From Robiginitomaculum sp. (lineage in GTDB: Bacteria; Pseudomonadota; Alphaproteobacteria; Caulobacterales; Maricaulaceae), in contig JAJFFO010000007.1 of NCBI GenBank assembly GCA_021776615.1, forward strand, positions 1 through 64,000: 64,000 bases of DNA, in the 5' to 3' direction. Below the pieces are notes generated by a model. That model had not been told where the DNA came from and made no database searches. It saw only the letters and a program-made list of their open reading frames with translations. Shown in pieces: positions 1-64,000 of this stretch; positions within the stretch are counted from its first letter, which is position 1, and every line of letters starts with the position of its first letter. The position numbers were made by a program, and so were the translations under genes.

Positions 1-81
1 GCTTTTAACCGAATGCCCTCGATCCGTGATCTGGGCCACAGCCTCACGTTTAAATTCCTCGGTGTATCTCAGTCCAGACAT
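1..81 (-). pseudogene. IS3-family transposase OrfA, N-terminal fragment at window edge
   Basis: Read on the minus strand from the ATG at 79-81, the frame encodes 27 residues beginning MSGLRYTEEFKREAV, followed by AQITDRGHSVKS. This is the typical start of the IS3/IS911-type OrfA helix-turn-helix protein. The frame is open to the window edge, so it cannot be seen whether the element is intact outside. The DNA just upstream (to about 137) looks like the terminal repeat of such an element. The identification of the family is good; completeness is unknown. Confidence 0.7.
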
Positions 82-137
82 GTAAGTCTCCTTGCTACAT
101 TTTTACCAAACAAGGTGTCTACAAATCTAGGGGCACA
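82..137. mobile_element. Probable terminal inverted repeat of the IS3-family element
   Basis: Read on the minus strand, the outer end starts TGTGCCCCTAGATTTGT, close to the TG-initiated terminal repeats of IS3-family elements, and lies about 55 bp before the OrfA start at 81. Only one end is in the window, so the repeat partner and the target-site duplication cannot be checked. From 138 to 296 I see no gene or clear signal. Confidence 0.45.
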
Positions 138-296
138 TCAGTTCCTCAGTGAACCGTGATCTCTTCATATCCGTCTCCATAACTTGGAAGGACTCTACCA
201 AAAAATGGAGGAAGTTTAGGGGCGCAGGTCAAGTGGGACACTTATGGGTCTGATTTAGGGCTGTGCTAAGGGAGTGTTTTTGGCTCATCATTATCC

Positions 297-525
297 TTGA
301 AGGGGTGTGAGATGAGAATGAAGACAGGGCCGAATGGACCAACTGAAAAGCATGTAAAAGACATTCGGCGCAAGACCCGGCGTCAGTATTCTACCGAGGA
401 AAAGATCCGGATTGTTCTGGATGGCTTGCGCAGCGAGGCGTCGATTGCCTTACTGTGCCGACGCGAGGGTATCGCTGAGAGCCTGTATTAGAACTGGTCG
501 AAGGAGTTTCTGGGGGCGAGAGTAA
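297..525 (+). pseudogene. Degenerate IS3-family transposase OrfA remnant
   Basis: The frame contains RRKTRRQYSTEEKIRIVLDGL and CRREGIAESLY, the well-known N-terminal helix-turn-helix region of IS3-group OrfA proteins. It is interrupted by a TAG at 489-491 where relatives have a tyrosine or similar residue. The homologous frame resumes as NWSKEFLGA and then loses similarity. The rest of the element (OrfB with its DDE domain) is absent. It is a dead fragment of a second insertion sequence, different from the one at the window edge, and marks a site of past insertions beside the exported-protein locus. Confidence 0.7.
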
Positions 526-555
526 TATGCAGTCATATGTATGTTTGGATTTAAG

Positions 556-996
556 TTAAAATATTTCATCATCTGATATTGCTTCCAGATAGGCACTGTA
601 TATATCGAAATCCAATTTCAATCCGCGACCCGAAATGCAATTTATGGCCGTTGAAGAAATGGAAATACCTTCATTATAATTTTTTAAAAACAAACCAATA
701 AATAGATTGCCGGAATATAATTGGGATATCCTTTTCCAGATCGCCATATCTTTTGTCATGTTGAAAAAGAGGCTTGAAATTTGTGTATCTAAATTTCCGG
801 TAAAATTAAAATCAGTTTCTATTCTCCAGGCCCCCATCTCTGCAATCCGATATTGCCCATTTTTGCCTATGGAAATTCGATCACCTTTCAATTCACTAGC
901 TGTAGGGGGGGTGCCGAGATTTTTGGTTATTTCTGTTGGGTTTAAACCCCCACCCATAAAGCGAAGAGATACCGTTGTTTTGTATAATTTTGCCAT
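556..996 (-). CDS. DUF4279-like small cytosolic protein
   Basis: A 146-residue protein with no signal peptide. Its N-terminal half (VSLRFMGGGLNPTEITKNLG, then TPPTASELKGDRI and a GAWRIET segment) has the layout of DUF4279 proteins: a beta strand, then a D/N-P-x-x-I-T-x-x-L-G motif, a K-G-D turn and a Gly-x-Trp strand. Function of the family is not established. It is the last gene of a minus-strand run of small, mostly exported proteins; the preceding gene ends 9 bp upstream, so they are probably co-transcribed. As a cytosolic protein beside secreted ones it could be an accessory or immunity-type partner, but nothing in the sequence proves this. Confidence 0.65.
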   Translation of the reverse strand: MAKLYKTTVSLRFMGGGLNPTEITKNLGTPPTASELKGDRISIGKNGQYRIAEMGAWRIETDFNFTGNLDTQISSLFFNMTKDMAIWKRISQLYSGNLFIGLFLKNYNEGISISSTAINCISGRGLKLDFDIYSAYLEAISDDEIF

Positions 997-1005
997 GCTC
1001 GTTTA

Positions 1006-1545
1006 TTATTTGGCTCCAGTATTTAATTTCCGGGATTGAACGTAAGCGTCAAACAGTCTCGCATTATCGGCTTTGCACTGTTTGATTTTTGCTAATATGC
1101 CTTCTGATTGCCTAATGGTTTTTTCGCTATAGGGGCTGAAAAAACCTGTGTTCACAAATCGATATTGCATGAGCTTGGTATCAGGTTCGGTGTTGAATTT
1201 CACAGTCATGGTCGCGGTACAGTTATGATCATTTTCGCATTCTAAGCAGTCCAATTCCCACGTTTCTGGCACCCGTAAGGAGACGGTACCATTATACATT
1301 TTATAGAATTCTGCCGTGAGGGGGCCATCCGTTTGGAAATAATATAAAAGTGTGCCCGCAAAACCTTCTTTTAAATGCTGCCAATCCCTAAACGCACCGA
1401 AAACATTATGTCGCACGTTGAGAAGACGTTCAGCTTTTTCTAAATCATCTGCATTTGTTACAGGTGTCGCCGTTCTGCCAATCTCCTGGTGCTGACAAGA
1501 GGAGATGAGCAAAACTGTCACGACTGTACACTTCACCAGATTCAC
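1006..1545 (-). CDS. Small putative lipoprotein of unknown function
   Basis: I place the start at GTG 1543-1545, because it overlaps the stop of the upstream gene in a GTGA arrangement typical of translational coupling; a longer frame would overlap by about 37 bp and has only a TTG start. From GTG the protein is 179 residues and begins with a short hydrophobic signal ending in LLISSC, a plausible lipobox with Ser-Ser before the Cys. The mature part has paired cysteines (LDCLECENDHNCTA). I recognise no family. It forms a coupled pair with the large exported protein upstream and precedes the DUF4279-like gene. Confidence 0.65.
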   Translation of the reverse strand: MNLVKCTVVTVLLISSCQHQEIGRTATPVTNADDLEKAERLLNVRHNVFGAFRDWQHLKEGFAGTLLYYFQTDGPLTAEFYKMYNGTVSLRVPETWELDCLECENDHNCTATMTVKFNTEPDTKLMQYRFVNTGFFSPYSEKTIRQSEGILAKIKQCKADNARLFDAYVQSRKLNTGAK

Positions 1546-3080
1546 TTTGTGTAAACAAAAATGGTCTTTGGACACCAATCATCGCTCATAACCACGGCAA
1601 ATTCATCGATGGAATTGTAACTGCTGGGTGCCTTATATGTTTTCTTGCCGCTCATGGAATAGTTCAAACCTGTCGGGGTGTTAGATTTACCCATCGTGAT
1701 GACGCTCGAGGAATTACCAATGTGCCGGCCACTTACAACCACTTCAAAGCTGGGATAGCGAACATAGTCTTTCGTGATGTTCACATTTCCGTTGGCGCTT
1801 ATCGTAAATTCTTCGCCGGGTGAGAGCCTTGATGGCGGGCGGTTATATGTAATTTGCGCACCGCCACGCCCTGGCTTGCTCCATGTTATTTTGCCAGGTT
1901 GATGATCGCAGCCTGATATGGCTGTATTTTCTTTTCCCTCTATTTTTGTTTCCGACAATACCCAGGTTGAGCTATTTATCGGGGGGAATTTGTCGGCACT
2001 GCGCACCGGTTCAGGTGGATCATCGTAAACTGGCGGCGGCGGAAAACCTCCGCCGGTCACAGGCGGTATTGGTTTGTCAATCTTGCAAATCGGATCCCGG
2101 TCCATATCCTGGATCGTGTAATATATGTTAGAAAGTCCCGAGGCATTATAGTACCGCTGTTGCAGCCAATTTTGCCAAGTAACCAGTCGAGCGGATTCTT
2201 GTATAACGCGATCATAATTGCAGATTTTACAGTTGGCGATGCCGTCATGGTTCTGATCCGCCGTTTGAAAAAGATGATCACGCGCAATATTCAAGTTGTT
2301 TTCGATTGAACGGCACGTGTTCCAATTACTTCCTGTGCAATCTGTCAGCCCTTGGGATAAATTTCGTGCCGCTGTGAAAGCTCCTCTGGCTTGAGCAATA
2401 CTCCAACGATCACCACTGCCGCATTGCGTATTGGTTCCGGCGCGGCGCGGTGCGGTGGATGATAAAATATCGGAGGCTCCATTGGCGGCATTTCGGCCCA
2501 AACCATCAGCAAAGACGAAATCTCCATCGGTCAAATCGAAAGTTTCAGTTGTTGAAATATCATTGCCCAAGATCTGATCGAAATAAGCGTGCAACGGTGT
2601 GACCGTCGTCACGCCAGATTCGAGGGCCACCTGATGGTCAAGAGCGCCGATCATGGCGTCTTTTCGTATATTGATTGTACTAAACGCTTGGTTCGGATCG
2701 CTGGCAAAGGACGCCAAGGTTGCATCAACACCGTTTTCCAGGCAGCCAAAAAGCTCGAGCTTTGTCGTGTCGCCAATGGCTGCACTATGCAGTCGACCAA
2801 GCGCATGACCATAAAACGCCGCCGCGGCATTTGTCAGATCTGCGAGGTTGAACTGTGGTGAAGGTGGGGCGCCAAATCTGGACGATGGTGTTTCGGATGC
2901 TCGCTTTGCCTTAAGATATGGAATTAGGTATTCGGCCGAGACCATTTTATCAAAAGTTTTCCATGCAGGAGTCCCCAGGATTTCTGTACCCTTACATTCA
3001 GCGGCATGAGCTATTGTTGGTAGGGAAAGAGCTAAACCGATAGCGCATATGATCGTGGTGATTCTGGTCATGACAGACAC
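1542..3080 (-). CDS. Large exported protein with Ca-binding-like loops, unknown family
   Basis: The 512-residue product starts with a clean Sec signal peptide (about 26 residues, cleaved after AHA) and is therefore periplasmic or secreted. The middle holds DQNHDGIANCK, a loop resembling EF-hand or thrombospondin type 3 calcium motifs, and a shorter DMDRDPICK. A proline-rich linker near residues 338-355 separates an alpha-helical N-terminal half from a C-terminal region of beta-strand character. I do not recognise the family. It is the first gene of a coupled pair and has about 100 bp of non-coding DNA before it, enough for a promoter. The end (WCPKTIFVYTK) weakly recalls the end of the exported protein at 9130. 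Confidence 0.7.
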   Translation of the reverse strand: MSVMTRITTIICAIGLALSLPTIAHAAECKGTEILGTPAWKTFDKMVSAEYLIPYLKAKRASETPSSRFGAPPSPQFNLADLTNAAAAFYGHALGRLHSAAIGDTTKLELFGCLENGVDATLASFASDPNQAFSTINIRKDAMIGALDHQVALESGVTTVTPLHAYFDQILGNDISTTETFDLTDGDFVFADGLGRNAANGASDILSSTAPRRAGTNTQCGSGDRWSIAQARGAFTAARNLSQGLTDCTGSNWNTCRSIENNLNIARDHLFQTADQNHDGIANCKICNYDRVIQESARLVTWQNWLQQRYYNASGLSNIYYTIQDMDRDPICKIDKPIPPVTGGGFPPPPVYDDPPEPVRSADKFPPINSSTWVLSETKIEGKENTAISGCDHQPGKITWSKPGRGGAQITYNRPPSRLSPGEEFTISANGNVNITKDYVRYPSFEVVVSGRHIGNSSSVITMGKSNTPTGLNYSMSGKKTYKAPSSYNSIDEFAVVMSDDWCPKTIFVYTK

Positions 3081-3183
3081 TCCATCTCAATTTTGACACC
3101 GACGTGATGTGGTAAATTCATGTGTGGCAATGCTAAAATCCAAACAGACCTCGTAACGATGCTCTTTCCCATGATCAATTCCT

Positions 3184-3672
3184 CTAATTCGCGCATTGGC
3201 GATCTATTTTGACGCAAACATGTTCGTTAAAACCCCAGCGCCGCAACAGATCTTCGCCGCCCCTTAATTGCCTCGAATAGATCATGCCCGACGGACACAC
3301 ATAACATTGGTTTGATGTGCCGGTGACGGGCGCTCTATTGTGGGTGCCCGCTATGCCGGGGCATCGCGCGACGCGATTAACGCCGACATCAAACTCGGTA
3401 CTGGCGGTAACAATCCCCGGTTTGGCAACGGTTTCTGTGACGTAATAAGCACTGCACCGGCACCGCCCTGTGCAACTCTCGACAAATTTATTGGTGGTTT
3501 GCGGCCCAAAGGGACGCAGGGTTCTGGTGGTGTTGGATTGAGCGATTTGTTGCGCTCTGGGCGGCGGGCTTTGTTGGAAATTTGTCGCGTGGTTGTTTGA
3601 GCTGGATAAGATCACCGCCGCTCCAATCCCGACACTCAAAGCGATTAAAAAGATTAGAACAGATTTTATCAT
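3184..3672 (-). CDS. Small Cys-rich exported or membrane-anchored protein
   Basis: The 162-residue protein begins MIKSVLIFLIALSVGIGAA, a hydrophobic segment without an obvious cleavage site, so it may be a signal anchor. A Gln/Pro/Thr-rich spacer follows, then a cysteine-rich domain (CTGRCRC, CPG, CYVCPSG, HVC and a final DRQC). The many paired cysteines suggest disulfides in the periplasm or outside. No family recognised. It stands between other small exported proteins on the same strand. Confidence 0.65.
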   Translation of the reverse strand: MIKSVLIFLIALSVGIGAAVILSSSNNHATNFQQSPPPRAQQIAQSNTTRTLRPFGPQTTNKFVESCTGRCRCSAYYVTETVAKPGIVTASTEFDVGVNRVARCPGIAGTHNRAPVTGTSNQCYVCPSGMIYSRQLRGGEDLLRRWGFNEHVCVKIDRQCAN

Positions 3673-3705
3673 TTTATCCTCTGAGTTCCGGGTTGGCTGA
3701 TCGGC

Positions 3706-3894
3706 CTATTCTTGCAATTTCGTGTTGCAAATTTGGGAGAGCGGGCGACCTTTTAACCGCAATAGAGCGCTTTGTTGGGCACGGTAAAAAGGAAGCGCAT
3801 ACAACTGGCAAACGCCATCATCATGTGCATGTGAAGTTTGCGGATGACAGGCCCCGAATAGCAGCAAAAGACTTAATTTGTGGCCAATATCCAT
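3706..3894 (-). CDS. Possible tiny exported protein (62 aa)
   Basis: This minus-strand frame begins MDIGHKLSLLLLFGACHPQ, which looks like a short secretion signal with a lipobox-like FGAC, and ends shortly before the gene at 3672. It overlaps the last 74 bp of the exported-protein gene read from 4198, which is unusual, and has no clear ribosome site. It may be a real small gene in a locus of small secreted proteins, or a chance frame. Confidence 0.3.
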   Translation of the reverse strand: MDIGHKLSLLLLFGACHPQTSHAHDDGVCQLYALPFYRAQQSALLRLKGRPLSQICNTKLQE

Positions 3895-4198
3895 TACCTC
3901 TGCCGCTTCTATAGCACGCCCAATTTGTTGCCTCTTTTTCAGAAAAGAAGATGAGGGTGCAATTTAGCCCGGCTTTGCTGAAGCCTGGCGGAATAACGAA
4001 GAATGGACCGACGGCACCAACATTTGGACTACAATGAGACCAGCTCTTGGCGGCTTGCGCTGATGCGGGCTGCGAAATGGTCCCGATCATCAATCCCGGA
4101 AGAATTAACGAAAACACCGTAGTGGTACCAACTAGAAACCTGGTTATTCTCGTTCGTGCAATTGCGAATTTATGTTTGGTTTGCGATGGGTTTTTCAT
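3821..4198 (-). CDS. Small exported protein under the shared dyad promoter motif
   Basis: The start is the second of two adjacent ATGs (4196-4198); AGGAG lies 7 nt before it. A longer frame would run into the promoter motif. The 125-residue product has a long n-region and hydrophobic core and a signal cleavage after QPASAQA. The mature part is about 80 residues with four cysteines (HCSP, NCTL, WACY, FTCT), suggesting two disulfides. No family recognised. The dyad motif at 4255-4276 sits 57 bp upstream in the orientation of this gene, as at 7551 and 9052, so it is probably co-regulated with those exported proteins. Confidence 0.7.
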   Translation of the reverse strand: MKNPSQTKHKFAIARTRITRFLVGTTTVFSLILPGLMIGTISQPASAQAAKSWSHCSPNVGAVGPFFVIPPGFSKAGLNCTLIFFSEKEATNWACYRSGRGNGYWPQIKSFAAIRGLSSANFTCT

Positions 4199-4254
4199 CA
4201 TTGATCTCCTGTTCGATTTATATTTGAAATATAAAACCGGCCAGTGATCGGGCC

Positions 4255-4276
4255 TATTAGCATATGTGCGTATATT
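4255..4276 (-). promoter_or_regulatory. Shared dyad promoter/operator motif, copy 1
   Basis: Read on the minus strand the site is ATATACGCAC, AT, ATGCTAATAG preceded by A. It differs at two positions from the copies at 7550 and 9051 over 22 bp. It lies 57 bp before the start at 4198 and points the same way as the gene. The right half contains TAAT-type sequence that could form a -10 element, so it may be a promoter core, an operator of the nearby NarL/LuxR-type regulator, or both. Confidence 0.6.
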
Positions 4277-4313
4277 GAGGGGCGGCACGAAACTGTGACA
4301 GGTCCAATGGCCT

Positions 4314-4335
4314 AAAATACGCGCAATGTCGTATT
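4314..4335 (+). promoter_or_regulatory. Degenerate dyad motif before the hybrid kinase gene
   Basis: The site contains the perfect inverted repeat AAATACG, 8 bp, CGTATTT and matches the 22-bp motif of 7550/9051 at about 14 positions, mainly in the left half (AATACGC, CAA). It lies 33 bp before the kinase start at 4369. It may be a weaker binding site for the same regulator, giving feedback on the kinase gene. Confidence 0.4.
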
Positions 4336-4368
4336 TGCGGCGCAGGCGAGGTCGAGTAAGTTGCCCGC

Positions 4369-6852
4369 ATGTCAAAGTCTATTCCTGAGCGGTTAGCACA
4401 AAAACAAATTCCCCAATTATTGGGTATTGTCATTGCTTTGCCACTTATAATTCTGCTTTTGTGGGGCCAGCCACCGGCCCATGCACAATCGAGCAAGCCG
4501 GCCATCGCCAGCGGGGAATTAGTCCTCCCGGATTGGTCTTTTTTTGATGGACCACCGCTTGAGCTGTCTGGCGATTGGGAGGTGGTATGGGGGCAACTTT
4601 TAGCGCCTGAAGAGTTTGATGGTGCTTATGACGGTGAACACTTCAAGCTTCCGGGGCGTTGGAACAATCAAGATAGGCCCGGCATAAAAAACGCCTATGG
4701 AGTCGCCACTTTTCGCGTACGGCTTAACTTACCGGAATATAATCGTAATGTCGCCTTTAGCTTGATCGCGCCGCATGCCGCCTACCGGGTTTATATTGAC
4801 GGCGTTTTGGTCATTAGCAGCGGCACGGTTTCTCCAACAAAGGAGGGTTTTGAGGCGAATTATGTTTCGCGCACGTTCGCCGGGCAGAGCGGCGCCAGCG
4901 AAATTGTCATGCAGGTTTCTAATTTCGCCCATGCTTATGGCGGGCCGGGCCACCCTTTGACGCTATGGGATGCGCAACGCTTGGAGCGTTTTCTCGACGC
5001 CGTCTCTCTGGCCTACGGGCTGGTATTGGGCATCATGTTCGCCATCGGGCTGTTTCATCTCATTTTTTATCTGGCCGACCGCCGCGATTACGCCAATGGC
5101 CCAATACATTTATGGTTCTCGATTTTATGCTTTATTATTGTGTATCGCGTTCAGGGGGTGATCCCGTTTTTTCACACCTATTTTCCAGATACAAATTATT
5201 GGGAAAACCTGCGCTTCACCTATGCTAGCCTTTATGCCGCACCGGCGGTTTACCTGCTTTTTTTCAGATCAGTTTTCCCGGCTCAGTTTCCCAAAAAGCT
5301 AACGCAAACCATTATCGCCACAAGCGTTATCGGCTTGGTATTCAGCTTAATAGCGACAGAATATTATTACACGCTCACCCGTAATTTCTCGATTCTCCTC
5401 AACGTGGTTGCGATTGTTTACAGCATCATTTTCACGGTGCGCGCCATGGTCGCCCGGCAAGCCGGAGCGTTGGTTATTCTGATTGCCAATTCGATGTTTC
5501 TGCTAACGGCGATCAATGACGCTATAATTTACACTGATCAGGGCAGCGGTTTTGATGCAACGCCTTTCGGAATTTTGGCGCTGGGCCTGGGTTATTCCTA
5601 CGCCCTTCTTTTGCGTTTACAGCACGCTTTCAAAGAAGCGCGAACCACGTCACAAGCATTGGAAACCCTTAACCGCGATCTTGAGAAGCAAGTGCGAGAC
5701 AGAACTTTGGCGTTCAAGTCAGCGGCGGCAAAAGCTGAAAACGCCGCCGAGGAACGCGCTCGCTTCATCGCCGCGGCCAGCCATGATTTACGCCAGCCCT
5801 TGCATGCTTTGGCGATGTTCAATGCCGCCCTTAAATCAAAATTGAAACGAAAACCAGAAAGTGAACTTGTCGAAAAGCAAGAAAATAGCATCGCCAATCT
5901 TAGCGCGCTTTTGCAAGACACGCTGGATACGGCGCGGGCTGAAATTCAACAAAAAACCCCAAATTGGAAGGAGGTTGAGATTGAGGCTGTTTTTTCCAAA
6001 TTGTCAGGTGCTTTTACAATTCAGGCGAACACCCGCAACATCAAACTTTCCTTTGAAGGTAGAGGCGGCACAATTGTTACCGACCCGGCACTGCTCCAGC
6101 GTATATTGGGAAACCTGATTGAAAATGCGCTGAAAGCGGCCAATTCTGCGGTGATTATAGAAGCTCATCATGATTATAATAGTTGGGTTTTTTGTGTGTC
6201 TGATGATGGTGCCGGCATAGCAAACGAGGATGTTGATCGTATTTTCGAATCTTACGTTACCTTGCAAGATACCGTTGCCGGACAGGGCGGCGGTTACGGG
6301 CTGGGCCTGTTTGTCGTCAAAGAGTTTTCTAAACTTCTTGGCGGCCAAATCACCGTCAATTCGCAGTGTGATGAGGGATGTCAGTTCACCTTGAACTTAC
6401 CCGATCAGAACGCCCAATTGAGTGCCGTACCGCAATCGCTCGCATTGCAAAGCGCCGCACCGTCGCTTCAAAGCATAAGCGTGCTGGCCATTGATGATGA
6501 ATTGGACGTTCTGGAGGCCACGGTAGCAATGTTGCGCGAATGGGGCTGCGAAGCCAAATCGGTGAGCAAACCTGAGGATGCCATGGCGGCTCTTGCGTTG
6601 GGGTTTAGGCCTGATGTGATGTTGGTGGATTTTCATCTTCATGACACAGATGGCCTGAAAGTGATTGAAGCGATCAACGCCAAATTGCCCGCGCCTATTC
6701 CGGCCATCATGATTACCGGCGCAACGGAGCCTGAAATATTGAGGAAAATTGAAGCGGCGGGCATTCCGGTGCTGGAAAAACCTATTGCCCCGTGGCGTTT
6801 GGCGCGAATGATAGAAGATACTATTAAACAGACTAAACAAGGCCTGCCTTAA
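4369..6852 (+). CDS. 7TMR-DISM hybrid sensor histidine kinase with receiver domain
   Basis: An 827-residue membrane sensor. Residues 1-40 form a signal peptide (cleaved near AHAQ). Residues about 41-195 form a periplasmic beta-sandwich of the DISM type (GDWEVVWG, LPGRWN). Seven membrane segments follow between about 205 and 400, then a coiled coil. The HisKA site is SHDLRQP with His472. The ATPase has NLIENALKA (N box), DDGAGI and GGYGLGLF (G boxes). A C-terminal receiver has phospho-acceptor Asp754 in MLVDFHL and the conserved Lys in EKPI. It stands beside a NarL/LuxR response regulator (minus strand, 17 bp gap between stops) and among exported-protein genes, so the pair probably forms the local signalling system. 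The ligand is unknown; DISM sensors often bind small carbohydrates or related molecules. Confidence 0.88.
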   Translation: MSKSIPERLAQKQIPQLLGIVIALPLIILLLWGQPPAHAQSSKPAIASGELVLPDWSFFDGPPLELSGDWEVVWGQLLAPEEFDGAYDGEHFKLPGRWNNQDRPGIKNAYGVATFRVRLNLPEYNRNVAFSLIAPHAAYRVYIDGVLVISSGTVSPTKEGFEANYVSRTFAGQSGASEIVMQVSNFAHAYGGPGHPLTLWDAQRLERFLDAVSLAYGLVLGIMFAIGLFHLIFYLADRRDYANGPIHLWFSILCFIIVYRVQGVIPFFHTYFPDTNYWENLRFTYASLYAAPAVYLLFFRSVFPAQFPKKLTQTIIATSVIGLVFSLIATEYYYTLTRNFSILLNVVAIVYSIIFTVRAMVARQAGALVILIANSMFLLTAINDAIIYTDQGSGFDATPFGILALGLGYSYALLLRLQHAFKEARTTSQALETLNRDLEKQVRDRTLAFKSAAAKAENAAEERARFIAAASHDLRQPLHALAMFNAALKSKLKRKPESELVEKQENSIANLSALLQDTLDTARAEIQQKTPNWKEVEIEAVFSKLSGAFTIQANTRNIKLSFEGRGGTIVTDPALLQRILGNLIENALKAANSAVIIEAHHDYNSWVFCVSDDGAGIANEDVDRIFESYVTLQDTVAGQGGGYGLGLFVVKEFSKLLGGQITVNSQCDEGCQFTLNLPDQNAQLSAVPQSLALQSAAPSLQSISVLAIDDELDVLEATVAMLREWGCEAKSVSKPEDAMAALALGFRPDVMLVDFHLHDTDGLKVIEAINAKLPAPIPAIMITGATEPEILRKIEAAGIPVLEKPIAPWRLARMIEDTIKQTKQGLP

Positions 6853-6880
6853 ACGAGACCCATCCTAAACAAGACCCACC

Positions 6881-7507
6881 CTAAACAAGACCGGCCCTAA
6901 TCGCGAAAGATGCCAAAGCCATCGGTGAGCGGATATTCAGTTTACGGTTTATATGTTCGCGGTGTTTACGCACGGTGTGTTCGCTGACGAACAAGGTATC
7001 GGCCACAGTTTTATTACTCCCCCCCTCAACCACCAATTTGACAATTTGCAATTCGCGGTTTGTCAGTGTCTCTCGCAATTGTGCGACTTCTTTCGCATTT
7101 TCTCCCGCGCAGTCCTCTGGCGCTGACAACTTCGTGCCTCGTGCAATGGCGCAAAAGGTTTCTATAAAGTGATCGGCGTCCGCGGTTTTATATAAAAACC
7201 CGTCCGCACCCGCCGCGTAAATATCGGCTGGCGAATGGGTGTCTGTGTCCCCCGTAAGAACGATTATTTTTACCGCGATCTGTCGCTTGCGTATTTGCTG
7301 GAGAACATCCAGACCGGTCCTTCGCGGCAAGCCTATATCCAATAGAGCTAGATCAAAAACCTCACTGGTGAGGCGTTTTAGCGCCTCTTCGCCATTGTCG
7401 ACCTCCACCACTTGCGCGACGCGATCGGCGATAAGCGCGGTCAAACCTTGCCGCACCAGCGCATGATCCTCGGCGATTAATACGCGCGTGTTTTTAAGAT
7501 CAGTCAT
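6881..7507 (-). CDS. NarL/LuxR-family response regulator
   Basis: I take ATG 7505-7507 with AGAGG just before it; a longer frame to 7600 would run through the dyad motif. The 208-residue product has a receiver domain (acidic pocket Glu13-Asp14, phospho-acceptor Asp57 in LLDIGLP, a VLTGD segment and the Lys of YKTAD) and a C-terminal LuxR helix-turn-helix (LTNRELQIVKLVVEG, NKTVADTLFVSEHTVRKH). It is convergent with the hybrid kinase gene and is the natural output partner of that kinase, perhaps by a direct path or via the kinase's receiver. The dyad at 7551-7572 lies 43 bp upstream of its own start, so autoregulation is possible. As a LuxR-type dimer it should bind a dyad of this size. Confidence 0.88.
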   Translation of the reverse strand: MTDLKNTRVLIAEDHALVRQGLTALIADRVAQVVEVDNGEEALKRLTSEVFDLALLDIGLPRRTGLDVLQQIRKRQIAVKIIVLTGDTDTHSPADIYAAGADGFLYKTADADHFIETFCAIARGTKLSAPEDCAGENAKEVAQLRETLTNRELQIVKLVVEGGSNKTVADTLFVSEHTVRKHREHINRKLNIRSPMALASFAIRAGLV

Positions 7508-7550
7508 CTCGCCTCTATATTCCAGCCTGACCACCGTTGCACAAACCGAA

Positions 7551-7572
7551 ATATACGCACAAGTGCTAATAT
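7551..7572 (+). promoter_or_regulatory. Shared dyad promoter/operator motif, copy 2
   Basis: The site is ATATACGCAC, AA, GTGCTAATAT; the two arms are complementary at 8 of 10 positions. It is identical over 22 bp to the copy at 9052-9073. It lies in the divergent region between the response regulator (start 7507) and an exported-protein gene (start 7625, 52 bp downstream) and is oriented like the latter. It may serve both genes. Confidence 0.7.
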
Positions 7573-7624
7573 CGCGCTCAGGTGACGGCAGTATTCTCAC
7601 AACATTACGTTATTTGTAGCCAAA

Positions 7625-8083
7625 ATGGATATTGATATGCCCGGCGGGACTTATTCAAAAACCGTAAGATTAATGGTTTTATCTGCCCTTGGGTGCATGG
7701 TCGTGACGGGTGCAGCTCATGCAAATATGACAGCGCCTGAAAACATGGTGTTTTGCAAAAACCAATACCGCGCCTTCACGCTATACCAGTCTGAAACGCC
7801 GCGATTTTTCCAAAAAGATATTATTTTAAAAGATAGCGGCAAATTTGTTGTCACGGCAACCGCCGCCGGCTTTACCTTTGAGGGCATGTCCTATGAGCGC
7901 GGCAAGGCATGGAATAAGTGGAAGCTGCTGGACAAGGTCTCCGGCGGACAGCGCCAATGGTCGCAAACATGGTGGGTTGGCAAATCCCAAGATCATTCTC
8001 TGGTTCGCCTGCAATTTATCAAAGACAGCAATGACTGCCCAACCTGCACCGTCAAACTCGAAGTGAAGGCATCTCAATGTTAA
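7625..8083 (+). CDS. Small exported protein, unknown family
   Basis: The 152-residue product has a signal peptide (hydrophobic core VLSALGCMVVTGAAHA) cleaved near residue 33; ATG 7637 is an equally possible start. The mature part is rich in aromatic residues (WNKWKLL, WSQTWWVG) with cysteines near both ends (VFCKN, DCPTC, final SQC), consistent with a disulfide-linked beta-rich secreted protein. No family recognised. The next gene overlaps its stop by 7 bp, so the two are co-translated. The dyad motif copy 2 lies about 53 bp upstream. Confidence 0.7.
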   Translation: MDIDMPGGTYSKTVRLMVLSALGCMVVTGAAHANMTAPENMVFCKNQYRAFTLYQSETPRFFQKDIILKDSGKFVVTATAAGFTFEGMSYERGKAWNKWKLLDKVSGGQRQWSQTWWVGKSQDHSLVRLQFIKDSNDCPTCTVKLEVKASQC

Positions 8084-8541
8084 GGCCAATGTTAATTGCC
8101 GGTGCAAGCTTGGTGCTGTTTTCCGCTTTTTTTGCGCAAGCACCGACCGCCAATGCCGAAAAAGCACCGCCGGGCTCATCATGGTATATCCATGATAGCG
8201 ACGGTTGGGCCGGTCCGTGGCAACGGGTTGGGACGGACGGAACACTGTGGGATCGCAATACGGTTTCATTCACTGGCAAATTCGAAAAAAACGGTGAGCA
8301 TTCCCGATCTGCCAATATTGAAATTCATTTTAGCGACGCCGGGGCACTCTTTGCTGTTCGCAAAGACACCGACGCCTCAGGGCAGACCACGATGCGAACG
8401 TGTGTTTATCTTGGCCAAAGCAAACCAGTGCCAAATATGTTAAGTGAGCGTATGGAATATCTGCGTCGTCTTGAAATTAGCGGGGCATTTCTTTGTTCAA
8501 ACATGGACAAAGCGGGCGCCTGGCAGGGCGAAATGAATTGA
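8077..8541 (+). CDS. Small exported protein, unknown family
   Basis: The start overlaps the end of the preceding gene by 7 bp, implying coupled translation. The 154-residue product begins with a signal peptide cleaved after PTANA (residue about 27). The mature part opens with a Trp-rich strand region (SSWYIHDSDGWAGPWQRVGTDG) and carries two cysteines (RTCVYL, FLCSN). I recognise no family. It probably acts in the same envelope compartment as its partner. Confidence 0.68.
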   Translation: MLRPMLIAGASLVLFSAFFAQAPTANAEKAPPGSSWYIHDSDGWAGPWQRVGTDGTLWDRNTVSFTGKFEKNGEHSRSANIEIHFSDAGALFAVRKDTDASGQTTMRTCVYLGQSKPVPNMLSERMEYLRRLEISGAFLCSNMDKAGAWQGEMN

Positions 8542-8566
8542 ACGATAATGGCCGGGTCATAGATTT

Positions 8567-9043
8567 GTGAAAAACACCAACATACAAAACACCATTCAAG
8601 GCATGCTCGATTTTGCGCTGATAGAGAATTGCTTTGAACAAACCATGCTAGCCTATAATGAGCGGCGTTGGGATGATTTGTTGCACCATTTGGCCCCAAA
8701 ACCTCGCTCTGAGGTTTCCAAAGCCCTTAAAGAACACGGCGAGCAATTCATTATCGACACCGGACAAATCCCGCATATCTGGCAATATCAACACGCAATG
8801 CCCGCCGGGAAAAATTTATTTCAAATTTATGCGCTGATGGCCAATTACAATGCCGGTGAGGAATTGAAGACCTATAAATTGGTTTTCGTCCGCGCGCAAA
8901 AAAGGAAAGATGATAATGCAAACACGCCGCAATGGTTGCTCTCCACAGCAGTGGAGGTCAGCGAAGAGGTTTATAATCAGGGCATTTATGCGTGTTTGCA
9001 ATGGGCACCGGGCTACTATTATTACCCCCTAGAAGACGATTGA
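8567..9043 (+). CDS. Hypothetical cytosolic protein
   Basis: A 158-residue protein with no signal peptide, following the exported pair after 25 bp, so likely in the same transcript. The first codon is GTG without a good ribosome site; ATG 8603 is an alternative. The composition is that of a globular alpha/beta protein (ENCFEQTMLAYNERRWDDLLHHL at the N-terminus, a helical stretch). It ends YYYYPLEDD. No family recognised. A cytosolic member among secreted proteins may be an accessory, chaperone or immunity-like partner; that is a guess. Confidence 0.6.
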   Translation: MKNTNIQNTIQGMLDFALIENCFEQTMLAYNERRWDDLLHHLAPKPRSEVSKALKEHGEQFIIDTGQIPHIWQYQHAMPAGKNLFQIYALMANYNAGEELKTYKLVFVRAQKRKDDNANTPQWLLSTAVEVSEEVYNQGIYACLQWAPGYYYYPLEDD

Positions 9044-9051
9044 AATGACCA

Positions 9052-9073
9052 ATATACGCACAAGTGCTAATAT
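9052..9073 (+). promoter_or_regulatory. Shared dyad promoter/operator motif, copy 3
   Basis: ATATACGCAC, AA, GTGCTAATAT, identical to copy 2, followed by GCG as in copy 4. It lies 56 bp before the start of the exported-protein gene at 9130 and points towards it. Two copies 1.5 kb apart without other flanking similarity argue for a conserved regulatory site and against a recent duplication. Confidence 0.7.
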
Positions 9074-9129
9074 GCGTCAGCGCTAACCAACCCTATTTTC
9101 CAATCACAAACATTAGATTGGAGGTAAAA

Positions 9130-9555
9130 ATGAACCCGCTAACGATAACACTAAAAGCTAGTGCGCTATCCATGGTCATTGGCTTAGGACTGGCAACTCT
9201 TACATCAAGCCCGGCACAGGCGCAGGTCGACAGCAGTAAGCATTGGTACACGGTTTTTACCAAAGGTAGTCTGCCGGCCGGGGGCGGTTGTGCCAGTGTC
9301 GACATTAAATATGTGACAGCACCCAATATGCGCGCAAACCAGTTGATGGCACCACCTTATGGATTTACCCGTGTCTTCAAAAACAGCAGCAGCGTGCGCA
9401 CCCGCGCGCGCGGCGGCTGGTGCCCAAAATCAATCAGTGCGGCAACATGTGAAGGCCGCGAAAAATTGCGGGACAAAAACGTGTGGCACAATTGGCTTGC
9501 CCGCCACTCCTGCGCAACGGTGCGGTGGAATAACACGATTTTGTACAGCAAATAA
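9130..9555 (+). CDS. Small exported protein under the shared dyad motif
   Basis: The start is ATG 9130 with GGAGG 6 nt upstream; an in-frame extension to 9064 would enter the dyad motif. The 141-residue product has a textbook signal peptide cleaved near SSPAQAQ. The mature part is basic and holds five cysteines (GGGCASV, GWCPKS, ATCEG, HSCAT). No family recognised. It is transcribed alone, with about 650 bp free of genes behind it. Confidence 0.7.
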   Translation: MNPLTITLKASALSMVIGLGLATLTSSPAQAQVDSSKHWYTVFTKGSLPAGGGCASVDIKYVTAPNMRANQLMAPPYGFTRVFKNSSSVRTRARGGWCPKSISAATCEGREKLRDKNVWHNWLARHSCATVRWNNTILYSK

Positions 9556-10210
9556 GCAGCGCACTGACGCCGTGACCACGGCCATAAGTAAAAGAAGAGA
9601 GCTTTAATAACCGACAAGTGTGAGCGCTAAAAATCGCGAAATTTATCTCTATTTTCATTCTGGCTTTAGCCGCGGGTGTCGGGGCGTCGCTTTCCCGTCC
9701 CGTTGGGTGCGGCAACGATCTACTTGTCCTTTTGTGTACAGCTTCGCGCACAAAGGAGCGCAATTATTTTGGCGTATACGGCATAAAGTGTTGATTTATT
9801 GGTGAAATTACCTTAGTGCTCTCATACAATGAAACCAACCAGATAACCTCTCGGCCGCACCAATTTTCTAAATTTTTGAAATTTAACGATCATTTTTTGG
9901 TTGGCGTCACGAATTTTAGCCCCCCTTAAGTCATTGTATTTCTTATTCTTTCCGACCCTGATTCTGATTAGGCTAAGGGCAGTTAATCCCCGTGAGCGAA
10001 CATCCCGTGAGTGGCAATTATTCGTCAATAACAATCGATGCCTTGCTTTTAGTATCCGTCGCATGATGAGCGTAATATGGGCAATCAATGAGCCTGTAAC
10101 CGTTGAAGCGAAACGCCGAGACAAGCTGTTCAAAATGTGACTTCAAGGCGGTTATGCTCGGCGGAAAGCTTCGACCATCCAACACGCCCCCATCTCTGTG
10201 GCACCCGAGC
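9556..10210. other. 655-bp stretch without a convincing gene
   Basis: No open frame here has a good start, ribosome site and protein-like composition. Read on the minus strand, 10018-10210 gives a stretch (ALKSHFEQLVSAFRFNGYRL) that looks protein-like and may be the remains of a gene, but it has no credible start and runs into the end of the FG-GAP gene. No clear terminator or repeat was seen. Confidence 0.4.
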
Positions 10211-12028
10211 CTATTCCTTTGGGATCGTTGTGCCGCCAATGATGATTAGATTACCTACGTCCAGCGTCGCTGCGGCAACACCATTGCCACGCATCTCGTT
10301 GATCACGAGATCATCGCGGCCGTCATTGTCCATGTCTGCGGATGTCGCGCTGTACATCAAAGTATCGCCAAGGTCGTTTGGCGATGTTCCACCTTTTGCG
10401 CCGAAAATATCGGTAATACGCAGCGTGGTTGGGCTGGGCTTTAGGCCCTGTTGAAAGTCGACTGTCGCCGGCCAGGTTCCTGCCTGCCCCCAGACGACAT
10501 GCATTATTCCAGCCTCCGTTCGTCCCATCGGATTTGCCGTCGGGGAGCCTATCGCCAAATCGTCGAAACCATCATTGTCGAAATCGCCGTGCGCGGTCGT
10601 GTCGCTGGAGATCGCCCCAGCTTCCGGCCCGAAGAATGTAGTTACTTGTAAATCGTTCGGCACATTGCCCATATCGAAGCTGCGGTTTTTTAGATTCGCA
10701 GCCGAGAAAAACACATGACCAAGGCCGGCATTGGCGCGGGTCAATGGCTGCCCGGTAATATCACCAAAAAACACGTCTGCATCACGGTCACCATTATAGT
10801 CGAGCCCGCCAAGCATTTCTTCACCGAATCGATCATTCGTAAACTGTCCCGCAACTGTACCGCCATCGATTCTCGTCGAGCCCATCGGCAGGGAATCCAT
10901 GGTGAACACAAGCCCCGCAGGCCACGATGCACCGGTCGGAACATTATCGTCCCAAAGGATGAATACGATACCGCCAATATTGCCGCTGCTGCCTTCCGCC
11001 GTACCTGCCGCCGCACCCTCTGCAAGCAAAACGCCGCCGGCGCGATTCAACGAAGCCGACGCCAAAACTTCCGCGCGTAGGTTGCCGTCAAGGTCCGCTA
11101 CGGCGACCGTCGACCCCAAGTGAAAGCGCTCGCTACCCGCTGGCGGCAATATCTTGAATATATGGCCGACCAAAGGAGTCGCGCCGAAATTCGCCATGTC
11201 GACCGTCAGATTCGCGTTGAGGTGAGCGCCGCCGCGGATGACGTAAACAGCGCCGCTATTGGTAGCCCCACCATTGTCCTCCTGGTCCGCGCCGACGGCA
11301 AGATCGTCGATACCATCGCCGGTAACGTCGCCTTCACGCATCCAGAACCCCATTCGATCAAGCGCCGCAGCGCCAACAATCGTAACGACGGTCACGGTCG
11401 CCGGCGGCGTTCGCAGATCCAGCGGCGTGCCGTTGATCGCCATCGTGCGCAACTCAGGGCTGCCAACGACGATCGTCAGCGCGCCTGCACCAATACGGTC
11501 CGGCGCCGAAGCGCGGAAATTCGGACGGCCAATAATCAGATCACCGATACCGTCACCTGTAAGGTCCGCCATCCAGATCTCACCGCCCGTCGCTTCTTGA
11601 ACACCATCGCCAAAAATCGACAGGACTCGGGTGTTGGGAACCGCAAGGTCAATATCCTGAGCAATCAGGCTATCGCCGAAAATCACTTGCACGCTACCGG
11701 CGCGCGTGCGGCCTAATGGCGAGTCAATCATGTTGGCGCGTGCAAAGTCGAGGTGACCGTCGCCGTCGAGATCATGCCCTCCCGCCACCGGCATTCCGAA
11801 ACGCCCGTCGCCAGCCGCACCGCTGCCGGAAGCGCGCAAAAAGCCGGCACCTGTAAGGCCCTGCAAATCCAAATTCTGGTTTGTGGGCGGAGGAGGAGGT
11901 GGAGGTGGAGGTGGTACAGTGGGCGGGGGAGGTGGCGGCGTCGGCGTGTCCGAGTTGCCGCAACCAGCCAACAACATTACGCAAAACAGCGCCAACATGG
12001 CACCAAAAAACTGGGTTTTATTGGGCAT
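10211..12028 (-). CDS. FG-GAP/integrin-alpha repeat lipoprotein
   Basis: A 605-residue protein with a lipoprotein signal (VMLLAGC, Cys near residue 23). Two polyproline runs then form an extended linker at about residues 31-50. The rest is a series of FG-GAP repeats, each with a calcium-binding loop: DLDGDGHLDF, DLTGDGIGDLIIG, DVTGDGIDDLAVG, DLDGN, DYNGDRDADVFFG, DFDNDGFDDLAIG, DMDNDGRDDLVI. Seven such repeats match one beta-propeller like that of integrin alpha chains. It is presumably outer-membrane anchored, with the propeller held away from the surface by the proline rod, and mediates binding; the partner is unknown. Its base composition seems richer in G+C than the exported-protein genes to its left. 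A pair of direct repeats lies just upstream. Confidence 0.88.
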   Translation of the reverse strand: MPNKTQFFGAMLALFCVMLLAGCGNSDTPTPPPPPPTVPPPPPPPPPPTNQNLDLQGLTGAGFLRASGSGAAGDGRFGMPVAGGHDLDGDGHLDFARANMIDSPLGRTRAGSVQVIFGDSLIAQDIDLAVPNTRVLSIFGDGVQEATGGEIWMADLTGDGIGDLIIGRPNFRASAPDRIGAGALTIVVGSPELRTMAINGTPLDLRTPPATVTVVTIVGAAALDRMGFWMREGDVTGDGIDDLAVGADQEDNGGATNSGAVYVIRGGAHLNANLTVDMANFGATPLVGHIFKILPPAGSERFHLGSTVAVADLDGNLRAEVLASASLNRAGGVLLAEGAAAGTAEGSSGNIGGIVFILWDDNVPTGASWPAGLVFTMDSLPMGSTRIDGGTVAGQFTNDRFGEEMLGGLDYNGDRDADVFFGDITGQPLTRANAGLGHVFFSAANLKNRSFDMGNVPNDLQVTTFFGPEAGAISSDTTAHGDFDNDGFDDLAIGSPTANPMGRTEAGIMHVVWGQAGTWPATVDFQQGLKPSPTTLRITDIFGAKGGTSPNDLGDTLMYSATSADMDNDGRDDLVINEMRGNGVAAATLDVGNLIIIGGTTIPKE

Positions 12029-12037
12029 GGCATCCTC

Positions 12038-12078
12038 ATTAATCCATAGGGTTTACCCAAGATTAATCCATAGGGTTT
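12038..12078 (-). repeat. Two 17-bp direct repeats before the FG-GAP gene
   Basis: ATTAATCCATAGGGTTT occurs at 12038-12054 and 12062-12078, a 24-bp period. The first copy is 10 bp from the start codon of the FG-GAP lipoprotein gene, so the pair lies in its leader or promoter. It could be a tandem binding site, or a slippage duplication. Confidence 0.55.
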
Positions 12079-12379
12079 TCCCCGGCAAGTTAAATTTTGA
12101 CAAATCTATTTCCGAGTAATGAGGTTTCGAGCTTTCAAATCATAGTTATAAATGAAGTTTAGCTAATGTCCGTTTCTTCCACCAAAATAGACATTAGTAG
12201 GGGGCTGGCAAACAACGGGTACTGACACAAGTCGCCGCATTTTTGATCTCACGACAATGCCCTCCGCATCCGTCTTCGATGAGGCAGCCCTCCACAAATA
12301 AAATGTCCGCCAGGGTACGCACCCAGAGTTTCTGACCCCTCCGCCTGTTAGCGACGCATGATAAAGTTTCAACTAAAAA
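12079..12379. other. Intergenic region with an 8-bp inverted repeat
   Basis: No gene is seen between the repeat pair and the second kinase. CTAATGTC (12163-12170) and GACATTAG (12190-12197) form a perfect inverted repeat with a 19-bp spacer, about 180 bp before the kinase start. It could be an operator or a weak RNA hairpin; no T-run follows, so it is not a standard terminator. Confidence 0.4.
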
Positions 12380-15085
12380 GTGTTAAACTACATAACAAAC
12401 AACAAAATTCAGGAAAGGTTAATCCAATTACGCAATCATCCCTATAGCTGGACCTTTGCTCAAAAGGTCGGCGTTGATCTTGGGGATTTCAACTTGCATA
12501 CACATTTTCGAGCTTTGACTTGCTTGATCGCTGTTTTTTGGTTTGCGGGCTGGCCTGCCGCAGGACGAGCACCTGCCAAAAACGAAAATGCGCACCCCAT
12601 AAACAAACCAATACCAGCAAGTGGAATTATCGATCTAACCGCGCATGATTTTTCTGCCGGCACCAAGGTCAAACTCACGGACAATTGGGAATTTTTCTGG
12701 AAAGCGTTTATTTCCCCGGGAAACACCCTCGCAAAGAGCGAAAAAACCGCTTCCCTACCGCACAATTGGGACGGTCAAATTTTTGAAAATGAAAAGAACA
12801 AAGGCACTGGCTTTGCCACCTATCGTTTAACGGTATTGCTTCCTGCCAATGCCCCGCCGCTGGCCTTATCTTCCAGAGGCTTATCCTATGCCAGTCACAT
12901 CTATGCCAATGGCGTACTTATTCAGGCCAAAGGGAAGCCCGGAGCCCAAAGGGCGGATGAAATCCCCCAAAGCTACGGCATGGTTTCCCTCTTGCCCTCG
13001 CCTTCAATTGTCGACAATACATCACTGCCGCTGACAACGAAAAACGCGCCTAATGAAATAGAGCTAATCATTCATCTCTCCAATTATTTTCATGCCAAAG
13101 GCGGCGTCGCCGAACCTTTGGTCATCGGCAATGCCAAGGCCATGATGCTGTTAGACAATCAGAAGAACCTGGCATTGCGCATGATGATCGGCGTCATGCT
13201 GGCGCTTACTCTCTACCATCTGGTTTTATTTGCCGCCCGACCCGCCGAGAGAGTACCGTTGCAGTTCGCCGCCTATATGAGCGCTGTGCTGGTATATATC
13301 GTTGTCAGCAATAATGTCCTTTCCATGATTGGATATGACGTTCCCGCCAGCCTGTTATTGCGACTAGAATACTTTAGCCTGATTATTGGCGCTTACTTTG
13401 TCTTGCAATTCATGTGGGGACTTTACCCGCAATTGCGCCTGCCAAAAATCAACATGGTATTTTCCGTCTATGTCGCGGTGTTCAGTTGCATCGCCCTGTT
13501 ATTTCCAGCACGGCTTTACACCTTGCTTTTACCGCTTTTCCAATTGGGCGTTTTAACTGCCGTTACCATCGCATTGGCAATTGTCCTGACCGCGATAAAA
13601 GAAAAGTTGCCCCACGCAAGGGTGCTATTGCTCGCTTGCTTGGGCATATTAATCGGCACGGTTTATGGCGTTTTAACCCATAAAGCGGGCGGCAGCGGCC
13701 CCGACAACGCTATCTATCTTTCCGTATGCTTTTTTATTCTCACCCAAGCAGTTGTTATCGGCCGTCAGGCGGCATTGGCAACAGAAACCTTAGAGAAATT
13801 GCGGGAAAAGTTGCAAAATACCAATTTCCAATTGGAAACACGGGTCGCCGAACGCACTAAAGAACTGCAGGCCTCGGTAAAAAAGGCCAATACGGCTAAT
13901 CAGGCCAAAACCGATTTTCTATCGATGATGAGCCATGAATTACGCACGCCCATGAATGCCGTGCTTGGCTCCGCGCAATCCTTAAAACATCAAGCCCTGC
14001 CCCAAGCTGCCAGCGACCTCGTCAACACTTTGAGCGATGCAGGGGAAATATTAATGACCTTGCTTAACGACATTCTCGACCTCGCCAAAATTGAAGCCGG
14101 GAAATTGGAAATTGAGGAAAGTGACGTTGATTTGCGCGAACTTTTGGGTGGTGTAGAGCGGATGTATCGCCCGCAAATTGATGATAAGGGCCTGTCATTT
14201 TCCTTAAACATTGAAGACGATGTTCCGCAATTGGTTCGTGGCGACACGACCCGGATTCGGCAAATTATTTTCAATCTGGTTTCAAACGCTGTCAAATTTA
14301 CCACCGAAGGCAGCGTATCCATTCAAACCAAGGCATTGACAACTAATGCCAACCGCATTGCTTTGTGCATTACCGTTTCTGACACCGGCATTGGCATTGA
14401 CAAAAAAGCCAGAAAAAAACTGTTTAAACAATTTGAACAGGCGGAGAAGAGCACCTCCCGCCGCTTTGGTGGCACCGGGTTAGGCTTGGCAATATCCAAA
14501 GAATTGGCCGCATTAATGGGCGGCGATTTGACCCTCGACCCCAAAACAGGAGTCGGATCCTCATTTACGCTGCACCTTGATGTTGAAATCGCGGCGCAAA
14601 AGACAGCCGCGCCAAAGTCCAACAAACCAGCCGCCGAGACAAAGAGTATGCGGCGCAATTTGAGAATTCTTGCTGCCGAAGATAATATGATGAACCGGCA
14701 AGTGCTGACCGCGTTTTTGGCGAGCTTTAAACAAACAACCGAGTATGCAGACAATGGACAACAAGCGCTGGATATGTTGGCATGCAAGGCCTTTGATCTG
14801 GTTCTTATGGATATCCAGATGCCGATTATGGATGGTGTCAGCGCTGTCAAAGCCCTGCGCGCCGACAAAAACGGGCTCAATACCAATGTCCCGGTGGTCG
14901 CCATGACCGCCAATACCATGTCGGGCGATCGCGAGCGTTATCTTGATGCCGGCATGGATGGTTTTGTCCCTAAGCCAATGGATATTCGTGTGCTCTACAC
15001 CGAGATGGTACGTGCCACAGAAAAGAAAAGAACGCGGGCATTTGCCGCCAAACTCAAAAAGCCGCGCGCCAAGAGGCGGGCATAG
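12380..15085 (+). CDS. Second 7TMR-DISM hybrid sensor histidine kinase with receiver
   Basis: A 901-residue sensor starting at GTG. A hydrophobic segment near residues 45-60 acts as signal or anchor. A periplasmic DISM beta-sandwich (DNWEFFWKAF, LPHNWDGQ) spans about 75-250, and seven membrane segments span about 265-465. A coiled coil leads into HisKA with His519 in SHELRTP, an ATPase with NLVSNAVKF, SDTGIGI and FGGTGLGLAIS, and a receiver with Asp811 in LMDIQMP. The receiver is followed by the conserved Thr/Ala region (AMTANT) and Lys in PKPMD. The architecture parallels the kinase at 4369, but the kinase cores differ (this one is of the BarA/RcsC-like class). No phosphotransfer protein or response regulator lies next to it. 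The basic tail (KKPRAKRRA) is unusual. Confidence 0.88.
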   Translation: MLNYITNNKIQERLIQLRNHPYSWTFAQKVGVDLGDFNLHTHFRALTCLIAVFWFAGWPAAGRAPAKNENAHPINKPIPASGIIDLTAHDFSAGTKVKLTDNWEFFWKAFISPGNTLAKSEKTASLPHNWDGQIFENEKNKGTGFATYRLTVLLPANAPPLALSSRGLSYASHIYANGVLIQAKGKPGAQRADEIPQSYGMVSLLPSPSIVDNTSLPLTTKNAPNEIELIIHLSNYFHAKGGVAEPLVIGNAKAMMLLDNQKNLALRMMIGVMLALTLYHLVLFAARPAERVPLQFAAYMSAVLVYIVVSNNVLSMIGYDVPASLLLRLEYFSLIIGAYFVLQFMWGLYPQLRLPKINMVFSVYVAVFSCIALLFPARLYTLLLPLFQLGVLTAVTIALAIVLTAIKEKLPHARVLLLACLGILIGTVYGVLTHKAGGSGPDNAIYLSVCFFILTQAVVIGRQAALATETLEKLREKLQNTNFQLETRVAERTKELQASVKKANTANQAKTDFLSMMSHELRTPMNAVLGSAQSLKHQALPQAASDLVNTLSDAGEILMTLLNDILDLAKIEAGKLEIEESDVDLRELLGGVERMYRPQIDDKGLSFSLNIEDDVPQLVRGDTTRIRQIIFNLVSNAVKFTTEGSVSIQTKALTTNANRIALCITVSDTGIGIDKKARKKLFKQFEQAEKSTSRRFGGTGLGLAISKELAALMGGDLTLDPKTGVGSSFTLHLDVEIAAQKTAAPKSNKPAAETKSMRRNLRILAAEDNMMNRQVLTAFLASFKQTTEYADNGQQALDMLACKAFDLVLMDIQMPIMDGVSAVKALRADKNGLNTNVPVVAMTANTMSGDRERYLDAGMDGFVPKPMDIRVLYTEMVRATEKKRTRAFAAKLKKPRAKRRA

Positions 15086-15204
15086 GTTTTTCTGTGTTGA
15101 CGGACGAAGGCTTGCTTCACCCGCACAGCAGTTTGCGCTCTTCCTTACATATGAATGCCGCCTGCGGCGTCAAACGCATAAATCATTAATCGACTTTATC
15201 AATT

Positions 15205-15264
15205 AGTGTGGCAAATAAAATTCGTTAGATAAATAAATGAATTGATATATCTTGGTGCCACACT
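15205..15264. promoter_or_regulatory. Long-spaced inverted repeat in the catalase promoter region
   Basis: AGTGTGGCA (15205-15213) and TGCCACACT (15256-15264) are perfect complements separated by 42 bp of AT-rich DNA, ending 16 bp before the catalase start. They may be two half-sites of a regulator or the stem of a leader hairpin. No known peroxide-regulator consensus is obvious. Confidence 0.45.
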
Positions 15265-15280
15265 TCAACAGGAGCCAAAA

Positions 15281-16714
15281 ATGACCAAAAAACTTACTAC
15301 TGCCGCTGGCTGTCCCGTCAGCGACAATCAAAACGTCAAAACCGCCGGTCCTCGCGGGCCACAATTGCTGCAGGACGTTTGGTTTCTCGAAAAGCTTGCG
15401 CATTTTGACCGCGAAGTTATCCCCGAGCGGCGCATGCACGCTAAAGGCTCCGCCGCTTACGGCACCTTCACCGTGACCGATGACATCACCAAATATACCC
15501 GCGCTAAAATCTTCTCAAATATTGGCAAAAAAACCGAACTGTTCACACGCTTTACCACCGTTGCCGGTGAACGCGGAGCCGCCGATGCCGAGCGCGACAT
15601 TCGCGGTTTCGCCATTAAGTTTTACACCGAAGAAGGCAATTGGGATCTGGTCGGCAATAATACGCCGGTATTTTTCTTGCGCGATCCTTTAAAATTCCCC
15701 GACCTCAACCATGCGGTCAAACGCGATCCGCGCACCAATATGCGCAGCGCCCAAAACAATTGGGATTTTTGGACTTCCCTGCCCGAAGCCTTGCACCAAG
15801 TGACCATTGTGATGAGCGATCGCGGCCTGCCCGCTACCTATCGGCATATGGACGGATTTGGCAGTCACACCTTTAGCATGATCAATGCTGCCAATGAGCG
15901 TACCTGGGTGAAATTCCACTTTAAAACCCAGCAAGGCATTAAAAACCTGACTGATGCAGAAGCTGCCGAACTGGTCGGTAAAGATCGCGAAAGCCATCAG
16001 CGCGACCTTTTTGAAGCGGTTGAAAATGGCGATTTTCCAAAATGGACCATGTACATTCAGGTCATGAGCGAAGCACAGGCCGAAGCCAGCCCGTTCAACC
16101 CGTTTGATCTGACCAAAATCTGGCCCCATGGCGATTATCCATTGATCCGCGTTGGCGAAATGGAGCTGAATCGCAATCCGGAAAACTTCTTTGCCGAAGT
16201 CGAACAATCAGCTTTCAACCCGGCGCAAGTAGTGCCCGGCATCAGCTTCTCTCCCGATAAAATGTTGCAAGGCCGCCTGTTCAGCTATGGCGATGCCCAG
16301 CGTTACCGTTTGGGTGTGAATCACCACCAAATCCCGGTAAATGCGCCGCGTTGCCCGGTTCACAGCTATCACCGTGACGGTCCCATGCGCGTTGATGGCA
16401 ATTATGGCGGTACCGTTGGCTATGAGCCCAATAACAAAGGCGAATGGGCCGAACAACCGGATTTCACCGAACCGGCTTTGGAATTGTCCGGTGCCGCCGC
16501 GCACTGGAACCACCGCGACGATGACGACTATTACTCCCAGCCGGGCAATCTCTTTCGCCTGCTGAGTGACGAGGAAAAACAAACCTTGTTCAACAATACC
16601 GCCGCAAATGTCGGCGGTGCGTCCAAAGACGTTCAGGAGCGGCACATTGCCAATTGCTCCAAAGCCGACCCGGCCTATGGTGCCGGCGTTCGCAAGGCGC
16701 TAGAGGCACTCTAA
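15281..16714 (+). CDS. katA: Monofunctional haem catalase (clade 3 type)
   Basis: Decomposes hydrogen peroxide to water and oxygen in the cytoplasm. The start is ATG 15281, with CAGGAG 8 nt upstream. The 477-residue length fits small-subunit catalases. Visible signatures are the distal active site [15 protein letters not shown] (His53), the SDRG segment, and the proximal haem-ligand motif [14 protein letters not shown] (Tyr336). The N-terminal [13 protein letters not shown] is typical of the family. It is a single-gene unit: an inverted repeat in front and a strong terminator behind. Confidence 0.95.
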
Positions 16715-16738
16715 AGCCTCGGCAAGAAGCACAAATAC

Positions 16739-16780
16739 CCGCTGGAAGTTCTGACATTAGAACCTCCAGCGGACTTTTTT
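16739..16780 (+). terminator. Rho-independent terminator of the catalase gene
   Basis: CCGCTGGA, A, GTTCT pairs with AGAAC, C, TCCAGCGG across a 6-nt loop (one A/C mismatch), followed after two bases by six T. It lies 25 bp after the catalase stop. Confidence 0.85.
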
Positions 16781-16796
16781 GGCCGAAGCCCAAAAA

Positions 16797-17207
16797 TTAT
16801 TTCATTTGTACGAAGTCGCTGGCCAGACGGTTCATTTTGAACAACACCAAGGTGTTGAAAATAATATCCATCATCGTGACAATCGCCGCGGTGCCCAGCA
16901 CCAACATTTGGAACTGGGACAGTGCTATATTGCCGACAATATTTAAAACCGCCAGAATGATCAGCGTAATAATCGGGATCAATGACAAAAACAGATCAAC
17001 CAAAGGCCCATCCTGCCCGACCCGCGAAAAGGCGGTTAACCCCATTTGGGTGGACAGATAGATCAAACAAATCACCATGACCGCAAAAAAGCCGACCACA
17101 TTTTCCGGTACGGCGATGATCATTAAGTTCTGCAATGCAAACAATACGATGACGATAGAAAAAATGACGGGCGAGCCCTCACGAAACAAAAATCTCAAAA
17201 TTGGCAT
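16797..17207 (-). CDS. Small integral membrane protein, unknown function
   Basis: The start is ATG 17205-17207, preceded by GGGGGA; a slightly longer frame would begin with TTG. The 136 residues form four predicted membrane helices (segments beginning near PVIFSIVIV, VVGFFAVMV, FLSLIPIITL and FQMLVLGTAA), with a short polar loop in the middle and a basic C-terminus. No family recognised. It is convergent with the catalase gene and shows no operon partner. Confidence 0.7.
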   Translation of the reverse strand: MPILRFLFREGSPVIFSIVIVLFALQNLMIIAVPENVVGFFAVMVICLIYLSTQMGLTAFSRVGQDGPLVDLFLSLIPIITLIILAVLNIVGNIALSQFQMLVLGTAAIVTMMDIIFNTLVLFKMNRLASDFVQMK

Positions 17208-17443
17208 AACTTCCCCCAATACGCTTAAACACAGGCGAGCCGCATAAACTTTTGAGCGGCCCTAACCACTCACTTGCGGCGCATTATAGAGTTTTTTTCG
17301 GCCTTGGGCAAAAAAACCGCGCCTTGGCAAAATTTTAAACCCTCAACGCCCCAATCAAGCCTTGCTCTGCCCCCCCTGTCTTTGGCATTGTCTTTGGCAT
17401 TGTCAGCATTAACATTTGTGCACCGCAATCTGAGGATAATTTT

Positions 17444-18898
17444 ATGGCCGCTAAAGATGTCATCATCGAGAAAAACTATATTGACGGACAATGGGTTGGC
17501 GGTGACGGCGAACGCCTGGCGGCAATCAACCCGGTAAGCGAGCAGGCAATAGGCCATTGCATTGAAGCCAGCGCCGAGGATGTCGATGCCGCCGTGCGCG
17601 CCGCCAATAACGCCTTTGCGCCGTGGAGCGCCCTAAGCGGCAAGCAGCGCGCCGACTATATGCGCAAAATGACCGCCGCAATTCGTGGCCATCTTGATGA
17701 TTTGGTCGAAATGCAAATGGCCAATTGCGGCAAGCCACGCGGCGAGGCCAAAGCAGACATTATCGGCAGCATTGAGTGCATTGATTATTTCGCCGACCGC
17801 GCCGAAGAATTGGACGCCCGCCGCCAAACCCCGGTGGATTACGACATTCCCGGCTATCGCTCCAATACCCGGCTGGAACCCATGGGACCGGTAGGTTTTA
17901 TCCTGCCATGGAATTTCCCGATGAAAATCTGCGCCTGGAAACTTGGCCCGGCTTTGGCCGCTGGCTGTACCGTGGTGATTAAACCGTCCGAAGTCACGCC
18001 GTTTACCGATACCTTTTGGGGTAAAGCGGCTGAGGAAGCTGGCCTGCCGCCGGGGGTTATCAATGTGGTCAATGGCCGCGGCGCGATTACCGGTGCGGCG
18101 CTTAGCGAGCATCCCGGCCTGCGCAAAATATCCTTCACCGGCTCCACGCGCACCGGCAAATTCATCATGAAAGCCGCCGCCGAAGACGTGAAGAATATTG
18201 GGTTGGAACTTGGCGGTAAATCGCCAATATTGGTGTTTCAGGATGCCGACCTTGATTTGGCTGCACGTCTGGCCACCGAAGGTGTGTTTTATAATGCCGG
18301 CCAATGCTGCAACGCCACTTGCCGTCTGCTAGTGCATGAAAGTGTCGAAGAACCATTGGCGCAAAAAATCATCGCCTTAAGCGAAGCAGTAGTGCTCGGT
18401 GCGCCGGACAGCCCGGGCATGACCATGGGACCACTGGCCTCCAAGGCACAATATGACAAGGTCACCGGCTATCAGGACATTGCCCGCGAAGAAGGCCTGA
18501 CCTGCCGCACGGGCGGCGACCGCGCCCCCGGCTTCGACAGCGGCTATTTCGTCCAGCCCAGCCTCTATACCAATGTGCCAAACGCCTCTCGGCTGTGGAA
18601 TGAGGAAATCTTCGGGCCAGTGCTTTGCCTGCGCACCTTCACCAATGAGGAAGAAGCCATTACCGAGGCCAATGACACCGAATACGGCCTCGCCGCCAGC
18701 ATTGTCACCGAAGATGATGCACGCGCTGAACGGGTCGCCGCCCGGCTTGAAGCCGGGCATATCTACACCAATGTCTCAGTAGCCATTCCGCCAGAAACCA
18801 GCTGGGGCGGCTTCAAACAATCCGGCATTGGCCGCGAACTTGGCCCATGGGGTCTGGCCGGGTTTTTGGAAGTCAAAACCGTAACCTCCCGGGGGTAG
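17444..18898 (+). CDS. NAD(P)-dependent aldehyde dehydrogenase, betaine-aldehyde dehydrogenase-like
   Basis: A 484-residue class 3 ALDH. Seen: the Rossmann region and PWNFP motif (GFILPWNFPMKI), KPSE, FTGSTRTGK, the general base in ELGGKSP, catalytic Cys289 in NAGQCCNA (followed by a variant TCRL), and the C-terminal EEIFGPVL. Overall it is closest in feel to ALDH9/10 enzymes that oxidise betaine aldehyde or aminoaldehydes, but no choline oxidation or transport genes are next to it, so the substrate is uncertain. An AGGAT-type ribosome site precedes the ATG. It stands alone between gaps. Confidence 0.88.
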   Translation: MAAKDVIIEKNYIDGQWVGGDGERLAAINPVSEQAIGHCIEASAEDVDAAVRAANNAFAPWSALSGKQRADYMRKMTAAIRGHLDDLVEMQMANCGKPRGEAKADIIGSIECIDYFADRAEELDARRQTPVDYDIPGYRSNTRLEPMGPVGFILPWNFPMKICAWKLGPALAAGCTVVIKPSEVTPFTDTFWGKAAEEAGLPPGVINVVNGRGAITGAALSEHPGLRKISFTGSTRTGKFIMKAAAEDVKNIGLELGGKSPILVFQDADLDLAARLATEGVFYNAGQCCNATCRLLVHESVEEPLAQKIIALSEAVVLGAPDSPGMTMGPLASKAQYDKVTGYQDIAREEGLTCRTGGDRAPGFDSGYFVQPSLYTNVPNASRLWNEEIFGPVLCLRTFTNEEEAITEANDTEYGLAASIVTEDDARAERVAARLEAGHIYTNVSVAIPPETSWGGFKQSGIGRELGPWGLAGFLEVKTVTSRG

Positions 18899-19478
18899 AG
18901 CTTTTAATGCCCTACCGCTTCGCTATTTGTGAGGGCAGCCGAGAAGACCAAACCGCCCCCAAGGGTGCGACTGCGCCCCGGCGACCGTTCGCCGCCCCGT
19001 CGGAGGCGCCTCTTCGCGCTGCGAGACAAAAAAACACGCCCTACCATCTCAAAGCTGAACTCCAAATGGCACAATTATACGGCCAATCCGAAATGCGGGG
19101 ACAAATTTCGTAACCGGGCAATTTTCGCCAAGGGCAATAAGCGTGATTAAGCCCCCTTCAAGGGACAGTTAAGCGCAATCTTGTACGGCATAAGCATCGC
19201 ATAAGGGACAAATCAGGGGCGTTTAAGGGACACTCCATAAGGGTCATTTGCCCCTCGCCTGCCCCTCAAAACCCCACCCTGCGGATAAGCACCAAACTGC
19301 CCACCCCAATTTCGTCATTCCGGCGTAGGCCGGAATCCATCTTTCCCTGCATTCCTGCAGCAATCCAACGCCCCCAGCCTCGGCCCATCTCAACCCGCCT
19401 CCGGCGCATAACGCTCACTTATCCAACACCTGCGCACTTGCCCTAAAATACGCCCAGTTTGACATCGTGAATACCGCC
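18899..19478. other. 580-bp gap with repeated GGGACA elements
   Basis: No convincing gene. Several short GGGACA-containing units occur: 19097-19102, and AAGGGACA near 19160, 19202 and 19230. They are mixed with TAAGGG and GGGGC runs and are followed by the palindromic repeat at 19317. This looks like a pile-up of short intergenic repeats or decayed element ends. It separates the aldehyde dehydrogenase gene from the end of the molybdate operon. Confidence 0.45.
19317..19336. repeat. REP-like palindrome (ATTCCGGC / GCCGGAAT)
   Basis: ATTCCGGC, GTAG, GCCGGAAT is a perfect 8-bp palindrome. With its flanks (CGTC before, CCA after) it matches the dispersed CATTCCGGC-type repeat common in intergenic DNA of many proteobacteria. 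It could form a hairpin after the modC gene. Confidence 0.65.
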
Positions 19479-20549
19479 TCACCCGCCGACCAAAGCGCTG
19501 GCCTTGATTTGGGCGAACAATTCTTCGCCGGGCGCCAATTGTAATTCCATGGCCGACTTTGCGGTGATGCGCGCCAAAACGCTCTGCTCGCCAAGCGCCA
19601 AAGCGACATTGACCAGCCCCGGCGGCAGGCCATTATCCGACGCTTGTTCAACGCCGCGCACAACAACCGGTAAAATATTCAGAACACTGCTATCGCCATG
19701 GCGGGCGCGGCTCAGGCTGATATCGCCAGCACGAAGGCGCAAGCGTTGCCCCTCGCCTTTGGGCATTTTTGCGCCCGGCACCAAAAGCCGCACACCGCCC
19801 ACGTCCAAGGCATTAAGTTGGTTGGCGGCGTCATAGCCCTGCGCGATGGCCGGCAAAACTACGCACGCATCTTCGCGGCGGCGAAATGGCAATTCTTCAT
19901 CCAGCAGGCAAGCATTCAGCGGCCCCTGCGCCACGATCCGGCCGCCACGCATATAGACCATGAAATCGGCCAGACGGGTCAGGGTGTCCAGATCGTGGCT
20001 GACAAACAAAACCGGCAAAGTGCGGGCTTTGCAAAAGCCGGTCAGCAAGCCCAGCAATGCGTGACGGGCTTCGGCATCCAGCGCGCCAAAGGGTTCGTCA
20101 AGCGCCAGCAGACGCGGATTAGACAGCAAAGCACGGGCCAAAATCAGCCTTTGTTTTTCACCGCCAGAAAGCGCCCCGGCATTTTGCCCCATGCGGTCCG
20201 CCAAACCAAAATGGCTGGCGACATCCTCAATCATCGCGCCGCCGGGGGCGGCAAAGCGCATGGCAAAGGCGAAATTTTGCGCCACGCTTAAATGTGCGAA
20301 CACGTCGTCATGCTGGCTTACCCACGCCATGCGCCGTTGCGCCACCGGCACGAAACTTTGTCGGTCCTGCATCGCCTGCGCCGCGAAAACCACATCTCCG
20401 TGCGCCCGGTCCAGCCCCACACAGGCGCGCAGCAGGCTGGTTTTGCCCGCCCCCGATGGCCCGGCAATCACCGTCATGTCCTTGTCCGGCCAGTGCGCTT
20501 TGGCGTTCAGGGTGAAGCCGCCCTTTTGCAGTTTGAGGTCTATTTTCAA
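19479..20549 (-). CDS. modC: Molybdate ABC transporter ATP-binding protein
   Basis: A 356-residue ATPase that drives molybdate import on the cytoplasmic face. Walker A is GPSGAGKTS (about residue 32), the Q-loop lies in AWVSQHDD, the ABC signature is LSGGEKQR, Walker B is LLALDEPFGALD and the switch His is in FVSHD. The C-terminal third (RLRLRAGDISLSRA, VNVALALGEQSVLARIT) is the TOBE/Mop domain that binds oxyanion. Its start overlaps the modB stop by 4 bp. It is the last gene of the molybdenum operon. Confidence 0.93.
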   Translation of the reverse strand: MKIDLKLQKGGFTLNAKAHWPDKDMTVIAGPSGAGKTSLLRACVGLDRAHGDVVFAAQAMQDRQSFVPVAQRRMAWVSQHDDVFAHLSVAQNFAFAMRFAAPGGAMIEDVASHFGLADRMGQNAGALSGGEKQRLILARALLSNPRLLALDEPFGALDAEARHALLGLLTGFCKARTLPVLFVSHDLDTLTRLADFMVYMRGGRIVAQGPLNACLLDEELPFRRREDACVVLPAIAQGYDAANQLNALDVGGVRLLVPGAKMPKGEGQRLRLRAGDISLSRARHGDSSVLNILPVVVRGVEQASDNGLPPGLVNVALALGEQSVLARITAKSAMELQLAPGEELFAQIKASALVGG

Positions 20550-21211
20550 ACGGCTGCACCTCGCCGGTTAAGCACCGATAACAACAACAATATGGCAAAG
20601 GAAAACGCCAACAGGCCGCCGGAGAGCCAATGGGCCAAAGCGAAGTCCAAGCGCTCGACCGCGTCATATATGGCCACCGACAGCACCCGGGTTTTGCCAT
20701 CAATATCGCCGCCAATCATCAGCACCACGCCAAATTCACCCAACGTATGGGCGAAGCCCATAATCGCGGCGCTGACAATGCCGCGCCGGGCCATGGGCAT
20801 AGCCAGATTGAAAAACACCTGCCATGGCCCCGCGCCCAGACTGGCGGCACTTTCTAACAGGCTGGGGGCAATGCCTTCAAACGCGTTTTGAATCGGGCGC
20901 AGCACAAAGGGCAGCGAAAAAACCACCGCGCCGACCACCAGCCCCCAAAACGAGAACACCAAATGCAGTGGTGCAAACGGCCCGTTGGGGCCAAGCATGA
21001 GCAATAAATAAAACCCTAAAACCGTTGGCGGCAACACCAATGGCAAGGTGAGAAATGCCTCGGCAAACACCCGCCATAACCCCTTGGCCCGCGCCAACAC
21101 CCAGCCCAATGGCAGGCACAGCATAAGCAAAATTATCGTCGAAACACCGGCCAATTGCACGCTAAGACGCAAAGGCTGCCAGATTTGGCTAACTATATCT
21201 GCGGCATTCAT
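20546..21211 (-). CDS. modB: Molybdate ABC transporter permease
   Basis: A 221-residue inner-membrane channel protein with about five membrane helices. It has the cytoplasmic coupling loop (ESAASLGAGPWQVFFNLAMP), matching the EAA motif of binding-protein-dependent permeases. PLVLPPTVLGFYLL is the characteristic ModB segment. Start and stop overlap modA and modC by 4 bp each. Confidence 0.93.
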   Translation of the reverse strand: MNAADIVSQIWQPLRLSVQLAGVSTIILLMLCLPLGWVLARAKGLWRVFAEAFLTLPLVLPPTVLGFYLLLMLGPNGPFAPLHLVFSFWGLVVGAVVFSLPFVLRPIQNAFEGIAPSLLESAASLGAGPWQVFFNLAMPMARRGIVSAAIMGFAHTLGEFGVVLMIGGDIDGKTRVLSVAIYDAVERLDFALAHWLSGGLLAFSFAILLLLSVLNRRGAAV

Positions 21212-21924
21212 AGCGGCTCAAACCCCGCTTCTCTTAGTACCAAAGCGGTTTTGGGGCTGCGCAAATTGGCAATGAAACATGCGGCCAGCTCGCTTTGCCG
21301 CAACACCAATACCGCATTGGGGACTTTGTCATACCAATCGTCTGGCACAGCACGAATTTGCGTAGACGCAATCCCCGCCTCAATGGTCAGAGACAGCGGC
21401 ACCAGCCCGGCATTGGCTGCGCCAGTGGCCACAAACGAAAAAGCCTGCGCCGCACTTTTGCCCATCACCCGCTTTGGCGGCAGGCGCCAATCAGAGGTCG
21501 CCTCCATATACGTAATAGCCTGTTGCGCGGCCTTGCCATAGGGCGCAATTTCCGGCCGGGCCAAGGCCAATACGCCGTCTTTTATCGGCATAGGCTCTGG
21601 CGTCCAATACACCAATGCTCCGACGGCAAATGCGGTCCTGGACTTGATCACGCCCTTTTGCGCCAAAGCATCCGGCACCGCACTGCCCGCGGCGATGAAC
21701 ACATCATAGGGCGCGCCATTGAGGATTTGCGCCGCCAAATGTCCGGTCGAACCGGCACTAAGGCGTGCCTGCGCCCCGCATTGTGCCGGGAAATCAGCGG
21801 TCAGGCGCTCCAGCGTTGGGCGGAAGTTTGAGGCCGTGGCAATGTGCAATATCGGCAAATCGGTTTTGGCCGGCCCGCAGGCGGCAAGCAAAAGCGTCAA
21901 TACAGCCCACAGCAAGCGGCTCAT
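21208..21924 (-). CDS. modA: Molybdate-binding lipoprotein
   Basis: A 238-residue substrate-binding protein with a lipobox LLAAC (Cys16), so it is probably lipid-anchored and not free in the periplasm. TASNFRPTLERL, FSAGSTGHLAAQI-like (LSAGSTGHLA) and the GAPYDVFIAAG segment correspond to the ModA oxyanion site. It is slightly shorter than typical ModA. It is coupled by 4-bp overlaps to its neighbours and delivers molybdate to ModBC for the cofactor enzymes encoded upstream in the operon. Confidence 0.92.
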   Translation of the reverse strand: MSRLLWAVLTLLLAACGPAKTDLPILHIATASNFRPTLERLTADFPAQCGAQARLSAGSTGHLAAQILNGAPYDVFIAAGSAVPDALAQKGVIKSRTAFAVGALVYWTPEPMPIKDGVLALARPEIAPYGKAAQQAITYMEATSDWRLPPKRVMGKSAAQAFSFVATGAANAGLVPLSLTIEAGIASTQIRAVPDDWYDKVPNAVLVLRQSELAACFIANLRSPKTALVLREAGFEPL

Positions 21925-22265
21925 TTTTCTGTTCTTTCCACTGGCGGGGTTTTTGGAAAATCCTTTAAATCCACGGCAATGGAGTATTTTCCCCCGGCGA
22001 AATCGCCTTCAAAGCCGTTTTTCATCGGCGTGGTCGCCAAAATCATCGCGTCCTTGGCATTCAACGCGAAAGCAAAGGTGTGGCTCTCTGGGTGATAGGA
22101 AAAATGCGGTTCGGCCAATGTGTCAATCATGGCCATATGCACGTTGAAAACCGCCCCATCGGGAAAGCTCATACTGTCCTTGACCTCTTGGGTATTAATC
22201 AATTCCTGAGCTTCATCGCGGCTCAGACGGCAGGAAATTTGCCCCGGTTCCAGTTTAAGTTTCAT
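21921..22265 (-). CDS. DUF7009-like small protein of the molybdenum operon
   Basis: The start is ATG 22263-22265, which overlaps the mobA stop as ATGA; longer starts lie inside mobA. The 114 residues begin MKLKLEPGQISCRLSRDEAQ and consist mainly of predicted beta strands with a central acidic stretch. The layout recalls the uncharacterised DUF7009 group (MKIRI-type start, then an L-x-x-x-E segment), assigned from memory. Function is unknown. Its place between mobA and modA suggests a role in molybdate sensing, storage or cofactor handling. Confidence 0.6.
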   Translation of the reverse strand: MKLKLEPGQISCRLSRDEAQELINTQEVKDSMSFPDGAVFNVHMAMIDTLAEPHFSYHPESHTFAFALNAKDAMILATTPMKNGFEGDFAGGKYSIAVDLKDFPKTPPVERTEK

Positions 22266-22801
22266 GCGTGCGCCGTCCATTTTTTCCACTCATCAGGAGT
22301 GTTGAGATTAATAAATTCCGCCTCGGTAATGCTATCCATCGGCAAGGTTTTGGCCGCTAAACTGCCGACAAAGCTCTGCACCGACAGATCGGCATTATCC
22401 GCCGACAAAATCGCCGACAACTTGCCGATATTTTCATCACTAATGTCGATTTTTAGCGGCAATATTTTGCCGCAAAAATGCACCGCAACCGCTTCTACTT
22501 GCGCCAGTTCTTGCAAGCTGTTGGCACTTAAATCCGGCATGTCCACCGGCACCGCCAGCAATTGTTCGGTGTCTGGCATTGCCACCATCGCCGCATGAAT
22601 GCCCGCCAACGGACCCTTGCCGGGGAACACATCGGCAATGCCGTCCTGCCCGCTTACCAACACGTCATCGCAACCGACAGCGCGCAATTTGCCTACCATC
22701 AAATCGGTGAGGCTGCGCCCTTTGGCGCGCAATTTCGCCTTGTCGCGCCCCATACGCCGGGAGGCTCCGCCCGCCAACACCAATCCGAGCAATTTAGTCA
22801 T
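22262..22801 (-). CDS. mobA: Molybdenum cofactor guanylyltransferase
   Basis: Transfers GMP from GTP to Mo-molybdopterin to form MGD, needed by the formate dehydrogenase next door. I start at ATG 22799-22801, giving MTKLLGLVLAGGASRRMGRDKAKL, the family's nucleotide-binding N-terminus; a longer frame would lie inside moaE. The 179-residue length is slightly short but plausible. It overlaps moaE by 8 bp and the next gene by 4 bp. Confidence 0.9.
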   Translation of the reverse strand: MTKLLGLVLAGGASRRMGRDKAKLRAKGRSLTDLMVGKLRAVGCDDVLVSGQDGIADVFPGKGPLAGIHAAMVAMPDTEQLLAVPVDMPDLSANSLQELAQVEAVAVHFCGKILPLKIDISDENIGKLSAILSADNADLSVQSFVGSLAAKTLPMDSITEAEFINLNTPDEWKKWTAHA

Positions 22802-23264
22802 GCTGGTGTTCACCATGTTGGCACAAAGCATGGCCCTGCACCCATTCACTATCGCCGTCGGTATAATGTTCCTGCTTCCACACCGGCGAGCGGGTTTTGA
22901 TTTCCTCAATCACATAGCGACAGGCGCGAAATGCCTCGTCGCGGTGCGGCGAACCGGCAGCAATGACAATGCTAAGACCGCCGACATCCAACCGGCCTTT
23001 ACCATGGGCAACAAACAGGCGCAGTTCATCGCCCCACTTTTGCTGGGCCTCGGTGCAAATTTCGCTAAAATTCTGTTCGGCCAACGGTGCAAAAACATCA
23101 TAGCTGACACCGTTTACATCGCGCCCCTGATTGCGATTGCGCACCGCCCCCAAAAATAACGCCCCGGCACCATTCCCGCCGGATTCGACAAAATTCAGCG
23201 CCTCCGCCGGGTCCAGAGGCGCGGCGGTGACGTCGCGCACTTCAACATGAATATTCACACTCAA
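22794..23264 (-). CDS. moaE: Molybdopterin synthase large subunit
   Basis: The 156-residue catalytic subunit that, with MoaD thiocarboxylate, converts cyclic pyranopterin monophosphate to molybdopterin. Recognised by GALFLGAVRNRNQG, YDVFAPLAEQ, VAHGKGRLDVG and the conserved lysine region IKTRSPVWKQE. It is coupled by 4 bp to moaD. Confidence 0.93.
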   Translation of the reverse strand: MSVNIHVEVRDVTAAPLDPAEALNFVESGGNGAGALFLGAVRNRNQGRDVNGVSYDVFAPLAEQNFSEICTEAQQKWGDELRLFVAHGKGRLDVGGLSIVIAAGSPHRDEAFRACRYVIEEIKTRSPVWKQEHYTDGDSEWVQGHALCQHGEHQHD

Positions 23265-23503
23265 CCTCCTGAGACCGGGGGCAAAATCGCCAAAATGGCA
23301 TTGGGCGCAATCGCCGCGTCTTCAGCCAATACCGCCTTTTCATCAGCGAAACGGCTGACGGCGAGTGTATCGTGCAATTCGCCCGGCACATTGGCTGCAA
23401 AAGCGGCGCGCACATCGCTCACTTTGGCCTGCTCAACCAGTTGCAATTCCATAACGTCGCCCAGCGGGCGAAACGCGCCAAACAATTGTATTTTCACCTG
23501 CAT
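23261..23503 (-). CDS. moaD: Molybdopterin synthase small subunit (sulfur carrier)
   Basis: An 80-residue ubiquitin-like protein ending in SGG, the glycine pair that is adenylated and thiocarboxylated. The fold order (VKIQLFGAFRPL start, AAFAANVPG, ILAILPPVSGG end) fits MoaD. The activating enzyme MoeB is not in this window and must be elsewhere. It overlaps moeA by 10 bp. Confidence 0.92.
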   Translation of the reverse strand: MQVKIQLFGAFRPLGDVMELQLVEQAKVSDVRAAFAANVPGELHDTLAVSRFADEKAVLAEDAAIAPNAILAILPPVSGG

Positions 23504-24714
23504 TGGCCATTGCCTTCACGATTAAAACTAACAAATTCAACTTCTTCCCCAGCTTTCACCCGGTCGGTATCGGCCGGTAAAACCGCCCAGCCATTGGCCA
23601 GCAAAAGCGGCGCAATGCGAAACGATTGCTGCCCACCAAGCACCTCAATTCGATCATCGGTTTTGCGGGCTTTGGCGAACATGGTCAGACCCGCTTTTTT
23701 GTTAAAATCTGCCGCCAGAATGCCGGTTTGACGCGGGGCCACTGTTTGCCCGGTAAGACGGCGAAGCAGCGGCAACACAAAAAACGTCAGCCCCACCGCC
23801 GCTGACACCGGATTACCCGGCAGGCCAAAGAAATAGGTCCCATTTGGCAGTTTTGCGAACAAGATCGGCTTGCCCGGTCGTATGGCGGTTTTGTGGAATA
23901 CGGTGCGCGCGCCGAGCTGCGCCAGCGCTTCGGGCACAAAGTCGCGACGGCCCATGCTGACCGCACCGGTGGAGATAATGATCTGCGCGTCTTTTGCCTG
24001 CGTCACCGCCGCCAAAAACCCGGCCACGTCATCGGGCGAACCGGGCATTATCGCCGCCGCCATACCTTCGCGCTGCAATGCGGTGCGCAAATATGGCGTG
24101 TTGGAATCGTAAATCTGACCCGGTGCCAACGCCGTATCCGGGTCGCGCACCACCTCCTGACCAGTGCCAATCAGTGCGATTTTTGGCCGCGCGGATACCA
24201 GCACTTTGCCCATGCCCAAAGACGCCATCACCGCAATAATTTCCGGCGTAATGACCTGGCCCATATCGACAAGTTTTTGGCCAATTTCAACATCCTGCCC
24301 GGCCCGGCGAATGTGCTGGCCCACCGGCAAAACCGCGTCCAGTGCAATCGCGGTCGGCGCACCGTCCGCACCGCGCGTCGCCGCGACATTTTCCACCGGC
24401 ACCACGGTATCGCACCAGAGCGGCATCGGCGCGCCGGTCATGATCTCAATCGCACCGGCCTGTTCGGGCGTATCGGGCACATCACCGGCGGCGACACTGC
24501 CGACGATCGGCAAGGTAATCGGTGCGGCGGCGGTGTCGGCGGCGCGCAGGGCAAAGCCGTCCATAGCGGTATTGTCAAATGGCGGCAGGGCTTTGTCGGC
24601 GACAATATCTTGCGCCAATACCCGGCCCAAAGCCTCCAATGGCGGCAAGCTTTCGTGCGCCAAAAAAGCCGTTTCCTGAATCACCAAATCCAGAGCTTGT
24701 TGATAGCTTATCAT
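23494..24714 (-). CDS. moeA: Molybdopterin molybdenumtransferase
   Basis: A 406-residue enzyme inserting molybdate into adenylylated molybdopterin. Visible are LPPFDNTAMDGFALRA near residue 40, EIMTGAPMP, the IISTGAVSMGRRDFVPEAL active-site loop (close to the usual GGVSVG-D), KTAIRPGKPILFAKL and FGLPGNPVSA. The C-terminal domain IV is complete. It is coupled by 4 bp to the moaC-mogA fusion upstream. Confidence 0.94.
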   Translation of the reverse strand: MISYQQALDLVIQETAFLAHESLPPLEALGRVLAQDIVADKALPPFDNTAMDGFALRAADTAAAPITLPIVGSVAAGDVPDTPEQAGAIEIMTGAPMPLWCDTVVPVENVAATRGADGAPTAIALDAVLPVGQHIRRAGQDVEIGQKLVDMGQVITPEIIAVMASLGMGKVLVSARPKIALIGTGQEVVRDPDTALAPGQIYDSNTPYLRTALQREGMAAAIMPGSPDDVAGFLAAVTQAKDAQIIISTGAVSMGRRDFVPEALAQLGARTVFHKTAIRPGKPILFAKLPNGTYFFGLPGNPVSAAVGLTFFVLPLLRRLTGQTVAPRQTGILAADFNKKAGLTMFAKARKTDDRIEVLGGQQSFRIAPLLLANGWAVLPADTDRVKAGEEVEFVSFNREGNGQCR

Positions 24715-25730
24715 GGTCGGTGACGCCCTTTTTCACCTTTGGCCAGGCGCACCGCATGGCGCAAAAATGGCTTTAACACGTCCATGCTTTCATCAATCGC
24801 ATTTGGCGAACCGGGCAAGGCAATCAGCAAGGTTTTGGCGCGCACCGCAGCAAGCGAGCGGGACAACCATGCGTGGGGCAAATGCCGCGCCCCGGCCGCG
24901 CGCAGGGCCTCGCCAATTCCGGGCGCGGTTTTGCCGCAAATTTTGGCAATGGCTTCGGGGGCAACGTCGCGCGGGGTCAGGCCGGTGCCGCCGGTGGTGA
25001 TGATTAAATCATAGTTCCCGCTATCGGCCAAAGCGCTTAAATGCGCGGCGATTCTCGGCTCATCATCGGGCAATATGTCGGCGGCCAAAACCGTTGCACC
25101 CAAAAATTCAAGGGCGGCCTTTAGCTTCGGTCCGGACCGGTCTTCATATTCACCCGATGATGCCCGGTCCGAAAGCGTGACCACGGCTGCCTTTATGCCC
25201 TCAAACGGGCGCTCATTGGTTTGCGGCAACAAGCCAGCTACCCGTTCGGGCACCCCTTGCGGGCACACCCAACGGCCCTTTTTGCCGCCTTCCTTGACCA
25301 GCAAATGCACATCAGAAATGGTCAAATCCGGCTCTACCGGCTTGGTTAAATCATAAAGCGTCAGCAGCGCCCCATTGACCCCGGCCAGCGCCTCCATCTC
25401 CACCCCGGTTTTGGCGAAAGCCGCTACCAAACAATAAACCGCGACGCTGTGGGTTTGCGGTTCCAAATCCAGATAGACCATCACATGGTCGAGCGGCAAA
25501 GGATGGCATAGAGGGATCAGGGTCGCCGTGGCCTTGGCCCCGGTAATACCGGCGATTTCAGCAATTTTCAGCACATCGCCTTTGGGCAAAGTGCCTTCCT
25601 TGATGTGGGTGAAGGCCCCTGCCCCCACGAAAATGCGGCCCATGGCCAAAGCGCGGCGATTGGAGGGGCTTTTTCCGCCGACATCGGCCATATGAAAAGC
25701 CGCGGGTAATACGTCTGGCATTTCGGGCAT
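24711..25730 (-). CDS. MoaC-MogA/MoaB fusion protein for molybdopterin synthesis
   Basis: I place the start at ATG 25728-25730, one base after the moaA stop; longer frames overlap moaA by 50 bp. The 339-residue product joins two enzymes. Residues about 1-155 are MoaC (HMADVGGKSPSNRRALAMG, LIPLCHPLPL, GVEMEALAGVNGALLTLYD, VKEGGKKG), which acts with MoaA to make cyclic pyranopterin monophosphate. Residues about 175-335 are a MogA/MoaB adenylyltransferase (VVTLSDRASSGEYEDRSG, ITTGGTGLTPRDVAPEA, ALPGSPNA). The two catalyse non-consecutive steps, so the fusion may help coordination or stoichiometry. This fusion is known in some alphaproteobacteria. Confidence 0.92.
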   Translation of the reverse strand: MPEMPDVLPAAFHMADVGGKSPSNRRALAMGRIFVGAGAFTHIKEGTLPKGDVLKIAEIAGITGAKATATLIPLCHPLPLDHVMVYLDLEPQTHSVAVYCLVAAFAKTGVEMEALAGVNGALLTLYDLTKPVEPDLTISDVHLLVKEGGKKGRWVCPQGVPERVAGLLPQTNERPFEGIKAAVVTLSDRASSGEYEDRSGPKLKAALEFLGATVLAADILPDDEPRIAAHLSALADSGNYDLIITTGGTGLTPRDVAPEAIAKICGKTAPGIGEALRAAGARHLPHAWLSRSLAAVRAKTLLIALPGSPNAIDESMDVLKPFLRHAVRLAKGEKGRHRP

Positions 25731-25731
25731 C

Positions 25732-26721
25732 TCAGCCACCAATGTCGGCAAAGCGGTGATTACCGCCGGTGACGCCTTCATCCAGATAATGACTTTGCGC
25801 CTTGGTTTGTAAGGCTTTGCACAGAAACACTTTTAGCTCTTCCAATTGCTCGTCTGCTTGCAAAAACGGCCGCAAATCCATGCCAAATTCGGTAAACAGG
25901 CACAGGTGCAATTTACCCAAAGCCGAAACCCGCAAGCGATTACAGGTTTTGCAAAAATCCTTTGAATAAGGCGCAATCAGGCCAATGGCCCCGGCATAAT
26001 CGCTGTGCACATACTCTATTGCCGGGCCAGCGCCAGCGGCGCGGGTTTTGCGCACCCAGCCTTCCTGTTCGAGGTTTTGCGCCAGAATATCAGCAGACAC
26101 ATGATAGCGGTCAAAATATTCGGCATTATCGCCAGTGCGCATCAGCTCGATAAAGCGCACGCTGACCGGGCGATTGCGCACATAATCCTGGAATAAGGAC
26201 AGGTCCTGATCATTAACGCCTTTAAGCAAGACCGCATTGATTTTTACCGCGTCATAGCCCTCATCAAGGCAGGCCTCAATGCCGGCCTCGACTTCGCGCA
26301 AACGGTCATGGCCGGTGACTTTATGAAACACTTCGGGGCGGAAGCTGTCGACCGACACATTAATTGCATCCAGCCCGGCATCGCGCCACGCTTTGGCGTT
26401 TTTCTCCAACCGATAACCATTGGTGGTGGTCGCCAGACGGCGCACGCCAGGGATTGCCCGCATGGCCTCGATAAATTCAATGAAATCACGACGTACACTG
26501 GGTTCGCCGCCGGTGAGGCGTATTTTCCATGTGCCCAGCGCGACAAAGCCGCGGGCAAGGCGCACCGCTTCTTCAACGCTTAAAAAGCCGGGACCCTTTT
26601 GTTTTTGATAGCCATCGGGCAGACAATACGTGCAGCGAAAATTGCAAACCTCGGTAATCGAGAGGCGCAAATATTCGAACGAACGGCCGAACGCGTCCTT
26701 AAGCAGGGTTTCCTGCACCAT
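25732..26721 (-). CDS. moaA: GTP 3',8-cyclase, radical SAM
   Basis: First enzyme of molybdopterin synthesis. The start is ATG 26719-26721, preceded by GGAAAGGATG, the conserved 3' end of a Moco RNA leader; longer in-frame starts lie inside that leader. The 329-residue length is standard. The radical SAM cluster is Cys26, Cys30, Cys33 (CNFRCTYC). The second 4Fe-4S cluster is in CKTCNRLR with a further Cys in LHLCLF, and the C-terminus ends in the essential Gly-Gly. It is the first gene of a ten-gene coupled operon. Confidence 0.95.
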   Translation of the reverse strand: MVQETLLKDAFGRSFEYLRLSITEVCNFRCTYCLPDGYQKQKGPGFLSVEEAVRLARGFVALGTWKIRLTGGEPSVRRDFIEFIEAMRAIPGVRRLATTTNGYRLEKNAKAWRDAGLDAINVSVDSFRPEVFHKVTGHDRLREVEAGIEACLDEGYDAVKINAVLLKGVNDQDLSLFQDYVRNRPVSVRFIELMRTGDNAEYFDRYHVSADILAQNLEQEGWVRKTRAAGAGPAIEYVHSDYAGAIGLIAPYSKDFCKTCNRLRVSALGKLHLCLFTEFGMDLRPFLQADEQLEELKVFLCKALQTKAQSHYLDEGVTGGNHRFADIGG

Positions 26722-26725
26722 CGCA

Positions 26726-26862
26726 TCATCCTTTCCAAGCACGGGAGGCTGAAATGTTTCCACTCCAACCCGGCAGCGGAAATTCGCTGCGGCCAGTGCC
26801 CCTTTTCCTGCCGGATTTAGGCGCCATGGCTTCGGATTTGATGCGGCCACCCTAACACCGCT
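26726..26862 (-). ncRNA. Probable molybdenum cofactor (Moco) riboswitch
   Basis: The leader of moaA ends, on the minus strand, in GCCTCCCG, then TGCTTGGAAAGGAT, which matches the conserved 3' part of the Moco RNA before E. coli moaA (GCCTCCCG, TATCTGGAAAGG) as I recall it. Upstream are complementary G+C-rich arms (for example GGTGGCC, ATGGCGCC and a GCAGCGAATTTCCGCTGC hairpin) giving a multi-stem fold of the right size. The pairing to the ribosome site (AAAGGA) would let the RNA shut translation of moaA when cofactor is plentiful. Exact limits are approximate. Confidence 0.7.
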
Positions 26863-26877
26863 CTGGCGGGCCGACAA

Positions 26878-26891
26878 TTGACCTTGATCAA
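26878..26891. promoter_or_regulatory. FNR/FixK-type binding site
   Basis: TTGAC, CTTG, ATCAA differs at one base from a perfect FNR/FixK dyad (TTGAT, N4, ATCAA). It lies 71 bp before the fdsG start, the right distance for activation of the formate dehydrogenase operon from about -41, and about 157 bp before moaA. It suggests oxygen-limited induction. Confidence 0.65.
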
Positions 26892-26961
26892 GTTTAACCG
26901 GATTAAGCGTCAGCGTAACAAAAGGTCTGGCGCTGCAAAATATTTGCGCTAAGCTTGGCCC

Positions 26962-27426
26962 ATGAACGGTTGGAACGAAAAGAAGTCCGTTGCCGTAATC
27001 GAGGAAACGTTTAAAGCGGGAGCAAGCCTGACCGGGGCATTGCGCGCGCTTGTCGACACCTTTGGTTATGTGGACGAGGCGGCGATGACGCCTTTAATGA
27101 AAACCTTTGCGCGCAGCCGCGCCGAGGTCTTGGGTGTCATCTCTTATTATGAGGACTTTCGCCAATCTCCGCCGGGTCGGCATGTCATTCGCCTGTGTCA
27201 GGCCGAGGCGTGCCAAGCAGTGGGCGGACGCGAACTGACCCGCCACGCCCAGGAAAAAACCGGCCTTGCTTTGCACGAAACCTCACCCGATGGTGCACTC
27301 ACCTTGGAGCCGGTTTATTGCCTTGGCCTGTGTGCCAATGGTCCCGCCGCCTTGATTGATGGTCAGCCAGTGGCGCAGTTAAATGCCGCCGCTTTGGATA
27401 CAAAGCTAACCGGGTTTGAGGAATGA
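26962..27426 (+). CDS. fdsG: NAD-dependent formate dehydrogenase gamma subunit
   Basis: A 154-residue NuoE-like protein carrying a thioredoxin-fold 2Fe-2S cluster that passes electrons within the soluble complex. The cluster ligands are in CQAEACQ and YCLGLCANGP (C-x4-C and C-x3-C spacing). It is the first gene of fdsG-fdsB-fdsA-fdhD and overlaps fdsB by 4 bp. It is divergent from the molybdenum cofactor operon, with the FNR-like box between them. Confidence 0.92.
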   Translation: MNGWNEKKSVAVIEETFKAGASLTGALRALVDTFGYVDEAAMTPLMKTFARSRAEVLGVISYYEDFRQSPPGRHVIRLCQAEACQAVGGRELTRHAQEKTGLALHETSPDGALTLEPVYCLGLCANGPAALIDGQPVAQLNAAALDTKLTGFEE

Positions 27427-28958
27427 GCACACGCATATTCATTCCCGCCGACATGCTGGCCATTGCGCTGGGTGCCGATGATATTGCCGCCGCGATCGCT
27501 GATGAGGCGAAAAAGCGCGGCGAAACCATCACAATTATCCGCAATGGTTCACGCGGGCTTTGCTGGGCGGAACCGCTGGTGGAAGTCCAGATCGAAAACA
27601 CGCGCATGGCTTATGGCAACATAAACAAAGGCGACGTTAGCAGCCTGTTTGATGCCGGGTTCTTGACAGGCGGCGTGCATGAAAAAAGCCTTGGGCCGAC
27701 CGAGGACATTGCGTTTTTGAAGAGCCAAACCCGGTTTATTTTCAACACTTGCGGGCTTTATGAGCCTTCTGATGTGGACGCCTATATGGCCCATGGCGGC
27801 TTTACCGGCTTGCGCGCGGCCCTTGATAAAACGCCGGTGCAAATTGTTGACGAAGTGCAAACTTCTGGCCTGCGCGGACGCGGCGGCGCGGGTTTTCCAG
27901 CGGCGATTAAATGGCGCACGGTTTTGGGCGCAACGGGGCCGCAAAAATACATTGTCTGCAATGCCGATGAAGGCGATTCGGGCACGTTTTCCGACCGCCT
28001 GATCATGGAAGGCGACCCGCTTCGCCTGATTGAAGGCATGACCATTGCCGGGCTGGCCACCGGTGCCACTGTCGGCGTGATTTATTTGCGTTCCGAATAT
28101 CCGATTGCCAAAACCGTGCTGGAAACAGCCATTACCCGGGCGCACGCGGCCGGATGGCTGGGGGCGGATATTCAGGGCAGCGGCAAGGGTTTTGACTTAA
28201 AGGTGTTTGTTGGCGGCGGGTCCTATGTGTGCGGCGAGGAAACTGCATTACTGGAAAGTCTGGAAGGCAGACGCGGCATTGTGCGCGCCAAACCGCCCCT
28301 GCCGGCTTTGGAAGGGTTATTTGGCAAGCCAAGCGTGATTAATAATGTGATTACGCTGTGTGCGGTGCCCGATATTCTGGCACGCGGCGGCGCATGGCAC
28401 GGCGCGCTTGGCGTTGGTCGCTCCACCGGCACCATGCCGTTTCAATTGGCCGGCGATGTCAAATATGGCGGGCTGGTTGAAGCGCCCTTTGGGTTAAGTT
28501 TGCGCGATTTGGTGGAGAATTATGGCGGCGGCACCCGCTCTGGCCTTGGCATAAAAACCATACAGATTGGCGGTCCTTTGGGGGCATATTTACCGCCCTC
28601 CACCTTCGACACCCCCATTGATTACGAGACTTTGGCCGCCATTGGCGCCGGAGTCGGCCATGGCGGCATTGTCGTGTATAATGAAAACACCGACATGCGC
28701 GAACAGGCACGCTATGCGTTTAAATTTTGCGCCATTGAAAGTTGCGGCAAATGTACGCCCTGCCGCATCGGGTCGGTACGTGGGGCGGAAGCCCTGGCAG
28801 AACAGGTGCCGGATATGCAATTGATTGAAGATTTATGTGAAGTGATGGTCGACGGGTCCGCCTGCGCCATGGGCGGCATGACGCCAATCCCGGTGCAATC
28901 AGCAATTAAGCATTTCCCGAATGAGTTTGCGGCGCGCCAGCGCACCGCAGCGGAATAG
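27423..28958 (+). CDS. fdsB: NAD-dependent formate dehydrogenase beta subunit
   Basis: A 511-residue NuoF-like subunit with FMN, NAD and 4Fe-4S sites, where NAD is reduced. An N-terminal thioredoxin-like domain (about 1-110) precedes the NuoF core. Motifs: GLRGRGGAGFPAAIKW (FMN/NAD glycine loop), NADEGDSGTFSDR, GGGSYVCGEETALLESLEG, and the cluster ligands ESCGKCTPCRIG with a fourth Cys in DGSACAMGG. It is coupled to fdsG by 4 bp, and fdsA starts 8 bp later. Confidence 0.94.
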   Translation: MSTRIFIPADMLAIALGADDIAAAIADEAKKRGETITIIRNGSRGLCWAEPLVEVQIENTRMAYGNINKGDVSSLFDAGFLTGGVHEKSLGPTEDIAFLKSQTRFIFNTCGLYEPSDVDAYMAHGGFTGLRAALDKTPVQIVDEVQTSGLRGRGGAGFPAAIKWRTVLGATGPQKYIVCNADEGDSGTFSDRLIMEGDPLRLIEGMTIAGLATGATVGVIYLRSEYPIAKTVLETAITRAHAAGWLGADIQGSGKGFDLKVFVGGGSYVCGEETALLESLEGRRGIVRAKPPLPALEGLFGKPSVINNVITLCAVPDILARGGAWHGALGVGRSTGTMPFQLAGDVKYGGLVEAPFGLSLRDLVENYGGGTRSGLGIKTIQIGGPLGAYLPPSTFDTPIDYETLAAIGAGVGHGGIVVYNENTDMREQARYAFKFCAIESCGKCTPCRIGSVRGAEALAEQVPDMQLIEDLCEVMVDGSACAMGGMTPIPVQSAIKHFPNEFAARQRTAAE

Positions 28959-28966
28959 GAGGTTTT

Positions 28967-31795
28967 ATGAGCAAGCTTGGGCCTCGTGATTTTGGTACAC
29001 CGGCAGCGGCGTCGAAAACCACGATTACGCTAAACATTGATGGGATGGACGTTTGCGTGCCCGAGGGCACATCATTAATGCGCGCCGCACGGCTGGCGGG
29101 CACAGACGTGCCCAGTCTGTGTGCCACCCAAAGCCTTGAAGCCTTGGGGTCATGCCGCCTATGTCTGGTCGAGATTGAGGGGCGCAAGGGCACCCCGGCA
29201 TCGTGCACAACACCGGTGGCCGAGGGCATGGTGGTACACACCGAAACCGCCAAACTGGCGCGCCTGCGCAAAGGCGTGATGGAGCTTTATATCTCCGATC
29301 ATCCGCTTGACTGCCTGACCTGCGCCGCCAATGGTGATTGTGAATTGCAAGATATGGCCGGGCGCGTTGGCCTGCGCGATGTGCGCTATGGCTTTGAGGG
29401 TGAAAACCATCTGGGTGCAGAGGCCGATACCAGCAATCCTTATTTCACCTTTGATGCGTCCAAATGTATTGTTTGCGCCCGTTGCGTACGCGCTTGCGAC
29501 GAAGTGCAAGGCACGTTGGCACTGACCATTGAAGGGCGCGGCTTTGACGCCAAAATCAGCGCTGGCGACACCAATTTTTTCGATAGCGAATGCGTCTCCT
29601 GCGGAGCGTGTGTGCAAGCTTGCCCGACCGCCACCTTGACCGAAAAAAGCGTGATAGACTTTGGTGTGCCGGACCGCAGCGTTAAAACCACCTGCGCCTA
29701 TTGCGGGGTTGGCTGTTCGTTTCGTGCCGAGTTAAAAGGCAATACGCTGGTGCGTATGGTGCCCGACGAAGACGGCAAGGCCAATCACGGTCATTCGTGC
29801 GTTAAGGGCCGCTTTGCCTGGGGCTATGCCACCCACCCGGACCGGCAGACCAAGCCACTTATTCGCGAAGCCATTACCGACGATTGGCGCGAAGTCAGCT
29901 GGGGTGAAGCCATCGACTTTGCCGCCAAGCGCATGTTGGCGCTTAAAGACCAGTATGGCGCACGGGCGATTGGCGGTATCACTTCGTCGCGCTGCACCAA
30001 TGAAGAAGTGTGGCTGGTACAAAAAATCGTCCGCGCCGCCTTTGGTGGCAATAATGTCGACACCTGCGCCCGGGTTTGCCACTCGCCGACCGGCTATGGC
30101 TTAAAGCAAACCTTTGGCGAAAGCGCGGGAACGCAAGATTTTGATTCCGTGCGCGCAACCGATGTGATGGTGGTCATCGGGGCCAACCCGACCGAGGCAC
30201 ACCCGGTGTTTGGCTCAGCCATGAAAAAGCGCCTGCGCGAGGGGGCCAAGCTGATTGTGCTGGACCCACGGGCGATTGAACTGGTCAGCGCCCCGCATAT
30301 TCGCGCCGATTACCATTTGCCATTACTGCCGGGCACCAATGTGGCCATGGTCAACGCTTTCGCCCATGTCATCGTCACCGAAGGCCTGGTCGATGAGGAA
30401 TTTGTCGCCAAACGCTGCGACACCGCCTCGTTCAAGGAATGGCGCAGTTTTGCCGCCCAGCCTGAAAACGCGCCAGAAACCGTGGCCGAGATTACCGGCG
30501 TGCCTGCCGATGACATTCGCGCCGCCGCGCTCCTGTATGCCAAGGGCGGCAATAGCGCGATTTATTACGGTCTTGGCGTAACCGAACACAGTCAGGGTTC
30601 GACCATGGTCATGGGCATGGCTAATCTGGCCATGGCTACCGGCAATATTGGACGCGCCGGCGTTGGCGTGAACCCCATGCGCGGGCAAAACAATGTGCAA
30701 GGGTCGTGCGATATGGGCTCTTTCCCCCACGAATTTGCCGGGTATCGGCCGGTCAGCGACGATGTCACACGGGCAAAATTTGAAGACGAATGGGGCGTAG
30801 GGCTGTCCGGCACGCCCGGCTTTCGCATCCCCAATATGCTCGACGAAGCCTGCGCCGGCGTGTTTAAGGGCATCTATATTCAGGGCGAAGACATTGCCCA
30901 AAGCGACCCCAACACCAAACATGTGGAAGCCGCCTTGCGGGCCATGGAATGCGTCATTGTGCAGGACTTATTCCTCAATGAAACCGCGCGCTTTGCCCAT
31001 GTTTTCCTGCCCGGCACTTCGTTTTTGGAGAAAGATGGCACCTTCATCAATGCCGAACGGCGGATAAACCGGGTGCGCCCCGTGCGCCCCTCGCCCACTG
31101 GCCTGGCCGAATGGGAAGTCACCCAAAAACTCAGCAATGCCATGGGTTATGCGATGAATTATGGGTCAGCCGCCGAAATTATGGACGAAATTGCCCGATT
31201 GTCCCCAACATTAAGCGCCGTCAGTTTTGACATGCTCGATGAAAAAGGTTCGGTGCAATGGCCATGCACCGATGAAGCGCCCGACGGCACGCCAATTATG
31301 CACGAACAAGAATTCACCCATGGCAAAGGCATGTTCATCCTCACCGAATTTACGCCAACGCCGGAACGGGCCAATCGCAAATTCCCGCTGCTGCTCACCA
31401 CCGGGCGGTTATTGGCACAATACAATGTCGGCCAACAAACGCGGCGCACCGAAAATTCACGCTGGGCCGAGCGCGATGAGCTGGAAATTCACGAATCGGA
31501 TGCGCAAATGCGCGGCGTCCGCACTGGCGATTTAGTGTCGATCCGCTCGCGTATGGGCGAAACCACTTTGCGCGCGCGCGTCTCAGAACGGGTACAGCCG
31601 GGCGTGGTCTACACCACCTTCCACCACCCGGAATCCGGGGCTAATATTATCACCACCGAGCTTTCCGATTGGGCGACGTCGTGCCCGGAATATAAAGTAA
31701 CCGCGGTAGAGGTGAACCCGGCCAATCACCGTTCGGACTGGCAAAATGACCATGCGGATGAACGCCAGCCCGCCATACTGCCTGCGGCCGAATAA
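28967..31795 (+). CDS. fdsA: NAD-dependent formate dehydrogenase alpha (catalytic) subunit
   Basis: A 942-residue molybdenum enzyme oxidising formate to CO2. The N-terminal ~230 residues are NuoG-like: a 2Fe-2S ferredoxin domain (CATQSLEALGSCRLC), a His-Cys cluster (HPLDCLTCAANGDCEL) and two 4Fe-4S ferredoxin motifs (CIVCARCVRACDE, CVSCGACVQACP). The catalytic part has the 4Fe-4S motif CAYCGVGCSF and the active-site Cys371-His372 in CARVCHSP, so it is a cysteine and not a selenocysteine enzyme. The C-terminal Mo-bis-MGD dinucleotide-binding domain is complete. It needs modABC, moa/moe/mob and FdhD, all encoded beside it. Confidence 0.95.
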   Translation: MSKLGPRDFGTPAAASKTTITLNIDGMDVCVPEGTSLMRAARLAGTDVPSLCATQSLEALGSCRLCLVEIEGRKGTPASCTTPVAEGMVVHTETAKLARLRKGVMELYISDHPLDCLTCAANGDCELQDMAGRVGLRDVRYGFEGENHLGAEADTSNPYFTFDASKCIVCARCVRACDEVQGTLALTIEGRGFDAKISAGDTNFFDSECVSCGACVQACPTATLTEKSVIDFGVPDRSVKTTCAYCGVGCSFRAELKGNTLVRMVPDEDGKANHGHSCVKGRFAWGYATHPDRQTKPLIREAITDDWREVSWGEAIDFAAKRMLALKDQYGARAIGGITSSRCTNEEVWLVQKIVRAAFGGNNVDTCARVCHSPTGYGLKQTFGESAGTQDFDSVRATDVMVVIGANPTEAHPVFGSAMKKRLREGAKLIVLDPRAIELVSAPHIRADYHLPLLPGTNVAMVNAFAHVIVTEGLVDEEFVAKRCDTASFKEWRSFAAQPENAPETVAEITGVPADDIRAAALLYAKGGNSAIYYGLGVTEHSQGSTMVMGMANLAMATGNIGRAGVGVNPMRGQNNVQGSCDMGSFPHEFAGYRPVSDDVTRAKFEDEWGVGLSGTPGFRIPNMLDEACAGVFKGIYIQGEDIAQSDPNTKHVEAALRAMECVIVQDLFLNETARFAHVFLPGTSFLEKDGTFINAERRINRVRPVRPSPTGLAEWEVTQKLSNAMGYAMNYGSAAEIMDEIARLSPTLSAVSFDMLDEKGSVQWPCTDEAPDGTPIMHEQEFTHGKGMFILTEFTPTPERANRKFPLLLTTGRLLAQYNVGQQTRRTENSRWAERDELEIHESDAQMRGVRTGDLVSIRSRMGETTLRARVSERVQPGVVYTTFHHPESGANIITTELSDWATSCPEYKVTAVEVNPANHRSDWQNDHADERQPAILPAAE

Positions 31796-31797
31796 GC

Positions 31798-32610
31798 ATG
31801 GATGAAGAGACCGGCAATCGCATGGTTAAGGCCTTGCGCCTGGGGCCGGACGGCATCGAAGAAACCGCCTGGTGCGCACCGCAAGAAGTGCCCATAGGCA
31901 TGGTCTATAATAAAACCCCTCATGCGGTGATGATGGCAAGCCCGCTGGATTTGCATGATTTCGCTTTGGGCTATGCGCTGGCCGAAGGTGTCATCAATGC
32001 GGCCGCTGAGTGTTTGGCGCTTGAAACCAAGACGTTGAAAAACGGGTTGGAATTACACATGGAAATCCCGGCGCGGCGTATGGAGCGCTTGGCAATGCAC
32101 GGGCAAAAACGCGCGCACTTTGGCCGTTCGGGCTGCGGCCTGTGCGGCGTTGACCGTCTGGAAGACGCCATTCGTCCGGTGCCGGTATTGCCGCAATCGG
32201 ATATTCGCATCGCCTATACCAAGGCCGCCAACGCCGCGAAAATGTTAAACGGCCTGCAACCGCTGCGCCGCACCAATAAAAGCGTGCACGGCGCGGCGTG
32301 GGTGTCGGCGGATGGTGCGGTTATGATGGTGCGCGAGGACATTGGCCGCCATAGTGCGCTGGACAAACTCATTGGTGCCTGCGCCGGTGACGGCATGGAT
32401 TTTACCAACGGTTTTGCTTTGCTTTCCAGCCGCTGCACCTATGAGCTGGTACAAAAATGCGCCCTTGCCGGCATTAGCGCGCTGCTGACCTTATCCGCAC
32501 CCTCGGCCAGCGCCATCGAAACCGCCAAAAGGGCGAATGTCAGCCTCGCCTCATGGGACCGCAAAGCCGGGGCCTTGGTGGCGTTTAACGGTCAGGTTTG
32601 GACACTATAG
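31798..32610 (+). CDS. fdhD: Formate dehydrogenase accessory sulfurtransferase
   Basis: A 270-residue protein that carries sulfur from a cysteine desulfurase to the molybdenum centre of FdsA. The sulfur-carrying motif is Cys113-x-x-Cys116 in SGCGLCGVDRL. VREDIGRHSALDKLIG and SSRCTYELVQK are further family hallmarks. It begins 2 bp after the fdsA stop. No delta-subunit gene (fdsD) follows in recognisable form. Confidence 0.94.
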   Translation: MDEETGNRMVKALRLGPDGIEETAWCAPQEVPIGMVYNKTPHAVMMASPLDLHDFALGYALAEGVINAAAECLALETKTLKNGLELHMEIPARRMERLAMHGQKRAHFGRSGCGLCGVDRLEDAIRPVPVLPQSDIRIAYTKAANAAKMLNGLQPLRRTNKSVHGAAWVSADGAVMMVREDIGRHSALDKLIGACAGDGMDFTNGFALLSSRCTYELVQKCALAGISALLTLSAPSASAIETAKRANVSLASWDRKAGALVAFNGQVWTL

Positions 32611-32799
32611 AAGAGCTTTTGGCGTTGGTTTGGGATAAACCGGACAGCCTTGCCAAATCAGCAAAATCGACCTCACGGCCAACCCTCGACCACATCGCCT
32701 TCTTCAAATAATGACGTGTGGGCTGCCGCCCGGGCGCGACAATTGCGAAGATTACCTAAACCCTCCTCAATACGTCAAAGCTATTGAATGAGGGGCAGA

Positions 32800-33552
32800 T
32801 TAATCGCCTCCGGCTTTAGACACAACCGGATAGTCTTCGGCAATTGGGCGGAAGTCGAAATTGGCGACCACATCATCAAATTCAATTTTACGAATAATGG
32901 CGGATCCGGCAACTTTGTTTTTCTCCAGCACTTTGACCATCGGCCCTTCATGCCAGGCTGGGGCAAATTGCTGATAGATGTCGAACTGGCGTATTTTGGC
33001 GATGGCGATCGGGCGGAACGGTTCGCGCGCGACATAGTGCACCCAGCCTATCATGCCGGTATTTTTATCGACGGCGATTTCACCGTCCATATATTTGGCG
33101 ATATCGGCACCCTTGCCTTCGCCGCTGACATAATACTCGTCATTAATTTCAAAACTGTAGACGATCTCTTCGTCATCTTCGCGCGCTAAACGAACGCCCT
33201 TGGCAAGCCGGTCGCGAAAAGAAATCATCAGCAGCGCCAAATCTGCGCCATCTTTCTTTTTGGCGTGTTTGCGCACCTGTTTGCGATATTCGCCGGCATC
33301 ATCTTCTGATTTGGGGTGCAAAATTGCCCATTGCTGGCCTTCAATTCCGGCCGGGTTATAGGACTTTTCTAAAAACTTCTCACCAAAGCGCTCTATATTA
33401 CGCCGAAAGTAAAACCGGACATTAGCGGCATTTTCCTGCCGGGCTTCCGCATCACTAAGCGCGGCGTCCAACGCTGGCGGCAAAACCGCATCACTGGCCA
33501 TAACACTATTGCTCACCGTCAGGGCGGTGAGAATGAGGACAAAAAAACGCAT
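32800..33552 (-). CDS. Exported protein, paralogue of the protein at 53710
   Basis: The start is ATG 33550-33552 with GGAAAG close before it. The 250-residue product has a signal peptide cleaved near VMASDA. The mature protein is charged and beta-rich (FRFGE-type outer-membrane lipoprotein-carrier feel, but no family recognised). Its C-terminal half (GEIAVDKNTGMIGWVHY, PFRPIAIAKIRQFDIYQQ, APAWHEGPMV, AGSA) aligns segment by segment with the protein at 53710-54516 (GELTVSK, SFKPAAVVQIKNFNLIINI, APVWVDGPLV, SGSA). Both share an IHP/ILHP turn and a Lys/Arg-rich helix. Function is unknown; envelope location is likely. Confidence 0.72.
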   Translation of the reverse strand: MRFFVLILTALTVSNSVMASDAVLPPALDAALSDAEARQENAANVRFYFRRNIERFGEKFLEKSYNPAGIEGQQWAILHPKSEDDAGEYRKQVRKHAKKKDGADLALLMISFRDRLAKGVRLAREDDEEIVYSFEINDEYYVSGEGKGADIAKYMDGEIAVDKNTGMIGWVHYVAREPFRPIAIAKIRQFDIYQQFAPAWHEGPMVKVLEKNKVAGSAIIRKIEFDDVVANFDFRPIAEDYPVVSKAGGD

Positions 33553-33961
33553 GCACTTTCCAAGCATTAGAAAAATTACTCCAAACTCTATGCCATGACC
33601 AATAACTGCACCGGCAATTAAGCAGATACTGCTATTGGAATACGCATCAACTTTCCAGTTTTAATGCAGAAAAAATGGCAAAATCACGACATAAAGGAGG
33701 TAAAAACCGCTAGAAACGGCCATATCACCGCTTCTACACGCCGCTAATATGCTTCTCGGCCCCCAAAAACAAGGTCACGTTTGTGACTGGACACCATGGC
33801 GCTAACTCTTCCATAATGGGGGGCAACGGAAAGAAGGATTTGACTTTCTTATATTTCTCGGTAGGGGAGAGAAATGCAGCGGGCTGGGCTTATCAATCAT
33901 TTAGATGAATTAGCGCCATCGATAGAGCGAGGATGTTTCTGCGTTTGCAGAGCACTACAGT
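33553..33961. other. Promoter region of the sphingolipid ACP/serine palmitoyltransferase genes
   Basis: A 409-bp divergent spacer with no gene. It holds GTCAC, GTTT, GTGAC (33774-33787), an inverted repeat about 175 bp before the ACP start that resembles a Crp-type half-site pair, and GCTAATATGC near 33743, which matches the right half of the dyad motif of the 4-9 kb locus. GGAGGTAAAAAC near 33695 looks like a ribosome site but leads to no long frame. Confidence 0.4.
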
Positions 33962-34240
33962 ATGACATCAGCACCATTACACAATGAAGACGATGGCGTA
34001 TCTGCCATCGTATCAGAAATTCAGACGCAATTGCGCACCCGCGTTAGCGCTGAAATCCCCGTCGAGCCCGGCACCCACATTACCCGCGACTTAGGCTTGG
34101 ATTCCCTGGCCATTATGGATTTTATTTTCGATCTTGAAGACAGCTTTGACATTTCGATTCCTATGGAACGCATAGCCGAAGTTCAAACCGTGGCCGACCT
34201 CGCCAAGGCCATATCAACTCTCCGGAAGGAAGCTGCCTGA
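33962..34240 (+). CDS. Acyl carrier protein of the sphingolipid locus
   Basis: A 92-residue acidic helical protein with the phosphopantetheine site GLDSLAIMDFIFDLED; Ser48 is the attachment residue. It starts 2 bp upstream in line with the serine palmitoyltransferase gene, as in Caulobacter, where a dedicated ACP supplies the acyl chain for sphingoid base formation. It is not the housekeeping AcpP: it is longer at the N-terminus and lies apart from the fab genes. Confidence 0.88.
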   Translation: MTSAPLHNEDDGVSAIVSEIQTQLRTRVSAEIPVEPGTHITRDLGLDSLAIMDFIFDLEDSFDISIPMERIAEVQTVADLAKAISTLRKEAA

Positions 34241-34241
34241 C

Positions 34242-35594
34242 ATGGGTATTTTTGATAAATTTGCAGACCTGTTGGAACAGACCAAGACATTAAGCAGCTT
34301 TGGCCAAAGCCCTGCCGGACTCAAATTCGAAAAAATACTCTCGCCGACGGAAGCGATGCTGAATGGCAAGCGCACCATTCTTTTGGGCACCAATAATTAT
34401 CTGGGCATGACCTTTGATGAGGAATCGGTGCAATGTGCAATCGAAGCCCTGAAAAGCGAAGGCACGGGCACTACCGGTTCGCGCGTTGCCAATGGCAGCT
34501 ATAACGGACACAAGGCGCTGGAAGAAGACATTGCCGATTTTTACGGCATGCATACCGCGATTTTGTTTTCAACCGGATATCAGGCCAACCTTGGCGCGAT
34601 AAGCGCCCTGGCAGGACGCGGCGATTATCTGCTTATTGATGCCGACAGCCATGCCAGCATTTATGACGCCTGCCGGCTTAGCGATGCCCAAGTCATTCCG
34701 TTTCGCCACAATGATGCTGACAATCTGAACCGCAAATTGAAACGGCTTGAAAACGAGCCGGGTTCGAAACTGATTATCATTGAAAGTATTTATTCGATGT
34801 TGGGCGACATGGTGCCGCTGCAGGATTTTGTCGACGTCAAGAACAAGCATGACAACACCTATTTGCTGATTGATGAGGCACATTCCCTTGGCGTTCTGGG
34901 CGATAAAGGCCGCGGTCTTTGCGAACATGTTGGCGTCGAAGATGATATTGATTTCATCACCGGTACGTTCTCGAAAAGCATTGGCACCGTTGGCGGGTTT
35001 TTAGTCTCCAACCATAAGGAAATGGACATTGTCCGTCTGGCCAGCCGCCCCTATATGTTCACCGCCAGCCCGCCGCCATCGGTGGTCGCTTCGGCCCGCC
35101 AAACCCTGTCCACCGTTGCTGCAGCCACGGATAAGCGCAAACAATTATGGGAAAATGCTACCCAATTATACACCGGGTTAAAAAATGCCGGTTATGAATT
35201 AGGCCCCACCATAAGCCCGATTGTGGCCATCCGTTTGCAAGACCCGGAAAAAGCCATTGCCTTGTGGAATGGCTTGCTAGAAGCTGGCATTTACACGAAT
35301 TTAGCTTTGCCGCCAGCAACGCCGTTTGGCTGGTATCTGCTGCGTTCGTCGATCAGTGCGGCCCACACCAGCGAGCAAATCGCCCTGGCGGTGGAGCTGT
35401 GCACCAAAATTGGCGTTGAATTGGGCCTGATTACCCTTTCCAATAGCAAAAAAGCCAATATTGAACTTGTTTCGGTGAAAGACGAAACAAAGCCAGCGGC
35501 GCTTAACGGCTCTTCCGAAAAGCGCCCGCGCGCCAAAGCTGAGCCAAAATCTGCGGCATTGCCAAAAGCGGATGGTTCCGCTGCCAGGGCGTAA
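34242..35594 (+). CDS. spt: Serine palmitoyltransferase
   Basis: A 450-residue PLP enzyme of the alpha-oxoamine synthase family, condensing L-serine with an acyl thioester to 3-ketosphinganine. Visible: GTNNYLGMTFDE, TGSRVANGSYNGHKALE, the DEAHSLGVLG aspartate segment, Lys245 in TGTFSKSIGTVGGF as the Schiff-base lysine, and SPPPSVVASA. The C-terminal ~45 residues are Lys/Ala/Pro-rich and probably unstructured, and overlap the end of the convergent gene. Related 2-amino-3-ketobutyrate or ALA synthases are less likely because of the ACP and ceramide genes around it. Confidence 0.9.
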   Translation: MGIFDKFADLLEQTKTLSSFGQSPAGLKFEKILSPTEAMLNGKRTILLGTNNYLGMTFDEESVQCAIEALKSEGTGTTGSRVANGSYNGHKALEEDIADFYGMHTAILFSTGYQANLGAISALAGRGDYLLIDADSHASIYDACRLSDAQVIPFRHNDADNLNRKLKRLENEPGSKLIIIESIYSMLGDMVPLQDFVDVKNKHDNTYLLIDEAHSLGVLGDKGRGLCEHVGVEDDIDFITGTFSKSIGTVGGFLVSNHKEMDIVRLASRPYMFTASPPPSVVASARQTLSTVAAATDKRKQLWENATQLYTGLKNAGYELGPTISPIVAIRLQDPEKAIALWNGLLEAGIYTNLALPPATPFGWYLLRSSISAAHTSEQIALAVELCTKIGVELGLITLSNSKKANIELVSVKDETKPAALNGSSEKRPRAKAEPKSAALPKADGSAARA

Positions 35595-36462
35595 GCACTA
35601 GTTTTACGCCGGTGCGGCGCTCAATTTTCCAGGACACATAATCCGCCCGCCCTTCAAAGGTCACGGCACCTTTGAGAATGCGCGCCAGATTTACGAATTT
35701 ACTGGCAATCTGGCATCGCAACCATTTGCCCTTGCTGGTATGGCGTCGGCCTTCAATCGGCTGGCCAATAACAAGCTGCTGGTCCTTGTCTTTGGTCGGG
35801 CTAAACCCGGCAGCAATTAAGGCTGGTAAAAACAAATCGTCATAGCGTTTAGCCGCCAAAGCGATGATTTGGTCGGCCCGACTTTGGTCTTCAATGCGCA
35901 ATTCCGCACCATAGGTAGCGCGAAACAAAGCACGCCAAAAATCGCCAGCCTGCCCGCCTGCTTCCGGCCCAAAATGTACCGCCCAGGCAATCGCGGTTTT
36001 TACTGCGCGGCGCAGCGCCGCCTGCACCTGATCCTCAATGGCCGGGTCGCGGGCAAACACCAAGGCGCTGGGCTGTGCGAAGCGCGCCCAAATGGAGATA
36101 TCATTGGCCTTGGGCTGGCAAAGCGCGGCAAAGCGCGACAGCGTAATGATCGAGACTTTGGCGTGCACCGGATTGTTTTCATACAGGGTTTTTACATAGC
36201 GCACATGGGGCGGCACCAAAATATGGGCGCGGCGCGCCAGCCCCGCTTCGCCATAACCATCGGCGTCTTTGGTCAGCACATAAAAGTCCATCAGCCCGGC
36301 ACCATCATTGGTTCGCAGGCAGGAACCGTAAAATAATATGGCGGACACTTGCGGGCCAATCTGCGCGACAATTTGCGTCGCCATAAATTGCGCCTCGGCC
36401 ATCACCGGCTGGTGCAATTCGGCGTGCAACAACTTGTCCAGCGCGTCGAAATCCCTACTCAT
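35503..36462 (-). CDS. Nucleotidyltransferase-fold protein in the sphingolipid locus
   Basis: A 319-residue protein. Near residue 42 it has ILFYGSCLRTNDGAGLMDFYVL, which follows the GS-x-R...D-x-D pattern of the pol beta-type nucleotidyltransferases, but the second acidic residue is Tyr, so the metal site may be altered. The rest is helical and basic, with no clear second domain. It overlaps the lipid kinase gene by 4 bp, so the two act together, and it overlaps the spt gene end on the other strand. In Caulobacter a ceramide kinase is grouped with two further head-group genes. This could be one of them, perhaps transferring a head group to ceramide phosphate. Confidence 0.7.
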   Translation of the reverse strand: MSRDFDALDKLLHAELHQPVMAEAQFMATQIVAQIGPQVSAILFYGSCLRTNDGAGLMDFYVLTKDADGYGEAGLARRAHILVPPHVRYVKTLYENNPVHAKVSIITLSRFAALCQPKANDISIWARFAQPSALVFARDPAIEDQVQAALRRAVKTAIAWAVHFGPEAGGQAGDFWRALFRATYGAELRIEDQSRADQIIALAAKRYDDLFLPALIAAGFSPTKDKDQQLVIGQPIEGRRHTSKGKWLRCQIASKFVNLARILKGAVTFEGRADYVSWKIERRTGVKLVLTPWQRNHPLLAMPQILAQLWRAGAFRKSR

Positions 36463-37439
36463 GGCGCAATAAAGTCGACCGAAACACCGCTGGTAATTTC
36501 CAACTTGCCGTCGGCACCGGGTGAAAAGGTTTCGCCATCAATGATGAAGTCGTGGGCAGTCTTAATGTGCACGGTTTGCGCGCTACCGCTTTCAAACCCG
36601 TCCCTTTTTAGCTTTTCGCTGCCCCTATGGCTGAACACCATCAATAATGCCCACACCAAATTCCGCGGTGGGGCTTTGATATCGAGCCATTTTATGGCCT
36701 TTGAGTTATCGCCCCAAAACGGCCATACGCCCATGACAAAGTTGTTTAGCGTAGTCAAAATAACGCCAAAATGATTTTGCTCTTCCTCGGCTACGCCATC
36801 AAAATCAACCGCGATTTTCTCGCCCGCGCGTACGCCTTCATCATCGCGGCCAAACACCGCACCATAAAAGAAACTAACGATTGTCGTAACCACCGCGACA
36901 TTATGGTTCAGGCCCTTGGAATGGACATTGGTTTGCGCCAAATCTGTCGCCGCGCGAAACCCGGCAAAGCCAACCAACGTACCCAGAACCGGCTCGTGAG
37001 AAGCATCGCCCCATACCACCCGCATGACTGGTAATGAGACGATGTGTTGCGCCTCAAGGCCGGTTTTCAACCGCTCTAACAGGCAGTTGAACGCTTCGCG
37101 TTTATATTTGGCGGTGCCGGTATTATGGGCCACCACATTGGTCTTGCCAGATGGCAAAACACAAAACATCGGTAGGTTTTTGCCAAACACGGCGGGACAT
37201 TGGCTTAACACTTCACGCACGGTTCCATCGCCGCCATCAATCACTACAATGTCAATATTTAAGGTTTTAAACCCTTGTAATATCCCGGCAATATCATTGG
37301 TGGTTTGCGCCTGAACGACATGAATGTGGTCGTGCAAATCCGCCGCTTGTGCCACACCATAGCGTTTGCGGTTCATGGTACTGAACGGATTTTGCAAAAC
37401 GCCGATTTTGACACCGGGAAATGACAGGTTTGGCTTCAA
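36459..37439 (-). CDS. Diacylglycerol/ceramide kinase-family lipid kinase
   Basis: A 326-residue protein of the DAGK catalytic fold. Its signature is IDIVVIDGGDGTVREVL near residue 63, with PSGKTNVVAHN downstream; these form the ATP-binding GGDGT and substrate-side loops. The C-terminal beta-sandwich domain is present. Its position by spt and the nucleotidyltransferase-fold gene makes a ceramide kinase (the Caulobacter CpgB type) the likeliest role: phosphorylation of ceramide to start an anionic head group. A plain diacylglycerol kinase cannot be excluded. Confidence 0.82.
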   Translation of the reverse strand: MKPNLSFPGVKIGVLQNPFSTMNRKRYGVAQAADLHDHIHVVQAQTTNDIAGILQGFKTLNIDIVVIDGGDGTVREVLSQCPAVFGKNLPMFCVLPSGKTNVVAHNTGTAKYKREAFNCLLERLKTGLEAQHIVSLPVMRVVWGDASHEPVLGTLVGFAGFRAATDLAQTNVHSKGLNHNVAVVTTIVSFFYGAVFGRDDEGVRAGEKIAVDFDGVAEEEQNHFGVILTTLNNFVMGVWPFWGDNSKAIKWLDIKAPPRNLVWALLMVFSHRGSEKLKRDGFESGSAQTVHIKTAHDFIIDGETFSPGADGKLEITSGVSVDFIAP

Positions 37440-37500
37440 AATTGGCGTGCTTTCGGCCCTAGACCATTGACATATTTGCGTTTATCGAACGTGTTTAAGG

Positions 37501-38496
37501 GTGATTAGCCGTAACTTTCTCCCATGGCAATCTTTGTCGCCAGTTTGCACCGCGCGAAAGTTTGAAAATATGCAGCCCCGATTTCGCTTTGTTCATATGT
37601 CCGATATTCATTTGCCAACCTATTTGGCGGATGCCATGCCGCCGCATTTATTGGCCAATAAGCGGCTTTTTTCGTGGCTCTCCTGGTTCACCAATCGTCG
37701 CCATATTCACAAAAAATCGGTCACCGACTCCTTGGTCAAGGAAGTGCTTGCCGCTGCCCCCGACCACATTATGGTCACCGGCGATTTGATCAACCTGTCT
37801 TTGCCCGCAGAATATGAACGGGCGGTAGAATGGTTGCATAGTCTGGGGCCCGCGGACACGGTAAGCGCCATCCCCGGCAATCATGATTTGGTGGTTGATA
37901 CCAGCGCCACGCGCGCGGGCATGGCCAGTTATGCCCCGTTTATGCGCGGTGATGACGCTAAGGATGAGGCTGGGCCTGAAACCGGGGAAAGTTTGCAATT
38001 CCCCTATGCGCGGCGACGAGGAGACGTTGTATTCATTGGCCTTTCTACCGCCATGCAAACACCAATTGGCTGGTGCAGCGGCGCTTTGATTGAGGCGCAA
38101 GGCGATAAATTACGCACCATATTGCAAGACGCCGGACGCGATAATCTGTGCCGGATTATCGCCTTGCACCACCCGCCTGCTGGCCCACAAAAGCGCCATG
38201 GCGGCCTCGAAGATAATAAAGAATTTGCCGCCATCATTAGCGAGTTTGGTGCCGAACTAATCCTGCACGGTCATACCCATCGCCCAACCATGCATACCCT
38301 CAAGGGACCGAAAGGGCCGGTGCCGGTTATGGGCATATGTTCGCTGTCAGTACAGCCGGGCAACAAACACCCCACCGGCTGCTGGAATGAATATTCGCTC
38401 TATCGCGAGGGCGAGGTTTGGAAAATCGACCTCAAAATGCATCGCTATGCGGGGCCCGACACGCCCTCCACTTTGGCATCACAAATCCTGTTATAG
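37501..38496 (+). CDS. Calcineurin-like metallophosphoesterase
   Basis: A 331-residue protein with the full dinuclear-metal motif set: HMSDIHLP, VTGDLIN, IPGNHDLV, ALHHPP and LHGHTHRP. The first codon is GTG; ATG 37570 (MQPRFRFVHMSD) may be the true start, since the domain begins right after it. No signal peptide or membrane helix is seen, so it is cytosolic. It is divergent from the lipid kinase gene with a 60-bp gap and may be a phosphatase acting on a phosphorylated sphingolipid intermediate; that is inferred only from location. Confidence 0.82.
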   Translation: MISRNFLPWQSLSPVCTARKFENMQPRFRFVHMSDIHLPTYLADAMPPHLLANKRLFSWLSWFTNRRHIHKKSVTDSLVKEVLAAAPDHIMVTGDLINLSLPAEYERAVEWLHSLGPADTVSAIPGNHDLVVDTSATRAGMASYAPFMRGDDAKDEAGPETGESLQFPYARRRGDVVFIGLSTAMQTPIGWCSGALIEAQGDKLRTILQDAGRDNLCRIIALHHPPAGPQKRHGGLEDNKEFAAIISEFGAELILHGHTHRPTMHTLKGPKGPVPVMGICSLSVQPGNKHPTGCWNEYSLYREGEVWKIDLKMHRYAGPDTPSTLASQILL

Positions 38497-38684
38497 AAGC
38501 TGTTAGAGTAGCAGGCGCTTGACACCGCCCGCTCTTGCCATTTTAAGCGCGCTTACTTAAGCTCCAAGCACCTGAAAAAAAAGAATTATCGCCCATTTGT
38601 GTAGTGAGCAACCCGTTGACATCTTCCTCAGAACTTATCTCCGCCCGCAGAGCGGCCATGAAGCCGCGGCAGGGCACTTTCCTG

Positions 38685-39902
38685 ATGCTCGACTTATATT
38701 TGCTACGCTTATTGGCCAAGCCAATGGCGGTATCTCTGGCCGTGGTTATGGCCGCATTGTTGCTGGAACGGGTTGTGCGCCTGTTTGAATTACTGGCGGA
38801 ACGCGGCGGCGGTACCGGCATGGTCTTCGCCATGGCGGCAAATTTGGTGCCGCACTATTTGGGGCTGGCGCTGCCAGCAGCCTTTTGCTTTTCCATGCTT
38901 AGCGTTATTTTACGCATGTGCAGCGAAAATGAAATGGACGCCTATGAAGGCAGTGGCCTGTCCATCCAACGCATTGCCGTGCCATTCATTGGTATTGGTG
39001 TGGTGTTTGCGCTAATCAGCGTTGCCCTGTTTGGTTATATCCAGCCCTATAGCCGCTACGCGTTTAGCGCCATCAAGCACGCTTTGATTAACTCACCATG
39101 GGATGCGCAGGTCATTCCCGGCACGTTTATCGATACCGGCAATGGTTTGCGCCTGAGCGCCTTGGATGTTGGCCCGGAAGGGCGCGTCCTTAGCAGCGTA
39201 TTTGTGTTTCAGGTCACCGATGATGACAGCGCCAACGGCAAGGTTGAAACCGCCATTACCGCCAAAACCGGCGAATTGAGTGCGTTTGAAGATGCCGGCA
39301 AACTGGTCCTCACTATGCAGGACGGTATCACCATGCCAACCGGCGAAGATGGCGGCACCACGGCGCTGGGGTTTGGCTCGCTGGATATCAGCCGCGATTA
39401 TTCGGCCAATGCGCCATTATTTCGCCCGCGCGGTTTGAGCGAACGCGAAATGACCCTGGACGAATTATGGCGCGAAGCCGGTGTCGCTGGCACCCCGCCC
39501 GACAGGCGCGCGCGGTTGAAGTCAGAATTTCACGCCCGCTTGGTTCGCGGCCTGTCGTTGATATTCCTGCCCATGCTGGCCATTCCCATGGGCCTGTCGG
39601 CAAAACGCTCGCCGCGCTGGGAAAGCATCGCCCTGACCGGAATTATTATCATTGCTTATCACCAATCCATACAATTGCTTGAAGGCTTTGGCGATTTGCA
39701 ATTGATCAATCCCGGCCCGGCTTTATGGAGCCTCGGCGTGGGTTTTGGCTTGTTTTGCGCATGGCTATTATTATTCACCAAAGGCCAAGGGCACGGCATG
39801 CCGTTGCGCCATGTGTTTAAATTTATAGAATTTTTGGCCGCTGCCATCGGGCGATTAATACCCGCCCGGTTTCGCGGCGCAAAAAAGGCGCAACCGAGAT
39901 GA
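38685..39902 (+). CDS. LptF/YjgP-family permease, probably a sphingolipid-locus paralogue
   Basis: I start at ATG 38685 (MLDLYLLRLLAKPMAVSL), because LptF proteins begin with this kind of helix and AGGG lies upstream; GTG 38604 or ATG 38658 would add 9-27 residues. About 405 residues: three N-terminal membrane helices, a periplasmic beta-jellyroll (about 130-270: DTGNGLRLSALDV, DDDSANGKV) and three C-terminal helices with the conserved EFHARLVRGLSLIFLPMLAIPMG. It is coupled to the LptG-like gene by a 4-bp overlap. In most alphaproteobacteria lptFG sit before lptD, surA, pdxA and ksgA; here they are inside the ceramide locus, suggesting a second copy. Confidence 0.82.
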   Translation: MLDLYLLRLLAKPMAVSLAVVMAALLLERVVRLFELLAERGGGTGMVFAMAANLVPHYLGLALPAAFCFSMLSVILRMCSENEMDAYEGSGLSIQRIAVPFIGIGVVFALISVALFGYIQPYSRYAFSAIKHALINSPWDAQVIPGTFIDTGNGLRLSALDVGPEGRVLSSVFVFQVTDDDSANGKVETAITAKTGELSAFEDAGKLVLTMQDGITMPTGEDGGTTALGFGSLDISRDYSANAPLFRPRGLSEREMTLDELWREAGVAGTPPDRRARLKSEFHARLVRGLSLIFLPMLAIPMGLSAKRSPRWESIALTGIIIIAYHQSIQLLEGFGDLQLINPGPALWSLGVGFGLFCAWLLLFTKGQGHGMPLRHVFKFIEFLAAAIGRLIPARFRGAKKAQPR

Positions 39903-40975
39903 TTTTATCGCGCTACCTTTCCCGCCAAATGGCCCTCAAAACCTTATGGGTGCTGCTCGCTTTTACCGCGCTCATGCAATTGATCGACTTGCTGGGCGCC
40001 TCGACCGACATTATTGAGCGCGGCGAAGGCATTGTCGGCTTTGCCAAATATATTGCCCTGCGTATGCCGGTCACCATGCAGCATATGGTGCCAATTTCCA
40101 CGCTGTTGGGGTCCGCATTGACGTTTTACAGCCTGGCACAAAGCAGCGAGATGATTGCGCTTCGCGGCTCCGGCCAAACCCCCTATCGCGCGGTATTTAT
40201 GCTGGTCCCCTTGGCGATGTTTATCGGGGTGATGTATTATTTAGTCACTGACCAGATTGTGCCGCGTGCCGACAAGGCCTTTGTCACCTGGTGGGAAAGC
40301 ACCGAACCTGTGGACCCTAATGCCGAAGACGAACAGGACAGGGAAGTCTGGGCGCGCACGACCTATAGCGTAATCCGCATTTTGGATCATGCCGATGGCG
40401 GGCGCTATCTTGAAGGCGTAACGATTTACAATCTGGACCGCGACCAGCAATTGTCAGAGCGCATTCAGGCCAAAACCGCCCAATGGGAACGGGACGGCAC
40501 CTGGACCCTGACCGGGGTGGATCGCTATATTGGCAATGATGGTGGCTCCAGCACCTTTTCAATGTCGGCAATGACCTGGAAAACCGCCCTGACACCCTCT
40601 TCGGTTTTGGAACTTGCCAATCCGGAAGTCAGCATTTCCACCTCTGGCTCGCGCCGGGTGATTAAAGGCCGGGCCGCCGGGTCGCGCTCCGGCGATTATT
40701 ATCAATTGCAATTGCAAAAAGCCTATTTGACGCTTTTCGCGCCGTTGATCATGTTGATTTTGGCGGCCCCGGTGGCTGCCGGTTTGCGGCGTTCTGGCAC
40801 CACGTCGCGCAATCTTGGCTTTGCCGTGGTTGCCGGGTTTTCGTTTTTGCTGATGGATGGCGTCTTACTGTCACTCGGCGAAGCCCACATCGTACCAAAA
40901 TTCACCGCTGCCTGGGCCTCGGCCATACTTTTCACCACCGGTGGCAGTTGGGTCTTACTAAAACTGGAAAATTAG
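39899..40975 (+). CDS. LptG/YjgQ-family permease
   Basis: A 358-residue partner of the LptF-like protein, starting at an ATGA overlap. Three membrane helices (SRQMALKTLWVLLAFTALMQLIDLL at the start), a periplasmic jellyroll (EGVTIYNLDRDQQLSERIQAKTAQWERDG) and three C-terminal helices (APLIMLILAAPVAAGLRR) match the family. With an LptB ATPase from elsewhere the pair would extract a lipid from the inner membrane. Lipopolysaccharide is the usual cargo; location suggests a sphingolipid. Confidence 0.84.
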   Translation: MILSRYLSRQMALKTLWVLLAFTALMQLIDLLGASTDIIERGEGIVGFAKYIALRMPVTMQHMVPISTLLGSALTFYSLAQSSEMIALRGSGQTPYRAVFMLVPLAMFIGVMYYLVTDQIVPRADKAFVTWWESTEPVDPNAEDEQDREVWARTTYSVIRILDHADGGRYLEGVTIYNLDRDQQLSERIQAKTAQWERDGTWTLTGVDRYIGNDGGSSTFSMSAMTWKTALTPSSVLELANPEVSISTSGSRRVIKGRAAGSRSGDYYQLQLQKAYLTLFAPLIMLILAAPVAAGLRRSGTTSRNLGFAVVAGFSFLLMDGVLLSLGEAHIVPKFTAAWASAILFTTGGSWVLLKLEN

Positions 40976-41058
40976 CGCCGTACATAAGCGCATTCAGATT
41001 GCGCGCCTGCCGCCAGCACCACTGTGACGTCGCTGGCATTGATCAATTGGGAAATTCT

Positions 41059-42198
41059 ATGGGCACAGATATTCGCATTGAACCGGTAAACGACAAGAGC
41101 GGCCTAAAAGCCTTCATCCGGCTGGCTTCGGATCTGTATGCCGATGATCCGCATTGGATCACCCCGCTGGAAATTGAACGGCTGGGGATTCTCGACCCCG
41201 AACAAAACCCCTATTTTGACCACGCCGAAGCGCAATATTGGATGGCCTATCAAGGCGACAAACCGGTTGGTCGTATCAGTGCTCAAATCGACCAATTGGC
41301 GCTGGAAGCCCACGGCAATAAAACCGGGCATTTTGGGTTTTTGGCAGCCATTGATGACCAAAAGGTAGTTTCGACCTTGCTGGAAACCGCGCAAAACTGG
41401 CTGCGCGACCGGGGCATGGATACCATGCAGGGGCCGTTTAACTTGTCGATCAATCAAGAACTTGGCCTGCTGATTGACGGTTTTGACACACCGCCAATGA
41501 TGTTAATGCCGCACGACCCGCATTATTTGGGTAAAAGTGTCGAGGCGGCGGGCTTGCACAAGGCCAAAGACCTGATCGCCTATATTCGCGGCACGGACGA
41601 GAGATTTCCGGAACGCTGGCGAAAAATGGCCGAACGCGTTGGCGCCGACGGACATGTGCATATGCGCCCCTTCAACATGAAAAACTATGCGCAGGAGATT
41701 GAAATTCTGGTCAGCATTTTCAACGAAGCCTGGCACACCAATTGGGGTTTTGTTCCGATGACGAAGAAGGAAGTCGAACATATGGCCAAGGAATTGCGGC
41801 CACTCATCCGCAAAGAACTGGCCTGGTTTGCCGAGATTAATGGTGAACCTGCGGCATTCATTGTCTGCCTGCCCGATGTCAACGATATTATTGGGGATTT
41901 GAAAGGCAAACTGCTGCCGTTTGGCTGGCTTAAGCTTTTATGGCGCTTAAAAGTTGTGCGGCCGCAAACCGCACGGGTTTTGCTTATGGGTGTGCGCAAA
42001 AAATTTGGTGATGGGTTTTTGGGAAAAATCCTCCCCTTCCGGCTGATCTATTGCCTTGAATCGGATCTCTATAAATCCGCGATTAAACGCGTAGAGATGT
42101 CGTGGATTTTGGAAGACAATGCCCCGGTACGCCGGATGATCGAGACCTTAGGCGGTGAAGCCTATAAGACCTATCGCATTTACGAAAAAGCGTTATAG
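41059..42198 (+). CDS. Bacterial ceramide synthase-like GNAT acyltransferase
   Basis: The start is ATG 41059 (MGTDIRIEPVND); the frame extends back to 40948 but that part overlaps the lptG-like gene. The 379-residue soluble protein has a GNAT-type fold (KPVGRISAQIDQLALE, GHFGFLAAIDDQ, LLETAQNWLRDRGMDTMQGPFNLSINQELG). It fits the family to which the Caulobacter ceramide synthase bCerS belongs. It would N-acylate 3-ketosphinganine or sphinganine. It is convergent with the reductase gene, with a 6-bp overlap of stops. Assignment rests on recalled similarity and on the neighbouring genes. Confidence 0.75.
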   Translation: MGTDIRIEPVNDKSGLKAFIRLASDLYADDPHWITPLEIERLGILDPEQNPYFDHAEAQYWMAYQGDKPVGRISAQIDQLALEAHGNKTGHFGFLAAIDDQKVVSTLLETAQNWLRDRGMDTMQGPFNLSINQELGLLIDGFDTPPMMLMPHDPHYLGKSVEAAGLHKAKDLIAYIRGTDERFPERWRKMAERVGADGHVHMRPFNMKNYAQEIEILVSIFNEAWHTNWGFVPMTKKEVEHMAKELRPLIRKELAWFAEINGEPAAFIVCLPDVNDIIGDLKGKLLPFGWLKLLWRLKVVRPQTARVLLMGVRKKFGDGFLGKILPFRLIYCLESDLYKSAIKRVEMSWILEDNAPVRRMIETLGGEAYKTYRIYEKAL

Positions 42199-43161
42199 CC
42201 AACCGGCTTTCCGATACCATTGCGCGGTTTCCAAAAAGCCTTCACCAATCGAAACTTTTGGCGTCCAAACCTCTTTCGGCACCCGCAAATGTGGCTGCGC
42301 GGCCCAGTTTGGGTGCAAGATTTCGCGCGCTTTACCGCTATCAAAAATACTAATCTTGCCGCGCATGCGGGCCAAAGACCCATTGAGCGACGCGACGGCG
42401 CGCACCAACAATGGCGGTATCAAAAACGGGCGCGCTTTGCGTGATGACGCGGCGCAGGCCGCGCGCACCACTTGCGGCCAACTATAGCCATCACTGGCCG
42501 GGTCGGACAGCTCGATAATCTGGTTTTTGGGGCCGACTTTGGCTAAGGCGCACAAGGCCTGCGCCGCATCGCGCACATGGATAAGGCTAAGGCGGGCTTG
42601 GGGGCCATTAAGCATGGGGTGCAATGGCAATTGCGCCGCCTTAAATATGCTCAAGGTTTCCGTATCGTGCGGCCCGTAAACGGCAGGGGGCCGCACCACC
42701 AGCCAATTACCCTTGGCCGCTATCACCGCTTGCTCGGCCGCCTGCTTGCTGGCTCCATAGCCGGACAATTGCGGCTCACGCGCGGTTAGGGAGGAAACGC
42801 CAATAAAGCGCGCCTGCGGGGCATGACGTTGCCAGGCGTCGACCAGACGCGCCGTGCCCGCGCCATTAATACGCATCAAGGCCTCATCATCGCCTTTAAT
42901 AGCGCCCGCAAGATGGATGATGACGTCCGCGCCGCGCGTTAGCCGTTGCAACGCCAATTCGTCGCCAAGATCGCCCGGCACCACTTCGATCTGGTGCGCG
43001 GCCAATTGTTCATGCAAGGGCATGGAGCGCACCAATGTGCGCACCCGCCAACCGTCAGCTTTTAACGATGCAACCACATAGCGTCCCAAAAACCCGGTTG
43101 CGCCAGTAAGCGCCGCTACCAATGGTCGCTGTTTTTGTAATCCCAAGTCTGGCTTACGCAT
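42193..43161 (-). CDS. NAD-dependent epimerase/dehydratase-like ceramide reductase
   Basis: The start is ATG 43159-43161 inside the end of the upstream gene (8-bp overlap); a longer frame would lie wholly within that gene. The 322-residue extended SDR has ALTGATGFLGRYVV (Rossmann GxxGxxG), the cofactor Arg of RTLVRS, DLGDE and the active-site YGASKQAAE (Tyr and Lys four apart). In Caulobacter an SDR of this type (CerR) in the same gene neighbourhood reduces the keto-ceramide, and I infer the same here. A mitochondrial complex-I-like SDR fold is another possible relative. Confidence 0.82.
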   Translation of the reverse strand: MRKPDLGLQKQRPLVAALTGATGFLGRYVVASLKADGWRVRTLVRSMPLHEQLAAHQIEVVPGDLGDELALQRLTRGADVIIHLAGAIKGDDEALMRINGAGTARLVDAWQRHAPQARFIGVSSLTAREPQLSGYGASKQAAEQAVIAAKGNWLVVRPPAVYGPHDTETLSIFKAAQLPLHPMLNGPQARLSLIHVRDAAQALCALAKVGPKNQIIELSDPASDGYSWPQVVRAACAASSRKARPFLIPPLLVRAVASLNGSLARMRGKISIFDSGKAREILHPNWAAQPHLRVPKEVWTPKVSIGEGFLETAQWYRKAGWL

Positions 43162-44920
43162 TGCCCGGTGCATGTTGGCTCGGGCTGGCTTTGCGGCCAT
43201 TTTCGAAAGCACCCTGCAAATACATTTGCCGGGCTTTAATGCGCGACAATTTGCCGGACGAGGTTTGCGGCAGGCTGTGCGGCGGTACGCTGATAACTTT
43301 GGCCACCAGGCCATATTCCGCACTCACCAGCCCTTCAATGCCATTGAGCAGAGAATTGCGCGACTCCGGATCGGAAATCCGCGTCTGTACCAGCAAAATA
43401 ACCTGTTCGCCTTCGCCATCATCGACCGAGAATGCCGCGACATCGCCGGTGCGCAGCACATCGCTGCCATTTTCAGCGGCCCATTCAAGGTCTTGCGGCC
43501 AGACATTGCGACCATTGACCAAAATCAAATCCTTGGCCCGGCCAGTAATGACAATCTGGCCATCACGCAGATAACCAAGATCACCGGTATCCAGCCAGCC
43601 ATCCGGGGTCAGCACGCACGCGGTCTCGCCGGCATTGCCGTAATATTCTTTCATCAGGCTGGGCCCGGTAACATAAATACGCCCAACTTTGCCATCACTT
43701 AATACCGATCCCTTTGGATCGCGAATTTCCATTTTGTGACCGGGCAAAGCGGGCCCACAAAGAATGAAGGAGCGCTCCGGTACACCGCTGCCAGGTTTTC
43801 GCGCGACGGCTTCTGAGTCGCGGTCCAGCGCATTGAGGTCCAGTTTTTCGTGAACAATGCCGCCGCCGACCGGAGCAAAGCTGATCGCCAAAGTGGCTTC
43901 CGCCATGCCATAGCTGGCAACGAATACATTGCCATCAAACCCGGCTTTGGAGAAAGTTTCGGTAAAGCGTTCCAACACCGAGAGCCGGATCATATCGCCG
44001 CCAATGCCCGCTGCGCGCCAGCAGGACAGATCCAGATGGTCAATATTGGCGGTTCGCGCGCGGCGCGCGCACAGCTCATAACCAAAGGACGGGCTATAGG
44101 CCAACGTCGCCCGGTTATCAGAAATCATTTTTAGCCAGCCCAGCGAGCGCCGGGCGAAATCCCGTGTCGGCATCAAATCAATGCTGATCTGCGTGGCCAT
44201 TGGCACCAGCAAAAACCCGACCAGCCCCATATCATGGTAAAATGGCAACCAGGATGAACAGCGGTCGGTTTTGCAAATCTGCAAGCCATCGCGACTAATG
44301 CCCTGCGCATTGGCCATAAACGAGCGATGGGTAATCTCCACACCCAGCGGAAACCTGGTGGTACCGGAGGAGAATTGCAAATAACTCAAATCATCAGGTT
44401 TGGCAGTGGGCAATGCCACATCCGCGCCGCGGGTCGGCTGAAACCCGGCCAAAGCCCCGGCATAAACCAAATTCAATGCCTGTGCCGCGTCTTCCAGCCA
44501 TTCAATCATTGAGGACGGACCAAATACGGCGCGCGCACCGCACACCTGCATAATCCGCTTCAAATGGGCGATATAACCCTCTTTGCCGCCAAACGCGACC
44601 GGCAAGGGCAAAGGCGCCGGGATCAAGCCAGCATATTCACAGGCAAAAAACGTAACCACAAAATCGGCATCGGTTTCAGCAATAATGGCGATCCGATCAC
44701 CCGGCTCGAGGCCAGCGGCGAGCATACGCTGTGCGGCGTCCAAAGCGCGGGTGCGCAATTGCGCATAGGGAACCACTTCGTCAAGCCCATTGCGGGCGCT
44801 ATAAAAATTAAGTCCTGAATTGCCGGTCGCCGCATAATCAAGCGCCTCGGTCATAAGCTCAAAATCCGCCAAACGGAAGGGGATGCCACTATCGGTTGGG
44901 GTGGGCGTAAGATCGGTCAT
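43154..44920 (-). CDS. Fatty acyl-AMP ligase (acyl-ACP synthetase) of the sphingolipid locus
   Basis: A 588-residue ANL-superfamily adenylating enzyme. The P-loop-like A3 motif is YLQFSSGTTRFPLGVEI. WLPFYHDMGLVGFLL is the FAAL-type signature, GMAEATLAI is A5, and DGWLDTGDLGYLRDGQIVITGRAKDLILVNGRN spans A7-A8. It should load a fatty acid onto the dedicated ACP for the serine palmitoyltransferase. It is coupled to the reductase gene. A CoA ligase role is less likely because of the FAAL signature. Confidence 0.86.
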   Translation of the reverse strand: MTDLTPTPTDSGIPFRLADFELMTEALDYAATGNSGLNFYSARNGLDEVVPYAQLRTRALDAAQRMLAAGLEPGDRIAIIAETDADFVVTFFACEYAGLIPAPLPLPVAFGGKEGYIAHLKRIMQVCGARAVFGPSSMIEWLEDAAQALNLVYAGALAGFQPTRGADVALPTAKPDDLSYLQFSSGTTRFPLGVEITHRSFMANAQGISRDGLQICKTDRCSSWLPFYHDMGLVGFLLVPMATQISIDLMPTRDFARRSLGWLKMISDNRATLAYSPSFGYELCARRARTANIDHLDLSCWRAAGIGGDMIRLSVLERFTETFSKAGFDGNVFVASYGMAEATLAISFAPVGGGIVHEKLDLNALDRDSEAVARKPGSGVPERSFILCGPALPGHKMEIRDPKGSVLSDGKVGRIYVTGPSLMKEYYGNAGETACVLTPDGWLDTGDLGYLRDGQIVITGRAKDLILVNGRNVWPQDLEWAAENGSDVLRTGDVAAFSVDDGEGEQVILLVQTRISDPESRNSLLNGIEGLVSAEYGLVAKVISVPPHSLPQTSSGKLSRIKARQMYLQGAFENGRKASPSQHAPGNA

Positions 44921-45280
44921 ACGAGTACAAAGCCTTCAAAATATCAAGGGGAGGCAGACATCTGCCGTGGTGTCCATTGCGGATCAATTGCTGGACGGAG
45001 CGTCTAGCATAAGATCGCAAAAATGTGCACCAGATCATATGTAATTTACCCCACACTTCCCCAATATGCGGCATTTTTGCACTAATAGGCAAGGCGGCTC
45101 TTGTTCTACGCGTTTTTTAACGCCCCAGCATCCTCATAAGCAGGCACATATTCTATCAACACAGGAGCAGCGTGGGGCAAAAAAAGTGCCAGTTTGGTGG
45201 TGGACTTGGACGCTTTAAGCGCGTATCGCTGCGCGCCTCAGCCGAGGCCTTTTTCGGGGCCAATCTCAGAGGAGCGCTTT
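44921..45280. other. 360-bp promoter/leader region of pckA
   Basis: No gene. It is the divergent spacer between the acyl-AMP ligase and the PEP carboxykinase gene. AATATGCGG and GCACTAATAGG near 45063-45092 partly recall the dyad motif of the 4-9 kb locus but with a different spacing, so I do not call a site. The leader has in-frame TTG and GTG codons upstream of the chosen start. Confidence 0.35.
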
Positions 45281-46879
45281 GTGGATCACTCGGGCAATCA
45301 CATCGATCAAAACACACTGGATAAACTGGGCATTACTGCCGCCAAAACCGTCAATTGGAATTGGGCCAATCCGGTGCTTTATGAGGAAGCCGTGCGGCGC
45401 GGCGAGGGCGAGGTTGCGCAAGGTGGCCCGCTGGTGGTCAAAACTGGCCAACATACCGGGCGCTCGGCCAAAGATAAGTTCATTGTTCGCGACTCAGAGA
45501 CCGAAGAGACGGTCTGGTGGGACCAGAATGCGGCCATGACTCCGGCGCAATTTGATCTGCTATGGGCGGATTTCAAAGCGCATATGGAAGATCGCGAATT
45601 ATTTGTCCAGCAATTGCACGGCGGTGCCGACCTTGATCACCGCCTGCCGGTGAACATCATTACCGAATTTGCCTGGCATTCCTTGTTCATTCGCCATTTA
45701 TTGCGCATTCCAACATCCGAACAGCTCGACGGCTTTGACGGTGAATTCACCATCATCAGCCTGCCCAGCTTTCGTGCCGACCCGGCGCGTCATGGCAGCA
45801 ATTCACAAACCATTATTGCGGTGAATATGCGCGAGCGTCTGGTGCTGATTGGCGGCACTTCCTATGCCGGTGAGATCAAGAAATCAGTATTTTCAATCCT
45901 CAATTATTTACTGCCGAAAAAACGCGTCATGCCCATGCATTGCTCGGTAAATGCCCATGGCACCGAAGATGCCGCCATTTTCTTTGGCCTTTCGGGCACC
46001 GGCAAAACCACGCTTTCCGCCGATCCGCACCGCACCCTTATCGGCGATGACGAACATGGCTGGTCGGAAAACGGCCTGTTTAACTTTGAAGGCGGCTGCT
46101 ACGCCAAAATGATCCGCTTGTCCGCCGATGCCGAGCCAGAAATTCATGCGACCACCAAAATGTGGGGCACGGTGCTAGAAAATGTGGTCATGGACCCGGC
46201 GAGCCGGGAACTTGATCTCGATGACGCCAGCCTGGCCGAGAATAGCCGCGGTGCCTATCCGTTAACATCGATCCCCAATGCCAGCACGACGGGTCGTTGC
46301 GGCCAGCCTAAAAACGTCATCATGCTTACCGCCGATGCCTTTGGGGTTTTGCCTCCAATTGCCCGCATGACCCCAAGCCAGGCAATGTATCATTTCCTGT
46401 CCGGCTATACCGCAAAAGTCGCCGGCACAGAGAAAGGCGTGACCGAACCGCAAGCCACATTTTCGACCTGTTTTGGCGCACCATTTATGCCGCGTCACCC
46501 TTCCGAATACGGCAATTTGCTGCGTGATTTGATTGCCGAGCACAAGGTCACGTGCTGGCTGGTCAATACCGGCTGGACCGGGGGCCCCTACGGCACCGGC
46601 AATCGTATGCCGATCAAGGCAACCCGCGCCTTGCTGGCTGCGGCCTTGGATGGCTCGCTCAATGCCGCACAATTTAGACTGGATGATAATTTTGGTCTGG
46701 AAGTGCCGGTCTCGGTTCCCGGTGTGGAAAACAGCATTCTCGACCCGCGCAGCACCTGGGCGGATAAAGCCGCCTATGACGCGCAAGCGGCAAAGCTGGT
46801 GACCATGTTCACCCAAAATTTCACCAAATTTGCCGCCCATGTTGACCCGAAGGTTCTAGCCGCCGGGCCGATTGCATAA
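45281..46879 (+). CDS. pckA: ATP-dependent phosphoenolpyruvate carboxykinase
   Basis: Converts oxaloacetate and ATP to PEP in gluconeogenesis. I choose GTG 45281 because AGAGGAG lies 6 nt upstream and the resulting 532 residues match the family; an open frame back to 45194 has no such site. Motifs: [14 protein letters not shown], the P-loop [14 protein letters not shown] near residue 238, metal-binding IGDDEHGW, and [17 protein letters not shown] single-gene unit with a long upstream region, consistent with carbon-source control. Confidence 0.94.
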
Positions 46880-46982
46880 GTTAAGGTTGCATAAGTAATT
46901 TCGGGCCCAATATTTAGTGCCCCTAGCCGCCTGCCCCGCATAACCCTATAATCATAGGAAACTGGACGCGAGTTAGAGATTT

Positions 46983-47576
46983 ATGACAGCCTTGATGCTA
47001 ATATTGGCGATATTTGGTGGATATTTACTCGGCTCAATACCCTTTGGCGTTTTGCTTTCGCGTTGGTTGGGGACCGGCGATGTGCGCGCCATCGGCTCTG
47101 GCAATATTGGTGCGACCAATGTTCTGCGCACCGGACGCAAGGATTTGGCCTTGGCGACATTGGTGCTGGATGGCGGCAAATCTGCCACCGCCTATATTGT
47201 CGCCAGCTATTTTTTAACGCCCTATATGGGGCTGGCGGCGGCGGTAGCGGCATTGATGGGCCATTGTTATCCGGTCTGGCTTGGGTTTAAAGGCGGCAAA
47301 GGCGTCGCCACCTTTTTTGGCGGCGCTTTAGCAGCATTTTGGCCCGTCGGCATTGCCTGCGCGCTGATTTGGCTGGCGATCGCCCTGATTACCCGGATAT
47401 CTTCTTTTGCGGCGCTGCTGGCCGTCAACAGCGCCCCGGCCATTGCCTTGGCGTTGAACCGGCCGGAAATTGCCATGGTCTGCGGGCTGATGGCGTTGAT
47501 CATTACCATCCGCCATTGGTCCAACATTTTGCGCCTCATGCGCGGCACGGAGCCCCGCATTGGTGATAAGAAATAA
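46983..47576 (+). CDS. plsY: Acyl-phosphate:glycerol-3-phosphate acyltransferase
   Basis: A 197-residue inner-membrane enzyme that makes lysophosphatidic acid. The three family motifs are present: GSIPFGVLLSRW with GSGNIGATNVLR, LDGGKSATAY, and GFKGGKGVATFFG. About five membrane helices. The stop is followed immediately by the dprA start, so the two are one transcript, a common arrangement in alphaproteobacteria. Confidence 0.94.
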   Translation: MTALMLILAIFGGYLLGSIPFGVLLSRWLGTGDVRAIGSGNIGATNVLRTGRKDLALATLVLDGGKSATAYIVASYFLTPYMGLAAAVAALMGHCYPVWLGFKGGKGVATFFGGALAAFWPVGIACALIWLAIALITRISSFAALLAVNSAPAIALALNRPEIAMVCGLMALIITIRHWSNILRLMRGTEPRIGDKK

Positions 47577-48692
47577 ATGCGCCAAAGGTATGAGCTTAGC
47601 CATAAAGCCCTAACCGCCTGGCTGCGGATGGCGCGCACACCGCAAGTTGGCCCGGTGGCCTTTGCGGGCCTGCTCGATCGATTTGGTGATGCACAGACGG
47701 CAATGCAGGCTTTGCCTGATTTGGCCAAGCGCGGCGGACGGGTGGACCCGTTAAAGATTACCACACAAGCGCAAGCGGAAGATGAAATAGCGGCGCTGGA
47801 ACGGCTTGGCGGCGTATTGCTGCCATCTTGTGATCCGGCATTTCCAGAAGCTCTGGCGGCGCTTGGCCCACCGCCGCCGGTGATTTCTGTTCTCGGTGAC
47901 CCGGCGATATTGGCCAAGCCCGCCTGCGCCATGGTTGGTTCGCGCAATGCCTCGGCAATGGGCATGCGCATGGCCAGACAAATCGCCCATGAATTGGGCG
48001 AATATGGCTATCTGATTGTTTCCGGTTTAGCGCGCGGCATTGATGGCGCGGCCCATCACGGTGCTTTGCCGACCGGCACCGTGGCGGTGGTGGCCGGCGG
48101 CGTTGACCATATTTACCCGCCGGAACACGCGGATTTGCGCGGCGAAATTTTGCAAGACGGCGCGGTGGTCTCGGAACGCCGGCTCGGCCATAGCATTACT
48201 GCCAAAGACTTTCCGCGGCGAAACCGCATCATATCGGGCCTGTCCCTGGGGGTATTGGTGATTGAAGCGGCGCAGCGCTCCGGCTCACTAATCACCGCGC
48301 GCTTTGCCCTTGAGCAGGGCCGCGAAGTGATGGCAATTCCCGGCACCCCTCTGGACCCACGCTGCACCGGCACCAATGGGCTTATTAAAGCCGGAGCGGT
48401 TTTGGCCCAGTCGGCGCAAGATGTTATTGACGCGCTGCAAGGCAGACTACCGCCGCGCGTAGAAGAAACCGGCGAGCCCTATACGCCCCCCGCCGCCCAA
48501 GCGCCTAATGACCACGATGTCGACGCAGCACGGCCAATTTTGCTGGCGCTGTTGAGCCCCAGCCCGACCCCGCGCGACGAACTTATCCGCCAAAGCGGCC
48601 TGCCGACCGCCGTGTGTGCGGCTTCGCTTTTGGAATTAGAGCTGGCGGGCCTGATTATCAGCCTGCCCGGCGGCGCGGTAGCCCGGCTTTAA
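47577..48692 (+). CDS. dprA: DNA-processing protein A
   Basis: A 371-residue protein that loads RecA on incoming single-stranded DNA during transformation. The Rossmann core has MVGSRNASAMGMRMARQIA, VSGLARGIDGAAHHGAL, PRRNRIISGLSLGVLVIEA, SGSLITARFALEQGREV and IPGTPLDPRCTGTN. A short C-terminal winged-helix (DELIRQSGLPTAVCAASLLELELAGLI) is present. A downstream terminator closes the plsY-dprA unit. Confidence 0.94.
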   Translation: MRQRYELSHKALTAWLRMARTPQVGPVAFAGLLDRFGDAQTAMQALPDLAKRGGRVDPLKITTQAQAEDEIAALERLGGVLLPSCDPAFPEALAALGPPPPVISVLGDPAILAKPACAMVGSRNASAMGMRMARQIAHELGEYGYLIVSGLARGIDGAAHHGALPTGTVAVVAGGVDHIYPPEHADLRGEILQDGAVVSERRLGHSITAKDFPRRNRIISGLSLGVLVIEAAQRSGSLITARFALEQGREVMAIPGTPLDPRCTGTNGLIKAGAVLAQSAQDVIDALQGRLPPRVEETGEPYTPPAAQAPNDHDVDAARPILLALLSPSPTPRDELIRQSGLPTAVCAASLLELELAGLIISLPGGAVARL

Positions 48693-48727
48693 AATAACAC
48701 GTTTCTAAAATGGCCCGCCTCTAACAT

Positions 48728-48761
48728 AAAAAGGCCCGGCGCGTAGTGCACCGGGCCTTTT
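48728..48761. terminator. Bidirectional terminator between dprA and the phasin gene
   Basis: AAAAAGGCCCGG and CCGGGCCTTTT pair over 11 bp around an 11-nt loop, with A and T tracts on either side, so it can stop both converging transcripts. Confidence 0.85.
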
Positions 48762-48784
48762 AGAGGGGTCGAGGTTAAGGGTGT

Positions 48785-49276
48785 TTAGTTTTGGTTTTGA
48801 ACCAATTCGACAACCAATTGAGCGCGGTCATTGATCGGCTTAGTCGTGTCTTTGACCAGACCGGTAGTAAGGCCGGTAAGCGTAGTCAATTCACCGAGAT
48901 ATGCGTCCATGGTGGATTTTGCAAAATTGGTTTGCAACTCAACCATTTCCTGCAGGCTTTTAGCGCCGGCGAAAGCCTGAGCAGTAGCAACGCCATTTTC
49001 CAAAGTGGTTTTGGCAAAAGTGGTCGCTTCGGTGTTGATGGCTTCAACGCCTTTACCGGCAATGGTAAAGCTTTCAACAAGGGCTTCGGTGTTGGCTTTG
49101 ACGTGGGTGCCAAATTCGCCAGCAGAAGCAACCGCTTTTTCAAAGCCGTCTTGCATGGCATCTTGCGATGCTTTTGCAGCAGTTTCTACGGTTTCTTGAA
49201 AAGCTTCAACTTTAGCAGCTTGGGCTTTAGCAGTATTGGCTTTGGTAGTTTTATTGGTTTTTGCTTGTGTGGTCAT
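48785..49276 (-). CDS. Phasin-family protein
   Basis: A 163-residue, Ala/Thr-rich amphipathic helical protein. The N-terminal ~30 residues are Lys/Ala-rich; the remainder is a continuous helix pattern (FGTHVKANTEALVESFTIAGKGVEAINTEA, SLQEMVELQTNFAKSTMDAYLGELT) typical of the phasin domain. Phasins coat polyhydroxyalkanoate granules, so the cell may store PHA; some phasin-like proteins have other roles. No phaC or phaR is in the window. Confidence 0.85.
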   Translation of the reverse strand: MTTQAKTNKTTKANTAKAQAAKVEAFQETVETAAKASQDAMQDGFEKAVASAGEFGTHVKANTEALVESFTIAGKGVEAINTEATTFAKTTLENGVATAQAFAGAKSLQEMVELQTNFAKSTMDAYLGELTTLTGLTTGLVKDTTKPINDRAQLVVELVQNQN

Positions 49277-49496
49277 GATGATTTTCCTATCTCAGGGCTT
49301 CAAGGTTATTACGCGAGTGCAGCAAAACGAAAATCATTAAAAACATGCGTTTTGCGTTAATTTCAAACTTGATATAGGCGTTCTTCGCACATGCGTCAAG
49401 TTTTTTTGTGCACTGCACCATAATTATTTTCTTTACCTGCTGGAAAGGACGGTGCTTTAGGGTTTATCTACCATTCATAAAGCTAGGTAATTTCCC

Positions 49497-50801
49497 ATGC
49501 GCGCTATGGTGCTGCTCCTATTTGTCTGCATTGCCAACCCGATCGCGGTTTTGGCAAAGAGCGAACCCGAACGCTTTGCTGCCATTGCCGTGGTGGAACA
49601 CACTGGCGAAGTACTACATGCCCGCCACGCCGACGCCCTGCGCCACCCCGCCTCTCTGGCCAAGGTGATGACCTTGTACATGACCTTCGCCGCCATCGAA
49701 GCTGGCGAATTAGGCTGGGACGATCAATTGCGGGTTTCCAGCCGCGCGGCCCGTGCACAACCTTCCAAACTTGGGTTGAAAGCCGACAGCAGTATCAGCG
49801 TGGAAAATGCGGTGCGCGCTTTGGTCACCAAAAGTGCCAATGATGCGGCCATTGTTTTGGCGGAACGCCTAAGTGGCGGCGAAGCGCGCTTTGCCGCGGC
49901 CATGACCAAAAAGGCCCGTGCCCTTGGCATGTCCCACACCCGCTTTATGAATGCCTCTGGCCTGCCCAATAGGCGACAAGTCATCACTGCCCGTGAAATG
50001 GCAGTGTTGGCCTATCGCATCCATCATGATTTCCCCGCCGAATATCGTTACTTTTCGCTGCAAAAGATGATTTGGAAGGGACGTGAGCATGGCAATCACA
50101 ATACCCTGTTGGAGCAAATTGATGGCGTTGATGGGCTAAAGACCGGCTTCACCAATGCCTCTGGCTATAATATTGCGGTCACCGCCGAACGCGATGATCA
50201 ACGCCTTATTGTTATCGTTTTTGGCGGCGCGTCCGGGGCGCAACGCGATGCCTATGCCAGCAAGCTTCTGGAGCGCGCCTTTGCCGAGCTTCACGCCCGG
50301 CAATCAGATGGTTCGCCCACGCAAAACCAGCCGCTTGATGATCTTAATGACAAATCCCCCATATTGTTTGCTGGCTTGCCAAGCGAAGTCGATCAAGGCG
50401 CTGGCGGCAAGCGCGGGGTACAAATCATCATTGATGATGCGATAGAGAGCAAAAAACTCGTGACGGAAAAACCAGCCATAAAAGCTGCGCCCGCGCTTAA
50501 CAATATGCCAGACATGCCGGGCCAATCCACCGCTGCCGGTTGGGGGATACAGGTCGGCGCCTATTCTTCTGCCCGTAAGGCGCAGGAGCGGCTGCATCAT
50601 ATTAGCGATATTTCGATCAATGGCCTTAATGGCAATGCCGGTAAAATTACCGAGGGCATGCGCAAGGGCGCGCCGCTCTATCGGGTGCAATACCGGGGGC
50701 TTGGAGCGCAAGGCGCGCGGGCGGTCTGCAAGGAGCTAAACGCATTCGGCGAAGCCTGTTTTGCCCTGCCACCGGCGATCATAACCGCCTCAAATCCGTA
50801 A
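49497..50801 (+). CDS. D-alanyl-D-alanine carboxypeptidase with SPOR domain
   Basis: A 434-residue periplasmic low-molecular-mass penicillin-binding protein that trims peptidoglycan stem peptides. A signal peptide (about 21 residues) is followed by the serine peptidase core: Ser53-x-x-Lys56 (SLAK), Ser113-Ala-Asn (SAN) and Lys215-Thr-Gly (KTG). The C-terminal SPOR domain (about 345-425: WGIQVGAYSSARKAQE, RVQYRGLG, ACFALPP) targets denuded septal glycan, so it probably works at division. It is convergent with mipZ, with no gap between the stops. Confidence 0.92.
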   Translation: MRAMVLLLFVCIANPIAVLAKSEPERFAAIAVVEHTGEVLHARHADALRHPASLAKVMTLYMTFAAIEAGELGWDDQLRVSSRAARAQPSKLGLKADSSISVENAVRALVTKSANDAAIVLAERLSGGEARFAAAMTKKARALGMSHTRFMNASGLPNRRQVITAREMAVLAYRIHHDFPAEYRYFSLQKMIWKGREHGNHNTLLEQIDGVDGLKTGFTNASGYNIAVTAERDDQRLIVIVFGGASGAQRDAYASKLLERAFAELHARQSDGSPTQNQPLDDLNDKSPILFAGLPSEVDQGAGGKRGVQIIIDDAIESKKLVTEKPAIKAAPALNNMPDMPGQSTAAGWGIQVGAYSSARKAQERLHHISDISINGLNGNAGKITEGMRKGAPLYRVQYRGLGAQGARAVCKELNAFGEACFALPPAIITASNP

Positions 50802-51644
50802 CTAAAACGGGAATGCTTGACCGTGCAAAGCATCCAGTTTCAGAATAATCAGCAAATCTCGCAATTCCTGCCGCGCGGCGACATGGCTCATAGAAAAATG
50901 AATAGAGCTGCCCTGCTCGGTCAAGTCCAGCAACGTTAAGCCGCTTGGAAACAATTCGCGATAAATCACCCGCTCGCCAAAACCCGGTGCCACCCGAAAC
51001 CCCAACCGTTTGGAAAGCGCACTCAAACCATCAGCAACTCTTTGCTTATTACGTGCATTGATCATGCTCATGCGATTGCGCATCACCACCCAATCAATGC
51101 TTTTATGCTCGCGAATGGCTTTGTGCTTGCGGGCATCCCAGACCATCTCGCTATACAGGCTCGGGCGGGCCTGCTCCAACGCACCGTTTGAGGAATTTGC
51201 CAGCAGGTCAAAGTCGACAAAGCTGTCATTGATCGGCGTTATAATCGTGTCGGCACTGGCATGGGCGCAGCGCGACAAAAACGTATCGCTGCCCGGTGCG
51301 TCAACAACAATAAAATTACTATGGGGATGAAGTGCGGCAATGGCGGCTTTCCAATTTTGCTTCTCTTCCTCCTCGACTTCATCGAGATGGCGCGAAACAC
51401 CGGTGCTGACCTGGGCCAGACGCGGTATTGGCAAGGCCGCCTTTTGCGCCGCTGACCAAACCGCGCGATTTTCCATATAGCGCGAAAACGTGCGTTGGCG
51501 GGTGTCCAGATCAATGGCCCCAACGGTTTTGCCCATGCGCATCAGTGCCAGCGCCAAATGCACCGCCACGGTCGACTTGCCAGCACCACCTTTTTCATTA
51601 CCGACAACGATCACGTGGGGGGATGCGCCGACGCTATTTGTCAT
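50802..51644 (-). CDS. mipZ: MipZ-type division-site ATPase
   Basis: A ParA/MinD-family ATPase that forms a gradient from the pole and inhibits FtsZ assembly away from midcell in alphaproteobacteria. I start at ATG 51642-51644 (MTNSVGASPHVIVVGNEKGG) by comparison with the family; an upstream ATG at 51680 is possible and would add 12 residues. The deviant Walker A is KGGAGKST, followed by the characteristic IDLDTRQRTFSRYMENR and VVDAPGSDTFLSR. 280 residues, the usual length. It is divergent from the PapD-like gene. Confidence 0.9.
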   Translation of the reverse strand: MTNSVGASPHVIVVGNEKGGAGKSTVAVHLALALMRMGKTVGAIDLDTRQRTFSRYMENRAVWSAAQKAALPIPRLAQVSTGVSRHLDEVEEEEKQNWKAAIAALHPHSNFIVVDAPGSDTFLSRCAHASADTIITPINDSFVDFDLLANSSNGALEQARPSLYSEMVWDARKHKAIREHKSIDWVVMRNRMSMINARNKQRVADGLSALSKRLGFRVAPGFGERVIYRELFPSGLTLLDLTEQGSSIHFSMSHVAARQELRDLLIILKLDALHGQAFPF

Positions 51645-51714
51645 TTTCTCAACCGGATCTTCACTCAAAAGGGTTTGCATGCGTCATCCGCTCGAATCAG
51701 TAATGAGGATAATT

Positions 51715-52449
51715 ATGCGCTACGTGACGGCCATTGTACTGTGTTTGACAGTCATTTTGACCTCTGCCACTGCATCCTTTGGCGACGTCACCACCAACCC
51801 CAGCCGCGTGGTGCTCAGTGAGGCGGTGCGGGCAGGCGAGGTCCAGGTTCATAATAGCGGGCGGCACTCGCTCAATATTGTCGCCAGTTGGGCGGATATC
51901 CGCCAAGGCGGCGATGGCGTGTTGCACCCGGTACCGCATCCGCCAGCGCCGGACGAATTTGGCCTGCATATGTGGCCCACAGCCTTCACCCTGAAGCCCG
52001 GCGAAACCCGCCCGGTTTTTGTGGTTCTGGACCCAAAAACCAATGTGGGCACCGAACAGCGCATACATTTACGCCTTGATGCGGATCAGCAGAACGGTAA
52101 AGGCCCGCGATGGGGCATGAGCATGCCGGTATTCGTGCGCCCGGACGGCCTGGTCAACACTACCCGCATAGAGAATGTGCGCTGGGCTAGTCCACAAAGC
52201 GTGTTTGTCAGCCTGTTTCGCACCAATGGCATCACCCCCTATGGCAAGCTGACAATGACCGATGATCGCGGCAAGGAGCTTGGCGCGTTGGGTAATATCA
52301 CGCTCTATGCCAACCAAAAAATTGTCCGCTATGAAATTCCGCTGGAAGCCATGCCGCAGGGCAATATCACGGTTCGCTATCTGGGTTCAGGGGAGTTCAG
52401 CAATCAAGTTTTTGATGACGCAAGCCTTAGGGAAACCAAGCCCCATTGA
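51715..52449 (+). CDS. PapD-like periplasmic chaperone domain protein
   Basis: The start is ATG 51715 with GAGGAT 6 nt upstream; a long in-frame extension lies inside the mipZ promoter and coding region. The 244-residue product has a signal peptide ending near TASFG. The mature part has an Ig-like first domain with VVLSEAVRAGEVQVHNSG, NIVASWADI, WPTAFTLKPGETRPVFVVL and GTEQRIHLRL, the order seen in fimbrial chaperones. A second domain follows. No usher or pilin gene is nearby, so it is an orphan and may fold or guard some other envelope protein. Confidence 0.75.
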   Translation: MRYVTAIVLCLTVILTSATASFGDVTTNPSRVVLSEAVRAGEVQVHNSGRHSLNIVASWADIRQGGDGVLHPVPHPPAPDEFGLHMWPTAFTLKPGETRPVFVVLDPKTNVGTEQRIHLRLDADQQNGKGPRWGMSMPVFVRPDGLVNTTRIENVRWASPQSVFVSLFRTNGITPYGKLTMTDDRGKELGALGNITLYANQKIVRYEIPLEAMPQGNITVRYLGSGEFSNQVFDDASLRETKPH

Positions 52450-52468
52450 AGGTTGCGCACATAATGAC

Positions 52469-53164
52469 TTAACCGGGTGGTTTGCCGGTAAAGTCGGCAA
52501 GGGTGCAATAAACCCCCTGCGCGCCAAGTGCCGTGCAAACGCTTTGGGCTTCGGCCTTGCTGGCAAATGGTCCGGCTTTCAGCCGCTCATAAATACCCTT
52601 TTGCGGCCCAAGATCGACACGTTCTACGCGCGGGCTTAATTGGTTTAGCAATTGCGGCGCTTTGGCCGTCAGTTGATCATAGCCAGCAAAAGCACGTTCG
52701 GCGGTGCGATAGCTACCAATATGCACGGCATGCATTAAGCTGCGTGCCTGTGGCAGGCTTGGCGGCTTTGGCTTGCCACCATAAGAGGCACGTTGAACCT
52801 GCGCGCCATACATGGTTGAGCCCAAAGTATTAGCCGCTGGCGTGACACGGGCCTCATTTTCCTTGTTTTGGCCGCTGTTTTGCAGCTCGCCCAAAGTGCG
52901 TGGCGCAGGAGACCGCTGACCATTGGGCATCAATGCTGCCGCCAATTGGTAAATCTCCGGCGCGGCGGCTTTAACCTCGCCAAGATCGCCGTCTTCGGCA
53001 CTGCGCAAGCGCGCCATAACAATATCAACAGCAATTTTTAAACCGGAATCCGCATTAGCGGCGTGAGGAGCCATGGGTTTTTCATCTTTCCCAAACGGCA
53101 TTATCGAGCAACCGCCCAAAAGGGTGGCGACCAAAAGACTCACAAATGACGATGTAATACGCAT
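52469..53164 (-). CDS. SPOR-domain lipoprotein
   Basis: A 231-residue protein with lipobox LLGGC (Cys19). A helical/Pro-rich middle follows, and a C-terminal SPOR domain (HAVHIGSYRTAERAFAGYDQLTAK, RVDLGPQKGIYERLKAGPFASKAEAQSVC, GVYCTLADF). It is likely an outer-membrane lipoprotein binding septal peptidoglycan, in line with the carboxypeptidase and MipZ genes nearby. It is convergent with the PapD-like gene. Confidence 0.82.
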   Translation of the reverse strand: MRITSSFVSLLVATLLGGCSIMPFGKDEKPMAPHAANADSGLKIAVDIVMARLRSAEDGDLGEVKAAAPEIYQLAAALMPNGQRSPAPRTLGELQNSGQNKENEARVTPAANTLGSTMYGAQVQRASYGGKPKPPSLPQARSLMHAVHIGSYRTAERAFAGYDQLTAKAPQLLNQLSPRVERVDLGPQKGIYERLKAGPFASKAEAQSVCTALGAQGVYCTLADFTGKPPG

Positions 53165-53232
53165 AGGCTATTGGTGCGCGAACATGGTTACTGAAAGCTT
53201 AACGCCACATCTATAACGGGCCTATAACCGGT

Positions 53233-53667
53233 CTACCATGCACCAATTTCGCGCAAATGCGCCCGCAATTCGCCGGGCAATTCCGCGCCATCACCATGGA
53301 CGGACAAATCTACTGGCGCGTCCGCAGCATTAAGATAGCGCCAGCCTTGAAATGGGCGACGCGGCTGCGGCGCGGTGGGAATAAGGTCCAACGCCATCAC
53401 CAGCCGACAACGCTTAATCCCGTCAGCACCAATGGCTTCTTCCATCGCGACAATAGGTTGGCGGGCCTGCACCACGCCCTTAATCACCCAATAGAGCGAG
53501 CCGCCATCCAACACTTCATCGCGGCGGCGCGGGGTCATGCGGGTGACATGGTAGGAGCACGGGCGCTCGCCGGACTTAGCCCGCGCCAGCGCCTGTCTGG
53601 CCCGTTCGGTTTGCAATTGCTCAAGCCGGTCAATGCCGACGCATAGTTTTATGAGGTGCAGAGCCAT
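53233..53667 (-). CDS. DUF1489 family protein
   Basis: A 144-residue cytosolic protein. LHLIKLCVGIDRLEQLQ, the YHVTRMTPRRRDEVLDGGSLYWVIKG segment, RCRLVMALDLIPTAPQPRRPFQGWRYL and the LREIGAW end form the known DUF1489 pattern found across alphaproteobacteria. Function is not established. It stands about 65 bp before the SPOR lipoprotein gene on the same strand. Confidence 0.88.
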   Translation of the reverse strand: MALHLIKLCVGIDRLEQLQTERARQALARAKSGERPCSYHVTRMTPRRRDEVLDGGSLYWVIKGVVQARQPIVAMEEAIGADGIKRCRLVMALDLIPTAPQPRRPFQGWRYLNAADAPVDLSVHGDGAELPGELRAHLREIGAW

Positions 53668-53709
53668 GGCCGCACTTTAGACCGAACTCTGCACCCACAT
53701 AAAGCGAAT

Positions 53710-54516
53710 TTAGCGGGCAATAAACGCCGAATTAGTGGAGACGGTGTGCTCCTCAAAATCCTTGAACATGGCCGAGCCACTAATGTGGACCTCTTGGCTG
53801 GTTGAAACCAGCGGGCCATCGACCCAAACGGGAGCGATATTAATAATCAGATTAAAGTTTTTGATCTGAACAACGGCGGCCGGCTTGAAACTCTCGATGG
53901 AGAAAAACCGCATCCGGGTCAGGCGTTGATCCGCTTTACTGACGGTCAGTTCACCCAAAAGATGTTCACCAAACGGGTCGTCCTTATCGTCTTCCGCCTT
54001 GTCATTATCCTCGTCTTCATCACCGCCCATGTTTACAGCGCCGGGCGCTGGTGTGAAAGCAAAAACAAAGGCGTCGTTGGTCTCACGATCAAGGCGCGCT
54101 TCGCCGCTAAACAGTGACTGGATTTCGTCAATGATAAGCTCTCTATCGGGCTTGCTTTCAATACCTTTTTTGTGAAAACGCTTAATAGACTTCTTGCGTT
54201 CCTTATCCAGCTTTTTGCGCGTTTTTTCATCTTCCTGCAAAGTCGGATGTATAATAGTGAACCGGCTTTCGATCGGTTCTTGCGGGTCGAAAGCATATTC
54301 AACAAGCGACGCCTCTTCGCCATCAGTCTCCGCCCGTGTGGTGAAGGCAAAACGAACATCCGGGACTTTTTCCGCCCGCGCCTGCACGTCCGCAATCGCC
54401 GCCTCCAAAGCGGCAAAGGCGGCGCTGGCGGGCGCTTCTTCAGCGTATAAGGGAGAGAGAAAAGCGGTAAAAAGTATGAGTGAAATGGCACTGAAAAATG
54501 CCTTGATAGAAAACAT
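53710..54516 (-). CDS. Exported protein, paralogue of the protein at 32800
   Basis: A 268-residue protein with a signal peptide cleaved near LYAEE. It is acidic, with a DEDEDNDKAEDDKDD patch at about residue 168 that may bind calcium or be unstructured. The C-terminal half shares the ordered segments of the protein at 32800-33552 (KPAAVVQIKNFNLIINI, APVWVDGPLV, SGSAMFKDFEEHT). No family recognised. Both probably work in the periplasm or outer membrane. The paralogue lacks the acidic patch. Confidence 0.72.
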   Translation of the reverse strand: MFSIKAFFSAISLILFTAFLSPLYAEEAPASAAFAALEAAIADVQARAEKVPDVRFAFTTRAETDGEEASLVEYAFDPQEPIESRFTIIHPTLQEDEKTRKKLDKERKKSIKRFHKKGIESKPDRELIIDEIQSLFSGEARLDRETNDAFVFAFTPAPGAVNMGGDEDEDNDKAEDDKDDPFGEHLLGELTVSKADQRLTRMRFFSIESFKPAAVVQIKNFNLIINIAPVWVDGPLVSTSQEVHISGSAMFKDFEEHTVSTNSAFIAR

Positions 54517-54618
54517 AAGCTACTCCTGACTGGCCCCCACCAGTTAGGCGAGGGTTGTAACAGCCTGACCCAGCTTCGCAAGCCCAAGGTTCAGGAGGTA
54601 ATTGAGAACATTTTCAGC

Positions 54619-54645
54619 AAAAATAGCCCCGGTTTTGCGCCGGGC
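54619..54645 (-). terminator. Terminator of the JmjC/cupin gene
   Basis: On the minus strand, GCCCGG and CCGGGGC pair around a 7-nt loop, followed by TATTTTT. It lies 55 bp past the stop at 54700. Confidence 0.7.
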
Positions 54646-54699
54646 AATGCGGCAAAAAAAGTCAGGGTGCCTTCCGGCTCAAACTGAACCGGAATTTCT

Positions 54700-55644
54700 C
54701 TACGCCGCGTGCTTTTGTTGTTTCAATTCGCGAACCGCCGTTGCTGCTTCGGGGTCCACGCTAAACAGATAGCCACTTTCATGAGCGGTTTTTGCCTTAA
54801 CCAGCGTCATCTTGCGCAATACCCGCGAGACAGCAAAACGAATAAAGCGACTTAAGCGGCCTTGCTTTTCAATCTGTGGGTTTAGCCCCAGGCGGCGGCG
54901 TAATATGCCATTGGTGATCTGCGCGCCATTTTGCATGACCGCGCTAAACGGGGAATACTCCACCGTCAGTGAGACACACATTTCGCCAAGGTTTAAAACC
55001 CGGTGCGGTGAATGCAGCGGCCAACTTGCCGCCTGCCCCGGCTCCAAATCATATACCACCGCTTTATCGTCAAAGGATTTATCGTACGGCACATCATCAT
55101 TATGTTCGTGCAGCAAAATCTCCTCGACTTCGCTTTCGGGCAAGGTTTGGTCATCCATCGGGTAAATCCACACCCGTTTGCGACCGCGGATATGCCATAA
55201 CATCACGTCGGAGCGGTCAATATGGTAAGGCACCCCGGCGGATGGCGAGGAAATCAGCAATCCACCCATCATGCTAACAGCGCTAAAATTTGGGGTCGCC
55301 GCCTTCATCTCATCGGTCACGGTTTGCAAAAGGGTCGCATATTCGGGATAGATATTGAAGGTTTTGCGAAGATTGATCCACAAATGCCCGGAGCGCACAG
55401 CCTTTAGAAGTTCCGCGCCGCTATGATTGCCCGGATCACCGCCGCGCCAAGACGCCATGTCTTCGGCATTTTTATCCATGGTGCAAAAATCGGCCAGATC
55501 GCGTGGGTGTTTCTCGATCAGTTCTATGAGCTTTTCGTCGGTAAACAGCCCGCTTTCGTGCATACTATGCTGCCATACGATGGGATTTTTACCAAAATTT
55601 TCCCGGTGCGTGGCGGTCCACTCTTTGATCAATGGCGAATTCAT
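54700..55644 (-). CDS. JmjC/cupin-like Fe(II)/2-oxoglutarate oxygenase-type protein
   Basis: The start is ATG 55642-55644 with GGAGAAAG before it. The 314-residue protein has a double-stranded beta-helix core: YHIDRSDVMLWHIRGRKRVWIYP holds the metal-binding His-x-Asp, and PLHSPHRVLNL holds the distal His. The KRVWIYP strand is typical of the JmjC/cupin_8 group. The C-terminal part is helical and basic. Substrate unknown; such proteins hydroxylate proteins or small molecules. Confidence 0.75.
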   Translation of the reverse strand: MNSPLIKEWTATHRENFGKNPIVWQHSMHESGLFTDEKLIELIEKHPRDLADFCTMDKNAEDMASWRGGDPGNHSGAELLKAVRSGHLWINLRKTFNIYPEYATLLQTVTDEMKAATPNFSAVSMMGGLLISSPSAGVPYHIDRSDVMLWHIRGRKRVWIYPMDDQTLPESEVEEILLHEHNDDVPYDKSFDDKAVVYDLEPGQAASWPLHSPHRVLNLGEMCVSLTVEYSPFSAVMQNGAQITNGILRRRLGLNPQIEKQGRLSRFIRFAVSRVLRKMTLVKAKTAHESGYLFSVDPEAATAVRELKQQKHAA

Positions 55645-55808
55645 AATGCTTTCTCCCCAAATCTGACCCAATTTGGATCAGCATGTTCGTGTGTGAGGGG
55701 AAATTTGCAAAATTCGGGCCGGTTTGAGAGCCACACCAGCAAAAATAGCTAGAATTTTACTGAATCCTTGCCAGAACTTTGACCAGAGCTTTTTGGTATA
55801 GCCGAATT

Positions 55809-57812
55809 TTAGTCGGCGTCAGGGGCTTCAAAAACAATCAATTCGTCACCTTCGCTGACCTGATCGCCGGGCTTGACCAGCACTTTGGCAATGATGGCAT
55901 CTTGTTGTGCGCTAAGCGCATGTTCCATTTTCATGGCTTCCAATACCACCAGCGGCACGCCTTTTTTCGCCGCCGCACCGGCTTTGGCTTTAACGCTGAG
56001 CACCTTGCCCGGCATTGGCGCGCTGATCACCAGGCTCGCACCCATCTCTGCCGCAGCGGCTTCGGGATTGTGCTGCCCCATCCACCATGCATCGCCATTA
56101 TCAAAGCTAATCACTCCACCGGGAGCGGACAAATTGCGCGCACGGTGCGCAATACCATCAATCTCAAAACACACCGCATCGCCATCGGCGCGCACCTTAT
56201 TGGCGGTAAATTCGACCGTCTCGCACCGCAATTGCCAATCCTGTCCGCCAAGTGGCGTCAGGTGCACGCCAAGGGTATGGCCCGCCGCCGAAAACACGCG
56301 TTTTATCACCACATCGCGGTTAAGCCGCCAACCATCCGTGCTCCCCCAGGGACTATTTCCGGTCGCCGCCGCATCATTCATCTGCATAATCAAGGCGCTG
56401 ACCGCCGCTTTCCACGCCAGCACGGCGGCATCGGTGTCCAAAGCAGCACTATGGGCTAAAGCGGCGCTATAGGTCTGCACAAAGCCGGTATCGACCTCGC
56501 CGGCCCTAAACGCAGGCACTGCCAAAGCCCGGCACAAATACCCGGCATTAGTGCGCACCGGCCAGGATTCCACCCCGGCCAGCGCTTTGCCCAATTTGGC
56601 AATGGCCAGCGCACGGGTTGGTGCCGCCGCAATAATTTTCGCCAACATCGGGTCATAATGTTCACTGACCAGATCACCCTGCTGATAACCGGTATCAACC
56701 CGCACATTGTCATCGTCTGGCAAGTTGAAATGGCGCATTTCACCCGTTGATGGCATGTAATTATTCGCTGGGTCCTCGGCATAAAGCCGGGCCTCAATGG
56801 CGTGGCCGCGCAGATAAATCTTATCCTGCTCCGGCACCGAGCCACCGGCCGCAATTTTGAGCTGTAATTCGACCAAATCATAGCCGGTAACCGCTTCGCT
56901 GACCGGGTGTTCGACCTGCAGCCTCGTATTCATTTCCATGAACCAGAAGCCATCGGCGCGCAGGGGCCCGGACCCGTCGACAATAAATTCGACCGTGCCA
57001 GCATTCTCATAGGCGACCGCGCGCGCAGCCTCGACCGCTGCGGCGCATATGGCCGTGCGCACTTTGGCGTTCATGCCCGGGGCCGGTGCTTCCTCAATAA
57101 CTTTTTGGTGGCGGCGCTGCACCGAACAATCACGTTCATAAAAATGCGCAATGCGGCCGCGGCGATCGCCAAAAATCTGTACTTCAATATGGCGCGGATT
57201 AAGGATGAATTTCTCCACCAAAACCCGATCATCGCCAAACGCAGATTTTGCCTCACGGCGGGCTGATTCTAGCGCCTCGGCAAATTGCTCGGCACTATCG
57301 GCGCGGCGCATGCCTCGTCCACCGCCGCCCGCGACGGCTTTGATCAATACCGGATAGCCAATTTTGTCTGCTTCTTTGGCCAAGGTGGCCAGGCGCTGGT
57401 CTTCGCCATGATAACCCGGCGTTACCGGCACGCCAGCCGCTTCCATTATGCGTTTGGCTTCGTCTTTTAAGCCCATCAGGCGCATGGATTGGCTCGACGG
57501 ACCGACAAAAATAATCCCATCACGCTTGCAAGACGCCGCAAGCTCCTGGTTTTCCGACAAAAACCCATAGCCGGGATGAATGGCCTCGGCCCCGGTTTCG
57601 CGGGCGGCCCCCATGATCGCATCAACATCAAGATAGCTTTTCGCGGCGACCGCCGGACCGATCAAAACCGCTTCATCGGCTTCGCGCACATGCATGGCAT
57701 TTTGATCTGCCACGGAATAGACAGCGATGGTCCGTATGCCCATACGTCTGGCCGTGCGGATTATCCGGCAGGCAATTTCGCCGCGATTGGCAATGAGAAG
57801 TGATGTGAACAT
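55809..57812 (-). CDS. Biotin-containing carboxylase alpha subunit, methylcrotonyl-CoA carboxylase-like
   Basis: A 667-residue protein. An N-terminal biotin carboxylase with ATP-grasp domain (LLIANRGEIACRIIRTARRMG, HPGYGFLSEN, KAVAGGGGRGMR, ERDCSVQRRHQK, EMNTRLQVEHPVSE) precedes a linker and a C-terminal biotinyl domain with Lys628 in VLEAMKMEHAL. The segment SPWGSTDGWRLN is typical of 3-methylcrotonyl-CoA carboxylase alpha, used in leucine and isovalerate breakdown. An acetyl- or propionyl-CoA carboxylase role cannot be excluded. The partner carboxyltransferase subunit is not in the window. It follows nadE by 12 bp on the same strand. Confidence 0.88.
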   Translation of the reverse strand: MFTSLLIANRGEIACRIIRTARRMGIRTIAVYSVADQNAMHVREADEAVLIGPAVAAKSYLDVDAIMGAARETGAEAIHPGYGFLSENQELAASCKRDGIIFVGPSSQSMRLMGLKDEAKRIMEAAGVPVTPGYHGEDQRLATLAKEADKIGYPVLIKAVAGGGGRGMRRADSAEQFAEALESARREAKSAFGDDRVLVEKFILNPRHIEVQIFGDRRGRIAHFYERDCSVQRRHQKVIEEAPAPGMNAKVRTAICAAAVEAARAVAYENAGTVEFIVDGSGPLRADGFWFMEMNTRLQVEHPVSEAVTGYDLVELQLKIAAGGSVPEQDKIYLRGHAIEARLYAEDPANNYMPSTGEMRHFNLPDDDNVRVDTGYQQGDLVSEHYDPMLAKIIAAAPTRALAIAKLGKALAGVESWPVRTNAGYLCRALAVPAFRAGEVDTGFVQTYSAALAHSAALDTDAAVLAWKAAVSALIMQMNDAAATGNSPWGSTDGWRLNRDVVIKRVFSAAGHTLGVHLTPLGGQDWQLRCETVEFTANKVRADGDAVCFEIDGIAHRARNLSAPGGVISFDNGDAWWMGQHNPEAAAAEMGASLVISAPMPGKVLSVKAKAGAAAKKGVPLVVLEAMKMEHALSAQQDAIIAKVLVKPGDQVSEGDELIVFEAPDAD

Positions 57813-57824
57813 TCGGTTTCTTCC

Positions 57825-59495
57825 TTACGCGCGGGGCGGTGTATCACGAAACTTATTGGTTATCGGATAACGACGGTCGCGACCAAAATTGCGGCGGCTG
57901 ATTTTAACACCTGGCGGCGCTTGGCGGCGCTTATACTCTGCCAAATATAAGAGGTTTTCCACACGGCGCACAACCTCCGGGGCAAAGCCACGAGCGATAA
58001 TGTCGGCAGCGTCGGCCTCTTCCTCAATCAAGCCATGCAAAATGGCATCGAGATCCACATACGGCGGCAGGCTATCCTGGTCAGTCTGGTCAGGTTTCAG
58101 CTCTGCCGAGGGCGGTTTATCAATAATAGCTTGCGGCACCACCATGCCTCTAGGGCCAAGTGTGCCGGCAGGAAAATTTTGATTGCGCCAGTCGCACAGG
58201 GCAAACACCTCGGTTTTATAAATATCTTTTAACGCATTATAGCCACCGGACATATCGCCATAAAGCGTTGCATAGCCGACCGCCATTTCCGATTTATTGC
58301 CGGTGGTTAGCAACATTGGCCCGAATTTGTTGGAAAGCGCCATCAAGGTCACGGCGCGCACCCGCGATTGCAGGTTTTCTTCCGTGGTATCGGGCTTGGT
58401 GTCGGCAAACAATGGTCCCAGCATCGCACCATAGGTCTGCACCGCCGCGGCAATGGAGATCGTGTCATAGCGCACGCCCAAAAGCTGTGCACAATGGGCA
58501 GCATCATCGAGGCTTTGCTGGCTGGTATATTGCGATGGCATCATCACGCACCACACCCGCTCCGGTCCCAATGCATCCACCGCAATGGCCGCTGCCAGTG
58601 CCGAATCGACGCCGCCGGAAAGTCCGAGCACCACGCCCGGAAAGCCGTTTTTATTGACATAATCCCCAAGACCAAGACACAGCGCTTGCCAGTCTGCTTG
58701 CAACCCTGCAACCGGCTCTTCAATCGCTGCGCTTTGCCCCTGCCAACCGTGTGTGCTTTTGGTCCAGACACAGGTGTCAAAAGATGGCACGAAAGCGGGC
58801 ACGCGCTGCACCACTTTGCCATTGCCATCCCACGAAAAACCAGCACCATCGAACACCAATTCGTCCTGCCCGCCGACCTGATTGACGAAAACCAGTGGTA
58901 ATTTCAAATCCTTATGCCAGGTCGCAAAAGCATCTTCGCGAAATTGATTGATATCGCGACGAAACGGCGAGCCATTAATACATAATAGCATTTCCGCCCC
59001 GGCCGCCGCCAAGGCGCGCGGCACGTCTTGCAGCCAAATATCTTCGCAAATCGGCAAGCCAAGCTTAACCCCGCGAAACTCTATTGGGGTGGGTGATGGC
59101 CCGGCGGCGAACACCCGCTTTTCGTCAAAAACCGCATAATTGGGCAGCTCGACCTTATAATGTGCCGCGGCAATTTTGCCATTATCCAACAACAAGGCGG
59201 CGTTATAAAGTTTTCCGTTCTCCATCCATGGCGTGCCAACCACCAAAGCCGGGCCGCCATCATTGGTTTCGCGCGCCAACGCCTCTATTGCCTCGCGGCA
59301 AGCAGATATAGCGGCGGGTTTGAGCACCAGATCCTCTGGTGGATACCCCAACACCCCAAGCTCGGTAGTGAGCAGCAAATCCGCGCCTACATTGGCCGCT
59401 TGCTTGCGGGCGGCGCGAATAAGCGCGCAATTGCCCACAATATCGCCCATTATCGGGTTAAGTTGGGCGCTGGAAATGGTAAGCGTGCGGGTCAT
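57825..59495 (-). CDS. nadE: Glutamine-dependent NAD+ synthetase
   Basis: A 556-residue two-domain enzyme making NAD from deamido-NAD, ATP and glutamine. The N-terminal nitrilase-like glutaminase has the catalytic triad in TTELGVLGYPPED (Glu), YKVELPNY (Lys) and GLPICEDIW (Cys). The C-terminal synthetase has the ATP-pyrophosphatase loop LGLSGGVDSALAA and TTGNKSEMAVGY. The length fits the glutamine-dependent type. It starts 18 bp after the oxidoreductase gene, so it is in that transcript. Confidence 0.94.
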   Translation of the reverse strand: MTRTLTISSAQLNPIMGDIVGNCALIRAARKQAANVGADLLLTTELGVLGYPPEDLVLKPAAISACREAIEALARETNDGGPALVVGTPWMENGKLYNAALLLDNGKIAAAHYKVELPNYAVFDEKRVFAAGPSPTPIEFRGVKLGLPICEDIWLQDVPRALAAAGAEMLLCINGSPFRRDINQFREDAFATWHKDLKLPLVFVNQVGGQDELVFDGAGFSWDGNGKVVQRVPAFVPSFDTCVWTKSTHGWQGQSAAIEEPVAGLQADWQALCLGLGDYVNKNGFPGVVLGLSGGVDSALAAAIAVDALGPERVWCVMMPSQYTSQQSLDDAAHCAQLLGVRYDTISIAAAVQTYGAMLGPLFADTKPDTTEENLQSRVRAVTLMALSNKFGPMLLTTGNKSEMAVGYATLYGDMSGGYNALKDIYKTEVFALCDWRNQNFPAGTLGPRGMVVPQAIIDKPPSAELKPDQTDQDSLPPYVDLDAILHGLIEEEADAADIIARGFAPEVVRRVENLLYLAEYKRRQAPPGVKISRRNFGRDRRYPITNKFRDTPPRA

Positions 59496-59513
59496 AACAC
59501 CCTTTTAGGGGGC

Positions 59514-60440
59514 TTAAGCGACCTTGTCGACGCGCAGCGCCAGCGCCAATGCTTTGGCCCCGGCAATCCCATTAACCGGCACGCATCCGCCGTCCAAAAC
59601 AGCACAGACAAAGGCGTTTACTTCGGCCCCCAGACAGTCTTGCGCATCAGGTTCATCGGCAAAGCTGGCGTTTAGCGCAAATGGCGTTCCATTGATCAAG
59701 GAGCGGTTAAAAAAATCAATCTCGACAATGCCGGACGGATATTCAATGCGCATATTCCTTTGGCGCTCCGGCGCCACGCGCGATGCATGCACACTGGCCC
59801 GCATACCGCTGGGATAGGTGATTTGCGCCTTGGCATCGTCAATGCCGCCGCTTGGCCCGGTGCTGATGTCAGAACTAACATTGTCGGCCTCGCCGCCGGC
59901 CAATAAATTCATCAAATCAAGATCATGGGTCATCAAATCGAGGGTCACGCTGACATCTGACCCACGTGTTGAATAAGGTGCCACCCGGCGTGCCTCAATG
60001 CTCACCGGAGTTTCGGGAATATCAAATAAGCCAATCGCCCCGGAAACAAAGCGTTCCTGATGACCAACTTGCAAAATCACGCCTTGCTTCTCGGCCATGG
60101 CCACCATTTCGCGGGCGTCTTCCAGACGGGTTGCCAGGGGTTTTTCCACCAAAACATGCAGACCTTGTTCGAGCGCATCAATCGCCTGACGGTAATGCAC
60201 GCTAGCCGGACTGGCGATAATCAGTGCATCAGCGGCGGTATTCATCTCATCGCGCGTGGCGAATACCTTGCCGCCATGTTGGGCGACCAATGCCGCCGCG
60301 CGCTCGGGATGTTCGGGATCATAAACCCCGGCAAACTCGACCCGCGAATGCGCGGCCAGTTTGGCGGCATGATGACCGCCGAAAACACCGGCACCTGAAA
60401 CACAAATTCTGATTTTCCTATTGTCGATTTTGTGCAGCAT
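59514..60440 (-). CDS. Gfo/Idh/MocA-family oxidoreductase
   Basis: The start is the ATG at 60438-60440 (MLHKIDNRK). The 308-residue protein has a Rossmann fold with VSGAGVFGGHHAAKL. EKPLATRLEDAREM is the family's conserved EKP lysine segment, and the C-terminal alpha/beta domain has TLDLMTHDLDLMNLLAGG with the catalytic His. Such enzymes oxidise or reduce sugar derivatives with NAD(P). The substrate is unknown. An AACAATTGTT palindrome lies 69 bp upstream, suggesting MarR control. Confidence 0.88.
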   Translation of the reverse strand: MLHKIDNRKIRICVSGAGVFGGHHAAKLAAHSRVEFAGVYDPEHPERAAALVAQHGGKVFATRDEMNTAADALIIASPASVHYRQAIDALEQGLHVLVEKPLATRLEDAREMVAMAEKQGVILQVGHQERFVSGAIGLFDIPETPVSIEARRVAPYSTRGSDVSVTLDLMTHDLDLMNLLAGGEADNVSSDISTGPSGGIDDAKAQITYPSGMRASVHASRVAPERQRNMRIEYPSGIVEIDFFNRSLINGTPFALNASFADEPDAQDCLGAEVNAFVCAVLDGGCVPVNGIAGAKALALALRVDKVA

Positions 60441-60509
60441 CACCAACCCATGAGATATCCCCCGCCATCACTGACACTTGCCAATCACAAGAGCAATCCG
60501 TGCATCATT

Positions 60510-60521
60510 CAACAATTGTTG
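60510..60521. promoter_or_regulatory. Palindrome, probable second MarR operator
   Basis: CAACAATTGTTG, a perfect 12-bp palindrome, shares the core AACAATTGTT with the palindrome at 62071. It lies 69 bp before the oxidoreductase start and 52 bp after the marR stop, so it could control the oxidoreductase-nadE transcript. Confidence 0.5.
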
Positions 60522-60572
60522 CGGTTTCTTGCACTTAGGTCGCGACTCTGGGCATCGCCTCCGCGATAATGC

Positions 60573-61022
60573 CTATTCGGCTAATGAAGCCGCCCGGTCT
60601 TCCAGTGCGCGCAAAAACTTCACGGCGGCGTCAATATCCGCCGCGGTAAATCCGTCCAGCAAATGCTGCTCCTGCTCGCGTGCCAAGGGGGCGATTTCAT
60701 CATAAATATCGCTGCCGGTTTTGGTAAGTTTCAAAAGCCGCGCCCGTCCGTCATCTGCCGAGGCCTCGCGAACCACCAGCCCTCGGCTTAACAGGCCAGA
60801 AACCGCGCGGCTGACGGCCATTTTGTCCATGGCCGCGCGACTGGCCACCTCGCCCGCAGTGATGCCGCCCTGCGCGCCCAAAATCGCCAAGGCCCGCCAT
60901 TGCCATATGGTCAGCCCGAAGCGGTCCTGATACAGCTTGGCAATCAAGCGGCTAACCCGGTTGGACGCCACCGAGAGCCGGTAGGGCAGGTAATCTTCCA
61001 GGTTTAGACGGTCAGCATTCAT
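60573..61022 (-). CDS. MarR-family transcriptional regulator
   Basis: The start is ATG 61020-61022; an in-frame extension would overlap the gene upstream. The 149-residue winged-helix protein has LPYRLSVASNRVSRLIAKLYQDRFGLTIWQWRALAIL, GITAGEVASRAAMDKMAVSRAVSGLLSRGLVVRE and the wing DDGRARLLKLTKTG, the full MarR layout. It follows the fumarylacetoacetate hydrolase-family gene by 13 bp in the same transcript and would bind the palindrome 62071-62084 in front of both, sensing an aromatic or related metabolite. Confidence 0.93.
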   Translation of the reverse strand: MNADRLNLEDYLPYRLSVASNRVSRLIAKLYQDRFGLTIWQWRALAILGAQGGITAGEVASRAAMDKMAVSRAVSGLLSRGLVVREASADDGRARLLKLTKTGSDIYDEIAPLAREQEQHLLDGFTAADIDAAVKFLRALEDRAASLAE

Positions 61023-61035
61023 GGTCTTGCTGGCC

Positions 61036-62052
61036 TTAAGGCGCGGTGTAAGGCTGCACCGTCTGTTCGATACGGCCAAAAATAGACGCGCCGTCCGCAT
61101 CCTTCATTTCAATAATGACGCTATCGCCAAATTTCATGAATGGCGTTACCGGTGCCCCGGACTGAATAGTTTCAATCATACGGATTTCGGCAATACAGGA
61201 ATACCCTGCCCCGCCCTCGGCTATCGGTTTTCCTGGACCATCATTCAATTTATTCGACACCGTGCCCGAGCCAATAATCGCCCCCGCACCAAGCGGTCGG
61301 GTTTTGGCCGCGTGGGCGATAATCTGGCCAAAATCGAAGGTCATATCAACACCGGCATTCGCCTGCCCGAAGGCCTCGCCATTGAGTTTGACCAATATTG
61401 GCAAATGCAATTTACCGTCGCGCCATGCATCGCCCAATTCTTCTGGGGTTACTGCCACGGGGGAAAATGCAGATGATGGTTTGGATTGGAAAAACCCAAA
61501 ACCCTTGCCCAGTTCGCCGGGGATCAGGCCGCGCAAGGAAACATCATTGACCAGCATGATCAGGCGTATTTTCGAAGCGGCCAATGCTGGCGACGCGCCC
61601 ATGGGCACATCATCAACAATCACCGCAATTTCGGCTTCCATATCAATGCCCCAGCCATCTTCCTGGGCCATCTCAATATCATCGCGCGGGCCCAAAAACG
61701 TGTCCGAACCGCCTTGATACATTAACGGGTCGGTCCAAAAGGTCGCCGGCATTTCCGCGCCGCGAGCTTTGCGCACCAATTCCACATGATTGACATAGGC
61801 CGACCCATCGGCCCACTGAAACGCACGCGGCAAGGGCGAGGCACATTCGCGCTCATGAAAGCGCTCTACCGGCACCGCACCAACTTCCAAGCTTTGCGAC
61901 AACGCTTGCAATTGCGGTGCGGCCACCGCCCAATCGTCCAATGCGGCCTGCAATGTCGGGGCAATGCGCCCGGCATCGGTATAGCGTGTCAGGTCATTGG
62001 AAACGACGACAAGCCTGCCGTCCCGCTTTGATTTGAGTGATGCAAGTTTCAT
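61036..62052 (-). CDS. Fumarylacetoacetate hydrolase-family protein
   Basis: A 338-residue enzyme. The FAH catalytic domain shows IDMEAEIAVIVDDVPMGAS (metal-binding acidic residues), LMLVNDVSLRGLIPGELGKGFGFFQSKPSSAFSP, GSGTVSNKLNDGPG and FMKFGDSVIIEMKDADG. The length and N-terminus match the proteobacterial fumarylacetoacetase that ends tyrosine/homogentisate breakdown. Maleylacetoacetate isomerase and homogentisate dioxygenase are not seen in the window, so another FAH-type hydrolase role stays open. It forms an operon with the MarR gene. Confidence 0.9.
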   Translation of the reverse strand: MKLASLKSKRDGRLVVVSNDLTRYTDAGRIAPTLQAALDDWAVAAPQLQALSQSLEVGAVPVERFHERECASPLPRAFQWADGSAYVNHVELVRKARGAEMPATFWTDPLMYQGGSDTFLGPRDDIEMAQEDGWGIDMEAEIAVIVDDVPMGASPALAASKIRLIMLVNDVSLRGLIPGELGKGFGFFQSKPSSAFSPVAVTPEELGDAWRDGKLHLPILVKLNGEAFGQANAGVDMTFDFGQIIAHAAKTRPLGAGAIIGSGTVSNKLNDGPGKPIAEGGAGYSCIAEIRMIETIQSGAPVTPFMKFGDSVIIEMKDADGASIFGRIEQTVQPYTAP

Positions 62053-62070
62053 AAGGTGCCCTTATTTTAA

Positions 62071-62084
62071 GTAACAATTGTTAC
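62071..62084. promoter_or_regulatory. Perfect palindrome, probable MarR operator
   Basis: GTAACAATTGTTAC is a perfect 14-bp palindrome 18 bp before the FAH-family gene, where a MarR dimer would block the promoter or early transcription. The same core occurs at 60510-60521. Confidence 0.7.
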
Positions 62085-62130
62085 CGCATTGGTGCGCCAT
62101 TTTCTGCGTTAAGACAAGAATGAATGCAAT

Positions 62131-62160
62131 AAAAAAGGCGGGTCCGAAGACCCGCCTTTC
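62131..62160. terminator. Terminator of the TonB receptor gene
   Basis: AAAGGCGGGTC, CGAA, GACCCGCCTTT is an 11-bp perfect stem with a tetraloop. On the minus strand it is followed by a T tract, 21 bp past the receptor stop. It lies between the receptor and the FAH/MarR operon and insulates them. Confidence 0.88.
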
Positions 62161-62181
62161 TCATACTGTATGGTTAAGGTT

Positions 62182-64000
62182 TTAGAATTCAACCCGAGCA
62201 CTAAAGCGAACCGAACGCGGCGGTACAAAGCCGGTGGGTTCACCAAATTGTGCCCGTGCAGAGCCATTACCGCGCTCGCCAAACTCGTCACGGTCAGTAA
62301 CGTCATGGCTGTTAAACACGTTAAACACGTCAACACGGAAAGAAGGGGTCAATGCACCAATGCCTGGAACATCCGGTGTAAAGTTCACCGATACATCCAA
62401 ACGCTTGGTCCATTCACTGCTCAATACCGAACCACGAGGCGTAAGCTCCTTGGTACCATCACCATTAAGGTCGCAAAAGAAAGACGAAGCCCCAAACAAT
62501 GACGCAATGACATCTGTCGGGTGAACACCGAAGCAACCAAACTGACGTGGCGATTGCACAGTGGCATTCGCACCAAGTGATATCTGGTCATTGACCTGAT
62601 AGCTACCAAACACTTTCAGCGTATGCTTACGATCATTTGGCAGACGTCCGGTAATACCATCGGTAAGACCTGGAGTATCAAAGTCCTGCGTCAAGCCAGC
62701 ATCGGTTTGCGAATTGTCTGATTTAACCGAGCCTTCATAGTTACCAAAGGAGCGAGCCAGCAGGTAAGAACCTTGCAAGGACCAGCCATCTTCGAAGCCA
62801 CGCTCAAAGGTAAACTCAAGCGCTTTATAGCGACGTTTAATGGCAGGAAGCCCCATTTGCTCAGGCGTCAGAGTAACTTGAACCAGGCCATCGCCATCTG
62901 GATCACCACCGAGAAATGCCAAAGCATCAGGGGCAAGGTTACCAGCAGGCGTAAAGAAGGTTGCGTTATTACCTGGGTTTAACAGGATGAACTGCGTGAA
63001 GCCGGAGAAGTTGTTGGCCATGGCAGCAACGTCAAGACCATTATCGGCAGCAAAAATACGCATGCCGCGGTCAATAGCCGCATCTTCAATGCCGGACTTC
63101 AGATCTTTAAAAACACCTTGAACGCCGAACTTCCAGTTATCGAAAGCACTGAACTCATAGCCGAGTTTAAACTCGTCCATCTTTTGCGACTGCAGGTTAA
63201 TATCTTTCAGTGTCTCCTTGGCTTGGATGCCTGGAGGCGAAACGACGTCTTTGCCGAGGAATTGACCAAGAACCGGTGTGAAATCCGGGTTGATAGCAGA
63301 GAACAAGAACCAGCTACGCTCAAACGTTTCGGAACCAGCCATCCGCACATTGGTGTTATTAGCCACCGGCAAGTGATAGCGGCCAAAGAAACCAAAGAAG
63401 CGGCTAGAACGGTCACCAGTTGGGTCATAGGTAAACCCGGCGCGGTAATCGATCTGATTGCTGATTTTAACGAAGCTTTCGCCTGCAATATTGTTGTTGT
63501 TAAAGGTCTCGCTGCGAACACCCAGATTAAGGGTCAAGCGATCGGTTGGTGACCAACGATCTTGCGCGTAAAATGCTTTGTGAACCGTTGAGAACGCGCC
63601 GCCCGTATTACGAATACCAACACGAACCAATTCCTGGGTTGGTGCAAAAACGCCACCTGGGTTGAAGCGATTAGGCACACCAGTAAAGTAGCGAAACAAA
63701 GTACCACCGGAACGCTGTGATTGCTCATTGGAGATCAGTTTCTCATGGTCGAAACCAAAGCGGAAACGGTGATCACCAAAGATGTTGTTGACATAAATAT
63801 CGACATCACCGCGATACAATTCACGCTTATTGCCGTCAATCGGACGAACCGTAGCATTCACCCAATCACCGACCCGCAAAGCACTGCCTCCTGGATTGGC
63901 TGCGGTAACACGGCTATCTTGAATGGCCGGGTTGTTGTCTTTATCAGACAGGGCGGTAACGCTGTTGTCGCTTTCACCATAAAGAGCAGAAATCGTTAAC
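62182..64000 (-). CDS. Oar-like TonB-dependent outer-membrane receptor, C-terminal part (partial)
   Basis: The frame ends at 62182 and is open to the window edge; about 606 residues are visible, starting at 64000 in mid-gene. They form outer-membrane beta-barrel strands: alternating polar/aromatic segments, RKHTLKVFGSYQVNDQISLGANATVQ, LDVSVNFTPDVPG, VDVFNVFNSHDVTD and the terminal RSVRFSARVEF with a C-terminal Phe, as in TonB-dependent barrels. The loop with DLNGDGTKEL is typical of Oar-like receptors, which carry an N-terminal carboxypeptidase-regulatory plug; that part would lie outside the window. Substrate unknown. Confidence 0.88.
   Translation of the reverse strand, partial: LTISALYGESDNSVTALSDKDNNPAIQDSRVTAANPGGSALRVGDWVNATVRPIDGNKRELYRGDVDIYVNNIFGDHRFRFGFDHEKLISNEQSQRSGGTLFRYFTGVPNRFNPGGVFAPTQELVRVGIRNTGGAFSTVHKAFYAQDRWSPTDRLTLNLGVRSETFNNNNIAGESFVKISNQIDYRAGFTYDPTGDRSSRFFGFFGRYHLPVANNTNVRMAGSETFERSWFLFSAINPDFTPVLGQFLGKDVVSPPGIQAKETLKDINLQSQKMDEFKLGYEFSAFDNWKFGVQGVFKDLKSGIEDAAIDRGMRIFAADNGLDVAAMANNFSGFTQFILLNPGNNATFFTPAGNLAPDALAFLGGDPDGDGLVQVTLTPEQMGLPAIKRRYKALEFTFERGFEDGWSLQGSYLLARSFGNYEGSVKSDNSQTDAGLTQDFDTPGLTDGITGRLPNDRKHTLKVFGSYQVNDQISLGANATVQSPRQFGCFGVHPTDVIASLFGASSFFCDLNGDGTKELTPRGSVLSSEWTKRLDVSVNFTPDVPGIGALTPSFRVDVFNVFNSHDVTDRDEFGERGNGSARAQFGEPTGFVPPRSVRFSARVEF

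Follow-up and report, generated by a model that had tools for sequence, protein, structure and literature searches.

The window analysed here (the whole 64-kb stretch of Robiginitomaculum sp. DNA) carries a hybrid histidine kinase gene (4369-6852, plus strand), a gene for a LuxR/NarL-type response regulator (RR; 6881-7507, minus strand), and three copies of a 22-bp dyad, to which the RR is predicted to bind. Copy 1 (7551-7572, plus strand; 18-bp core 7553-7570) lies between the RR gene and an exported-protein gene that starts at 7625, copy 2 (9052-9073, plus strand; core 9054-9071) lies ahead of an exported-protein gene that starts at 9130, and copy 3 (4254-4275, minus strand; core 4256-4273) lies ahead of an exported-protein gene that starts at 4198 as well as 95 bp ahead of the kinase start. 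A first-pass annotation of this DNA had described copies 1 and 2 as identical, and they are the same over all 22 bp; it had also recognized the minus-strand copy, which exists but occupies 4254-4275 rather than 4255-4276 and has three rather than two mismatches to the 22-mer. The distances to exported-protein starts, given earlier as 52-57 bp, were found to be 52 bp (7625), 56 bp (9130), and 55 bp (4198; 52 bases if the ATG at 4201 is taken instead), and the RR start (7507, minus strand) is indeed 43 bases from the 7551 copy. The weaker version ahead of the kinase gene is present as well, but is better delimited as 4317-4334 (plus strand) than as 4314-4335; this palindrome, ATACGCGCAATGTCGTAT, is located 34 bp ahead of the kinase start.

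Genes located behind the dyad copies

On the plus strand, copy 1 is followed by genes encoding an exported protein of family C (7625-8083; start may be 7637), which is a predicted beta sandwich, an exported protein of family D (8077-8541), and a family E protein with no recognized export signal (8567-9043; start may be 8603), while copy 2 is followed by a gene for an exported protein of family A (9130-9555). On the minus strand, copy 3 is followed by genes for an exported protein (3821-4198), an exported protein of family H (3184-3672), an exported protein of family F (1542-3071), a probably exported protein of family I (1006-1578), and, as the last gene of the run, a DUF4279 protein (556-996), which orientation and spacing suggest to be part of the same operon. 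Several of these exported-protein families have no Pfam or NCBIfam match. Because the best 50 structural matches of family C were diverse beta proteins with TM scores below 0.5 (query-normalized), no function was read from its fold. Membership in a defence system was also considered for nine window genes and was rejected, as it yielded a single marginal match (E 0.0054, for 3184-3672).

Domain architecture of the kinase and the response regulator

The kinase consists of an N-terminal outer beta domain, a 7TMR-DISM region, HisKA and HATPase domains, and a receiver. Its match to PF07695 (2.1e-14; 54.4 bits against a cut-off of 29) identifies it as a 7TMR-DISM receptor, a group with which it shares this domain. 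The best structural match of the outer domain was the N-terminal part of beta-glucuronidases (TM 0.42, a weak match), and this domain weakly resembles glycosidase sugar-binding domains. The kinase part (residues 457-816) showed its best NCBIfam match to NF041832 (NahK/ErcS), with a score of 239.2 bits that falls below the family cut-off of 400 bits; compared to NahK/ErcS-type kinases, the window kinase carries the 7TMR-DISM region ahead of the kinase part.

The RR contains a receiver (PF00072, 5e-25) and a GerE helix-turn-helix (PF00196, 9.5e-17), both past the cut-offs, and its sequence matches in the PDB include VraR and NarL. Residues D57, T85, and K107, which we take to be the phospho-acceptor aspartate and the Thr/Lys switch residues, are invariant in a nine-sequence alignment. 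The recognition-helix stretch SEHTVRKHREHIN is identical in 8/9 regulators, and the ninth (L029) matches it at all 12 readable positions, with one residue not called; this helix is kept wherever the site accompanies the RR.

Specificity of the dyad within the window

A search of both strands of the 64 kb with the 22-mer, allowing up to three mismatches, returned three matches, as compared to a mean and maximum of 0 in 100 dinucleotide shuffles. With a matrix trained solely on genomes other than this one, the three main sites ranked first to third (30.4, 30.3, and 29.2 bits) and ATACGCGCAATGTCGTAT was the fourth-best window match (14.1 bits); the next window match scored 9.5 bits and the best score in eight random 64-kb sequences was 11.8 bits. 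ATACGCGCAATGTCGTAT deviates from the symmetric core at three positions. It is the sole ATACG-N8-CGTAT in the window, and such a pattern was contained in 1 of 100 shuffles.

Distribution of the core pattern across genomes

Within this genome (2.16 Mb), the 22-mer was found nowhere beyond the three window copies at up to three mismatches, a count that represents a lower bound because the assembly is 70.7% complete. Among 99 genomes, the same search gave five matches beyond this genome, spread over four genomes; two in G010 and one in G003 are regulon sites, one more is in G004, and the match in G035 was dismissed because the sequence around it is repetitive and looks coding. For genome scans, the 18-bp core gave more information than the 22-mer.

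In the genus, the core reads ATACGCA-N4-TGC(TAAT or GTAT). At 10 exact sites, which come from this genome and three relatives, the arm nearer the target gene is TGCTAAT; at the other seven it is TGCGTAT, i.e., the symmetric form ATACGCA-N4-TGCGTAT. All 17 exact cores in the 18 genus genomes (this one included) were found in the six RR-positive genomes, and the 12 genomes without a detected RR contained 0 (6/6 against 0/12; Fisher 5.4e-5, with genomes counted as independent despite their kinship); by chance, approximately 0.02 exact cores of either form are expected per 2.16 Mb at the window's base composition. Fourteen of the 17 are intergenic according to a mechanical gene call (88% coding), and the other three overlap extended or doubtful ORFs. 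Six of the 17 are located on contigs other than that of the RR, where they precede exported-protein genes, several of them homologous to those in the window. Across these genomes, exact cores track the RR and precede homologues of the same exported proteins. Specifically, homologues of four families occur directly behind sites elsewhere, including family A (exact site in G010, one-mismatch site in G016), family D (G010 contig 1), family E (directly at a site or close to one in G010, G011, and G016), and family F (G010 and G011; second gene in G003), and homologues of three further families occur as second genes, including family C (L023-L026), family H (one-mismatch site in G016), and family I (G011). 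No homologue of the 3821-4198 protein was found near sites in other genomes.

One-mismatch cores (12 in the genus, found as 9 and 3 in two core scans) occurred at approximately chance level and did not track the RR, with five in the six RR-positive and seven in the 12 RR-negative genomes; a reversed-pattern control at up to one mismatch gave 3 and 2 places in the two scans, with a palindromic place counted once. Of the 10 that were judged in context (all but those in G008 and G009), two fit the regulon (G016 contig 75 and a second site on G011 contig 71) and eight do not; the latter include the one extra one-mismatch core of this genome, on contig 14, which has no regulon-like context. In G016, no RR was detected at E<=1e-20, yet the one-mismatch site lies ahead of the family A homologue and adjoins only a 215-aa kinase piece. 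A retained near-site of this type would be compatible with the dyad being bound by another, unlinked regulator and the neighbouring RR being a bystander; however, the co-occurrence of exact sites and RR across the genus argues against this explanation, as does the finding that the palindrome adjoins the RR or the kinase on three contigs that were binned to taxa outside the genus, and we consider it improbable.

Of these three contigs, one was binned as Sphingomonadaceae, one as Arenicella, and one as another gammaproteobacterium; they carry three of the eight close RR relatives (50-68% identity), in all of which (8/8) the palindrome adjoins the RR or kinase gene, and their palindromes show 0 or 1 deviation. 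Deviations include one base in the L026 and L028 sites, two in the kinase-upstream site of L025, and three in that of the window, and the most distant kinase-RR pairs (G290 and G382) have solely one- or two-mismatch sites. At E<=1e-40, the RR model matched in 2/384 other genomes of the class and 1/397 other genomes of the phylum, in scans of sampled genomes with 4-8 candidates scored per genome. In the phylum match (G493), the helix differs and 17 kb of sequence contain no site within two mismatches, and tblastn at 1e-30 against 72,556 plasmid records found no match to the RR.

Two copies that are the same over 22 bp and a regular spacing to three start codons could also suggest that the dyad is an RNA hairpin, a promoter for an alternative sigma factor, or a repeat element. 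This is highly improbable, as conservation does not extend beyond the 14 positions of the arms and a handful of adjacent bases (the 4-bp centre and the outer flanks vary between sites), symmetric copies also occur at divergent promoters, and sites are located between 31 and 125 bp from likely starts.

Predicted promoter geometry

Each main site is followed by a -10-like hexamer with a predicted promoter role, TATTCT (7592-7597, plus strand) 21 bp past the core, TATTTT (9094-9099, plus strand) 22 bp past the core, and TATATT (4228-4233, minus strand) 22 bp past the core. A hexamer of this type at 22 bp was recovered in 0/5000 shuffles for 23 rows and, without the window sites, in 29/5000 shuffles for 12 rows; the pattern was first spotted by eye in the window, many rows are related, two sites were counted in both directions, and the matches are weak (mean 3.1/6). 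This fixed distance would put the site centre near -43.5, which, as predicted from the -10-like spacing only, would fall in the class II range (-41.5 to -44.5, at or abutting -35). The special promoter that the first-pass annotation offered as an alternative is merged into the operator reading, with the site at a fixed distance from a -10-like hexamer. In the direction of the RR gene, eight sequences showed no -10 peak at +22 (1.62/6), and class II autoregulation toward this gene is therefore not claimed.

The arm TGCTAAT is somewhat similar to an extended -10 element. As it is the right arm in 10/10 exact asymmetric sites, and as a dimer over a -10 would block transcription, the RR could conceivably bind the dyad and repress the exported-protein genes until a signal comes. 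We regard repression as unlikely since the seven exact symmetric sites have TGCGTAT, a poor -10, at this place and since, in symmetric and asymmetric sites alike, the -10-like hexamer recurs 22 bp beyond this arm, which would put the site at the position from which NarL and CrbR act as activators.

Proposed mechanism and comparison with known systems

Our preferred reading, which we consider probable from the sequence comparisons, is that the dyad is a class II-type operator through which the 7TMR hybrid kinase and the RR activate dispersed exported-protein genes. Control of exported proteins by one kinase-regulator pair, as initially suggested, gains support from genome comparison, including co-occurrence, recurrence at unlinked loci, and the conserved recognition helix. 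The hybrid kinase (4369) would sense an external ligand and then phosphorylate the RR (6881-7507), and binding of an RR dimer to the dyad, with its predicted centre near -43.5 and a weak -35 region immediately downstream, would recruit RNA polymerase, thus activating rather than repressing the exported-protein genes. Within the window, the putative targets comprise the three genes between 7625 and 9043, the single gene at 9130, and the minus-strand genes from 4198 onward, with operon extents that are likewise predicted; the weaker kinase-upstream site and the RR-adjacent site could provide feedback.

Site positions of this type have precedents. In E. coli NarX/NarL, activation can proceed from one site alone, located at -44.5 or immediately ahead of the -35 element (ogt and yeaR promoters; PMC7419079). 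With that system, our locus shares a LuxR/NarL-type RR and 7-base inverted arms around 2 bp (TACGCAC-AA-GTGCTAA in the window), and the seven exact symmetric sites show the same 7-2-7 geometry (TACGCAN-NN-NTGCGTA). The arm of our sites is TACGCAN rather than the NarL arm consensus TACYYMT, which the window arm TACGCAC matches except at positions 4 and 7; the geometry is hence shared, but the dyad is not a NarL site. Further differences from NarX/NarL are the hybrid 7TMR kinase and exported-protein targets without assigned function. In the Pseudomonas CrbS/R (MxtR/ErdR) system, an imperfect inverted repeat (ACTU motif) at -52 to -36 is required for activation, and the motif was not found in enterobacteria, which are without CrbS/R (PMC5715377). 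Compared by repeat type and position of the motif, this system also resembles ours in combining a hybrid kinase with a LuxR-family RR; however, CrbS carries an SLC5 symporter domain together with STAC, neither of which was detected in the window kinase as a Pfam family at E<=1, whereas the window kinase has 7TMR-DISM instead, and the targets differ. Our literature searches listed neither a DNA site nor a regulon of exported proteins for a 7TMR-DISM kinase-RR pair, nor such a regulon for this lineage.

More tentatively, the locus may represent a portable and rare unit of kinase, regulator, and operator, with a receptor that resembles a sugar sensor and with exchangeable small exported proteins without known families. 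The operator of such a unit would stay conserved, while the genes behind it would be shuffled anew from species to species and passed from one bacterial class to another; this unit could possibly serve one surface programme, e.g., life on algal or other glycan-coated surfaces. For this lineage, a particular regulator can now be proposed together with the DNA site that it likely uses and a list of putative targets, which would join several exported-protein families without Pfam or NCBIfam match into one programme. The dyad offers a sequence tag to find more members, and the glycosidase-like outer domain of the 7TMR kinase points to a class of signal that can be tested.

Dyad copies around the kinase-regulator pair

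The genes for a hybrid histidine kinase (4369-6852, plus strand; 7TMR-DISM, HisKA, HATPase and receiver domains) and a LuxR/NarL-type response regulator (6881-7507, minus strand; receiver and GerE domains) lie tail to tail; for the exported-protein genes that flank this pair, as called with a simple script and by reading of N-termini, no Pfam or NCBIfam families were found. The 22-mer dyad ATATACGCACAAGTGCTAATAT is present in two exact plus-strand copies, at 7551-7572 and 9052-9073, and in a minus-strand copy with three mismatches at 4254-4275, with gaps to the start codons of 52, 56, and 55 bases, respectively; the first-pass annotation had described this arrangement correctly overall, with both the coordinate and the difference count of the third copy off by one. 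When the window was dinucleotide-shuffled 100 times, no shuffle contained a match at three or fewer mismatches; the organism's own genome, an assembly of 25 contigs and 2.16 Mb at 70.7% completeness, yielded no additional copy at this threshold. When a symmetrised matrix built from 20 sites of other genomes was applied to the window, these three sites received the top three scores (29-30 bits); positions 4317-4334, upstream of the kinase gene, ranked fourth (14.1 bits vs. 11.8 bits for the best of eight random sequences) and are a probable fourth site.

Structure prediction for kinase residues 1-215 was of modest confidence (pLDDT 69.6), and beta-glucuronidases and beta-galactosidases made up most of the 50 PDB matches listed (best E value 1.7e-5, TM 0.42); these matches suggest a sugar-binding-like outer domain. 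For the exported protein of family C (7625-8083, plus strand), a beta sandwich was predicted (pLDDT 79); its fold matches were only weak and diverse. A second hybrid kinase with the same four domains, and an outer domain similar by eye, is encoded 5.5 kb from the first (12380-15085), and the exported protein encoded on the minus strand at 10211-12028 contains FG-GAP repeats and, behind its signal sequence, a stretch rich in proline. The minus-strand run closes with a gene for a DUF4279 protein, and positions 1-520, at the end of this run, read like a broken insertion-sequence transposase region.

Related regulators and their recognition helix

Regulator matches at E<=1e-20 were found in 14 of 99 genomes, i.e., the organism's own, five others of the genus (52-68% identity) and eight of other genera (28-34%). 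A named collection held 18 regulator loci, including eight close relatives (50-68% identity), which comprise five Robiginitomaculum records (the same data as the five genus genomes) as well as three contigs whose bins are assigned to Sphingomonadaceae, Arenicella, and another gammaproteobacterium, for which binning errors are possible. The palindrome ATACGCA-N4-TGCGTAT, or a variant of it, adjoins the regulator or kinase gene in all eight; in seven of them it separates the regulator from the divergent side. The gammaproteobacterial contig (L030) carries two exact palindromes, one before the kinase gene and one upstream of a gene for an exported, lipoprotein-like product, itself followed by the regulator gene. 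The palindromes of loci L026 and L028 show one deviation each, and kinase-upstream copies show none in L023 (asymmetric form), two in L025, and one in L026. With a regulator model at E<=1e-40, scans of sampled genomes, with few candidates scored per genome, identified matches in 2 of 384 other genomes of the class and 1 of 397 other genomes of the phylum (3/385 and 2/398 with the own genome added); plasmid records contained no match at 1e-30.

Eight of nine regulators share the recognition-helix stretch SEHTVRKHREHIN unchanged, and the ninth (L029) matches it at 12 positions, with one residue undetermined; outside this stretch, the regulators share 50-68% identity with that of the window. In the more distant pairs of genomes G290 and G382, the helix reads STHTIRKHREN, and a site with one or two mismatches separates the kinase and regulator genes. 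A still more distant match, in G493, has a different helix and no site at up to two mismatches within 17 kb. Distant pairs of this kind, with one or two mismatches in the intervening site and a different recognition helix, come from another family of the class (L081, 7048; L082, 8300).

Co-occurrence of regulator and site within the genus

Eighteen genus genomes were scanned for the 18-bp core ATACGCA-N4-TGC ending in TAAT (asymmetric) or GTAT (symmetric). Ten exact TAAT cores (three each in the own genome and G010, two each in G011 and G003) and seven exact GTAT cores (two each in G005, G007, and G010, one in G011) were identified; all 17 are in the six regulator-positive genomes, and the remaining twelve genomes, including eight with a listed completeness of 91-99%, have none (Fisher's exact probability 5.4e-5, with genomes counted as independent despite their relatedness). 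One-mismatch cores showed no separation (five in the regulator-positive and seven in the regulator-negative genomes). The kinase-regulator locus itself accounts for nine exact sites; two more (G005 and G007) share its contig, and six are on other contigs. A mechanical gene call, by which 88% of the sequence is coding, places 14 of the 17 between genes. Of the other three, one overlaps an extended start of the regulator, one an extended start downstream plus a single base of a stop codon upstream, and one an ORF of 75 aa that itself lies inside a divergent intergenic region. In G005 and G007, the second copy of the operator adjoins transposase-like ORFs, recognized by eye (L076, 4208-4804; L077, 288-905), which might spread the operator.

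Genes at unlinked sites

Of the six unlinked sites, two on contig 1 of G010 precede a family D homologue (12.7 kb) and the gene for a 379-aa exported protein (273.7 kb) that has no Pfam match; a look-alike of the latter in G011, identified by eye, has a sub-threshold NlpC/P60 match. Two exact sites in G010, and one exact site plus one with a mismatch in G011, are located between two divergent genes, one for an exported protein of family F and one for a small Sel1/TPR-like protein; a site in G003 precedes the gene for a small exported protein (family B) with family F behind it. The small Sel1/TPR-like protein has a Sel1 match just below the cut-off, and its gene is followed by those for a VWA-domain protein, an ABC-transporter-like pair (by eye), and an FGE-sulfatase-domain protein. 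The double operator separates family F from this conserved run in L071 (5500-13800) and L074 (1200-9400); the run is possibly a second arm of the regulon.

Pairwise comparison tied families A (9130-9555), C, D (8077-8541), and E (8567-9043), on the plus strand, and F (1542-3071), H (3184-3672), and I (1006-1578), on the minus strand, to genes at or one gene behind sites in other genomes, family H solely through a one-mismatch site in G016; the common feature of these genes is thus the site rather than gene order. The products of 3821-4198 and of the DUF4279 gene showed no such homologue link. On contig 75 of G016 (3014-4537), a family A homologue lies behind a one-mismatch site, beside only a 215-aa kinase piece, and no regulator was found in this genome at E<=1e-20; this copy of the kinase-regulator locus is either decayed or incompletely assembled.

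Promoter geometry and asymmetry of the sites

When sites were read in the direction of the exported or target gene and the match to TATAAT was averaged at each offset after the core, the mean peaked 22 bases past the core (3.13/6 over 23 rows, reached in 0 of 5000 shuffles); the rows are 26 minus three near-identical ones (G005 and G007), with two sites counted twice, once per direction. Taken separately, the 11 asymmetric sites and the other 12 rows both peak at this offset, with 3.45/6 (0/5000 shuffles) and 2.83/6 (29/5000 shuffles), respectively. As this spacing had been noticed beforehand in the three window promoters, the 12-row result, which contains no window sites, is the cleaner one. 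No peak at 22 was found in the regulator direction (1.62, 8 rows). If the hexamer at this offset is the -10 element, the site centre would be near -43.5. Activation by NarL is described for sites at -44.5 or immediately upstream of the -35 element (PMC7419079), and the CrbR motif is described as spanning -52 to -36 (PMC5715377). In all ten exact asymmetric sites, the arm closer to the exported or target gene is the variant TGCTAAT; for one of these sites (G011, 22.5 kb), that gene belongs to family E. The asymmetry may tune the half abutting the -35 region or, at divergent promoters, fix the direction.

Relation to known systems

A related kind of system is described in PMC9100948. Literature searches on 7TMR-DISM and LuxR regulators or extracytoplasmic sensing, on Robiginitomaculum two-component systems or regulons, and on LuxR-type regulators and secreted proteins returned no title or abstract start that names this pair or site; because they covered few subscription papers, this is weak evidence of novelty. 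The initial proposal that one kinase-regulator pair controls a set of secreted proteins is well supported by the genome comparison: the dyad would be an operator dedicated to this two-component system, ordinary in its NarL-type geometry and serving a previously unassigned target set. The mechanism is known by class.
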